Origin: Glandiceps talaboti
Lineage: Eukaryota > Hemichordata > Enteropneusta > Spengelidae
DNA: 64,000 nucleotides
Direction: 5' to 3'
Assembly (NCBI RefSeq): GCF_964340395.1
Contig: NC_135561.1
Location: 13,049,961 to 13,113,960, forward strand
Notes under the pieces: generated by a model
Told to the model about the DNA's origin: nothing
Seen by the model: only the letters and a program-made list of their open reading frames with translations
Databases searched by the model: none
Shown: one piece after another, positions 1 through 64,000 of the stretch
How positions within the stretch are numbered: the first letter of the stretch is position 1
Layout: every line of letters begins with the position of its first letter
Program-made: the position numbers and the translations under genes

Positions 1-635
1 GGAAAGACAAATGTAATAAATATATATATATATGGATTCCAGGCTATCAATGACTATATGAACAAATTACATCAGCAGTCTTTGCCTTTTCGAGACAAGA
101 AATTTACCGAAAATTCACCCCCCCCCCGACATATTTTCTGACTGTTACCTTATGTATAATCCTGAATATATTAAACCGGAATGCGTCAACATACTATAAA
201 CGATAGGCTAGTTCCCATTCAGTATCGTTACGATTAACATGCCTTCACTCACAGCCAGACTAATAAACAAGGGTTTATGTCATTAGGTGCAATATAGCAC
301 TGGCTACCGTTACGTCGCCGTGAAAACAAAAAATGACCACGTTTGGGAGATACCCGGTACGATTCCATCCTACCATGACGGTAGTGCAAAATGTTGACAT
401 TATCACTGCATGACTGCACGTACGGAGCCATAATACAAAAGCGGTCTTTTTAGCACATAATAGTAGTATTTGATTTCCTCTCCACTGCGTACACGTTGAC
501 CCAATTTCGTCGAATGCTGAGGCGGGTACCATATGAAAAGCAGAACACACCACCAGCTACTAGTTACAATTAAGACTTATGAAAATAAAACCGTTTTCTT
601 TTTGGTGAGACTTCGCCGGTGTGAATTTAACTTAC
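1..635. other. Intron 1 of the partial gene, no further exon seen
   Basis: AT-rich sequence downstream of the donor at 635 on the minus strand. It holds a short TA run near 25-35 and a C run near 118-127. Short open frames here show no recognisable domain and no matching acceptor-donor pair. Confidence 0.4.
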
Positions 636-867
636 TTTCATGTGCATATCTAATCATCACAGAACTCTTCCAATCAGTCATATACTTCTGTGTATCGATG
701 TAACACTCAGATGTCACATTTTCAAACGGATTTCCACTGGCAATTTGCTGAGGCCACTGAGACAACACACCAAATACACCGTCCATGATGTTTTGGGCCT
801 CCGTTACTGAGAATACCACGATGAAGACCCAGCTTAGAGTTGCAAAAGCGCTGATTTGTTGCGCCAT
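636..867 (-). CDS. First coding exon of an unrecognised secreted/ER-targeted protein (partial gene)
   Basis: The exon runs from an ATG at 867 to a good donor (GTAAGT on the minus strand, 635 down to 630) and encodes 77 residues plus one base. Residues 1-25 form a clear signal peptide: a short polar start, a hydrophobic core (ATLSWVFIVVFSV) and a small-residue cleavage region near TEAQ. The mature part holds one Asn-X-Ser/Thr site (NVTS) and a single Cys in SECYIDTQKY. That Cys context is loosely like the N-terminal domain of NRF-6/nose-resistant-to-fluoxetine acyltransferases, where a conserved Cys follows the signal peptide, but the usual WA.KM.D motif is not visible here, so the name is only a guess. 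The remaining exons lie to the left, outside the window; I found no convincing second exon in 1-635. Confidence 0.45.
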
Positions 868-1350
868 GTTGACGATTGCTGCTTGCTTGCGCGTTGCGTT
901 GCTATATATGTGTGGCTATGCTGGGCACTTCAATTCACTTTCTTTGTGTAGGTAAGCGCGTGACGTGCGTCATAATTTGCATATCAATATTTACAAGTTC
1001 TACCGTGCAAACAATACAAAACAAACATATTATTAATACTTTAGCTTCTGTTGTGCTGGAGGGTACATGTAACCCCAGGCTGTAGTCCAAAGAGCTTTGA
1101 TTGAAGATAAATGTTTGGCAAGACAAGGCAAACAATACTGTCATAAATTAAATAAGGCAATAAAAAAAACTATGTTGTTTCTCGTCGTGCGGAAAAATCA
1201 AAAGTGATGTGGTACTTTTATCTTAAGCTATGTATCAAAGGGACATTTCTGTAAAACCAGATAAGGATGACATACAACGAGTAACACTGAAGTGACGCAC
1301 TTGGATACTATATTCCATTATAGTATACTTAGATATATATACTATATTTA

Positions 1351-1542
1351 GCATGTCATGGAATGTCGAACTTTCTACACTAACCCATATATCATATTTT
1401 ACATGTCATATTTTACATGACAATATAGTATACTTAGATACTATATTCCATTCAACCCCTGATGAGTGAGGACTACGCACCTCACGAAACAGTTATGTAG
1501 GGTCTATAGCATATAATTTGGTTCAAATTTTCAAAACCTGTT

Positions 1543-1593
<51 letters not shown>

Positions 1594-2114
1594 ACCAAGG
1601 ATTTCATTTTCACTGAAATGGTAAAATGGCCGCTTTTCCTCGACCTAATTTCCAATGCCTTGGGAAGGTATACTGGTAACTATGAGCATTTTCAAAGGAT
1701 TTAGCAGAAAATCACAGGTAAACATATACGCATACTACTAGGCTATCGTGTAAACTTATAAATGCTATATCAATCTTCTCTATATCGTGGTCTGTGGTAT
1801 AATCTTACACATGATGCGTGGTGCAAATACAATTTTCGTGGAGTGAATGACACACTACATTTATTATATAGCACATTCGAACAGATTTGTCAAAAACTGA
1901 CACAGAAAAAAAAAGGTGGCTCCAACATGCATGTGTTCTGTCAGTGGTCAGTGTGAGTGCGAGAACATTTTGTTTTGTTAGAAGTCGACGTCCTTTTCGG
2001 GTTCAAAGTACTTTACAAATACCTGCATACCGTATTGCCCCTGATAACCGACCAGTGTGACCTAGTTTACGTGTGAATGGGTTAGTGTAGAAAGTTCGAC
2101 ATTCCATGACATGC
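1351..2114. mobile_element. Non-autonomous element with 38-bp terminal inverted repeats
   Basis: The 38 bases at 1351-1388 (starting GCATGTCATGGAATGTCG) return as the exact inverted complement at 2077-2114. The 764-bp interior has no protein frame and contains a (TG)n run at about 1550-1591. No clear target-site duplication is visible next to the ends, so the superfamily is undetermined. A (CT)n tract follows immediately at 2120-2151. Confidence 0.55.
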
Positions 2115-2116
2115 AC

Positions 2117-2151
<35 letters not shown>

Positions 2152-2154
<3 letters not shown>

Positions 2155-5100
2155 TCATAACATAAAAAAATTATTCTTAGTTTCGTAATAATAAGATTAA
2201 AGCGGTTCCAAATCGATCATATTTTTATGTTTAAAAAATTAGAATATAAGGCTGCAGTCAAATTTTATGGTGGGGGAGGGGAGAAATGATTTTGTTGAGA
2301 TATTTCACAGCTATGCATATTATATAAGGAAATTTCTATATATGCAATTGAATTATACGGTCTTAACCCTATCCTGCATTCTGGAGATGTACAAGATATG
2401 TGAAGTACACATTAGTATTGTGATAAACAACTTTAGAGATATGTGAGCTTCGGGAGGAGAAATCTCATATTGGGACCTAACTTGGAAATATCTACCTAGC
2501 AGTGCTTTTCCTTTCAATCTTCATGATCTTGATACATAGGAGAAAACAGAGTCACCATTGACCATAATGGAAGGGGATGTCCCTCAATCGTGAGCAATTT
2601 TTCGATAATACGAACATGTAGCATAGATGTACATAGATTGGGGCTGTATTTCACAAATTTTGGTTGAATATTAATTTTATTGGTGGTGTTAAACAGTCTA
2701 TGCAATTATGTATTTACTATATGTGCACTTTCTCTTTGAACAAATAAACATAAGCTGTGCCACACTACATGCAAGATAGATCAAATTATACCAAAAACTC
2801 CACTCATTTCACTTCATTTTGTAAATAACACAATATACAACTATTCAGTGTTTGTCATATATTGACAGCTTTATTTCACGTTATGGTTTTTCACTTCTCA
2901 AATTGAGTTGTAAATTTTATTTTCATACAATTTCGTCTTGTAAATCTTAACAATAATGTTATTCTAAGTGGAATCATTCATCCCTGACAAATATCAGTGT
3001 CCTTCTCTCACTGATCTGGAAACGCTTGTTTTTCTTCACCTAAGACAAGGTGTTGGGTGTTGAAGCTTTCACAAATCATATCGCCTATCTTTTAAAAACT
3101 CTCTTATCTCTGTCTATAGAGGGAGACCACCATATTGTCATCATATAATCTATATATTATCATTTAGCTTGGTTGAACACTGAATATTCATGAGTACAAA
3201 AATGTTATACACTTTAGTATGAACAGCTGTCATGAATATTCAGTGTTCAACCATTGAATATATTATTTCTGCAAACTCACAAGATGCAATAGCCCATAAC
3301 AAAGATATATACCCTATTTAAGGCTAAAGATCAACTGGATGTTTCTCTGAAATCTCAAGTAATTATAAGTGATGTAAAATCATGAAATAACTCTCCAAAG
3401 CCCATAGTTTAGGAAAATCTCTACTTCCTGGAGTAGCATTTACCTTTACAGGCCAGGGTTGTTAGTGTTATTTTATCATGGTGCTATAAGGATTAGATAG
3501 GATTGGCCCATCTTCTTCTATACCTCTTTACCTGACAACTGTGTTTCTACACCCAAATTCCAAACTTTTTTGAAATGAACCTTTCAGCATGCACAATCCT
3601 TCTCAGTAATACAGGTATGGATAACAGAAATGTAGACTGACACAGTAAGCTTGTGAGCAGACCACAATTGTGGTGGTCAACGTTCTCTAAGCAGATAAAC
3701 ACTGCTGAATTTTTAGAAGCTCTGTGCAGGCAGGTTGTCACACCTTTTTCAAGATAAGCATTTCCAGACTAATAATAGAGGGACAGATTGTCACTGTCAA
3801 GCAGTGCTTGTAACTAACAAATTCTGAACTATTCAAAACACCACATAGTCTCAATCATGAAGACACTATTTCTCGTAAATCTTATTTACAATAAATTAAA
3901 TATATTTTAGTTTATATATCTGATTGCTACAACAATTATGGAACAAACAACTGCAATTATTTCTATTCTTACACTGTTATCTTGTATACATAGTCAGTAA
4001 TATACCAATGTAAAAGTACAAAAATGTAATGTATGTAGAGTGTGTACAAGTAAAATCAACACTATCATTTGGAACACATGAATCCAGTATTTCAACAACT
4101 CTGTAGTAAAATTTCTTTTTTTTAAAGGTAAAAGAGATGGAACTTCAAATTGTATAAATTACATTCAATTCATATCAAAGCTATAAAGTTAAAATGACAC
4201 AATTTTTTTCTTTGTAATATTTGTGAATATGTACTACCCAAAGGTATGTTGATTCCCTACTGGTATACATTATCCAATGATATTGTAAATATAATCAAAA
4301 GCATAATATAGTCTGTAACCAAAAGTCTTTCAATCATGTTTATGGCTGTGTATGATACATATTGATAACCAACACAACTCTTGCATCAGGTAGTCTTATA
4401 TAGTCATGGTACTGAGTAAGTGGAAGCTACCCTCTCTACCAACTGAATCTGTGATTACACTGCACAGGCAACTCCTCACCGCAGTGGCACCACTGCACTT
4501 CAAATGTTCACTTCTGATAAAGTCACAGTTCCAGCTAGTATATAGGCTAATATATGTCACGTACAGAAATATTTTTCGATTAAAGCCATTTCAGAAATTA
4601 ACTTTTGATAAACATCATTTCTTAAAACAGTGACAGTTTAAGATTAATGTAAAACATAGCTGCAGCAATGCTATGCATGTAATTATTGTTCAGATACACC
4701 CCTAATAAGTGAGTTTCCCATACCGTGGACTGAACTTTCACACATCAAATGTGATCCTATATATCACTGTTAAAAATTTATGGAATTTCAGTACTTTTAT
4801 TATTAAGCAAATATCACATTTTTGAACTATCTAATGAGTTTTACAAGATTAACAAGAATATGCATATCTTTTGCCAGTATCCAGCTAAGTGACTGTGTAT
4901 AGTTACTGCTTTTAGTATTTCTTATTGTACAATAAATTACATCCAGTTACCCGTATAATAGCATTATTGTTGTCACTGATAAAAATATACACTTTTTGAA
5001 TTAAGTTATACATGTACATATAAACATGTATGTTATACAATTCATGTACACTACGTATTGCCCCTATCAATGGGGGGGGGGGGGGGGCATGGCGGCGGCA

Positions 5101-5207
5101 GCAGCAAAATGATTGAACATCACACATTTTCAAGGGGCACAAGCTGAGTTTATACATTGTATTCAATTTTGCTGAATGTTCACATGTTAGTTGCAGTACA
5201 TAAGAAG
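2152..5207. other. Gene-free AT-rich intergenic sequence
   Basis: No exon, RNA gene or long frame supported. Contains the hairpin at 3171-3252 and a run of 17 G near 5071-5087. Confidence 0.5.
3171..3252. repeat. Hairpin with 23-bp perfect stem
   Basis: 3171-3193 (GGTTGAACACTGAATATTCA and three more bases) is the exact inverted complement of 3230-3252, separated by 36 bases. Probably a tiny MITE or its remnant; no target-site duplication is evident. Confidence 0.6.
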
Positions 5208-5556
5208 CATCACTTGCAATTGCCTGAACTCAAACCTGGTAATAAGATATAATTTATCCATCCAATGGTGAAATGTTTTATAAACATCAAAATGTCAAGG
5301 AAGTCCCATCTATACAATCCATCACTTGCAATTGCCTGAACTCAAATCTGGTACATGTAATAAGATATAAATGTATCCATCCAATGACCAAGTAATTTAC
5401 GAACATTAGAATGTCAAGGAAGTCCTATCTATACAAACCATTACTTGCAATTGCCTGAACTCAAAGCTGGTAATAAAATATAATTTAAATTTATCCATCC
5501 AATGATGAAACATAAACATTAGAATGTCAAGGAAGTCCCTTCTACATGTATACACA
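5208..5556. repeat. Tandem repeat, three copies of about 116 bp
   Basis: Three successive units begin with CAT(C/T)ACTTGCAATTGCCTGA at 5208, 5320 and 5439 and share the tail AATGTCAAGGAAGTCC. Units differ by small indels. Confidence 0.8.
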
Positions 5557-5824
5557 ATCAACTGTTCTAACAATGCCTAAAGACAATTATTCTGCCATAG
5601 AAGGTATGCATAGACATTTATATTATATTCAAACAATCTAAGGGGTTTTGAGTAAATATTCTCATGTGACTAAAACATTTATAAACACAACTTGAGCCAC
5701 TCTCAAGTTTAACTATTTTTCTCGCATCTGCTTTATCTCAAGAGCATTTTAGGATAATTTATTTCCAACATGTTCTATGGGTAATATCTTTTCTTGTAAA
5801 TCAACAATACTGTATATTGTAACT

Positions 5825-5981
5825 GTGCAATGGGTAGTGCTAATGTATGTCAGCCTATATGACATTCAAATGAAGTCAATAAATTTAGTTAATAATTGAA
5901 CTACTGTCATTGGACATCATTTAACCAAATTAGTAAAGAGTTATGGCTGCTAGGGCTTCAACTTTGTTATTACCTTCTGAA
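5825..5981. repeat. Displaced copy of the ABHD exon 6/intron 6 junction region
   Basis: About 155 bp here match 8553-8712 closely (both start TGCAATGGGTAGTGCTAATG). The 8553-8712 copy covers intron 6 and the last bases of ABHD exon 6, including its donor. This copy lies in the 3' flank of the same gene. Confidence 0.75.
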
Positions 5982-6566
5982 ACTTTTTGTGCTGTCCTTC
6001 TCTACGATATACAAATAACATTTTTAAAACCACTACATACAAATAGTGCATTGGGGTTTTTTTGAAATGTTAAAACTTGTCATAAACTTTGGTCCACATA
6101 CATGTATAATGAATGAGAACTTAGTGATTATAATGACTATGTTACATCCAGGTATAGAAGTAGTGTACGGCTGCATTTGCACGATGACATTTTCAAATAA
6201 AAATGCTAAATCCCAATACCACGATTTCTGTTTTAATGTGTTTTCATGACACAACATGTACTGGATGACAAATCTTTTTTGAACATTGACATGGTAACAC
6301 CAAAGATAAAAGGATTAAAAAATGATGCCGTTGTGATGATGTACACGTATTATCTTAACAAAAGGGTTTAAACAGATGTAAAAATAAGTAATGTATCATT
6401 GATAGGGTTATTCCTGAGGGAAAATAAGTGCATTTTGAATTGCTGCATTTTTTAGTTGCATTTTTCAATGTGTACTCCATTTTCAAATCTTTCCATTTCA
6501 TTTGTTAACACACACACACACATACACACACTGTTTCAAATGAAAACAACTCATTTTGACTGGAAT

Positions 6567-7069
6567 CTAATGTTCTACCAATTCTGCATCTCCATATTTA
6601 AATACAGCATCAACATATTGAAACAATACTCTTTCCATGTAGGACTGGTTTCTAGGCAACAAACCTTCACAGAATCCAATATGGCCACCATGTGATGTCA
6701 CTGCAAAGACTATGTTTGGATGCTGCCTTGCTTCTTCTAGTGGTAATGCTAGGATAAGAATGTACAAGTTTGAATGAGAGAACTCTTGCAAAATGCTGAT
6801 TTAGCAGAAAATAATAAAATCACAGATGAGACTTAATATGAAATGTATTTATGTATAAAAATGACTGTGGCCACAAAAATGGCAAGTTTTGTAGTATGTA
6901 CATTCTTCAAAATAGAAAGCGAGAAACACCTAAGTTTCTAACACATCAAGAAATGTTCCTCATTGTTTTGAAAAGATAATGACAAGATAAAAGTCTTTTG
7001 AGAGTGCCTTTTGTCAGTATTTATTGGGTTTGATGAGAGAGAGAGAGAGAGTGAAAGAGAGATCTAGCG

Positions 7070-7137
<68 letters not shown>

Positions 7138-10100
7138 GGGAGGGAGGGAGGGACTGCGGGGGAGAGAGAGCAAGGGATGGGCAAAAATACTAGTATATAA
7201 AAAGGCACAGATAGACAGATAAGCAGAATGGAAAAGGAAGATAGCAACATCGACAGACAACAAGATGGACCCACAGTCAGACAGATAACTCTGAAAGAGA
7301 AGAAAAATTGACAGACAAACAGAGAGACAAATCCACTTAAATGAACTGACAAAAAGACTTACCAGTTTCAGGAGAGAAAGGATCATCAGCAGCCTGGAAA
7401 CACAAGACTGGTATTTTCAAAGCATCCAGTTTCTCATGAAGTGATGCATCTTTATAGTAATGTTCAACACCTTCATATCCAAACATTTTACTCGTAAATC
7501 TCTCATCAAAGTCTCGAATCGAGCGAGACTGAAAATAAAGGTTTGAAATATTAATACCAGCACACATAATATATTCAGGGATGAAGATAAGGGTGGGTAG
7601 CCAGAAAATACAATCTGAAGGTACTCCAAAATGTTTTGCCGGCTATTGTTGGGGAATTTATTTTAAAAAATCTTTGTTTCAACAGTATATTGATGTAGAT
7701 TTTATGGGTTTCATTTTTAGATATTACTGCCTACATTTCACATTTGACTTTACTTTTAAAATTAGCTAAATTCCCAGATATTGTATGATTATGCTTGAAT
7801 ATACATATAAGTGAAAAGTGAAGAAGTAGAACTAAGGTAGCAGAGCTAGATGATTAAATATTACTGCTAACAATCAGAAGAACTATGTGTGGTCATGGAT
7901 TGAGGAAATACATTTATGGCAGACAATGAAAAGTTAAGGAGTAAATAAAATTTATGACGTGTGAACACATATAAATCATAAATAAAGGGTATGAGGTACA
8001 GAAGCCTTCTGTACTTGCTGTGACTTAGTAGAACGAGAAATTAGATTCTAAACTCTGAAGACAACCTACCTTCATTACATGGTCAATATCAAGATGACTC
8101 TTAAACATTTCCACATTTCTGAAAAAATAAGCAGTACACAAAATAGATGTGAAATTTGCATTTGATTTTTCTGATTGATGTACAATGCATAAGGTATATA
8201 GCCTGTTTACAACATGATCTGTGATTTTGCCATGCTGTCTTACTAACTGATTGTAATGTTAACAAGGGGAACCAATAAGGGGTTTTACATCTTGTTGCAG
8301 ATCTCACAAGATTTGCAAATATGCCTTGCAACAACGGTTGTCAAACGTGTGATCGTGTTCAAGCTTTCATCAGGGCCATGTGCGATGACATTGAGAACAA
8401 TAGTGTAAGCATGTGGTTGCTATGGATGCAATGGCTGATGTGGAATCTCGTGAGATGTCGCGACACAAAAAATGGCTTATAAAATTTAATGTGGTTCGAA
8501 AATTAGATGTTCAAATTGATTAGTTTGACAAAATGCAAGCAAACTGATAGGCTGCAATGGGTAGTGCTAATGTATGTATGTCAGCCTATATGAGATTCAA
8601 ATGAAGTCAATAAATTTAGTTAATAATTGAACCACTGTCGTTGGACATAATTTAACCAAATTAGTAAAGAGTTATGGCTGCTAGGGCTTCAACTTTGTTA
8701 TTACTTTCTGACACTCTCTCTCAGCTGTACTGTCAGGAATTGATTGAATATAAACCAATTCAATGGCGTTTCCAGTGACTTTGTAGACTTGAAAACATTA
8801 TATGCTGTAGAAACCACCATGGCTGCCTTAAGACCACAATCTTGTCCAGACTTGGCTAGATAGTTGAATAAAATCATTCTGAAAAGACAAGAAAAAAGGA
8901 ATTGGTGCAGTCATATGACAAAACAACGTTACTTAACAATTTACAGTAACATCTGAAGACAGCTAAATGATTTAGCCAAATGAAATGAGGAAAGGACAGT
9001 AAAATATAGTTACTTTGGCATGGCAAGTTCAAAATGAATCAGAACGTTTCGATCCATCATCTACTGACTATATCTTGATCATGCAATGATTTAACTATTC
9101 AGTGTTAATGTCTTTCTCCACAACTGGCAGAATCGCCAAGATTGTCCCATTCTTTTCTATCTTACCATTCCAAAGTAACTACATTTTACTGTCATATTGA
9201 TTCTTGGAACCAAGAAGAAAATATACTCCATAAACAAGGTAAACTATCCATGCTTTGAGTTTGGAACTACTATCAAATACAGGTATTAATCTTGGTTTCC
9301 AGATATGGCACAAAAAAACATTTGGAATTGCAGATGCATAACATCTTTTTATCCTTTGGCATCCTGGAAGAGGACCGGAGAACTCAAGGTTGATAGCTAA
9401 GATTTATGCAAGCATTTTGATTAGTAGAAACACAACACACAGTAAATACACTGTAAAACGACCATATGTATTCGTGAAAATTAAATCATCCGAAAAGAAA
9501 ATCAATAGATTTATTAGGAATTGCTACGAATGAAATCACCTTTACATCTGGAAAATGATGATATTTCAAGTAAGGCTTAATAAGTACTATTATGGCCCTC
9601 CCTTTTTTGTTCAAAAGCTACTTGTGAACAACACTCCTAATGGTCAGTCTTTGGTTTTCTAATTGAAAATTTTTCCCAGGCAGTCTAAAAGCACATTATA
9701 AAGTATAAACCTTGGTCTATATATGTTGCCTCTGTGTGTCTTGTTTGTTAAAACATCTTGTACACTACATACATGAAGACAAATGGGAACTGGATGGTCT
9801 CATTCTCGCAAACCAGAGTTATTATTTCTACCACTACACTTCGAAATAAAACTCAAAGCCGTATCTCACATATATATTTAATACCATGGATGTATTTAAT
9901 TAGTAACTCCTAAAACATTCATGGTAATACATATTCATAAGCAATGACATCATGATAATCTGACCATTCAAAGTCCGTCTCTCAAAGAATGCATTTCAGA
10001 TAACAATGGCCTAATGTAGGGACCGGCTCGTTAAGAATGGTACCATAAAACGGTCGTGGTTTGCGACGATGGATGGTCTCAACAAAACTCAACTCCAAGG

Positions 10101-13100
10101 GTTTCCATAAGATCTAACTAGCTCTCGTCCTGTTAACAGAGAATCATCAGGTCAATAACTGCACTACATATTCTCAAATTGCTGAGCAGTTCCAAATGTA
10201 CACTCTATTCTATTCAGTATGTACTAGCACTCACCTTGGGTATATTGAAAATAAAAAGATAGTTGATTTCCTTGAAAACAATATGATGAACCCCTTAAGT
10301 TTTTTATTATTTCAAAAGGACCATGACCAAGATTTCCTATGGCCTAGTTTTAAGAGATTTAAGAAGACTGAACTGTGATTTTCAGGAAAAATTGTCCTTG
10401 AGGTGCATTCTAACTTAATATTCATAATGCATCATAATCAACCATCGCATACTTACCCACCAAGTGAAATACCAACACCAACTACAGGTGATTTGGGGTA
10501 CTGTCTTTTTATGTGGTTGACAACAAAATGTAGATCCTCTGTATTTGCAGCACAATATGTCCTAGGAGTCTGAAAGTAAAATAGAAATATCCACATAACA
10601 TCCTATCACAAATTAAATCCTCAAAAATATTTCATATAACTCTATAATAAACTAAATGGACATCCATTTTTACCATACTGCCAGAATTGATCAGGCAATT
10701 TGACTTCCACAGAGTGCTGAAAATGATTACTTGCACAAAATTCCATATTTATCATTCAATGTGTCAATGTAGTCAGAGTAAAATTATGCAAATATTGGAG
10801 ATAAAATTTATTTTTAAAAATCTATTCTGACGGAAACTGGGAATGTTTTCTGAAGCTTTGCGAAAGACAGTTATAATTGCAATTAATAAAAAGTTGGCAA
10901 ATACTATAATACAATGAACACAGAACTGACATTTGCCTGTTTGCATGTTATATTGAGTAAAAATCCCTATTTTTATTGGTTTATCGTAAAAGTAATGAAA
11001 TATAATTTTTTACGTTACGAGTTCTAAAAACTACAAACCTCAGAGCAAGAACATGCAGTGTTGTATAAAGATACTGGAAAGAAGCTAATTTGGTTTTTTC
11101 ACACACCCACCTTGAGTTGAGATCCACCGTTACCTCTATTGTTGAACACCACTGATCTATAGCCAAGTTTACTAACATCATCTGCTATGTGTGCTATGTA
11201 ATAGTCACTAGAACTACCTACAATACAACCATATACAAAGATAGTCACTAGAACTACCTACAATACAACCATATACAAAGATAGTCACTAGAACTACCTA
11301 CAATACAACCATATACAAAGATAGTCACTAGAACTACCAACAATACAACCATATACAAAGATAGTCACTAGAACTACCAACAATGTAACCATATACAAAG
11401 ATAGTCACTAGAACTACCAACAATACAACCATATACAAAGATAGTCACTAGAACTACCTACAATACAACCATATACAAAGATAGTCACTAGAACTACCAA
11501 CAATACAACCATATACAAAGATAGTCACTAGAACTACCAACAATACAACCATATACAAAGATAGTCACTAGAACTACCTACAATACAACCATATACAAAG
11601 ATAGTCACTAGAATTACCTACAATACAACCATATACAAAGATAGTCACTAGAACTACCAACAATACAACCATATACAAAGATAGTCACTAGAACTACCTA
11701 CAATACAACCATATACAAAGATAGTCACTAGAATTACCTACAATACAACCATATACAAAGATAGTCACTAGAATTACCTACAATACAACCATATACAAAG
11801 ATAGTCACTAGAACTAGTAGTACAACGTTTTTATCCTGATCATAGAGGAGGCGATCAGGATAAAAACGTAAACATGTACCACGAAAGTCAATTCAGGCAA
11901 AATAACGAAGGTAAAATAGCAATGAACAATTAGCCGACATATACATCGGATTTTAATCAGATTGGAATTGTTCTATCTTTAATTAAAAAAATGGTGAATC
12001 AAATCTTACCAGTTAAGCCAGGTAAAATAAGTACTGTTGGTCTTGTCTTGGAATCCCTATGGAGTTGACTATTTTCGTTGTCTAACCAATCTAGACAAAT
12101 TTCACCTCCATCCCATGTATCCAGTTTTTCACTGTGAATGTTAATTAATACATTGTTATTAATATAAATACTAAGACATGCAAATAAAAAATAACACAAA
12201 AACACAAATCTCTCATTAAAATTTTAAAAGCAATTAAAAGATAACACATTTTTTTAAAGTGGTCATATGGATGAGGTTTGGGTATTTATTTTGTCTTTTT
12301 GCAATGTATTAAGTTATAAACACAGACTTAGACAATGTTGTTTCACATTAATTTTCAAGTAGGAAGCCATGATAAAAAATTTTTATAAATTCAAAATCCA
12401 AAATAAATACCCATTCCTCATCCATATGGCCACTTTAAACAATTAATAAAATATTTTTTTTTAAAAGCAAAAGCATTAATAAAGCAAAAGCATTTAATAA
12501 AAGATTTTTTTTTTAAAAAGCAAAAGCATTTAATCAGTATACTGCTTACATGCTTTTGCTTTTAAAAAAAAATCTTTTAATAATTGTTTAAAAAAATGTG
12601 TTATCTTTTAATTGCTTTTAAAATTTTAATGACAGATTTGTGTTTTTGTGTTATTTTTTATTTGCATGTCTTAGTATTATTAACAATACACCAGCCTGGT
12701 TCAACAAAAAATATGGAATATATACTCTGGTCATTCTACATCACGACATGACAACACATGTCTATGTCTATGTAATTAGTTCGGTGTAAAGTATCTATGG
12801 TCAATCCCTTTTTAAAATCCTATTCCAGAGAAATTGAGTCTTTCAAAAATGTAAGTTGAATCTATACAATAGAGTCTGCAAATTGTGTTTGTCTACTTAA
12901 AATATAATTGTCTTCAATTACATTTACTTCTTTTACACCTCATCATTAGAAAATTGTTGTGACCAACGAGTTTCTCGTTTTTGGATCTAAGCAATTTCTC
13001 AACAACAAAACTTTTTTTTAAAAATACAAAATAAAACTGAAACCTACCTCACTTATTTTCTGAAGTCATGTTATCAGAAACAAACATTTTTTGGGGTTTT

Positions 13101-15292
13101 ATTTTTGCCTTAGTATAACTATAAGTAAATCTGTGATTCTGTATATGTGATGTACATGTGATGTACATGTGATCAATTGTGACTGGCCACGTACACAATC
13201 TATCTATAGTTATACAGCTTGGTTTGCAACCTTGGAATCTTGGACTATGAACTGTTTATTAATCAGCACTCATACTTATTGTGTTCATAAACTTGAACTT
13301 TAACCTTTCAGTACTAATAACAAAAGATGGACCTTCACGCAAAATATATGTCTAACAGGAAAGGCATTCATTTTTGTATGTAATACCATAACAATTGTAC
13401 TTGTAACATGTGACACAACAGTATAGCTACGAAATTACGTGATAATTATTGTCATTATAATTATAAAGGGCATAATAATACTTTTGCCCAGCCTGGCTTG
13501 TCTGTGAAGGTGTGAGCATAGATTCCCTGCCACTCATCTCTAGCTTTAACAACAGAAAAAGTAATATTTTGGCCATTATTTGTTTCATAACTATCTCAGA
13601 ATCTATCCCTCTGGTTATTGGTTATCCATACATTTGTACATTGTGGAATCTGGGTTTAATCCTACACGTAGTACATGTTGGCTAAAAATAATTCTACTGG
13701 AATCAGGCGTTTTCACTGCAATGCTACAACATTGTTACAGGGATTTCCTAGGATGAGATCTTGCTGTGGGAATGAAGTTGAACTATTTCAGGTAGTTTAG
13801 GGCTGCTGTACTGTTTAATGATCAAGCACTAATATTTATTCATGTATAAAAAACACACCATTGCAGGTGATCTAACTTTCAACTTACTCTGTTCTCAATC
13901 ATTATTGAAATTTTCATTGGAAATTTGAACACAACAGATTAAATGTTACAAAAGTGTAATTAACTTCATCTCCTGAAATAATATGGTAAAATCCAAAACT
14001 CTTATTGAATCTAGGGAGAATATTTTTTTACTTTTTTAGAAGTAGAATGATATCAAATGTTTATACATACGTCCTGTATGGTACTGTTATTGGTGACTTT
14101 AATACAGCTCTTATTATAGTATTAGCACGGGATTCAAAACACCAAAATGTTGGCCAATATTTCTCAGTCAATGCCGGGCAATGTTTACGTAAAAACTGCT
14201 GAAATCTTCTGTCTTTTCCAACCAACATGGGTTTCTAAATGGAAATTTAAAAAAAAAGGAATATATCTATAACATTTAGATAAAACTATAGACCGAATCA
14301 TGTGTGAGTGTCAACATCATAGTGGAATTTGATAGGGTACTTGGTGAGTGAAAGGGCAGCAAAAACAATGGAAATCGAAGTATATGATGTATTACAGAAC
14401 ATGTAAAATATGTGCTATGTGCTGATTCTCCAGTAGCTCCATGCAGCAAGTTGATTGTATCCTTTTTATCAATTGTGAAACTTTCATATTTCGTTTTTTT
14501 TTTTCAAAATGTGTACCATCACACCCTCAGGTAGTGTGCGTAGTGTAAGATTGATTGATTGATTGATGTAAAATACAGTCAGTAGCCATATCAATTTCAA
14601 GGCATTAAAATCTTTCCATAACCTATGGTATGTAAGGGTACCTAAAACATTAAATTGAGACCATGAACTGGGATTCTCAGTTTGCAAAAAAAAATTAGCC
14701 ATCTGAGACTCTCAGTTCATGGTCTCAGTTTAACGTTTTTGGTAGCCTTACATACCTCGTAATGTTCATGACCTCACTCACAATTAAGACACAGAAAAAT
14801 ATAATTTCTGGAAACAGCAATACAGAATGGACATTTATATATATCTTGTACAGTCTGTTACTAAAAGTCTCAAGAAAATGAGTGGGGCTCAATTCATGGT
14901 AAAAACAAAAATAAATAAATAAATTGGAAGAATTATCTTGTAAATCTACACAGCACTCCTATCATTGCAAACATTTTTTTTTCTGATGTACCCATAATGT
15001 AATATTTTATAATTAAGCTAAAACTAGGATATAAAATGCCTTATATAAACTTTAAAGTTATAGAACATGACATGTACAAACTACAATGTTAATCAGTGCC
15101 ATGGCAACGGTTATATACATGCATGAATATTTTACTTGTTTCCCTGCAATAAGCATCTGAACCACATAGTTATCTAAAATCGACCCTTACCTTAGCAACG
15201 AAGTTGAGATAGTAGGTGACACATAACGCCCCAAATCCAACCACCAGCGGGAGAGACTGCCATTCCCTTGCTAACTCGACGAAGTACCCCAT
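6567..15292 (-). CDS. ABHD3: ABHD1/ABHD3-type alpha/beta hydrolase (phospholipase family), 9 coding exons, 392 aa
   Basis: Coding exons in order: 15292-15191, 14234-14071, 12131-12010, 11217-11111, 10569-10457, 8878-8705, 8118-8070, 7528-7363, 6748-6567 (stop TAG at 6569-6567). All introns are GT-AG with consistent phase; total 1179 nt. Residues 14-33 form an N-terminal membrane anchor ([18 protein letters not shown]). The fold follows: LPGLTG oxyanion-side loop, [21 protein letters not shown], the nucleophile elbow GISLGG (Ser200), catalytic Asp in AADDPFSP (325/326) and catalytic His355 in SHGGHIGF. Human ABHD3, a medium-chain and oxidised phosphatidylcholine hydrolase, is 409 aa, so the model is near full length. 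The ABHD1/ABHD3 split is a vertebrate matter, so this is best called a co-ortholog. It is head to head with ADRM1. Intron 3 carries a large splice-acceptor minisatellite and an interrupted palindrome. Confidence 0.93.
7035..7134. repeat. (GA)n microsatellite in ABHD intron 8
   Basis: Nearly pure GA dinucleotide run with a few interruptions at its left end, between the last two coding exons of the hydrolase gene. Confidence 0.95.
8553..8712. repeat. Source-like copy of the duplicated exon 6/intron 6 junction segment
   Basis: Matches 5825-5981. Positions 8705-8712 are the last coding bases of ABHD exon 6 and 8704-8703 its GT donor, so the duplicated block spans a functional junction. Confidence 0.75.
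9801..10071. mobile_element. hAT-like MITE, 271 bp, with 8-bp target-site duplication
   Basis: Ends are CATTCTCGCAAACCA at the left and the complement of CATCGTCGCAAACCA at the right: a 15-bp terminal inverted repeat with two mismatches. The 8-bp direct repeat GATGGTCT flanks it at 9793-9800 and 10072-10079. No coding capacity. A shorter relative with the same ends sits at 24080-24184, and a right-end fragment at 28930-28972. An 8-bp duplication and CA...TG ends fit the hAT superfamily; that assignment is an inference. Located in ABHD intron 5. Confidence 0.75.
11201..11816 (-). repeat. 40-bp minisatellite made of the ABHD exon 4 acceptor junction, 15.4 copies
   Basis: Fifteen full 40-bp units start at 11201 and every 40 bp after, with a 16-bp partial unit at 11801. 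The first unit is the real junction: 11201-11217 is the first 17 nt of exon 4 and 11218-11219 its AG. The other units lie in intron 3. Nine units (1, 2, 3, 7, 10, 11, 13, 14, 15) keep the CCTA form that reads TAGG on the transcript, with AG at the acceptor position; six (4, 5, 6, 8, 9, 12) have CCAA, which removes that AG. The copies are otherwise almost identical, so the array is young or homogenised. Confidence 0.97.
11825..11869. repeat. 17-bp perfect stem-loop beside the minisatellite
   Basis: 11825-11841 (ACGTTTTTATCCTGATC) pairs exactly with 11853-11869 across an 11-nt loop, 9 bp after the last repeat unit. Confidence 0.75.
12150..12690. repeat. Large AT-rich palindrome in ABHD intron 2, interrupted by a MITE
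   Basis: The left arm (about 12150-12257, continuing at 12435-12475) is matched in inverted orientation by the right arm (about 12550-12690), including the blocks AAGACATGCAAATAAAAAAT and TTTTAATTGCTTTTAAAATT. The left arm starts about 20 bp from the exon 3 acceptor. Only the left arm contains the element at 12258-12434. Confidence 0.8.
12258..12434. mobile_element. 177-bp MITE with TTAA target-site duplication
   Basis: Begins AGTGGTCATATGGATGAGG and ends with the near-complement CCTCATCCATATGGCCACT, with inverted homology extending inward. TTAA flanks both ends (12254-12257, 12435-12438). The uninterrupted right arm of the surrounding palindrome shows a single TTTAAA at the matching point, confirming insertion at TTAA. 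TTAA targets are typical of piggyBac-type transposases; that is an inference, since no coding remains. A related copy is at 52217-52530. Confidence 0.75.
14626..14757. repeat. Palindrome with about 58-bp imperfect arms in ABHD intron 1
   Basis: 14626-14684 and 14701-14757 are inverted copies sharing GAGACCATGAACTG and GGTATGTAAGG, with a spacer of about 16 bp. A short GATT run precedes it at about 14551-14566. Confidence 0.65.
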
Positions 15293-15792
15293 CTTGTCTC
15301 CTCAAGTTTAAAAAGTATCCTTGTTGAACAAATGATTCTGCGACTTCTGTTAACTCAGTCATCTATTAACAGTTGTGTTTCATGTCATGCGAGTACTCTT
15401 CCCTTACGTAATTAGTGATGACCTGGCACCATCCGATGCAGGCCATTGGTCGCCGGTTCGCGGTTCCATCAGAGTTTCATATATGATCTCGTCTCGAGCT
15501 CGGTACGCGGTAATCAATCGGTCTGGGGTCAAGAAAGTGCGCCCTCACACAGACAGGTAATTTGTAGTTGACCTTTGACACAGGGCTGGCAATTTTCATA
15601 GCAATGCATATGTAGTCAGCGTATTCTTATAAAACTTGTTTAATTTGGCTAAAATGTTTTTACATATTAAAGATAGCTTTTCTATTTAAATTACTGTAAT
15701 ATATTTGGATGATAAATCTTGATAACTGTTGTACAAAATTAGTAAAAGTATAGTAATTTTGTACTTGAAATGCATGTAGCAGTCATCTAATC
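15293..15792. promoter_or_regulatory. Shared upstream region of ABHD (-) and ADRM1 (+), likely bidirectional promoter
   Basis: Only 500 bp separate the two start codons. The middle, about 15410-15550, is richer in G+C and CpG (GGTCGCCGGTTCGCGG, CTCGAGCTCGGTACGCGG) than the surrounding AT-rich DNA, as expected of a housekeeping promoter. No TATA box is placed suitably for either gene. A plausible 5' UTR intron for ADRM1 runs from the donor CAG|GTAATT at 15557 to an AG near 15779-15782. Confidence 0.5.
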
Positions 15793-16412
15793 ATGGCGTC
15801 TGGAGCTCTGTTCGGTTCTGCTGCCAGTGGCAGCCGATCTGGAAGCAAAAATTTGGTCGAATTTCGTGCCGGCAAGATGCATCTGAAAGGCACAACTGTT
15901 ACTCCGGATAAGCGGAAGGGACTTGTGTATGTTCGTCAAACTGAAGATTCCCTGGTTCATTTCTGTTGGAAAGACAGAACTACGGGCTCAGTCGAAGAGG
16001 TGAGTGAACGGACATGCATGTGACTCAGAACGTATTTCAATATATGCAATGTCACGGTTTTCCATAACACACCTAGTGAATGTATTGTAGTACTATAGTA
16101 TTTCAAACTTGTTTCTTCTACTGTGTACTGTTCACACTCAGGTAGTCCTAACTCACGAACCATGTAGACTGGAAGCAATTTGTAACTGGTGATTATATTT
16201 ATAATATTGTATTTGTTAGTGCATGGATGTATTAGTGAGACATCCATGGTGCCCGGGGGTTAGTATTACGTTACTAGTGATAATCCAAAATCGTCTCGTA
16301 ACATACTTTTAAGTGATAACGGGTCTGTCATTTATTGCATTGGATTTCCATTCACGGCTTTTACATGTGATTTTTGTAATAGGATGTGTGTGTGTGTCTG
16401 TGTCTGTGTCTG

Positions 16413-16453
<41 letters not shown>

Positions 16454-19400
16454 CAGTCCATCTGTCTGTCTCTGTGTCTGCCTGTCTTTGTCTGTGTCTG
16501 TATTCTCCGTGTCATGTCTAATATACATACTCCTACATGCAGTACACACGTTATATTGTACATTGTAAGTTGAAGTATTAACAATAATTCAATACAGCTT
16601 GTATTAAAGCATCCATCCATCCATATCTATCCATCTATCCATATCTATCCATCCATCCATCCATACGTATGTACATGTACGTACATCCGTATGGATGTAC
16701 ATATGGATGGATGGATGGATATATGTATGTACGTACGTACATACGTACGTACGTACGTACATACATACATACATACATACATACATACATACATACATAC
16801 ATACATACATACATACATACATACATACATACATACATAATCAATGACTCATCACATCACTGAGCAGACACACTTCCTTGTCTGTGAATACATGTATAAC
16901 CATTCCAAGGAATATACCAATGAGCAATATGCTGAATGAAAATAGCAAAAATGATGGTTTGTAGTAATAGTGTGATCATAAGTGATTACTGTCTAAAGGC
17001 TAAAGCCCAGTTTGAAAGAGAATTATTGCAGAGACACTTTTCTGATACATTTTGATTTGTTTATCTGTGCATTACAATCATCTTTATATCAATGTTGATT
17101 TCAGTGTCCTCCCCCCCCTCCCAACAAAAAAAAAATAATTCCCCCAATATTTGTCTTCATACAGCCAAGGAAAATAGGAGTGACCTAAGGGGCCCTGTCA
17201 CTACAAGTCACTAGTGGACTCCAGGAGTTATAAGAAAGCCTTAGGTCAAAGTTTCTTTCTGGTGAAATGAAGAAAAATATTGGGAATAAATGAATGATCA
17301 TACAAATGTAAAATCTGCATAAGAAAGACTAACTTTACACTGTATGTAGCTTACAAGTATTTGTTAGTAAATAAGAATTATAGAAATAAATCTCACTGAG
17401 CACACTCACTAAAAATAACATGGAAATACATTTTTTGTAATTTTATATATTTTATTCCACTTTCTGTAGGATTTGATTTTATTCCCTGATGATTGTGAAT
17501 TCAAGCGTGTACCACAATGTACTACTGGTCGTGTGTACATCCTCAAATTCAAATCTTCAAGTCGCAAATTTTTCTTCTGGATGCAGGTAAGTACTTCTAT
17601 GTACATCTATAAGCAAACGTATCCAGCCATAGCTAGAGCTGAACATGTTTTCAAATTCAAGAAAGAATTTTTTGGAAGTCAAGATAAAGGCTAGCATCAT
17701 ATTCCACTTCATTATTGACTACAATATCAAGAATGTGTCTTTTTAGGTATCTCATTGTTCCTTTCCAAATATTTTTTATATAGTCACTTTATTGTAGTCA
17801 AAGGTCATAGGCCCAAAATACAGTGAATTACAAACTTACATTTTATATAACCAAAAAATATATGTTACAGTTCCATAAAGTATTTGCTTCTGACCTTATT
17901 TTTAAGGAGTGATAAATAAAGGTTGCTAGTCTCTGTAATTCACTTGATTGATCGGATGATAACAGTTGAGTAAACTTTTCAAAAGATGGCGGCTGATAGA
18001 AGAATTGCGGGATGTATTTTGACCTAAGGTTTGCAAAAAAATCATATTTCAATAGGAAATCATTAATGGTGTTCGTCCTTGATTTCATCATTTGAATAAC
18101 AAAGTACACAAATATGTTCAGCTCTATCAATACCTTGTCTTCTTCCTGCCTCAATCCCAATCTTCTCAATCTATACAATCTGGCATAAGGACTACGTTGC
18201 ATACTGGTATTTTAATGTAACCTGAGTACCATGTACATATTTCAATGACTATGCCACAATGATTTGTTTTCATTTACTATTTTCAGGAACCCAAGACTGA
18301 CAAGGATGATGAGTATTGCAAGAAAGTCAATGATTACCTGAATAATCCACCACCACCAGGATCTTCTGGTGGTAGTCGTACTGGTGGTCTTCCACCAGAG
18401 TTAGCTGCTTTAGGTGGAGGTAAGAGTATCTTGTCAATAAATTCAAAGTACTATCAAGTACTCAGTGTTTTTGTTATGGTTGGGGAACCTCTGTAGGGGT
18501 AATGGGAAAGGGGGTAAAAGTGGAATAGTTTGCCATACAATCTACCATGATATTGTGTGGGAACTCTGATGACTGGAGAATCCCCAGTAGGTTTTACCTA
18601 CCAAGAATACTTACCACTATGTTACAAACCAGACTACCTAGGGAAAATCTGTATTGATTTGTTCAGTAGGGTCAAACTGAGAATCACCCTTCTTTAATAC
18701 TAGACTCAAAGATGAGTCATTGTTGGCACTTTTTGCACCCATTCCACAAAGGTTAGGGGAATGAATGATAATGACACCCTGACAACATATTTTACAGTCT
18801 TCCTTATTACATACATGTACAGATGTGGTTGAATTTTAATGAAACTCAGCCAGTGCCTGGTGGCTCAGACCCAGACTTCAGTGTAAGAGGCACACAAGCT
18901 AACTGTTCAGCCACTGACAAAACCCACTAGATGCTATGTTAATGATATCTGATAGTCTTAACATTCATGAAATCTTTGCTATATTTGTTCACAAGGTGAG
19001 AGTGGTCTAGGTGCCCTAGGGAACATGGATCAACAACAACTAATGCAGTTACTTGGAGGAGGCGGTCTTAGTGCTCTAGGTGTGTATTTACTGACACATA
19101 GGTGGTCTTAGTTCTCAAAGTATGTATTATCTGACACTTAGGGGGTCTTTTTTCTCAAAGTATGTATTATCTGACCCATACATGTAGGTGGTCTTAGTGC
19201 TCAAAGTATGTATTATCAGACACTTAGATGGTCTCATTGTCCAATATTTTAATCTTGGAGAAAATGCAAATGTGCAAAGTGTAGAAATGACATTATGAAT
19301 TATAGAAAGTAAATGACTTCCATTAATTTTGATGCCTATACCCTCTCAGGTTATGGTAAGAGTACACAAGAACATTAATCTTTTTGATTTTTTGAAAATG

Positions 19401-22241
19401 AAAAAAAAAATCTAGTTTGGCCACTAGGAGTGCTATTCATTTATCACTGTTTGATATTTCCCTTGTAGGTGGTATGGGAGGCTTAGGTGGACTTGGATCA
19501 TTGGTTGGTGGAGACAGACCAAGTAGTGCACAGTCTACTACATCATCTGTGTAAGTTAATCATTCAATATACTTTACTCCATAGTTTTCTAAGAACCCTG
19601 TTGTCTTACAATTATTGCCAATATGGTATTAATTGTATTACTAGCATATCAACATAACCAATGAAGAGATTGTGTGTCTGTGTGTCTGTGTGTGTGTGTG
19701 TGTCTGTCTGTATGTGTGTGTGTGTGTCTGTTTGTCTGTCTCCTTATGTATATCACGTGTGTGTGTGTGTGTGTGTGTGTTTGTGTGAATTTCTTTGTTT
19801 GTGACACTGTAGTACTCGTGCAAATACCCTAAGTATTTCTAACTGACATTGATGCACCTTGGGTTCACCGTTCTGTATATAATTGTGTATATAGACCATC
19901 CCGTGTACAATCATCACCAGCCCAAAGACCAACCAGTGATAGCAGTAGTGCTGGTGGTGGTACTGGTGGTACTACTGGTGGTACAACTACTAGCACTGGT
20001 ACAGAGAGTACCACACCATCTCAGCAACGTCCAGCAACTGCTTCAGCTGCTCTGCCATCTCAGTCGTCGTCCCAAGCGTCACGTCAGCAGATACAACTCA
20101 GTGATCTACAAAACATCCTAGGCAGTATGAACAGTAAGTAGACAGTCGTAGACACAAACCACTGAACACTTTGACTAACTCTACATAACACAAAACAATA
20201 TATCCTTGACAACCACACCTGAAAGAAACCCCATAAATAGTAGTGTAATATCTACCAAGTACAATGTACATGCATTACAGCTGTGTGGTATTCTGCTCAT
20301 AGCGTCAAAGAAAGATGTGTATGACATTACATTTATGTCTGTAAGCAAAGGATTGACCAATATTAAGCCTTAGTACTTCTCAGCAGTTTAAAAATATATT
20401 ACTTTCTAGGCATATACATTTACATGGACATTTATTGATGTATCATAACCTTGCGTGTGGTAATTATACACACTGTCAGAGAGTTTCATAAAAAGTGGTA
20501 TACTTTATGACAAATTTGACAAAATCTGTTTATTTGTTTTTCTTTCAGTTCCACCACCACCAGAAGGACAAGGGGACGGTACCCAAAGTGCACGTAAGTC
20601 AAAACTCAATAGTATATATTCACTACATACCAGTACTTTTTAGAATGTAGTTACAGAGATAAAGTCCGGTACATATAAGTATACATGCAGTTTAGAGGGA
20701 GAACTTTGTTAAATGTGCTGAGAGCTGAAATGCATTCTACCTGCTGACCACTTTTATGAACACTGTACATAACTTTACATCTGTCTCATTATCATATTTG
20801 ATTGACAGTTATTGATTTCTAATTATCCTGTTTGATTGACAGCTACTGATTTCTCATCATATTTGATTGACAGCTACTGATTTCCCATTATCTTATTTGA
20901 TTGACAGCTAATGATTTCCCATTATCTTATTTGATTTACAGCTACTGACTTCTCATATTATTTGATTGGCAGCTATTGACTTGTTATTTTTCTATTTGAT
21001 TGACAGCTATTGACTTGTCCCAAGCCCTGTCTCCTGAAGTGATGGCCCCTATCTTGTCTAACAGTGAGGTTCAACAACGGTTGATGGAACACCTACCAGA
21101 GGGGGAGTCTTTGCCTCGTGATCCTCAACAACTCAGTGCCACTATACAATCACCTCAGTTTCAACAGGTAAGGCTGCTGTGTATAGCCTTGGTGCATAGA
21201 TTTAACCTATGGATACTGTGAAACTATTAGTCAATCAGTCACACAAACTGCTCTAGTATCAGTCCAATGTTAATTCATTTTCATCAAGGATACCATAATA
21301 TATGCATTCTATGTTAAATCATGAGCCATATTTATTTAAATATTTATAATATTCCAGAAATTTGTTTGATGCATGTTGTATATACTATATCCTTCCTTTT
21401 ACTTCACTTTCTGTCATTTAAATATACATGTTTTCAAAATCAAAACACATTTTCCCTCGTCAAATTCGTGCATCTCTCCTCAAATATATAATAATTCAAA
21501 TTTGACTCCTTAACCAGCTTGTTTTGTTGAATCCCTTAAAATGAAGTACTTTACAGTATTAGTACTTAGATTAGTAAACTATGCATGCATAGGGCAAGCA
21601 TTTTGATAGTAATGGCTGTTTGATTGATTCAAAAGCAATCGAGTTTTCGTCTCTGATGTTATGGTTTTTTTTATCTCCTAGGCAATGAGTATGTTTGGTG
21701 CAGCTTTGCAGTCTGGACAACTTGGACCATTGATGAATCAGTTTGGGTTAAGTCAGGAGGCAGTAGATGCTGCTAGTAAAGGAGGTATGTATTCTGTGAT
21801 CCCTCTTAGATGTTCACTGACAATGGGCTAGCAGTAGGCTAGCTCAGTGCAAGCATTATTTTGATCACCTCGCCAGCTTATGTTAGCAATTGGAAGAAGG
21901 GTTATGCATGAATGCTGTAAAGAATTTAATTGAAACAGAATAAGTGCACCAAGACTTGCACATCATTTTGTACATACATCATCATCATAGATATTTTACA
22001 TTAAATGTCAATAATAAATATAGTATCCCATAATATCATTATTGACCACTATAGTGCATAAGGCACTGATAAAACAGTCATATTTACTCAACCATGGTGT
22101 GTTTGTTTCTCTCTCTCTACAGACCTGGAAGCCTTTGTACGTGGAATGCAAGGTGGCGATAAAAAAGACGACAAAGATAAGAAACCAAAGGATGGAGATA
22201 AAAATGAGAAAGATGATGATGAGGGAATGAGTGTAGATTAG
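15793..22241 (+). CDS. ADRM1: ADRM1/Rpn13, proteasomal ubiquitin receptor, 10 coding exons, 429 aa
   Basis: Exons: 15793-15999, 17470-17586, 18287-18419, 18996-19079, 19469-19550, 19895-20133, 20549-20593, 21007-21167, 21682-21784, 22123-22241; GT-AG throughout, 1290 nt, stop TAG at 22239-22241. Residues about 19-130 are the Pru (PH-like) domain ([20 protein letters not shown] ... VHFCWKDR ... [11 protein letters not shown]), which in the family binds ubiquitin and the Rpn2 tail on the 19S regulatory particle. A Gly/Ser/Thr/Gln-rich linker follows (about 130-300). Residues about 303-395 are the DEUBAD domain ([18 protein letters not shown] ... LPEGESLP ... SPQFQQ), which recruits and activates UCHL5/Uch37. 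The charged tail ends DDDEGMSVD. Human ADRM1 is 407 aa. Introns 4 and 7 contain tandem copies of the adjacent splice junctions. Confidence 0.97.
16386..16512. repeat. (TG)n/(TCTG)n microsatellite in ADRM1 intron 1
   Basis: TG repeats grade into a TCTG/CTGT tetranucleotide tract. Confidence 0.95.
16609..16839. repeat. (ATCC)n / (GTAC) / (ATAC)n compound microsatellite in ADRM1 intron 1
   Basis: A CCAT tract, a region of alternating GTAC/ATGG words and a long, almost pure CATA tract (16752-16838) follow one another. Confidence 0.95.
17100..17300. repeat. Dispersed repeat copy in ADRM1 intron 1
   Basis: Contains GTGACCTAAGGGGCC, an inverted CCTTAGGTCA block and the words CCAATATTTGTCTTCAT and GAAGAAAAATATTGGG at its two ends, so it is roughly palindromic. 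Related copies: about 50530-50830, 53170-53530 and 56780-57030. Confidence 0.6.
19061..19242 (+). repeat. 40-bp minisatellite made of the ADRM1 exon 4 donor junction
   Basis: Unit 0 (19061-19100) is the end of exon 4 (to 19079) and its donor GTGTGT. Units at 19101-19140, 19141-19186 (46 bp) and 19187-19226, plus a partial unit at 19227-19242, repeat GGTGGTCTTAGTGCTC followed by AAAGTATGTATTATC. Each full copy carries a GTATGT donor-like hexamer at or next to the position of the real donor. Confidence 0.93.
19676..19780. repeat. (TG)n microsatellite in ADRM1 intron 5
   Basis: Interrupted TG/TCTG run. Confidence 0.9.
20795..21018 (+). repeat. 31-34-bp minisatellite made of the ADRM1 exon 8 acceptor junction, 7 copies
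   Basis: Acceptor-like AGs end at 20808, 20842, 20873, 20907, 20941, 20972 and 21006, spaced 34, 31, 34, 34, 31 and 34 nt. Each is embedded in ATTTGATTGACAG followed by CTA(C/T)TGA(C/T)TT. The last is the true acceptor of exon 8; the other six are intronic copies that include about the first 12 coding bases. Confidence 0.96.
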
Positions 22242-23637
22242 CTGACCCCAGATGACACTGTATCAGTTTGTAAGCATTGCCTTAGATTTGGCAGGCATGT
22301 TTCTATATCATATTATGTAATCCTGGTATTCATAGAGTTCAAATCTAACACATACACATAGTAGACAGATTTAGCCAAACGAAGTTTCAGCTCTAGTTAC
22401 CAATTGATTTCCATTGTTCTAACAGACTACATGGACATTATTCTACTTTCTAAAATTGGTAGTGTCGTTACATGTTTAGTGGTTTATTTGCCCCAGACTA
22501 CCGCTAATTTTGGGTCCTGGTTCGGCACATACATGTAAACATTTGAAAATAAAATGTATGTCAACCCTTAGAATGCCATGTTAATGTCTACATCTGTTCC
22601 CACAGTAGTGAAGATACTAGTTTATCGTAAGATTTCATTATCACAACAAACTGTATATAGTTTGACCAATCAGCTTCTCTGTTATAATTTCCCATGAATA
22701 TTTAATGAATACCAAAGATTAAATAATGTGATCACAGACTTGATGTATGCCAAGTCTCAGCCAATGCTTGTACACTTACTGTTAGCTTCTGGAATTAAGA
22801 TCATCTTTGCATCATGACATAATTCATTTTGTTGCTTCTTATATTTTGTGGTATCTGTAACTTGTTAAAAATGGAAAATTACATATTTATCTGTGTTTTA
22901 CCAGGATTTGAGGAGACTGGGCAATCCAAGGAAGGGTATCAACTGCCATTGTGACTGGGTCACAGTCATGTTATCATACAACTGTTTTTTCTATTAGTTT
23001 GTTTATGCAAGTGCCAAACTACACCATAAGGACAGAGCTATCTGTGAAGTTAATTTAGTGTCCAAATATAAGTTATGAATTGCATCGTCTGAGTCTTTAG
23101 TGATCAGACTCAAACCTGTGTAACATGATTATCAACGTTTTTGTTAAGTGATAATAAGTTGGTAGAATCCAGCTAAGTTGCCACATCATTTACTTTGTGC
23201 TGAGCTTCCATACAAAACTACATGTATGTGTAGGAATTATGTTTTCACCATGTTTCCCTGTACGTCACTATGGTTCTAAAATCTGAAACTGTTCAAATGT
23301 TGTACGAAAGTCCAGCTGATTCCACAAAATAAAAAAATCATTTATACATCTCTAGGTATTGCATCAGAATTCAAATTTCTCATGGCTATGCAATTATGCC
23401 TTGCTCAATCATCATACATCTTGAGTGCTGTACGACTGACGTGATTTCTCAATAACTGTAAATTTCAACACAAAATAGTTTCTGTGTTACTGGAAATGGG
23501 TATCCAAAGTACATGTTTGTCAGTTTTAGATGAACAACAGATCTTATAATTAGTGGTACAGGTCACTTATACTCTTTGTTATTTTGTTATGTAGTTAAAT
23601 CATTGTTGACAATTTAAAAGTACACTAAAGTCTTATG
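22242..23637 (+). other. ADRM1 3' UTR and gene-free flank
   Basis: The first AATAAA after the stop is at 22548-22553, giving a 3' UTR of about 330 nt if used; a second lies near 23328. No further exon or structured RNA seen. Confidence 0.55.
22548..22553 (+). terminator. Candidate ADRM1 polyadenylation signal
   Basis: Canonical AATAAA about 310 nt after the stop codon, followed by GT-rich sequence within 20 nt (ATGTATGTC). Confidence 0.5.
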
Positions 23638-24300
23638 CTAGGGAGTCTAACCGTATTCATAACCATTACCCTAACTCCCTAACTTGACTACAAATTTGTA
23701 CCTATTGTAGAGTATTGTAGAGTCAGTACACTGTTGTGTTCAGTATCTTGTACTACATACTAATACTAGGGAGTCTTAACCATTACCCTAACTCCCTAAC
23801 TTGATGACAAATTTGTACCTATTGTAGAGTCTGTAGAGTCAGTACACTGTTGTGTTCAGTGTCTTGTACTACATACTAATACTAGGGAGTCTTAACCATT
23901 ACCCTAACTCCCTAAGTTGACTACAAATTTGTACCTATTGTAGAGTCAGTACACTGTTGTGTTCAGTGTCTTGTACTACATACTAATACTGGGGAGTCTT
24001 AACTATTACCCTAACTCCCTAACTTGACTACAAATTTGTACCTATTGTAGAGAAAGTGCACTGTTCTGTTCAGTTTCTTCATTCTCACAAACCAGGGCTG
24101 TTATTTCTTCTGCGACAGTGCGAAATAACTGGCTGTCCGTCTTGGACGGTGCCGTAAAAGAAGAGGCTGTGGTTTATGACGATGAGTTTCTTGTACTTCA
24201 TACCAATACTAAGGAATCCTAACTAGTACTTTAACTCCCTAACTTGAATACAAATTTATACCTATTGTAGAATCAGTCCACTGTTCTGCAATCTTGTATA
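23638..24300. repeat. Tandem repeat, about 5 copies of about 115 bp
   Basis: Units start CTAGGGAGTCT(T)AACC near 23638, 23765, 23883 and 23990, with a more diverged fifth after 24207. Shared words are ACTCCCTAACTTGA, AAATTTGTACCTATTGTAGA and TTGTGTTCAGTGTCTTGTAC. The fourth unit is split by the MITE at 24080-24184. Confidence 0.9.
24080..24184. mobile_element. 105-bp hAT-like MITE inside a tandem repeat unit
   Basis: Starts CATTCTCACAAACCA and ends GGTTTATGACGATG, the same ends as the 271-bp copy at 9801-10071. The 8-bp AGTTTCTT flanks it at 24072-24079 and 24185-24192. Neighbouring tandem units show the empty site with a single copy (CAGTGTCTTGTACT), which proves the duplication. Confidence 0.8.
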
Positions 24301-25189
24301 TTTTAATGCAAATGTTTCTCAGGACATTTAATGCCAAATCATGACAAGAAATTGACAAATGTTGTGTCAGTTTCTTTTAGTAGTACATAGTATTGTGAAT
24401 ATTTGACCAGTATGATACATCTCAACATGAAACCGTTACATTTGCTCAAAATCGAAGTATGAATGATGAAATGCTGCAACATATTGATACATTTCTGAAC
24501 TTGTCCTGATGCATTGATGTGGATTTATCTATAGTAGTCACAACATTGCCTGCACAGCCGTAAAAGTGAATAAGTACTTATTTTGACAGCGTCATTGAAC
24601 AGGTGCGCGATTATTCCTCGTAGCAAATAAACCCCATATATTGGATGACACCATGGCATGGCTAGATAGATAGATGCAGTGATGTCTAACAACAACAACC
24701 CCTGGTTCCTGTAAGAGGTGCTAAATTTGAAATTCGTTATGATTGAAGTTATCAGTATTGACGCGTACAGTTGCGGAACATAGTAACTTTTGTACAAAGA
24801 CACAGCCCTACTTTGGTAATATATTAATATGTTGCAGTAGTTCATCGTTTGTACTTTGATTTGAAGTATTGTAACAACATACCTCATACTCCTATGGATT
24901 GCCTAGTCTTCCTATCCTGGTGTTTTACATTATGATATCGGTATTTGTGCCAAAGAGTTGTTATTATACAGTGAGCTTACGTTATGAGTGAGTGACAGTG
25001 ATGGCTGCAAATGTTTACATTTCTATTATCAAATCTGTATTGTTGTTTTTTTCTAACAGAAGTCAGTCGTGTAGTTTTACTTATATAGCAAATTTTGAAG
25101 TTGATTTTCAAAAAGTGGTAATTGTAGACTTGTTTCAGGCTTTCAATTACTATAATGTCAATGAAAGTGAGAACATAACATCACAGTTT
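24301..25189. other. Gene-free intergenic sequence
   Basis: No exon or repeat structure supported; open frames are short and without recognisable domains. Confidence 0.4.
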
Positions 25190-25740
25190 TAAAAGCCAGG
25201 GTTTCAATCCCAGGTTCTCATCTTAGTACTGTCTTATCAGTGGAGCCAAAAGGATTATGACACAACCCCATGATACGTAAGTGCAAGTGTGGCGTACTTG
25301 GGGTATTTGCATGAGTGCTTACAGTGTTCTCTGCACCCAACCGTACCCTCGTGAAAGTGCAGCTGAAAACACTGCAAGTACGAATGAAAATACCCCTGAG
25401 TACCCACACACTGGAACTCGTGTGGCATGGGGTTGTTATTATTACATATGTTTATCTGCAACAGCAAATTTTCATAAAAATCATACAGCACAATCATGCA
25501 ATTTCTTGTGTAGCGAACAATCGCATCCTCATTTGCATATCATTTGCATGCAGGTATGCAATAATGTTTTCAGTATTATTGCGCTGCAGTGAAAACACCA
25601 CTTGTATGTGCCCCCGCACCAGTGCAAGTTATCTCTGGTACATATGTAATAATCTTTAGGATCATTCTTTCTTCTGGACCAACCTTTTCTACAGCTCTGC
25701 CAGACATGTTTTTCACTCTTTTAACATTTTAGTCCTGTTC
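25190..25740. mobile_element. Dispersed SINE-like repeat, split by a younger insertion
   Basis: The left part (to about 25258) has GGTTTCAATCCCAGGTTCTC, and the right part (from about 25655) has ATTCTTTCTTCTGGACCAAC and ACAGCTCTGCCAGACA. At 63010-63150 the two parts are contiguous, and a further copy lies at about 43920-44170. GGTTTCAATCC resembles a pol III B box, so a tRNA-derived SINE is possible but unproven. Confidence 0.45.
25258..25645. mobile_element. About 390-bp palindromic dispersed element, copy A
   Basis: Contains an inverted pair (AACCCCATGATACG near 25264 and GTGTGGCATGGGGTTGT near 25420). The whole block resembles 37500-37890 in inverted orientation. It interrupts the SINE-like repeat at 25190-25740. 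Confidence 0.55.
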
Positions 25741-27544
25741 TGAAGTAAGCCTTTAAAGCAATATGACTAGTTCTGACTAAATCATCGATTCTCTCTCTAT
25801 ATGTACTTGTATGGTTTGTATAATTGCATATCGGTGCTGTTCAGTTTTAGAAAAAGATTTTCACATAACAGTTTGTATTTTTTCTGTGCGACAATTGTTT
25901 ACTTGCATGGTTAGTACTGCATATCAATGTTTTCTTCAGTTTTTTTTTTTTGTCAGAAAAAGAATGAAGATTTTCAGATTACAGTTCGTGTTTTTCCGGT
26001 GCAACAATTGTTACCAGGATATCATGAAAATTAACTGAATTTAAATTGATACCAGTTCTTATTTTCTGTAAAGGTGAAACAGCTGAGTACTATTAAATTT
26101 GGGAAGTGTACATGTTAGGTTACTTCTATATGTATAATGGCATAGAGTGCGTTGGTTAAAAGCTGGTCATCAGTCATTATGAACATGTGTTAGGCAGGTC
26201 AAAGGGCACCAAGAGCATGTTAGATAAGTCTCGAAAGCTAGACTGTTAAGATAGAGTTGTTGGGGCACTCCTATAATCTATGCTGTAAACCCAGTGTAGG
26301 TGTGGACTTTTCTAGTTATACAGCCTTGCCATTCTTTTAACAAAAATTACAAGATTTTTAAAGGCTTTTCTATCTATATGGAGTCTGAACATTGTGTTCA
26401 CCATTTCGATACTTTCACTGAAACACAACGAAAGTGATATTTCCAAAACACGTAAACACATGTTGATGCCATTACACAGCAATAGAAAGACTCCCTAGAT
26501 CACTGTACAAAGGCAAACAATGTGATCAATGCTGACAGATGCCGATTATTTTTATCGGATCAATATTTTCAGACTGAGCCTTAAATTTCTACCCTTTCCA
26601 TAGAAATATAAACTTCAAAAGTATGTGCAGATCAAACACCGAAAAAAAAACTTTCGGAAAGAGCAAGATCAGATAATGTGACAAGCCACTATAACTTATA
26701 ACAGTAGAAGAGCCAACAACTATAACTTACAATCTACTAAAAGTGTGAAGTGACATAGCTGTACAAAGTAACATTACAATTCATAGACGAGAGTAAAGAC
26801 ATGTGTATCTGATGGTAAAATGAAACTGAAAACAAATACACAGTAAAGAGTAGGAAGGGATCAAAGAAACTAAATACTATTGTCAAACTGTAATATTGTC
26901 TGAATTTTCATTCACAAAGCAACCTTCTTGCCCAAACCAATCAAAACATGATTTGATCATGTAGACATGCACATTTTACAGACAGCTTGCATGCTTTACA
27001 AGGAAAAAGTGAGTTTTGTTTAAGTATTTGAATGATTCATCTCACGTTAAAGGGGCATTACTTAGTTTATATGGGGGGGGGGGGTATTACACAGTATAGA
27101 TAGGTACCTCTGGTAGTATGCTTACTGAAGCATACTCTAACCATCACTTGGGATCGGCAGAACTCAAACTTAGTATTCGGGCATGCTTCATAAATAATTC
27201 AATGCGTCAGTTCCTGTCATTTATGTAAAAAAAAACACAAGGTCAGTACAGTAAAGATTCACTTATTTGTCAGTCATGTTGTAACAAGTCCTGTACAAGG
27301 TGCTGCTGGTTAATAATACTAGTAATAATTGTCTGTAGTTATGTAGCTTTGTAAGACGTTAGTGCCAAATGCTGTGTTTACATAACAGCTGACTTGTCTT
27401 CAAGGTTATCAAATGCTGTGTTACATTACAGCTAACTGACTGTGTCTTCATTGTGATCAAATAAAGCTAATTTCTTGTTACAGAAACCTATATATGTGTT
27501 GTTGGACTGAATCATTATGACCTCTGTACCCGTTATTTTATATA
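25741..27544. other. Gene-free intergenic sequence
   Basis: Nothing beyond AT-rich single-copy-looking DNA and a run of 11 G near 27073. Confidence 0.4.
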
Positions 27545-28035
27545 TGTGGCATATTATGGTTATGAAAAAGACAAAAGATTTTATTGTTTGGACACTAGGG
27601 GTGCCATTCGGACATATGAAGTGAGGGGCCAAACTTGCCATAGTCTGGTTATGGAACAAGCAAAAGATTTTATAGTTTAGCCACCAGGGGTCATTCAGGC
27701 ACAAAGAAGTGAGGGCACAAACTTGTATTCTGATATGGAAAAGACAAAAGAATTTATAGTTTGGCCACTAGGGCTGAATATCCGACAAGTAAGTGAAGGT
27801 CACAGACTTTCCATAAGCTGGTTAATAGATAAGACAAAAGATTTTATAGTTGACTACTGCGAGTGCCATTCGAACAGGAGGACCGCAAACTTCCATAGTT
27901 TTGTTATGAAAAACAAAAGGTTTCAAGGTTTGGCCACTACGAGTGCCATTTGGACACACAAGTAAGGGTATCAAACTTGCCAAAAGTCCGGTTTGAAAAA
28001 AACAAAAGATTTTATAATTTGGCCACTAGAAGCGA
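27545..28035. repeat. Diverged tandem repeat, six copies of about 80-90 bp
   Basis: ACAAAAGATTTTATAGTTTG followed by GCCACTAGGG recurs near 27571, 27661, 27744, 27833, 27913 and 28001, with linked GTGCCATTCGGACA and CAAACTTGCCATAGT words. Divergence between units is high, so the array is old. Confidence 0.85.
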
Positions 28036-29735
28036 GTGTGAAGCACATAGAAACAGAGTGCCCTGAATGGGTTAGACTTGTCTACAAGGACATAAAAGCT
28101 ATTGAAAAAATCACTGACATTGTGACTAAAGATACAAAGTTGAAGTAAGGTGCCAATGATGTATACATAAAACAGTACCACTAACATTTAGTGGAAAGTA
28201 CTTTGTTGATTTTTACGAATCTAGTTTGAAGTGATTTGGTAATCATGACATATTTGGCAATAGGATCAAAACACAGCACACAAGATATATAGATTAATTT
28301 TATTTAGACAATATCCTGTTGACAGAATAATAAGTACACTGAGGAATATGATAATTTGGTTTATCTCGGTGTCCATTTCAAGTTATGAAAATATATATAC
28401 AGTACTTTGATGACATATTCATATGATGTTACAGTTTCAGATTCACAAAATATTGTCCAGATTTTATGAAATATGTCGAGGAAATAAAACGAGGTGCACT
28501 TGTGCTGATTACATTTCCTAAATACAACTGCCAACATCAGACTGTGGACGAATGGAGCTTGTTACAAACAACGAAAGTACTAAACAAATGAATTGGATCA
28601 ATAACATTTGGCACAACATGTTGGATCAGGAGAGACTTGTATTACATTTCATGGTTTGATAAGAACAGATTTATGACCTCTTTATGTGTACATAAAATAC
28701 CAGGGTAACTCCATGGAAATTTGTTTGTGAACGTGAACTCTTTATAAAAGAGGTCATAAAACTGTTGTTATTAAAAGATGAAATGTAATATCAGTCTCTG
28801 TACTTCTAGAATGCTGTGTCAAGTGTTATTAATCCAATTCAGTTGTTTTCTTTCTCTGCTTGTAACAGATTTCATTCATCCACAGTCTTATGACAGCAGT
28901 AGTATATTCTTGCAAGCAAGAACACGTGGGTCTTGGACGGTGCCATAAAAGAGGCTGTGGTTTACGATGATGTACTAATACCACAGCTCCCTTTGTGGTG
29001 ATGACTCCATGATATTCATTATACAATAGTGTTCTTGTTCTCTCACACATAAACCCACATTCTCATTCAAATCAAGCCCTAGTGTTCCCACTGTGGAATT
29101 AAACTGTGAACATTACTAATACCAATAGTTTGTGTTTGTTGCCAAATGACATGAACATGCTAAAAAAAATTATGAAAAATGTCGACAGCATTATAATAGA
29201 TTTTTATGTCCAAAAATGCATTTTGTGTCCGAATCAATCCAATAATTATAGTGTATAAAATGTTGATATGGCAATAACCTTGTTTCCATTATTAGACGTC
29301 AGTTTTAGACTGTTTACAGTTTTCTAGTGGTAGTCTGTGATCTCTTGTATTCCACTGAGGTTGTACTGCTGTCCATAGCAAGAAATGAGTAGTTAGGGTT
29401 TGAAATTCAATTCACTTAGCCACTTTTCCAAAAGCTGATTGCAGAATACCCCTCTAGCTGATTATATTAGTCAGTGTTGAATAATTATATATCATCACAC
29501 TGTTTGATGTTCACAAATGAAGTTATGAGAAAAACAACTGGAATGATATCTTTTTTTTCCTTCTTTTTTGCACAAAAAGAATTTCACTTTGAGATATAAA
29601 CACCCTAAAATTATATTCTGCATTGATTGCTTTGTTATAAAAAATCTACTATAATTTATAAAAATCAAATATTTACTGTTGCATTGATAGTTTTATAGTA
29701 AAAATCTCCTTGTTAAAAATTCCAACTTTTTTGTT
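28036..29735. other. Gene-free sequence 3' of the SDR gene
   Basis: Apart from the MITE fragment at 28930-28972, no exon or structured element seen; it probably includes the 3' UTR of the SDR gene at its right end. Confidence 0.4.
28930..28972. mobile_element. Right-end fragment of the hAT-like MITE family
   Basis: GTCTTGGACGGTGCCATAAA and GAGGCTGTGGTTTACGATGATG match the right half of 24080-24184; no left end is present. Confidence 0.6.
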
Positions 29736-33194
<3,459 letters not shown>

Positions 33195-33947
33195 TTTGTA
33201 TTTAGTTCAACCGCGATGCGCTGCATACATGCAATCCACCCCAGAAGCAAGTGATTATCTAGATAACCTTTGAACTGTGTCAGGTGACCAGTAACATGGC
33301 AATCGCAACAAATTAACATATCTATGATGAAATGTAGTGGATGGCCCCTGACCCTGGTCCTTGATATACCCACAGTAAGTTGTCTAGTCTGTGTTATAAC
33401 TTATAGCTTAGCTCATAGACCCTCCACCAACTATGCATAACTATAGAAATATGCGATTCGAGAACAAGTGCAGCAATGCTTTCATTCATTGACTTATTGA
33501 TGGTTTATATATTTTAGGATTACTCATGAACATATTTTTCATGTTTTCATTCATGAATTATTCTTTAATACATTCGTATTAAAATCATATTTTCATTCAA
33601 CAACTATTTACATTTTAGACAAATATTGCACTTGCCTTCATAAGGAAGATTTCATTATTTACGACCTGGCATGAGGGGCAATTTGAAATTACCCATACAG
33701 GGAGGAATGGGTCCTGGGAAAGGGTAAGCAGTGGAAAAAATAGAAAAGGCAGGGGCACTCCAATTATTTTGCATAAATTTTAGAATTTCTGTTACTATAA
33801 ATAGGAATGCAAAGGAGTGGAATTTTGTAAAGTTCTACATGGCTGGGTATCAGTAAACACTAAAGCTATTCTCATTTTCAAAAAAACATACATACATACA
33901 TACATACATACATACATACATACATACATTATACATACATACAGTAT

Positions 33948-34022
<75 letters not shown>

Positions 34023-34094
34023 AGTATATGTAAAATGTAAACAGTGCTCAATGCACTACATTTGTATGTAGCCTTGGAGTTGTGTAAATAAAAC
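33195..34094. other. SDR upstream region and microsatellites
   Basis: The SDR promoter must lie here but no TATA or other element is clear. Contains (CATA)n at about 33888-33942 and a long (TA)n at about 33951-34017. Confidence 0.45.
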
Positions 34095-34189
34095 ATCAAG
34101 CAAGATACACAGGAGCCGTTACACAGTGCTTCATGCTGTTGCAATCATCGCATATATGATTGCAACAGCTCCTGTGTATCTTGCTTGAT
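34095..34189. repeat. Compound hairpin (22-bp outer and 11-bp inner perfect stems)
   Basis: 34095-34116 (ATCAAGCAAGATACACAGGA, then GC) pairs with 34168-34189. Inside it, 34138-34148 (GTTGCAATCAT) pairs with 34156-34166. The outer stem joins unequal spacers, so the fold is asymmetric. Confidence 0.7.
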
Positions 34190-35216
34190 ACTGTGTTATT
34201 ACATATATGAGATATATACAAGAAGTGTTCAGAAGGATATATACACATGGTATGCATAGGAAAACACACACATTTGAGAAGCTAAGTTTTCAACAGAAAA
34301 CAAACAATTTTTTTATTCAATGTTTGCTGTGTTATACAAAAGCTGAAAGACTACACCTACAACAAGTAATTATATACATTTCATTCTACGGTGTAACTTG
34401 TTGTCATTATGCTAATGACCTACAGACTGTGAATGGATCCATCTTGCAGTGTTAGGACTTTTGCCCACTATACATCAAACTGTTGTGAAAACATTACATT
34501 CCTTTTCTCTAGTTGAAATACCTCTCTACTAATATTCATTGATGAAGCCTAAAGTTAAATTTAGTTGGGACTACTGAGACTTTGACTATCATCTCTGTTC
34601 ACACCTCGCATTTCCCTTATGGCTATGGGTAGAAAGCTGGCACAAGTCTCTTCTCAATTTTAATTTGCCTGCTGTGAGACGCTGGCAATAACATATCACC
34701 ATGTGATTATAACCAACAAGGAGAGTGGAGCTGTTCTATGTAAACTTGATTACCATATCATGACCGTCATTATCTAATTTTAGGAATGAAAACACAACCA
34801 TTATTAGGGAAATGCCAGGCATGAGTGGAGACAATAGTTGAAATCCCCAAATGACTTGACTCTAGGCTACCAATGATGGTACTCTGTACACTATCCTGAT
34901 GTCCGTATGTAAACAGTTGTGAAGAAGGATTGGATCACACACTCAATTGTTTGTCAATAAATTTTGTAAATGTATTGCAGAGGATACTGAAAGGTAATTA
35001 TGCATTAACAAGGTAAGTATAAATATCATAAGGGAAAAGATGATCAAATATTCACAATAACTGGTGCACAAGAGTGATGCAAGTAGGGAAAAATATGAAG
35101 AAATACAAAACTTCTACTCTTTATATACGTAGCATATCATGCATAACTACATCAAACACAACGACATGTGGGCTCATAGACCCTAGTGGAGGGTCTATGG
35201 TCTGACTCTATTGTAA

Positions 35217-35277
35217 GACAAAATGATATATCTGACTAGTTATAGCCTCTATAACTAGTCAGATATATCATTTTGTC
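35217..35277. repeat. Perfect 29-bp hairpin with a 3-nt loop
   Basis: 35217-35245 (GACAAAATGATATATCTGAC, then TAGTTATAG) is the exact inverted complement of 35249-35277. No mismatch in 29 bp. Confidence 0.85.
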
Positions 35278-37322
35278 GTGTTTATTGCCCTCCCATTTTC
35301 ATGGTGAATGATCAAAAATGTTAGAGATGATGTCCTTGGAAAGGGTTCACCTGATTTGATAACTATACTTTATCATAAATATGATACAGGTATACGTCAG
35401 TTTTTTTCATTATTTTCTAACCTTTAAAAAAGTTCCATATTGTACTGAAATAAAATAAGACACTGATGATTATCTATAGGTACACAATTCAGCTGTTTTC
35501 ACTTTTTACTTTACACAAAATATCGCTGGCAATGCTTGGTTTTTTCAGATGTGAGCATTGTCACATCATCAAATATGAAAACTGTAATATACGTCATGTC
35601 ATTCTGCCCTCATCTGTCTCCTTTTGATGTGAGCGTTGTATCTGATGAACTATCACCAATAATACATATGTCACAACTTTTGTGTTCGCAAATGTCAGTT
35701 TTAAATGTTGAAGTATAAAACTACTAACTACTGCTATCTGCTAAAACTATACATTTAATAAGATGAAGCTATACTGTCTCACAGACTGTCTCTACACAAC
35801 AAAACAAACAGCATTGTGGAATAATCTCCACAATATTGCACTTCATAACAAAAACAGCTTGCTAAAAAGACAATGTCAAATTACTTGCAGATTATTGAAC
35901 TGTCTTTTCATTTGAACTTTATGCTCACTGCTCAGTAGACCTATTGAAATACAAATACTGAGAACCTCACATTATGTGCATGAAGCCCATGGAGATAACA
36001 TTGACTGCATGTACAGAAAAGTGTGGAAACGAACTTCTGTCTTAAGTTATTCCTATTAGTTTCACACACATACAGTAATATTCATAAAGAACACAACTTA
36101 CAACTATGGGATGTATCATCGACATCATCTTTACAGTCTGACTTGAAAACAGTTAACTTATTCATCAAGTTATACATACATATAATATCATTATATCCAT
36201 GCACACAGTATACTATCACAAAATACATGTTCCATTGTCTACAGAGAACTACATTGTATATCTGCTCAAAAAGAACTTTCAGTTTTAACATGATTTAAAA
36301 AGCTCCATTATACATGCATATGGTAGAAATCTCTGTACAGATCTGGTTTTACAAAATTGAGAGAGAATAATATTGTTTTTGTTTTTCTATTGTACTTATT
36401 TTGTGTTAGTGTATAACTATTTATTTATATTTCACAGTAAGCCAAACTATCAGGTACGATTACAGTGCCAGGTTACCATGACAATATGAAAACCCATTTA
36501 TATGATAGGGTATCTGCGACTTGGAAGTGTGACTTGCACAACTCAAAAATGATGTCTGTGACTGGTCGACAATGTATCTGCGACCAGTCGTACAACACAA
36601 GTGCGACTGGTTTTAGATACACTTGCATACCTCGAAAACCACATTACCTCCAATTGCCATAGCAATCAACTCTGTTATGTTGTACAGACCTAAATATTGA
36701 GTTGTATGAAAAGTATGTGTTGGAAATAGTATTGGTTGGCTGGCAGTATGGATTCCCGACTGAAAATCTAAATCAACCAAACTTGCACTAGCTGAGATTT
36801 ATTTTCTCGATCATACAAACAAGAAACTGTTAAAATACGTATATATATTGTATATGTCAATTAGAGGTTTATATTGTCTATAAGTAGTATAGTATTAAGT
36901 TGAAATTGTGAATCACTAGGTAGTCACTCGAGTGTGGATCCAACAATCAATTTGATTGATTGAATACATTGCATCATACTGTACTGCTACACGAATACAC
37001 ATATGTTTACTCACAGCTTTCGATACTGTTCAGGGTGTACGATATTATGAGTAAAACGTTACATCTAAGTAAACAGTTTCAAAACACATTCCAGTTACAG
37101 CTAGTGCAGTATTAAATAGAAGAGATTAATTATGATTACATAAGTCATAATGTATAAAGTCAATACTACTTCACACCAAATTACACATACTCATTTACAT
37201 AATGTCGGACCTGTGACAATCTCTAAATGGGCATTTTTGTTTTTAGCTACCATGACACAAAATGACTTGTCCAAAAGGGATCACATGTCAGTGCTTTCAT
37301 AGAACCTAGAACACAGATGAAA
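35278..37322. other. Gene-free intergenic sequence
   Basis: No exon supported. A short inverted pair GACTGGTCG/CGACCAGTC lies near 36560-36590. Confidence 0.4.
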
Positions 37323-37402
37323 CACGAAACCAGTGTGTGTATGTTTGCACGAAACCAGTGTGTGTATGTTTGCATGAAACCAGTGTGTGAATGTTTGCAT
37401 GA
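37323..37402. repeat. 25-bp tandem repeat, about 3 copies
   Basis: GAAACCAGTGTGTGTATGTT plus TGCAC/TGCAT repeated three times. Confidence 0.85.
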
Positions 37403-37499
37403 CAACATGGAAACACAATTTAGAGGTATTCTTATCGTTGTCCAGTTTTGGTAAAATATTATGGCCAAATGTAAGCTACATTATTACATATGTACCAGA

Positions 37500-37890
37500 G
37501 ATTACTTGCTTTGGTATTTGTGCACATACTAGTGGCATTTTCACTGCAGTGCAATACCGAAAGCATTATTGCAATACCTGCATGCAAATGATATATATGC
37601 ACATGGGGACGTGATCGTTTGCTAAACATGAAATCGCGTGATCATTCTGTATGATTTCTATGGAAATTTTCTGTTTTAGATAAACATATGTAATTATAAC
37701 AGAACCCTGTGACAGTGTGGGTACTCAGGAGTATTTGCACCTGTGCTTGCTGTCTTTTCTGCTACATTTTCACTCGCTATGCTCATGTAAGTATGGGCAC
37801 AAAGAACACTGCAAGCACTCGTGCGAAGACCATGAGTACACCACACTTGTGATAACGTGTCATGGGGTTCTCTCATACTATGCAAATTTT
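37500..37890. mobile_element. Palindromic dispersed element, copy B (inverted relative to 25258-25645)
   Basis: Shares GGTACTCAGGAGTATTTGCA-type, CATGCAAATGATAT and CACTGCAGTGCAATA blocks with the reverse complement of 25258-25645. Confidence 0.55.
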
Positions 37891-39146
37891 GCCACAAACA
37901 CCCCTTTTCTCCCATTCCTGAATCACACATGTACATGCAGTAAAGCAAACTTCAGAAAAAAACACTGACAAAGCCATGGTGGATACCTGGCACGAGCTTT
38001 GGTGAGTTACAAGTATTTCTATCAACTTAGACTTAACGTTTACACAGATGAACTTTCATCATAATATAACTACTTGGCTTTTAAATTATTTTTTTAACAA
38101 ACATGCCACATTTTGCACAAAAACAAAATCATCCTGTTGCTAGTGAGGGCTCTTCCCAAGCCAATACAGAATACTATCTGGAGTTGAATCCTACAGTTTC
38201 TTAAAAATAATTGATTATATTTACACACTGTCTCTTATAGTTTTACAAATTTCAAATGACTTTTGCCACAGGGAGAAGAGTGGTTGAACTAGGCAAGAAT
38301 AAAATGAAAGTTCATCTGAGTGTTGTTAAAAAATAAACTTTTGTTCCAAATATGAAAAGAGAGCGAAAGATACAACCCATATCCAGGTGTACAAACCATC
38401 TTCAAAGAGAGACAGAGAGTGATACAAACTTTCATATATCTTTGACCCCTTAGGCATAATAAAAAGAATTGTGTGGTTTCGAGTACGTTCAATTTTAGAA
38501 TAGGTGAGTTAGGTAGATTTTATATTTTATTTTAATTTATGATATATTTTTTCTCATGTGTGAATATCTAGTTCAGTTAGTTTTGTTTTCCGTTGTTTTC
38601 CATATGGTGTCTGTGTTATTGGTTTCTTCCCATCAGATGTACAGCCATTACAGATTGGAAGAACAGTTTTGTATTGTCCTTTTAAGTTGTTGTCAGTTTT
38701 CGCATCCACTATTTCTGGCGAGACTTCACAATTTTCGTGATTTTATTATTTTTTTCTTGAATGCATAAAAAAAAAGGTTTAGGCAGTGAAAAACGAGGTG
38801 GGGTCGGGTAACAGGAACTAAATTTTTTTTTTCTATTAGGCCTTATAAACTTCAAGTGTCAGTAAGAGTGTACATCTGCTCTCAAATAATGAATCAATCT
38901 GTCTAATCAGTGAGATTGAACTCTGAAGTGTTCTGTCATGACACGCCATGTATCAATGTCTCTTTCATTTTTGAAAGAAAAGTTTATTTTTCGATAACAC
39001 AAGAACTCCTTTACATTATTACACATCCCATCCAGTCAACTAACCCTGGAAAATGAAACATATAAAAAGATTTGTTCAGACTCCCTTCTTTCCCACTACA
39101 CTGTTAACCCCCTTAAACCAAATATGATAGCCCATGGTATTTATAC
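37891..39146. other. MFF 3' flank, nothing further seen
   Basis: AT-rich, no exon or repeat of note; presumably contains the MFF 3' UTR at its right end. Confidence 0.4.
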
Positions 39147-42100
39147 TCAAAAATGTCTGTACAGAAACCTGACACCTTTAAAAGTGAAATATGAAATAGC
39201 TACAGCAAATAACATAAACTCTCTGGATGCCCTGGTATGGTTTTCTTTCTCTAGTACCAGTATTCTCCTGGATAGCCTAGCAACTTGGTGTCGAAGCATT
39301 GGTATATCAACAGCTACAGGTTCCTCGATGATTTCATCTTCATCAGCTCCTATGGATAAGATCTGCAAGTCATCTGTTCCTGGTACAGGCTCCATTCTGA
39401 TGAAACAAGTAACAGTAGATATATGAAGTTCCCTGAAATACATGTACTGTCTGTCTGTCTGTCTGTCTATGTCTGTCTCTGTTTGTCTGTCTGTCTGTAT
39501 CCAACTCCCCACCCCCACCGGTAACCCCATTATTATCTTTGCAATCATTTGCTGTCATGCTGATGAATATTTTTGGTCAACAGTGCAAGGGTTCTATGAT
39601 GACTAATACCAGGTTGCTATACATGAAAATAAAGAGATGTGGATGCAGTTGTACAATGAACATCAAGTCATCACCACAAAGAGAGACATGGTATTAGCAG
39701 GAAATACAACTCGATATCAACACACCTTGATGTATTTCTTTACTAAAACTTGAGTGCCTACTTACGAGATAGAAGTATCCATCCTAGGTCCATTCCTACC
39801 ACCTATGAGTGTTGATGATGATGATGATGTGTAGGACTGTGACGGGTTACCTACAGGTTCATCTTGTACAGAGGGAAATTCATGGTCTTCTAGTTTTAAT
39901 ACTCTGGGTGGTGTGGTCAAACCAACAGGTGTTTCACCTAAAAATGGCAAATAGTGGACAGGAAAAATCAGAGCAGGTACCATTATAAAACTCACATTCA
40001 GCTTCTTGCAGTTGAATAGTATACAGCAGTCTTTTGGTAAGTGTATAAAGTACATTGTTGTATGTCAAATCTACATAAGTTTCAAAGTCATTTTACCAGG
40101 GTTCTCTACCACTGTATTTATTATGGATGGAAACTATACGAGGTAAATGTTATCAAAGTTCTTCAGCCATACCTAAGTTCTCTACCTGTAATTGTGCACA
40201 GGGAGGTAAGTATATGTAGTTATATGTGAGTGTACTTGAGTTCCCAAGTCATTTTACCAAGGTTCCCTATAGATATCAGTGTTTTTTATCAAGATGGGTA
40301 AATGTATGGACGTAAAATCTACCCCAGTTTCCAAATCATTTTTTTCCAAGGTTCCCTACGTACATGTACCAGAGTATAAAGGGGTCGAATCTACCTGTGT
40401 TCCCCTACCAATGTTTTTGTTAAGAATAGTATAAGCAGTTTAAAATCTCTGAGAGTTCCCCAGGTATTTACCAAGCTTCCCACCATAATAATGGTTCAGC
40501 GAATAGAAACATATGCAAATTCAAACTCTGTTCGTTACCTGGACTTCCAAGCCTTAGTAAACACATTGACTGGTAAGCGCTAGGTATGACTGTATTAATA
40601 TACAAAGTTCATTTACCTGGTAGAAGGGGTTCCATTAAATCAAGGTTTAATGCTCTGGGAGAATCACTCATTCCAACATGAGTTCCTGAACCTGGTGTAA
40701 GGAGAAATATTACGTAAATGTAAATAAATGGAATTATTAGTTATTGTAAAGCAAATTATATTAGAATCCTCAACAGTTACTACTTTCATCTCATAGATCA
40801 TTAACAAAGTTGCAAATGTTTGATAATTTTTTACTCTCATTTTTGCCTATGTTTTCATACTACCTATGAACATATTATAATGTATCAATCAACAGCCAAT
40901 AAATTTTAACAAATTGTAGGCAAACAAGTAACGTCAGGACCACATCCCTGAAGCTTCTTGACTGTTTACACACATACAAGCCAGCGTGCAAATTACCCAC
41001 AATGCTTAGGAGACATGTACATGTAATTCACCCTATTAGAAAATAGGACTAAACTGTTACCAGTAAAAGCTTACTATATTTTGCAAAAAAGATAGCTAAC
41101 AAATTTACGCCTAAACAGCTATATGTAAGTGTACTGTAATGTGTTTGTAATTGTACAGTCATGTACATGCAGTGTTCATGGCCACACTGGCAAAAATCAA
41201 TCACGCAAATTTAGTGAGGGGATACCCCCCCCCCCCCCCCCACTCCTATCACATCTGTTCTAAAATGTTAGTTTTAAATTTACATATCAAAATAATGATC
41301 AGATCTCGCATTTCATGTACATGTACGTGTATATAGACATTTCATGGTTTACATCAAATCATAAATGATTCACTATAACAGATAGACTTTCTGGGACATA
41401 CATGTAAGACATCCTCTGAGTATGCTGAGTGTATTATTGTTGCTTATTTGACCTTTCAATAACCGCTGACCCTTGCATGTGACCATTGACCGATTGCGAT
41501 TCACTTCGTCCCATTTCAACTCGCCCCAATTTCAACTCGCCCCATTTTCAACTCGCCCCACTTTTAACTCGTCCCATTTTCAACTCGCCCCAACAACACT
41601 AGTAAACGTTTATAAATCTAAACGATACATGGACTTGAAGTACAGCGCGGGGACCGAAAAATTTACATGATTTTACCTACATGGCCAGTTGAAGCGTAGA
41701 AAATGTAACATTTCATAGCAGAAAGTGGTGTGGGTTTTGGCTTTAAGTGTTTGCTAGATCTAGAACTAAGTATTGTAGTATGTGTTTTAAGCACAAGTGG
41801 TACTTCATTAGTGGAATACGAGATACCACAGACCCTCCAAACTGAGTACTAGTAGCTTCGATTTCATATATGCACAGGTAAATTATATTGTAAAGAGTTG
41901 GGGCGAGTTGAAAATGGGGCGAGTTGAAATTGGGGCGAGTTGAATATTGGACGAGTTGAGTGGGACAAGTTCAAATAGGACGAGTTGAAATTGGGACGAG
42001 TTGATCCGTCACGCCATTGACCTACCTCCAACTAATATCTTGCCTGGTACCTGCATGCTTGCAGCAGTCATACCAGTTTGTTGGTACATGTCTGTTTCAA

Positions 42101-42266
42101 GTCCGTCACCTCCTTCATCACCAGACATGCTAATTTTATCTGGTATCCTCATCTTCATGTTGATATCTGTGGTATACTCTGTGTTATAGGACAAGCGTTG
42201 TAGTTCCGCCATCTCGTTTTCCATTTCTGCGATACTAAAAGATGAATGCATAGAACCATCTCCCAT
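39147..42266 (-). CDS. MFF: Mitochondrial fission factor MFF, 4 coding exons, 245 aa
   Basis: Exons: 42266-42026, 40691-40617, 39937-39766, 39396-39147 (stop TGA at 39149-39147); GT-AG, phases consistent, 738 nt. MFF is a tail-anchored outer mitochondrial and peroxisomal membrane receptor for the fission GTPase Drp1. The two conserved N-terminal motifs are visible: EYTTDINMKMRIPDKI (about residues 30-45) and MQVPGKILVGG (71-81). TTPPRVLKLED in exon 3 matches the family's TPPRVLTL. Residues about 193-222 form the coiled coil (MLRHQVARLSRRILVLEKEN), and about 223-241 the C-terminal membrane anchor, which contains a Lys at 236, followed by a basic tip. The ATG has an in-frame TGA four codons upstream. 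An acceptor-like TTTTTTACAG just before 42310 suggests a spliced 5' UTR. Exon 2 has two acceptors 6 nt apart that both keep frame. Confidence 0.94.
40050..40480. repeat. Diverged minisatellite in MFF intron 2 and flank
   Basis: Degenerate units of about 80-90 bp contain CAAGTCATTTTACCAAGGTTCC-like words in several phases; one isolated relative lies at 60910-60960. Confidence 0.5.
41492..42013. mobile_element. Element with inverted minisatellite ends and 9-bp target-site duplication, at the MFF exon 1 donor
   Basis: A left array (about 41502-41593) of a 16-18-bp unit, CCCCATTTTCAACTCG, faces an inverted array (about 41897-42004) of CGAGTTGAAAATGGGG. CCATTGACC flanks the whole at 41483-41491 and 42014-42022. 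The core between the arrays has no protein frame. The right-hand duplication overlaps positions +4 to +12 of the exon 1 splice donor (GTAGGT, 42025-42020), which remains intact. Confidence 0.7.
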
Positions 42267-42688
42267 GATTAGTCATGGGACAAATATGAAACACTGACTG
42301 GATGGGCCCCCTGTAAAAAATGGATATGACTTAATGAGTGTAGTATATTGTACTGTGTTAGCACTACCCTAGTGTTTCTCTACTAAATGTAATGATACAA
42401 TATGAATGATAAGAGTGGAAATACATGTAGCCGATTAAAAAGTGTTCTCCCTTGGATTTTTTTTCATAAAACAATGTACACGTACGGACCTACACGTACA
42501 TTGTACATATTGTATGTCATGAATGACAGTGTGATACATGCAAGTTATAAGCATGCATGTAAATAATAGAATTGCTTTTCTGTAGGTACAATACTGTCAC
42601 AGGGATACAACAGTGAGGAAAACTCCGGAGAAAACCACAGGTTTCACATATAAACCTCGTTCTGGTGGCAAATACAGTAAATCAAGAC

Positions 42689-42741
42689 TTCTGACATTGT
42701 CTCTTCCCCCCTGTCTCCAAACACAAGAGACAATGTCAGAA
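42689..42741. repeat. 17-bp perfect hairpin
   Basis: 42689-42705 (TTCTGACATTGTCTCTT) pairs with 42725-42741 across a 19-nt loop, in the presumed 5' UTR intron of MFF. Confidence 0.7.
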
Positions 42742-43027
42742 TAGATCTCGAGTGACTGTCTGACTCCGTCTGCAAAGCACGACTAAATCAGCACAATATT
42801 TGCCGGTGGTGAGATGACACTCGAGGTGTCACACAGTACAGGAAATATTAAGATTGGGTTAATAACAGCAAAAGAAAACATGACGAACGTGCTATGGCAT
42901 GGGTTTGTCGGTTACCGACCCCGGAGGCCTGAACCGACCTTTTCCATTCGTGTTTCAGTTTCGGACAAATTATTAACCACCAAAAAAAACCGTTGAATTG
43001 GGGATCATGTAGATGATCAAGCCTTAC

Positions 43028-43340
43028 CTTAGTGAAATTGTAAATGCTTTAATATAAATAGATTTGCGCTATAGGTCCACAATCTTGTTTATACACTCGG
43101 TCTCCGACTAAACTTCAGTACCATTCAACTTCCATGTACTCCATGTACGCCATCATACGTCTACAAATAGTGATGATGTCACGCCTTCTTGTGCAATTTC
43201 TCCTAAAATAACGATGATGGCGCTGTTCTTGAGCGGTCAACATTGCCACTGATCCGGAAAATAATGCAAGTCTTGATAAAATAATGAATATAACAAATAT
43301 GTTCTCTAAATCAGAATAATGCCACTGCAATGAATAAGTA
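43028..43340 (-). other. Candidate MFF 5' UTR exon / promoter-proximal region
   Basis: A strong donor (CTAAG|GTAAGG on the minus strand, exon edge 43028) pairs with the acceptor before 42310. The sequence upstream, to about 43340, is less AT-rich than its surroundings and holds a short unrecognised open frame (71 codons). The 5' end is not resolved. Confidence 0.35.
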
Positions 43341-44996
43341 CGAAAATGAATTTGAATTTCTGACTTTTCGATCCCAGTAAAAAAAAATTAAATTCTCTTT
43401 TATCCATATATTCGATCACTTGAAATGAACGATGAATACACATTAAAATCGTTTCAAGTCTTAATCCTCAAGAAATATAGCATCAATGATGGTAAAAGTT
43501 ATCAAATGATTGAAAATTCAGAAAATGTAGGGTCCCTATTAAAACAGACTGTAAAAGCTAGGGTGTCGGTGGATAGAAACAGGGAACGGAATACGATGTT
43601 TTGGTCGCTTTGGTTTTTGCGACACGATGACATATGAAGTGATATTGCGTGATGTGTTTAATTTGTTGATACATTTTACACCGTGTAAATCTGTTAAATA
43701 GAGCTCAAAATGACATAAAATTCACTGTGTTTGAAGAATCCTATATGCATGGCCACTGACATTTTTTAACACTATGAGAAATAAAACATTGACAATTTTG
43801 TTGAAAACAAGGCGGTAAACCCAAAGTTCTTTCATTATTTCAGAAGGACAATGTATGGTGGCAAGTTTGAGATTTAGAACAAGGGGAATTTGTCCCCAGG
43901 GCGCATTCTATACGTAAAGGTCATGGTTTCAATCGAGTCGCATTAGTGTTGTTATAACAATGGAGCAATAAGCTCAGGCTTACGTAGGTTTTGTTCTGGA
44001 CGAACCTTTTCCACAGTCTGAAAGATCCAGTTGTTGGTTTACTTATGTAACAACTCAGGGTTGAAGCGTATTACATAAACGGAAACAATGACTGGATCTT
44101 TGAGACTACTTTTTCTATAGCTCTGCCAAACAACTGTTTTCAAAGTTTGCAAGCCTAATTTTCAATCATATAGTCTGAAATGGGCTGTTTTGTGGTGTTC
44201 TGATGGGAAACAAAAAATAGTGCCAATGGCCGGCGTTGTAGTGTATAGTGTTTGTGTTATTTGAAGAAAAAAATGTTTATCTACAAATGATTACTGTTAA
44301 TGTTGGTATGGGCAGTATCTTCACTGTCAAGCTTTTGAAAGTTTATTCATTAGCCTAACCGTCCGTGTTGTTATTTTCGCAATATACAGAGCCACTTCAC
44401 TGTTGCTATATGGGTGCAGTCTTGTTGCTAGGCATGTGTACATTCACTTTTTGGATGTTTATTGACTTGCCTATTTATCCTTTACAATATAGACCACTAT
44501 CATTTGGCTGTTGCTTAGCTTTGTATGTGCTTGTTGCTAGGCATATTTGCATATATTTTTTTGGATGTTTATCCACTTACCTTACCTATAATTCATGTTA
44601 ACTTTCCAATATATACATCATTTGACTGTTGTTAAGGGCGTGGTTGTCGTTGCTAGGACCAGTTGTGTAAAATTGTTTTGAACAATATCTGTAAAATAAC
44701 ACATCCAGAAACATCCCCACCAAATTTCAGCCCCATTCACATTGTAGTTTAGGAGATATAAGTTTTTGACTAAAGACCTAATTCACATATCATTGATGGG
44801 ATTCATCACTGATGATATTGTGAATACATATACATGTCCCAGGATGCACCCCATTTAAAAAGCCCAATCTACTTAGTTTTGGAATTACAGATTTCTGACA
44901 ATTCTTTTATCCAAAGCACACGTGACTGATGCGATCATTTTCATTTGAACAATTTCCCAACTAGCTATATACACGTCAGTCAGTCACACACGCACG

Positions 44997-45037
<41 letters not shown>

Positions 45038-46027
45038 GCAGACAGACAGACAGACAGATGGCCAGACACTGCACCATGCCTACATACAGCACTACTGAAC
45101 TTTACTAGTTCAGTTGTTTTCATAAAAAGGGTCCCTCTCAAGTAAAAAAATGACATCAAGACAGTGAAACTATTCTTTAGCAATGTTTTATTTAATTTGT
45201 TATCAATTCAGCCAACAAGGATACAGACTGAGTACAATACAACATGTAACAGCAAGCACATTAAATAACTTACTGGTTTCAATATATATCCTCTCTTTAT
45301 GGGTGAACAAGATACTGTAAACCTAGGTATTTTCACCACTAGAAAATTTTGCGATTTTACAGTCTTCAGCTAGTTCTCAAAGACTTATTTTTACTAATTA
45401 CCAGACTGATGCACTGTGTTCATGTACAAGAAGGCATTTTACTCACTACTTATTTTTGCATTTTTTCTGTCCAGCAAAATATATAAAATAAGTCTTTGCG
45501 AAAATTTCCAGGTTTACAGTATACCTTTCAATTGTAACGTCAAATTATAATGTTACCATGTTAGTTTTTAAATCTTGTAATTTTTATGATAATCTTGAAA
45601 TCTATAAATTACATAACTTGGAAAGAATTACTGTAAAACTGCTGACCAACCAAGAACATCAAAAGTGTCTAGCTTATATGTGGAAGAGGTGGGGGAGGGG
45701 GAAATATTTACAAGTGGTTCGGAGATAAAACAGAATGTACTTAAAAAGTCTGTAGCTATAACAACATACATTATCAACTTCAAAATAGTAAATTCTGAGT
45801 CTAAAAAAATCATCATATTAACTTTTTGATATATTGTTGATGGCATAATGGTGATTGTAATGTTTTGGGAAATAAAACAAATGATTTAAACTCATGGTGA
45901 GATATTGTCTAACTAATTGAAAATGATTTCTATATGTTTTGTTGCAATGGTCAGCCCTTGTGTAAAATTATCTAGGATTGCAACGATGCAGACCGATTTT
46001 TTGTGTACATCGATCAACCTCATTCAT

Positions 46028-46385
46028 TGATACATACATACATACATGCATACATACATACATACATACATAAACATATGCATACATGCACACACATACA
46101 CACACACATACATACATGCATGCATACATACATACATACATACATACAGACAGACAAGCATACAGAAACATACACATACATGTACACATGCACACATGCA
46201 CACATACATACATACAAATGTACATACATAAACATATGCATACATGCACACACACATACATACATACACACATACATACATACATACACACATACATACA
46301 TACATACATACATACATACATACATACATACATACATACATACATACATGCATGCACCTACACATACATATACATGCATGCATAA
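46028..46385. repeat. (CATA)n compound microsatellite
   Basis: Long CATA runs interrupted by CACA and TGCA words; continues as mixed CAGA/CACA until about 46500. The many long frames across it in several frames are repeat artefacts. Confidence 0.97.
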
Positions 46386-47659
46386 TTATTGTGCACACAC
46401 AGACATACACACAGATAGACAAACAAACACAGAGGCAGACACACACGCTACCAGAGATACAGACAGATGAATGGATAGATGGACAGTCAGATAAACAAAC
46501 AGACATAAAACACAAACAGGGATAGAGCAATAAATTTTCAGTCTTAACATTACACAAATTATAAATATGAACTGTTTATTCAAAATAACAGTAGAATTGA
46601 ATGAAAACTTGTAATATGTCTATTTATGCTAAGAAATAAAGCACAATCTAGTAAAATAAATGAAGCCAGCAAACAAAGGCAGTTTTAGAATTCAAGTATT
46701 GACAACTGATAAGTAACCTCTCACTCTGAAAACAAAATAACACCAGTACAGAAGACTTGAGACTTTACAATACAATTGGTACTGGCACTCCTATAAACCA
46801 CAGGTCCATTCACAACTGTACTGTAAAGTCTACAAAACATTCAACATCTTTCAAAAAGAAAAACTACAAAAACTATTATGAATGTAAATCAATTGAACAA
46901 TAAAGAAAAAGATCTGCATACAAAAAAGACTATTTTTTGGTACATGTTACCTAAAAGACCAAACCTGTTCACCAGAAATGACCTTTTTTTTAAAAAACTG
47001 TTACAATGACAGTTCTATTTGCTGATTACAAGATGTTTCTCCCCCAAATTATATTTCTCTTTATTAGTACATGTATTATTGACTAAAATTGTTTCTAAGT
47101 ACAAATTCAAAAGCGTATGAAAATATTATAAGCAAAGAACACAGACTGCATTGAAAATATTATAAGCTAAGCATGCGCTGTCAGATAGATATTATGATGT
47201 TTGTTAATTCACATTTGGTATTTGACGGAGCTTAGAGTCCAAACACTTAGATTTGAGCCATCAGTCTGCTAGTCATTTGCCACACTTTGACACTATCAGC
47301 TGCGGACATCATTTGGCAGTGACGTTTCTATATAACAATGCCCTCTACAGATTCAACTGGAAATTTGATGAGCTTGTTGATGAATAGAGTGAACAATGTT
47401 TCTGTTAAACAGCAACCTTGGAGTTTCAGATGTGCAGTGATGCATACATGCAAGTTGAATACAAAGTGATACAAACACATACATGTATGTATACACGTAT
47501 GCGCACACACACACACTGCTACAAGTCACACACAGATCCACATACACATGCACACACACATTAACAGACACATACTGCCACACATCATGAAAACAGACCT
47601 CACCCATCACCACACACATACTTACACAGGCATGCTGACATACTGCCATGGGCCATGCA

Positions 47660-47682
47660 GACAGACAGGCAGGCAGGCCTGC

Positions 47683-47731
<49 letters not shown>

Positions 47732-47816
47732 TGGACAAATATAGAGACAGAGAGATAGACAGACAGGGAGACAGACAGATAGACAGACAGACAGACAGAC
47801 AGACACACACACACAC
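47660..47816. repeat. (CAGA)n microsatellite
   Basis: Nearly pure CAGA runs with TAGA and GGGA interruptions, ending in (CA)n. Confidence 0.97.
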
Positions 47817-50294
47817 TTGGTATTATATGATATAATCGGTGTCATTTGTAATATGACAAGAGTGCAAATGTCTGAAAATTATTGACTGGCCATTGAAATC
47901 ACTCTTCATCTTGTCATCTGAATCACTGTATCAATAAACCTTGGTTCCTACTATAAACTATATGAACTTATAAATGGACTATATTAGCTTTGTCTAATGA
48001 CAGTGTCTAATGTCACCTTTTCTGGTCATGTCTTCATAACATGTGCATTGCTATATCAACAAAGTGTATACTCTTAGCCACATTACCATTTATATTGAAA
48101 ATAACGTTTTATTTATGTCTCAATTTATTCTACTCTATGTATACTTAGTGTAAGCAGTATAATAACTCTCTAATAGTACACACTACTTCTAAAACTCTGT
48201 CACTACAGCTTTGCTTTTAATTTGTATTTACAGCCAAAATGTGAACACTACTCCCTAGGATCAGACTGGTGCTTGCTATATATTTTAGTTTTTAATCAAA
48301 AGGACACAGAATGTGCACTTTGTTCCACTTTTACTTTACAAAGATGATGCTAGTGCTAGTTAGTTGATATGATATATATATATAATAGCATTTGCATTGC
48401 ATAACAGGATATGACATCATAGTGGTTGCAATGCATGACAGGATATGACATCATGAAAATAACATTTCACATATTTGAATTGCACTTTCACAAAACTCTA
48501 CTGTGACATCTGCATCTGGACAAAAGTTGTAAAAATGACAAGTCACTAGACAAGTTGCCAGTTCAAAGATGCATTGTGTGCATCTCCACAAACAATGCCA
48601 TGCATTCTGTACATGCAGGAAGATTCGCATTCACTACTTAGGGGGTTGGTTGTCACCTGACTGTACCCTACGTTTACCAGTAAAATCCATCTCAGTCTGA
48701 CATTGATGCAGTTTAGTCATTGTTCTATAAAATCACTCACAATTAAAGAGGTTAACATGTCTTTCCATTATTTCACAATGAAGATGTTATTTCAAATGTA
48801 CCAAGGCAAAACAAGCCTACACATAACAACATACAAATGTATATTAAGTAATGACGTCTTGAGCAATGCATCTTGAAACTGGAAAATACACCATGCTTAA
48901 TACAGCAGACTTTTGTAAATTTTCTTGCAATGAAGTCCAGGTGAATTAACCATTCTATATATCAAGCATAAACTAAAAAATTATGAAATTTTAGTCAATG
49001 CTTAATTATTCCAAAGTCTTGGCAACAGTTGTACTAATTTACAGCTTGATCAAATGCTATGCAAATGACCAACCAAACGTTCAATATCAAGTACTTTAGT
49101 AAATGCATACATTCAAGCTCTTTGGAAACAAAATGATAAATTTTCTATTGGTCAAATCTCATACTTCGACTTCATTGCAAGAAATTATAATTCTGTTATG
49201 TGCAAACTTTATAAATATTTATCTAGAAAGCCAAACACTGAGATATGGTTTAAATATCCTGTTGCAAAATCTTTGTCAAAATGAAAATTTGCAATAATTT
49301 TTTAATGAAATTACAAGTTTAATTTATACTTTGCTCACTTTGACAATGAACACGTTAAAATTTGCATTTCAAAATAAGCAATAAATCCAAGATTAGGTTT
49401 TCAATGTTGCTACAATTTCAAAAATTGACGCCTACCCCTATTTATTTTATTTTACTCGACCCATGACAGCTAAAAAAAATGATCTGATCAATAAACTTTG
49501 AGAAAGTCCCTCACACCCCTATCTTTACACAAGGATAGTTTAATCCCATTGTTATTTCTATAACCACTTCATCTATATTCATGAAAATAAGGGGTGACTG
49601 ACTATGAGAGGTGGCGGAGAATTAGTTCTATATCTGGTGAAAATAATAGTTAAGAATCAATAAATTGGAATATAAAAAGTCTTTTTTTTTTGCGTACAGT
49701 AACAATTTGTAGGAACGTTTGCCAGGCAACCGAATCTGAATTACCTGTGCACCGAGTATACTGGCTTGATGTCAGTTTGTAAACAGCAGTGAAAGAAGTA
49801 CAGCCCAGTTTGTCAACAATAGATAGATTTGTGAGACGTGAAGGGATGTCATCGCTAGGCAATACACACTGAACAGTGCTAGTTCCCCAGCCAGTTAGTA
49901 TTACATTTTCAAGATTCCCCACCAAACTGTGTTACAACGTTTTGAAATCTAAGGAAACCTGTACCATACACCCCCCACCACCACCACCACCACCACCACC
50001 ACCACTGCCCCACCCCCATCTGGTACTGGTTCTCGTAAACCTTAGCAGTACACTTTCCACTTTCAGCAAGTTCAACCAATTAAAGAAATGGAAGATACAA
50101 AAAATATGAAATAACATTTCTAGTTCTGCTAGTCCTTTATTTATGACAATTATTAGATGCTAATCCAGCGACAAATAAAACTTTTTATATTCCAGTTTAA
50201 CTACAGGAAGAAAGTACATCATACATGTACGCTGCATACAAACGAGTCTCTAAATAAAATTTAGTAAAACCCAGTCTCGAGTCTAAGTAATATC

Positions 50295-55222
<4,928 letters not shown>

Positions 55223-55226
55223 GGTG

Positions 55227-58200
55227 CTGGAATTAGAAGTACCACCCAACCAAGGCAAACAACTGGTCACTAACAGAACAAATAGAAAATTCATCATAAA
55301 TACAGGGAGATAAAAAGTGATGGACATTTTCTGTCTTCCAAACAAAATATAAGATTACAATGATTCAGTGTAAAATCATACGTACATGTACACAATAAAC
55401 CATTACCCAGTAAAAGCACTTTGCATATTTATGAAGTAATCTACATACACAACATTTGCATATCAACAACCGATGTATACAACTATGTTAGGTGATATAC
55501 TTACATGTAGTCTACCATCATCAATTGCAAACAGCAATGTACTTTGCATGAAGCAATTTACATATACATTGTACAGAGCAAATCCACAACTGATGCATAC
55601 AAATGTACATCACTGATGCAAACAGTAAATTAAATGTACTTTGCATATTTATGAAGTAATTTACATATACAACATTTGCATATCCAACTGATGCACGAAC
55701 TATGCCACATGCATGATACACTGCCATCATCAATTGCGAACAGTAATGTACTATAATAGCATTTTTATGAAGTAAACAACATTTGCATATCAACAACTGA
55801 TTACATTTTGTACATATACATGTACTGTTATACACATGTACATTTGTATCTTGCATGAGGCATCACCATCATCAGATGTAAACAGACATTGCATGTTGAT
55901 GGAGTATAAAGTATTCAACATTTTCATATCAACAACTGACACATGTAACTGGAAAGATCTGTCATGGTGGACTTTCAGAGTGATTAACAGAGCACCCATA
56001 ACAACAAATCTTTCAGTTTAAACAAAGGTTATCCTTAAATATTTGGACACAGTGTTTGTATTATGAGAAGAACATATTTCAGCCAACTTTTAAAAGATAA
56101 TAATCATGAGTTGAAGGAAACGGGGCCAGACAACAGCTGTTCACATGAGACTCAGTTCTGTCTCTAATGATGGTGGAACTTAATGGCTTATGAAAATACA
56201 CATAACAATGTGTATACATGAAATGTATTATTTGACACTGCTACATGTACAAATAATACAAGTACATGTAGTCATGAAAAAAATATATATCCAAACATGC
56301 ATGGCTGCTAAAGGTAGTAAAATCAAAGACCCTATTGACTGAACATTTACCACAAAAATTTTATAATCTCTTTTGAAAATAAATCACTAAGAACAACTAT
56401 AAAGAACTGCATACAACAGGTACATGTACACAACAACAAATCATCCCTGACATTTTTATATTGTTCCTTTTGCGTGGATCATAGTTTCATGTTTCACTGC
56501 AAATAAATCTCCAACTAAAATTTGTTTGCTGCAGAGAGAAGGATTCACAGAGAAGGATAGCCTCTAGGCTCTAGGCTACCAAATATTAACTCATAAAATC
56601 ATTCATTCGATTTCCCTACAAATGTAACTCAGTGTTATGCTTCAGATCTTGTGTCACACTAGTGATGATTAAACATATTTCAGTAATTAGAATAGAATGT
56701 AAATCCCTAGAATAATATATTTATTTGAAATATGAAACAAAAATAATACATACATGCACATGTACAACACCACTCACAAGCAAAGTTGAAGAAAAAATAT
56801 GGAATCTACGCCCAGGTTTTTTCAAGACAACATCGTCTACACGATTGGTTTTGCTCTGCTTGAAATGAGTCAAAACATTCAAAATCACCATTACTTTTCC
56901 CAATTTTTCATCAATAAATGTATATTTGTATACTGCTTGTGATGGTATAATTATATTATTCCCCAATATTTTTCTTCATTGAGTCAAAATTTCTCATGAC
57001 TTATATGGTTTTGTCACTTTTTGTCATGCAACTACCATGTGGTTCAAAACCCTGTAACACTATACATTGTACATTGTACATGTACATGTAAAATAAACAG
57101 TTCAATATCACACTAAGCATTTACCAAATACTCTATTTCATGCACAATACATTATACAGCAGACAAACAAGTAAGAAATGAATATGAATATAAATCATTA
57201 TTGAATTTTTTACAATGATACACTTTGTGTTGACTTAACGCTTATCTGCCATAGCTTTTATTTAAATTAATAAACAAAGTCACACATTCAATATTTACAT
57301 GTTGTACTGCATAACAGCTATCATCATGCAATGATATGGCAACAACATATACAAATGTATAAGATTACACAATAATGTATTTAGTATATATACATGTATT
57401 ATAAATCATTGGTAATGTATATATTTCTGTCATCAGAGTTCTCTATTTACTGTTCACACATACTTGACTAAAGGTCAACAAAACACATTAAGTGTAACAA
57501 AATCACTCTCCCACAGTCCTAGTCTCACAAACTCTAAAATAAGACAAAGGAATGTGCTAAAAACATCATGTGGATTCATGTCTTTCACACACACACCCAC
57601 CCCCCCCCCCACCCCCCCACCTCCCCCAACCTCTAACAATACTTACTGGACACAGAATATCCTGAGGTACAAATGAGATGAGTTGAGAGTAAAAATAGTA
57701 TAGAGTTGAAGGATAAATACAAGTTATGAAATGCAAGTACACAATATACATTTGTATGTAGAAACACAACAGAGAAATCCACAGGTGCAATCTGAATTAT
57801 ACATTATACATTACGTACATTATACAAATGTACATGTACATGTACATGATGTATATCATAATAATGTAATAAAGTAACATCTCTGTTTGTCCCTGCTGGG
57901 ACATCCATTGTTGAGTTTCACACAGGCTGCTAAGTGCTATGACACAAATACAAATTTTAACTTACATGTATGTATGTACTACATGTACATGTATGCAAAA
58001 CTTTCTGTTAGTGTTGATACATTAACAGTCCTTTTTTTCAATTCAATAGATTTACATATACATGTACAATGTACATGTATCAATCCATTCTCACCTATAA
58101 TAATGAAATCGTGTGATCTACATAATATAGGTTTGTATTATGTTAATCATGTGGTACTCAGGAAATCATAACATACTCACATTTTGAACAGAGTAGAAAC

Positions 58201-61200
58201 CGCCCACCCTCATGCAATACAATACATTGACAGTTGAAACATAGTCTTCATCTGTCCTAACATTCAGTTTTGTTACAATATTCTCAAGATACTAAACAAC
58301 AACATTCTTAGAAGTAAAACCCATAAATACAAATGTATATTGGCTCTATAGATAAATAATAAAGAGCATGGGCACTAATTTTCCATATAACGCCCCTGCA
58401 CTCTTGCTCAAATATGGCAAGTGGCGCACTCAACGATATCTCTCTGTTTACTCAGTGATTTGGCTTTGTTAATTTCTTCACTATTTTCATATTTTTTTGC
58501 AAATAAAATAATATTTCACTACCAATTTATGTGATTACATTGAGTTCAGTATAATAATAAACTGTACACTTTTGTGTAATTTTGTAAATTTAGACTTTCA
58601 AAGATTGTATATAATGAGGGTAGAATATTCACTGTACAACTGGAAAGTTACAATATAATTATGGTTCACCAATGAAGTTCAAGTACCAGTGAAAATCAGT
58701 CTACAATATGGACTTTTCACCTGTCGTTTGATTTTAATGTAATGTGCAGTGTCGCTGCTGACAACACTATAGTCAGTTCATGTAAGATTCTAGGACACAA
58801 AATGTACTTTGGCTTATACATTAACCCTCTTTGAATATATTTCTCTAAATTGGAAGTACTGAATTACAAATAATGACATAAAAATATGAACACTATAACC
58901 TGAAAAGTTTGACACTTTCACTTCTCCGTTTTATACTATTCATAGAGGAAGTACGTATTCATGTACTTGTATAATGATTGAGGTATATAGTAAATAGTAT
59001 TATTTGATATGAGGCAGAGCATTGATAAATTTGTTCACTATCACATCTAGGCTACACATTAATGTACAATTTGCATGATTAAAACAGTAACTGATGTAAA
59101 CAATACTACATGTACATGTAACATTTATCACATAAATGTATGTCATTTATTTATAGTGTCTCCTCAATAATCCACAGGTATAGGTAATGTACATTGTCTG
59201 CAATGTATCCCCTTCCAGCATAATCAGTAATTTCCTGTATCCAAGAAGGGGAAGTTCAAATCCAGAAACAAAGTAACAGAAAACTAAAAATGTCTCCCTA
59301 ATATTGATATCAGACATTAGACAATTCTAAGATACTAATTTCATGCAGGTGTATTATGTTTTCATCATTTTGGGTATCATTACTATCATTAAGTTATTTC
59401 AAGAAAAGTTGAAGACTACTAATCACAAAGCAAACTTTCTGCAATGGTTTTCATATGGGAACAATATTAACAACTGCATGACTATTATGTAAGTATAGAA
59501 TTTCACAGGAGTCTGTAGGTCCAAATACCTACATTTGTACATGTACTCCAGGTGTGTCCAATAACAATCTACAATAATATAATGATGAATCATAATTATA
59601 TTATGATATATGGTAATATGACTTAACCTTAGCCTACCTGTAAACAAGGAAGAATGTATGATATATGCATCCTACACATACACACTTTTCTCAAAAACAT
59701 CCAGAAATAACATATTCGGAAAAAGTAAAAAAAAAAAAAAGGGTATATAACCTACAAATATTTTTCCTTCCCATAGTATGCTTGTGAAGAGCAACCAGGA
59801 ATTCTGTGTGACACACCTTCTACACTGGGTATTCAGAATGATTCTAAGTTGGGTGTATCCCACACTCGATCTTAGGAGTTTAAAATGTTACTATTTATAG
59901 CAGTAACCATCACACACACACACACACAGAGCATAGGTATGTTTATGTATTCATGTGCTTACAAGTGTGACTCACTAAATAACCTTTGACCTGTGTCTGT
60001 CATTGGAACACCTTACACTGTCAGCGTGTGAGTCATTCCTGTCATAGTTTGATTTGTTGATTTAAACCAGACGACCTTCAGTTTACTGTCAGCTGCTTTT
60101 AACAGGTACTAAATTTTAGAAATTTATCATCTACCAGACAAGGAAAACTCACAGCATGCCCTACAAATTTGAGTAGATATGTATGTAAATGTACATCATC
60201 ATTTGTACTATTTGTAAACTACGTGACACTGTTAAAATAAACACACCCACTGCCTGACTGATTTTGTCTTTGTTTTATATAATGTACACAACTGCAGTAT
60301 TCTTACTAAACTGATCACTGAATATATATCTTACATGTATCTTTTAATCTGGGATCTAATTTTTCTACATGTAATTGTCAATTACATAGTTGATTACACA
60401 TACAGTTTGCTTGTTTGTTTTTTATTTATGGTCTGTACAAGTAGATGAGTTGCCAATTTGTGTTGTTTATTTCATTAACTAACCATTGCTTATCTAATTA
60501 ATTCAGTGATTGGCAACTTGGAAATTTAACCAATACTCATATACTTTCTACACATCTAAATTTCAAATAATAGTGAATTTGCTGCACCTACATTTGTATC
60601 TGAAATCAGAATTGCTTTCTGAGTGAATGAATGATTCCAATTTATCAAAATTCAAAACCAAATTTTTACTAAGAATGGCTCTTACACAAAACCTCTCAGT
60701 TAGAAATACTATCATTTGTAATTACAAAATACTAATATTATATCTTGGACAAAATGTAATATGCTTTTTGTCATACAATGTACATGTACATATTATTTTT
60801 TTTTTTAATTGGTACAAAGTGGAGTATTGGTATGACATTGAATTCCTTGGCAATAAGCCAACTTTACATCAACTTTAGCAGTACATGTACATGTACATGT
60901 AAGAAGGTAAAATCGATTTGAGTTCCCCAGTCATTTTACCAGGGTTCCCCGTCAAATTCATGGTTAATTATAATGTATTGTTCGAAACTACATGTATGCC
61001 AGTTTTACCATATTCCCCCTTTATTGCTTTCTCTGACCGGGGTTGCCCAGCTTTAGCAACAACACTTCATCAAGAACAATTACATGTACATGTAGGTGAC
61101 TTATCTTAATACAAATGCAGTTGTTGAGGTATTTTTTTTTTATAATTCTGTAAGCATATCATGATGTCATACATTCAAGTACCAACAAATGTTTTGATAT

Positions 61201-62165
61201 TTGCATAAATGAGGTAATGTGACCAAACATTGTATTAGCCATGTATTTGTATCAACCTATACTCAAACTGAAGCATTTTACTAATTTTTAGTGTTTTCTC
61301 AGTTACTAACAAATTTACAGGTAGATTTTTAAGGGCATGTACATGTACATTGTATCTACATGTATCACTGCACCACCCTTGCCAAAACCGTATCATTATG
61401 TTCACCAGTTCCTGCTAATTAATATTGCTTGCTACAATGTATTATCTGGCACTAGTCTATACATGTATAGTTGTGTTTCCTTGAAAGTTACTGTTTATAC
61501 TAAGAGATAAATTTTTTTTTCAATGTATCAAAGGTAACCCGGTACTATTTTTGAACTCGCATCTGCTCTCTGGGGACAAATGTTTCCATGGCAACAACAT
61601 GCCTGAGTAACATCTGCGACATGATACATCCTAGTAAAGTGACTATAAAAAATTATGACTGTTTCACGCACTACTTAATAATAACACATATATTATTAAT
61701 ATAATTTCTATAAGAAATTAATATTCAACTTACTAGAACTCTCTGATGTTTCATTACTGTCTAAATGACTGGGTTAATTATACTTATTTACCTATTGTAA
61801 GAGTTAACTGACAGACAATTAACATGGAACTAGCAACATTGACATTTTTCATAGTTATTTGCAACTTTACACTGGAAGAAAATGACAGAGAGATGTCATT
61901 TTTAGAATTTGAGCCCCCTGTAATTCTAATATAACATAACATGCTACTATCTTTCGAAATAAAAATACATCAAACCTTTACATGTAGTGGATCAATTATT
62001 CTGATCAGCTGAATTACATACAAGACCTGACCTAACTTGAATCAATTCAAAGCTGATGGAAAGTGAATTTATTCAGTCAAATCGGTTCAATAAACTTGTT
62101 TCTGTCCCCTTGTGAAAACTGAGCAATGGATTTGAATCAATAAACCAGTTCAAAACTGATTTACA
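55227..62165. other. Gene-free region upstream of Ral coding exon
   Basis: Probably contains the Ral 5' UTR exon and promoter, but no site can be fixed. Holds a palindromic dispersed repeat (56780-57030), (C)n at 57600-57612, (CA)n at 59912-59930 and many TACATGTA clusters (57070-57090, 57830-57850, 58055-58080, 60880-60900). No other exon supported. Confidence 0.45.
55419..55805. repeat. Diverged tandem repeat upstream of Ral exon 1
   Basis: TTTGCATATTTATGAAGTAA, ACAACATTTGCATATC and CATCATCAATTGC recur about every 105-115 bp, 3-4 times. Confidence 0.7.
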
Positions 62166-62361
62166 TGTACTTTGAATTCAACTACCGATAAATTGTACTT
62201 TGAATTCAACTACCGATAAATTGTACTTTGAATTCAACTACCGATAAATTGTACTTTGAATTCAACTACCGATAAATTGTACTTTGAATTCAACTACCAA
62301 TAAATTGTACTTTGAATTCAACTACCGATAAATTGTACTTTGAATTCAACTACCGATAAAT
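62166..62361. repeat. 28-bp satellite, seven copies
   Basis: TTTGAATTCAACTACC starts at 62171, 62199, 62227, 62255, 62283, 62311 and 62339, an exact 28-bp period. One unit differs (CCAATAA for CCGATAA). The copies are nearly identical. Confidence 0.97.
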
Positions 62362-63231
62362 TGATTCAAAACATATTTAATGCATATGAGAACAGGAGAA
62401 CAGATTTTGATTCGATTTCAAAGTGATTGAACATTTCAGGACTTCAGTAACCTGTTACATGTACATAGTTGATGGTACTTTGTACATGTACATGTTTTGG
62501 TTGTGTAAATGTGGGAAAGAGGTACTGACCATTTACAAGTACTTGTTTGTAAACAAATTGTAAAGATGTTTGATACTGATGAGATTAGGTCATTGGGATC
62601 AACAAGTACAAGTTGACAACATAATAAAGTGGACAAATGGAGCCAAAAATTGAAAAGCTATGGCAAAGTTGCTTCAGTCCACCTACATTTACATTTACAG
62701 GTTTTTAATTGTGGGTTAAGTCTGTTTGACAGTATTTTAATACCATCCACATCAAATCAGTGTCATTTGTAATAAAGTTGACAAGCTGAGCAAAAAGTAC
62801 GGAAAAGTTAATTGCTTCACTTACAGTTACATTCACAACATAAAAACATAAACAGGGGTTTTAATTTTTGCTTAATACATAACAGTAGTTTAACAGTATA
62901 ACACCATCCATTGTGAACCAGAGTCATTTTCAAGAGTATTTTTCAGCAGTACAGGTCAGTCAGCATGGAATGCATGTACATGTATCTACATTTTGTACAT
63001 TTTATTTCCTTAAAGGCCAAGAATTCAATCCTAGGTTCTCACATTACTGTCATCTATCAATGGAGCAATCAGGATCACATACAATAATTCTTTCCTTCTT
63101 TACAATAGCTCTGCTAAACAACTGTTTTTCACATCTACAATTTAATCCTCATCCAAATTAATTAGAATTAGAACACAGACCAGGCTATCATTGCAATTCA
63201 GTCATTCAATGTATGTACATGTATGTAATAA

Positions 63232-63272
<41 letters not shown>

Positions 63273-63400
63273 ACATGTATGTATGTATGTATGTATGTAT
63301 GTATGTATGTATGTATGTATGTATGTACAAATGTACGTATGTACGTATGTACATATGTACATATGTACGTATGTACGTATGTACGTATGTACGTACGTAC

Positions 63401-63431
<31 letters not shown>

Positions 63432-64000
63432 TGTATGTATGTATGTATACTACAATGTAGGTACATGTACGGTACATGTACGTACCGGTGGTAGGTATGT
63501 ATGTATTGTATGTATAATGTATGTATCAATTACTAATGAAGTGGTACTTTATATCCTCATCTTTTATTGCATGACTAAATTGTCATGGTCTAAACAGGAT
63601 ATGAGGTCGTCTCACATTGCCAGAGTACATTTACATGCTTCAATAACTATATTATACATGTAGTACAAATGTATATCACTATATGCTTCAAATATATATA
63701 ATGCATGTACATTTTGTAACCAGCTGTTTAACCGATGTTTTGTAAAACAGATTGATATTATTGGGGGCGACATTTTAAACATGTCCACACTTGGCTTCGT
63801 GTTATGTCTAACTACCTTGTTTTATTTACCATGGAAATATGTGCTGCAATAAATAATGCTATATAGAAAGTGTTGGTGTTTAGAAAGTATACTAGTATTG
63901 AAATTGTAAACGAATTTTCTTCCTTTTGGGGGGCTTCATAAATGCACGTGGTTTGAACTATGTAAAAAATATATGAAGTGTTTTCGTAAAGCGAACATGA
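62362..64000. other. Gene-free right end
   Basis: Contains a contiguous copy of the SINE-like repeat (63010-63150) and a (GT)n/(GTAT)n/(GTAC)n compound microsatellite (63233-63448). No exon supported. Confidence 0.5.
63233..63448. repeat. (GT)n / (GTAT)n / (GTAC)n compound microsatellite
   Basis: Pure GT, then GTAT, then alternating GTAC/ATGT words, then GTAT again; the long frames through it are artefacts. Confidence 0.97.

Follow-up and report, generated by a model that had tools for sequence, protein, structure and literature searches.

The gene described here raises the question of how one acceptor is selected when seven similar acceptors stand in a row in front of the same exon. The window (the whole 64-kb stretch of DNA that was analysed) carries a complete ADRM1/Rpn13 gene, for which a hand-made ten-exon model gives an intact reading frame with exon 8 starting at position 21007. 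The parts of the gene needed for the question are the following.

15793..22241, plus strand: ADRM1/Rpn13 coding region, 10 exons in a hand-made model with an uninterrupted open reading frame, CDS of 1290 nt, 429 aa
20549..20593, plus strand: exon 7, with its donor GTAAGT at 20594
21007..21167, plus strand: exon 8, where the DEUBAD (UCHL5-binding) domain starts (PF16550)

The encoded protein is matched from residue 2 to its end by human ADRM1 (2kr0, E 4.4e-136). The N-terminal Pru domain is present (Pfam PF04683, Rpn13_ADRM1_Pru, E 6.7e-30), with solved ADRM1 Pru chains matching residues 2-142, and Pfam also finds the C-terminal DEUBAD/UCH-binding domain (PF16550, RPN13_C) on separate exons in two frames, the match in the first frame exceeding the cut-off of 39.3 (47.8 bits, E 1.8e-12) and that in the second lying below it (30.7 bits, E 3.6e-7). 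The match to the chains of 4wlq and 4wlr, which we take to be UCHL5 complexes, begins at residue 304, practically where exon 8 starts. All nine introns are GT-AG and 338-1470 nt in length, with intron 7 measuring 413 nt and intron 8 measuring 514 nt. An earlier reading of this DNA from its letters (the sequence-only reading) had called the gene ADRM1, placed the array before exon 8 and put the exon 7 donor at 20594; the two Pfam domains and the full-length match to 2kr0 bear out the name, and both the exon numbering and the donor agree with the ten-exon model.

The 3' end of intron 7 is formed by a tandem array, for which Tandem Repeats Finder (TRF) reports a period of 34 nt, 6.9 copies and 83% matches, and whose unit consists of a T-rich tract, TTTGATTGACAG and a CTATTGACTTGT-like segment. 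Seven TTTGATTNNCAG acceptors within it end at 20808, 20842, 20873, 20907, 20941, 20972 and 21006, exactly where the sequence-only reading had placed a sevenfold series. Its further statement that the spacings are 31-34 nt and all 1 modulo 3 also proved correct, as successive acceptors lie 34, 31, 34, 34, 31 and 34 nt apart.

20784..21013, plus strand: tandem array across the intron 7/exon 8 boundary, 34-nt unit (TRF; repeat family D4)
20797..20808, plus strand: acceptor copy 1 (TTTGATTGACAG), +198 nt, in frame, stop at 20820
20831..20842, plus strand: acceptor copy 2, +164 nt, stop at 20878
20862..20873, plus strand: acceptor copy 3, +133 nt, stop at 20909
20896..20907, plus strand: acceptor copy 4, +99 nt, in frame, stop at 20946
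20930..20941, plus strand: acceptor copy 5 (TTTGATTTACAG), +65 nt, stop at 20977, with the top PWM score in the array (12.2)
20961..20972, plus strand: acceptor copy 6 (TTTGATTGGCAG), +34 nt, stop at 21011
20995..21006, plus strand: authentic exon 8 acceptor (copy 7), the sole site of the seven to preserve the 429-aa frame

Across both strands of the window TTTGATTNNCAG has eight matches, seven of them inside the array, compared with a mean of 0.35 in dinucleotide-preserving shuffles of the window, none of which (0/100) reached eight. Upstream repeat copies, counted as windows with at least 19/26 identity, number six at the exon 8 acceptor and zero at each of the eight other ADRM1 acceptors. 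An acceptor sequence common to every copy had been proposed, and ATTTGATT is indeed present in six of the seven, with copy 2 departing from it (GTTTGATT). Similarly, the proposed copying of about 12 initial coding bases holds in full for the exon-proximal copy and in part for the other five, as the segments following acceptors 1-6 share 9, 9, 8, 8, 10 and 12 of 12 bases with the start of exon 8. The exon-proximal copy may be the youngest, or may have been homogenised. Twelve nucleotides of exon 8 belong to the repeat, beyond which the exon diverges from it, and the stretch at the equivalent place before copy 1 resembles the exon start weakly (4/12), so the duplicated segment straddles the boundary; in the test for tandem-duplicated alternative 3' splice sites it repeats both intronic and exonic parts. 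The left border of the array is less certain than the right, since that same stretch still agrees with the consensus of the copies at 7/12 bases. No two of the six inter-acceptor units are identical, and units u3 and u6, at 31 nt rather than 34, lack the same three alignment columns. There is no depletion of AG in the array, with seven in 20784-21006, which are the seven acceptors themselves, against a shuffle mean of 7.08.

Acceptor strength was scored with a local 20-nt PWM from 15 acceptors of the window, comprising eight ADRM1 acceptors, with that of exon 8 left out, and seven from neighbouring minus-strand genes that were placed by eye; as this PWM is small, only "comparable" strength is to be trusted from its scores. 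Leave-one-out scores of the training acceptors ranged from -2.6 to 16.9. Copies 1-7 scored 8.1, 5.4, 5.9, 7.9, 12.2, 7.3 and 9.7, the last being the authentic site, and all seven exceed the 95th percentile of AGs in the window. With the six copies at 5.4-12.2 against 9.7, the claim that they are comparable to the real site as acceptors stands within the reach of a 15-site matrix, the authentic site ranking second of the seven, above five copies and below copy 5. The authentic site also has the most T in positions -23 to -4 (13, against 10-11 in the copies). The last site is poorly marked by sequence strength, and its position across the exon, that is, exon definition, is the likeliest discriminator.

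Four other arrangements were considered and rejected. Ahead of the array, intron 7 has 15 AGs (20594-20790) with scores of -14.9 to 3.0, against 5.4-12.2 for the array sites; this argues against an alternative acceptor there, yet the accepted exon 6 acceptor itself scores -2.6, so that a low PWM score does not alone disqualify a site. RNA structure masking the upstream acceptors was discarded because the 311 nt of 20750-21060, folded alone, gave a z of +1.74, with 99 of 100 shuffles folding at least as well. Recursive (ratchet) splicing was set aside as none of the seven array AGs directly precedes a GT, and a cassette exon or new intron within the array because the U1 pairing of the four GTs in 20784-21020 is no better than -1.6 kcal/mol. 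The nine real ADRM1 donors pair with U1 at -5.4 to -13.5 kcal/mol, with the exon 8 donor third among them (-11.5 kcal/mol).

Use of upstream acceptors 1-6 would extend exon 8 by 198, 164, 133, 99, 65 and 34 nt. The frame arithmetic of the sequence-only reading is confirmed, with +99 and +198 keeping the length in frame and the other four shifting it, and so is its expectation of a stop, which all six isoforms meet within exon 8 of the gene model, 4-13 codons past the junction and after 306, 314, 314, 315, 314 and 315 aa, respectively. As the normal protein common to all isoforms ends after residue 302, these products keep the Pru domain and lose the DEUBAD domain, a loss that had likewise been predicted and that the 4wlq/4wlr match from residue 304 corroborates. 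If translated, they would be Pru-only, DEUBAD-less forms of Rpn13. NMD acts on a stop when the last junction follows it by more than about 50-55 nt. For copies 1-6 this distance is 448, 390, 359, 322, 291 and 257 nt, beyond that threshold in six of six, and NMD is thus expected for the upstream isoforms.

A yUnAy motif lies upstream of all seven array AGs, with its A at -18 to -31, although the motif is short and degenerate and these positions are given without a chance control. In copies 2-7 the motif at -25 to -31 falls inside the copied exon start. A crude U2-pairing energy came to -4.5 for copy 6 (ACTGAC), -3.4 for copy 5 (GCTAAT), -3.4 for copy 1 (from a site at -38) and -2.2 for the authentic acceptor (ATTGAC), with copies 2-4 at about -2 and the value of copy 2 taken from a site with an AG in between. 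Copy 5 exceeds the authentic site in both PWM score and U2 pairing, and copy 6 in U2 pairing, not PWM. Under a scanning rule given in the excerpted text of PMC1431707, AGs closer than 12-15 nt to the branch are bypassed; as the previous AG is 34 nt away, the authentic branch site should be either downstream of 20972 or at most about 12-15 nt upstream of it. We infer that it sits in the copied segment, with A20979 the best candidate (a yUnAy match with no AG before acceptor 21006), or just before AG 20972, for example at A20965.

20973..20984, plus strand: copy of the exon start, CTATTGACTTGT, agreeing with exon 8 at 12/12 bases, with the putative branch site TTGAC (A20979, position -28)

To judge from these motifs, a copy of coding-exon sequence has probably been turned into a branch site of that same exon, which would be unusual. 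Each unit looks like a self-contained acceptor module, the branch-like motif of copies 2-7 being supplied by the copied exon start.

Local copies stand out at two of the 18 internal ADRM1 junctions, each compared with 200 mononucleotide shuffles: the exon 8 acceptor and the exon 4 donor. The array at the exon 4 donor is a new observation, beyond the exon 8 array.

19060..19234, plus strand: tandem array across the exon 4 donor, 40-nt unit (TRF; repeat families D5/D6)

This array repeats the exon end and the donor, with the real donor at 19080 and copies at 19120, 19160 and 19206, each of which would lead to a stop after 190 aa. The copies read AAA/GTATGT and pair with U1 at -4.2 kcal/mol, against -8.0 kcal/mol for the real TAG/GTGTGT. 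Age, chance or selection may lie behind the contrast between these weakened donor copies and the acceptor copies, whose core is retained. By a rough estimate, a 230-nt array placed at random in the 6.4-kb gene with its 18 junctions touches one with a probability of 0.65, and since random placement would often touch a junction, the position of an array there is not strong evidence for function.

Other repeats of the window were recorded alongside these. Two minisatellites outside ADRM1 are highly uniform and apparently recent: 11201-11816 (40 bp x 15.4, 97%) and 62166-62363 (28 bp x 7.1, 98%). In two others, at 41506-41593 and 41898-42004 (16/32 bp), the units look like mutual inverted copies, and the latter lies near the donor, placed by eye, of an exon of a minus-strand gene that, from its peptide, we take to be MFF. 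The motif TTTGGCCACTAGGNGT occurs six times with at most two mismatches (0.06 expected), at 19416-19431 and 27587-28033; five of the six are in or at the end of an 89-bp array (27557-28029), perhaps a dispersed element that underwent tandem expansion. The eighth TTTGATTNNCAG of the window, and the sole match outside the ADRM1 array, is at 30942-30953 on the minus strand, at a likely acceptor of a gene that is presumably a short-chain dehydrogenase, judged by its peptide.

The explanation that we favour, with somewhat better than even confidence, is that a minisatellite-like duplication produced six extra acceptor modules, with the last site dominant through exon definition and minor leakage going to NMD. 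A segment of about 34 nt across the intron 7/exon 8 boundary, made up of the polypyrimidine tract with its AG (about 22-25 nt) and of the 9-12 coding bases that follow, would have been duplicated in tandem and amplified like a minisatellite, leaving six additional acceptor modules upstream of the authentic one. Such a tandem duplication across an exon boundary is of a known kind and is the simplest origin for the array. From copy 2 onward, the branch site would be provided by the duplicated Ile-Asp-Leu codons (TATTGAC or a variant of it), which lie 25-31 nt ahead of the following exon start, each of these exon-derived sites being followed by a short T-rich tract and then CAG. Full-length mRNA would come from the last acceptor, most likely since recognition of exon 8 would proceed across the exon, starting from the strong donor of that exon, and thereby favour the nearest acceptor, while a minor share of transcripts would use upstream copies and be removed by NMD.

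In the excerpts of PMC9225289, the choice between acceptors separated by 20 nt or more is settled in the first step, typically with a branch point and polypyrimidine tract for each, and exon definition begins at introns of more than about 250 nt. As the flanking introns (413 and 514 nt) exceed this length and the exon 8 donor is good, exon definition with some leakage is favoured. The same excerpts report that in human acceptor pairs the upstream one is preferred overall, and that this preference is significantly reduced under exon definition, described for 3' sites as a reduction and not as a reversal. Two points count against the favoured explanation: by analogy with the human bias, upstream copies could win, and with copy 5 (PWM and U2) and copy 6 (U2) ahead of the authentic site, a choice made by sequence alone would not have to fall on the last one. 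These rules of splice choice come from human data and may not transfer to the organism of the window, which to judge from its gene content is an animal.

It is rather unlikely, in our judgement, that the array is silent, a neutral minisatellite without effect on the mRNA whose last acceptor is used exclusively while six copies are ignored. The preference of exon definition for the acceptor nearest the exon 8 donor (PMC9225289, in excerpt), the lead of the authentic site over five of six copies in the PWM and in T content, and the intact protein all fit such an array, but an AG, a T-rich tract and a branch-like motif are in place in every copy, the score of copy 5 exceeds that of the real site, masking structure is absent from 20750-21060, and, according to the excerpted text of PMC7317903, splicing is often upset when an AG newly arises between the branch point and the acceptor, which makes complete silence less likely. 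An opposite possibility, which we hold to be improbable, is that of a selected splice switch, its strength given by copy number, that controls how much full-length Rpn13 is made or gives rise to DEUBAD-less Rpn13. All six isoforms stop at the start of the DEUBAD domain, a natural human DEUBAD-less Rpn13 (about residues 1-279) is found at proteasomes (PMC8677766, in excerpt), and the acceptor copies have kept a core in which minority letters number 2/84, against 12/84 in the exon-like part (Fisher p 0.0096), and which, at 12 of the 34 columns, accounts for 2 of 16 minimum events (binomial p 0.043); by contrast, the exon 4 donor copies are weaker than their original. These p values hint at selective conservation of the acceptor core, but they are weak and post hoc, with indels left out and tandem copies that are not independent. 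In addition, stops so far upstream of the last junction lead one to expect NMD rather than protein, and for the human form no matching splice variant was seen and proteasome activity appears to be needed.

Carried furthest, such a switch would be a copy-number-tunable ladder, in which six decoys with exon-derived branch sites divert a set fraction of ADRM1 transcripts to a stop at the DEUBAD boundary and thereby determine the proportion of UCHL5-recruiting and non-recruiting Rpn13 or, through NMD, total Rpn13, varying between individuals with repeat number; this too we consider a long shot. An artefact of assembly or haplotype, with copy number inflated or collapsed by mis-assembly, is very unlikely, for although tandem repeats are generally prone to mis-assembly, the six inter-acceptor units all differ and two are 31 nt long, unlike a simple repeated-read error. 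As for a coding array, in which exon 8 would begin at an upstream acceptor and the repeats be translated, the +99 and +198 extensions stay in frame by length, but the stop within 4-13 codons of the junction in all six extended isoforms rules out translated repeats under the standard nuclear code, and we give this reading next to no credence.

Duplicated acceptor modules with a dominant last site and minor leakage can be set beside several known systems. NAGNAG tandem acceptors are spaced 3 nt apart. They and other closely spaced acceptors resemble the ADRM1 array in having tandem acceptors at one exon, whereas the copies here lie 31-34 nt apart, outside the range of about 3-12 nt that defines closely spaced tandem acceptors, and each has its own branch-like site. 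Short tandem duplications were reportedly described by Zhuo et al. in 2007 as a source of introns and splice variants. In Drosophila cases, coding sequence with a proto-splice site was duplicated to give a new intron (Lehmann et al. 2010, PMC2891723, in excerpt); there, as here, a local duplication adds splice sites and room for alternative splicing, but in ADRM1 an existing acceptor was copied six times and no new intron arose, a usable donor being absent from every copy. When 3' splice sites compete over a distance of 20 nt or more, each as a rule has a polypyrimidine tract and a branch site to itself and the first step decides between them, as in the excerpts of PMC9225289, and ADRM1 differs from those pairs in having seven near-identical competitors in a row.

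The nearest counterpart of the predicted product is hRpn13-Pru, a natural DEUBAD-less human Rpn13 that was assigned from its mass to residues 1-279; its authors found no splice variant for it in PacBio data and point to proteasome activity (PMC8677766, in excerpt). Its DEUBAD domain is lost at nearly the same place as in the array isoforms, human residue 279 aligning with residue 291 here (by eye in the 2kr0 alignment, assuming a 4-residue tag) and the isoforms diverging after residue 302. The human form is apparently made by proteasome activity, while the ADRM1 truncated form would arise by splicing, if at all, so that hRpn13-Pru makes such a product imaginable, not likely. As in AS-NMD and poison exons, the array isoforms combine non-triplet splicing with early stops, but the exons would be extended by predicted acceptor choice and no cassette exon is involved. 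Among the matches listed on tandem or duplicated splice sites and on acceptor competition, in a literature covered in part, no description of a sevenfold acceptor array was found. The array is a real one of a known kind, a tandem duplication across a splice site, unusual in its copy number and, on the letters of this locus, in having branch sites that are probably built in; any function is putative.

Seven similar acceptors, each with a branch-like motif and a diagnostic isoform length, constitute a natural experiment on acceptor choice, addressing the classical question of whether acceptors are chosen by first-come (intron proximity), by strength or by exon definition. If the upstream copies are never used, the locus would provide a strict test of splice predictors, because the array sites are so close in sequence. 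If splicing does use them, the composition of proteasome receptors could be set directly by how the repeat number varies in a single gene.
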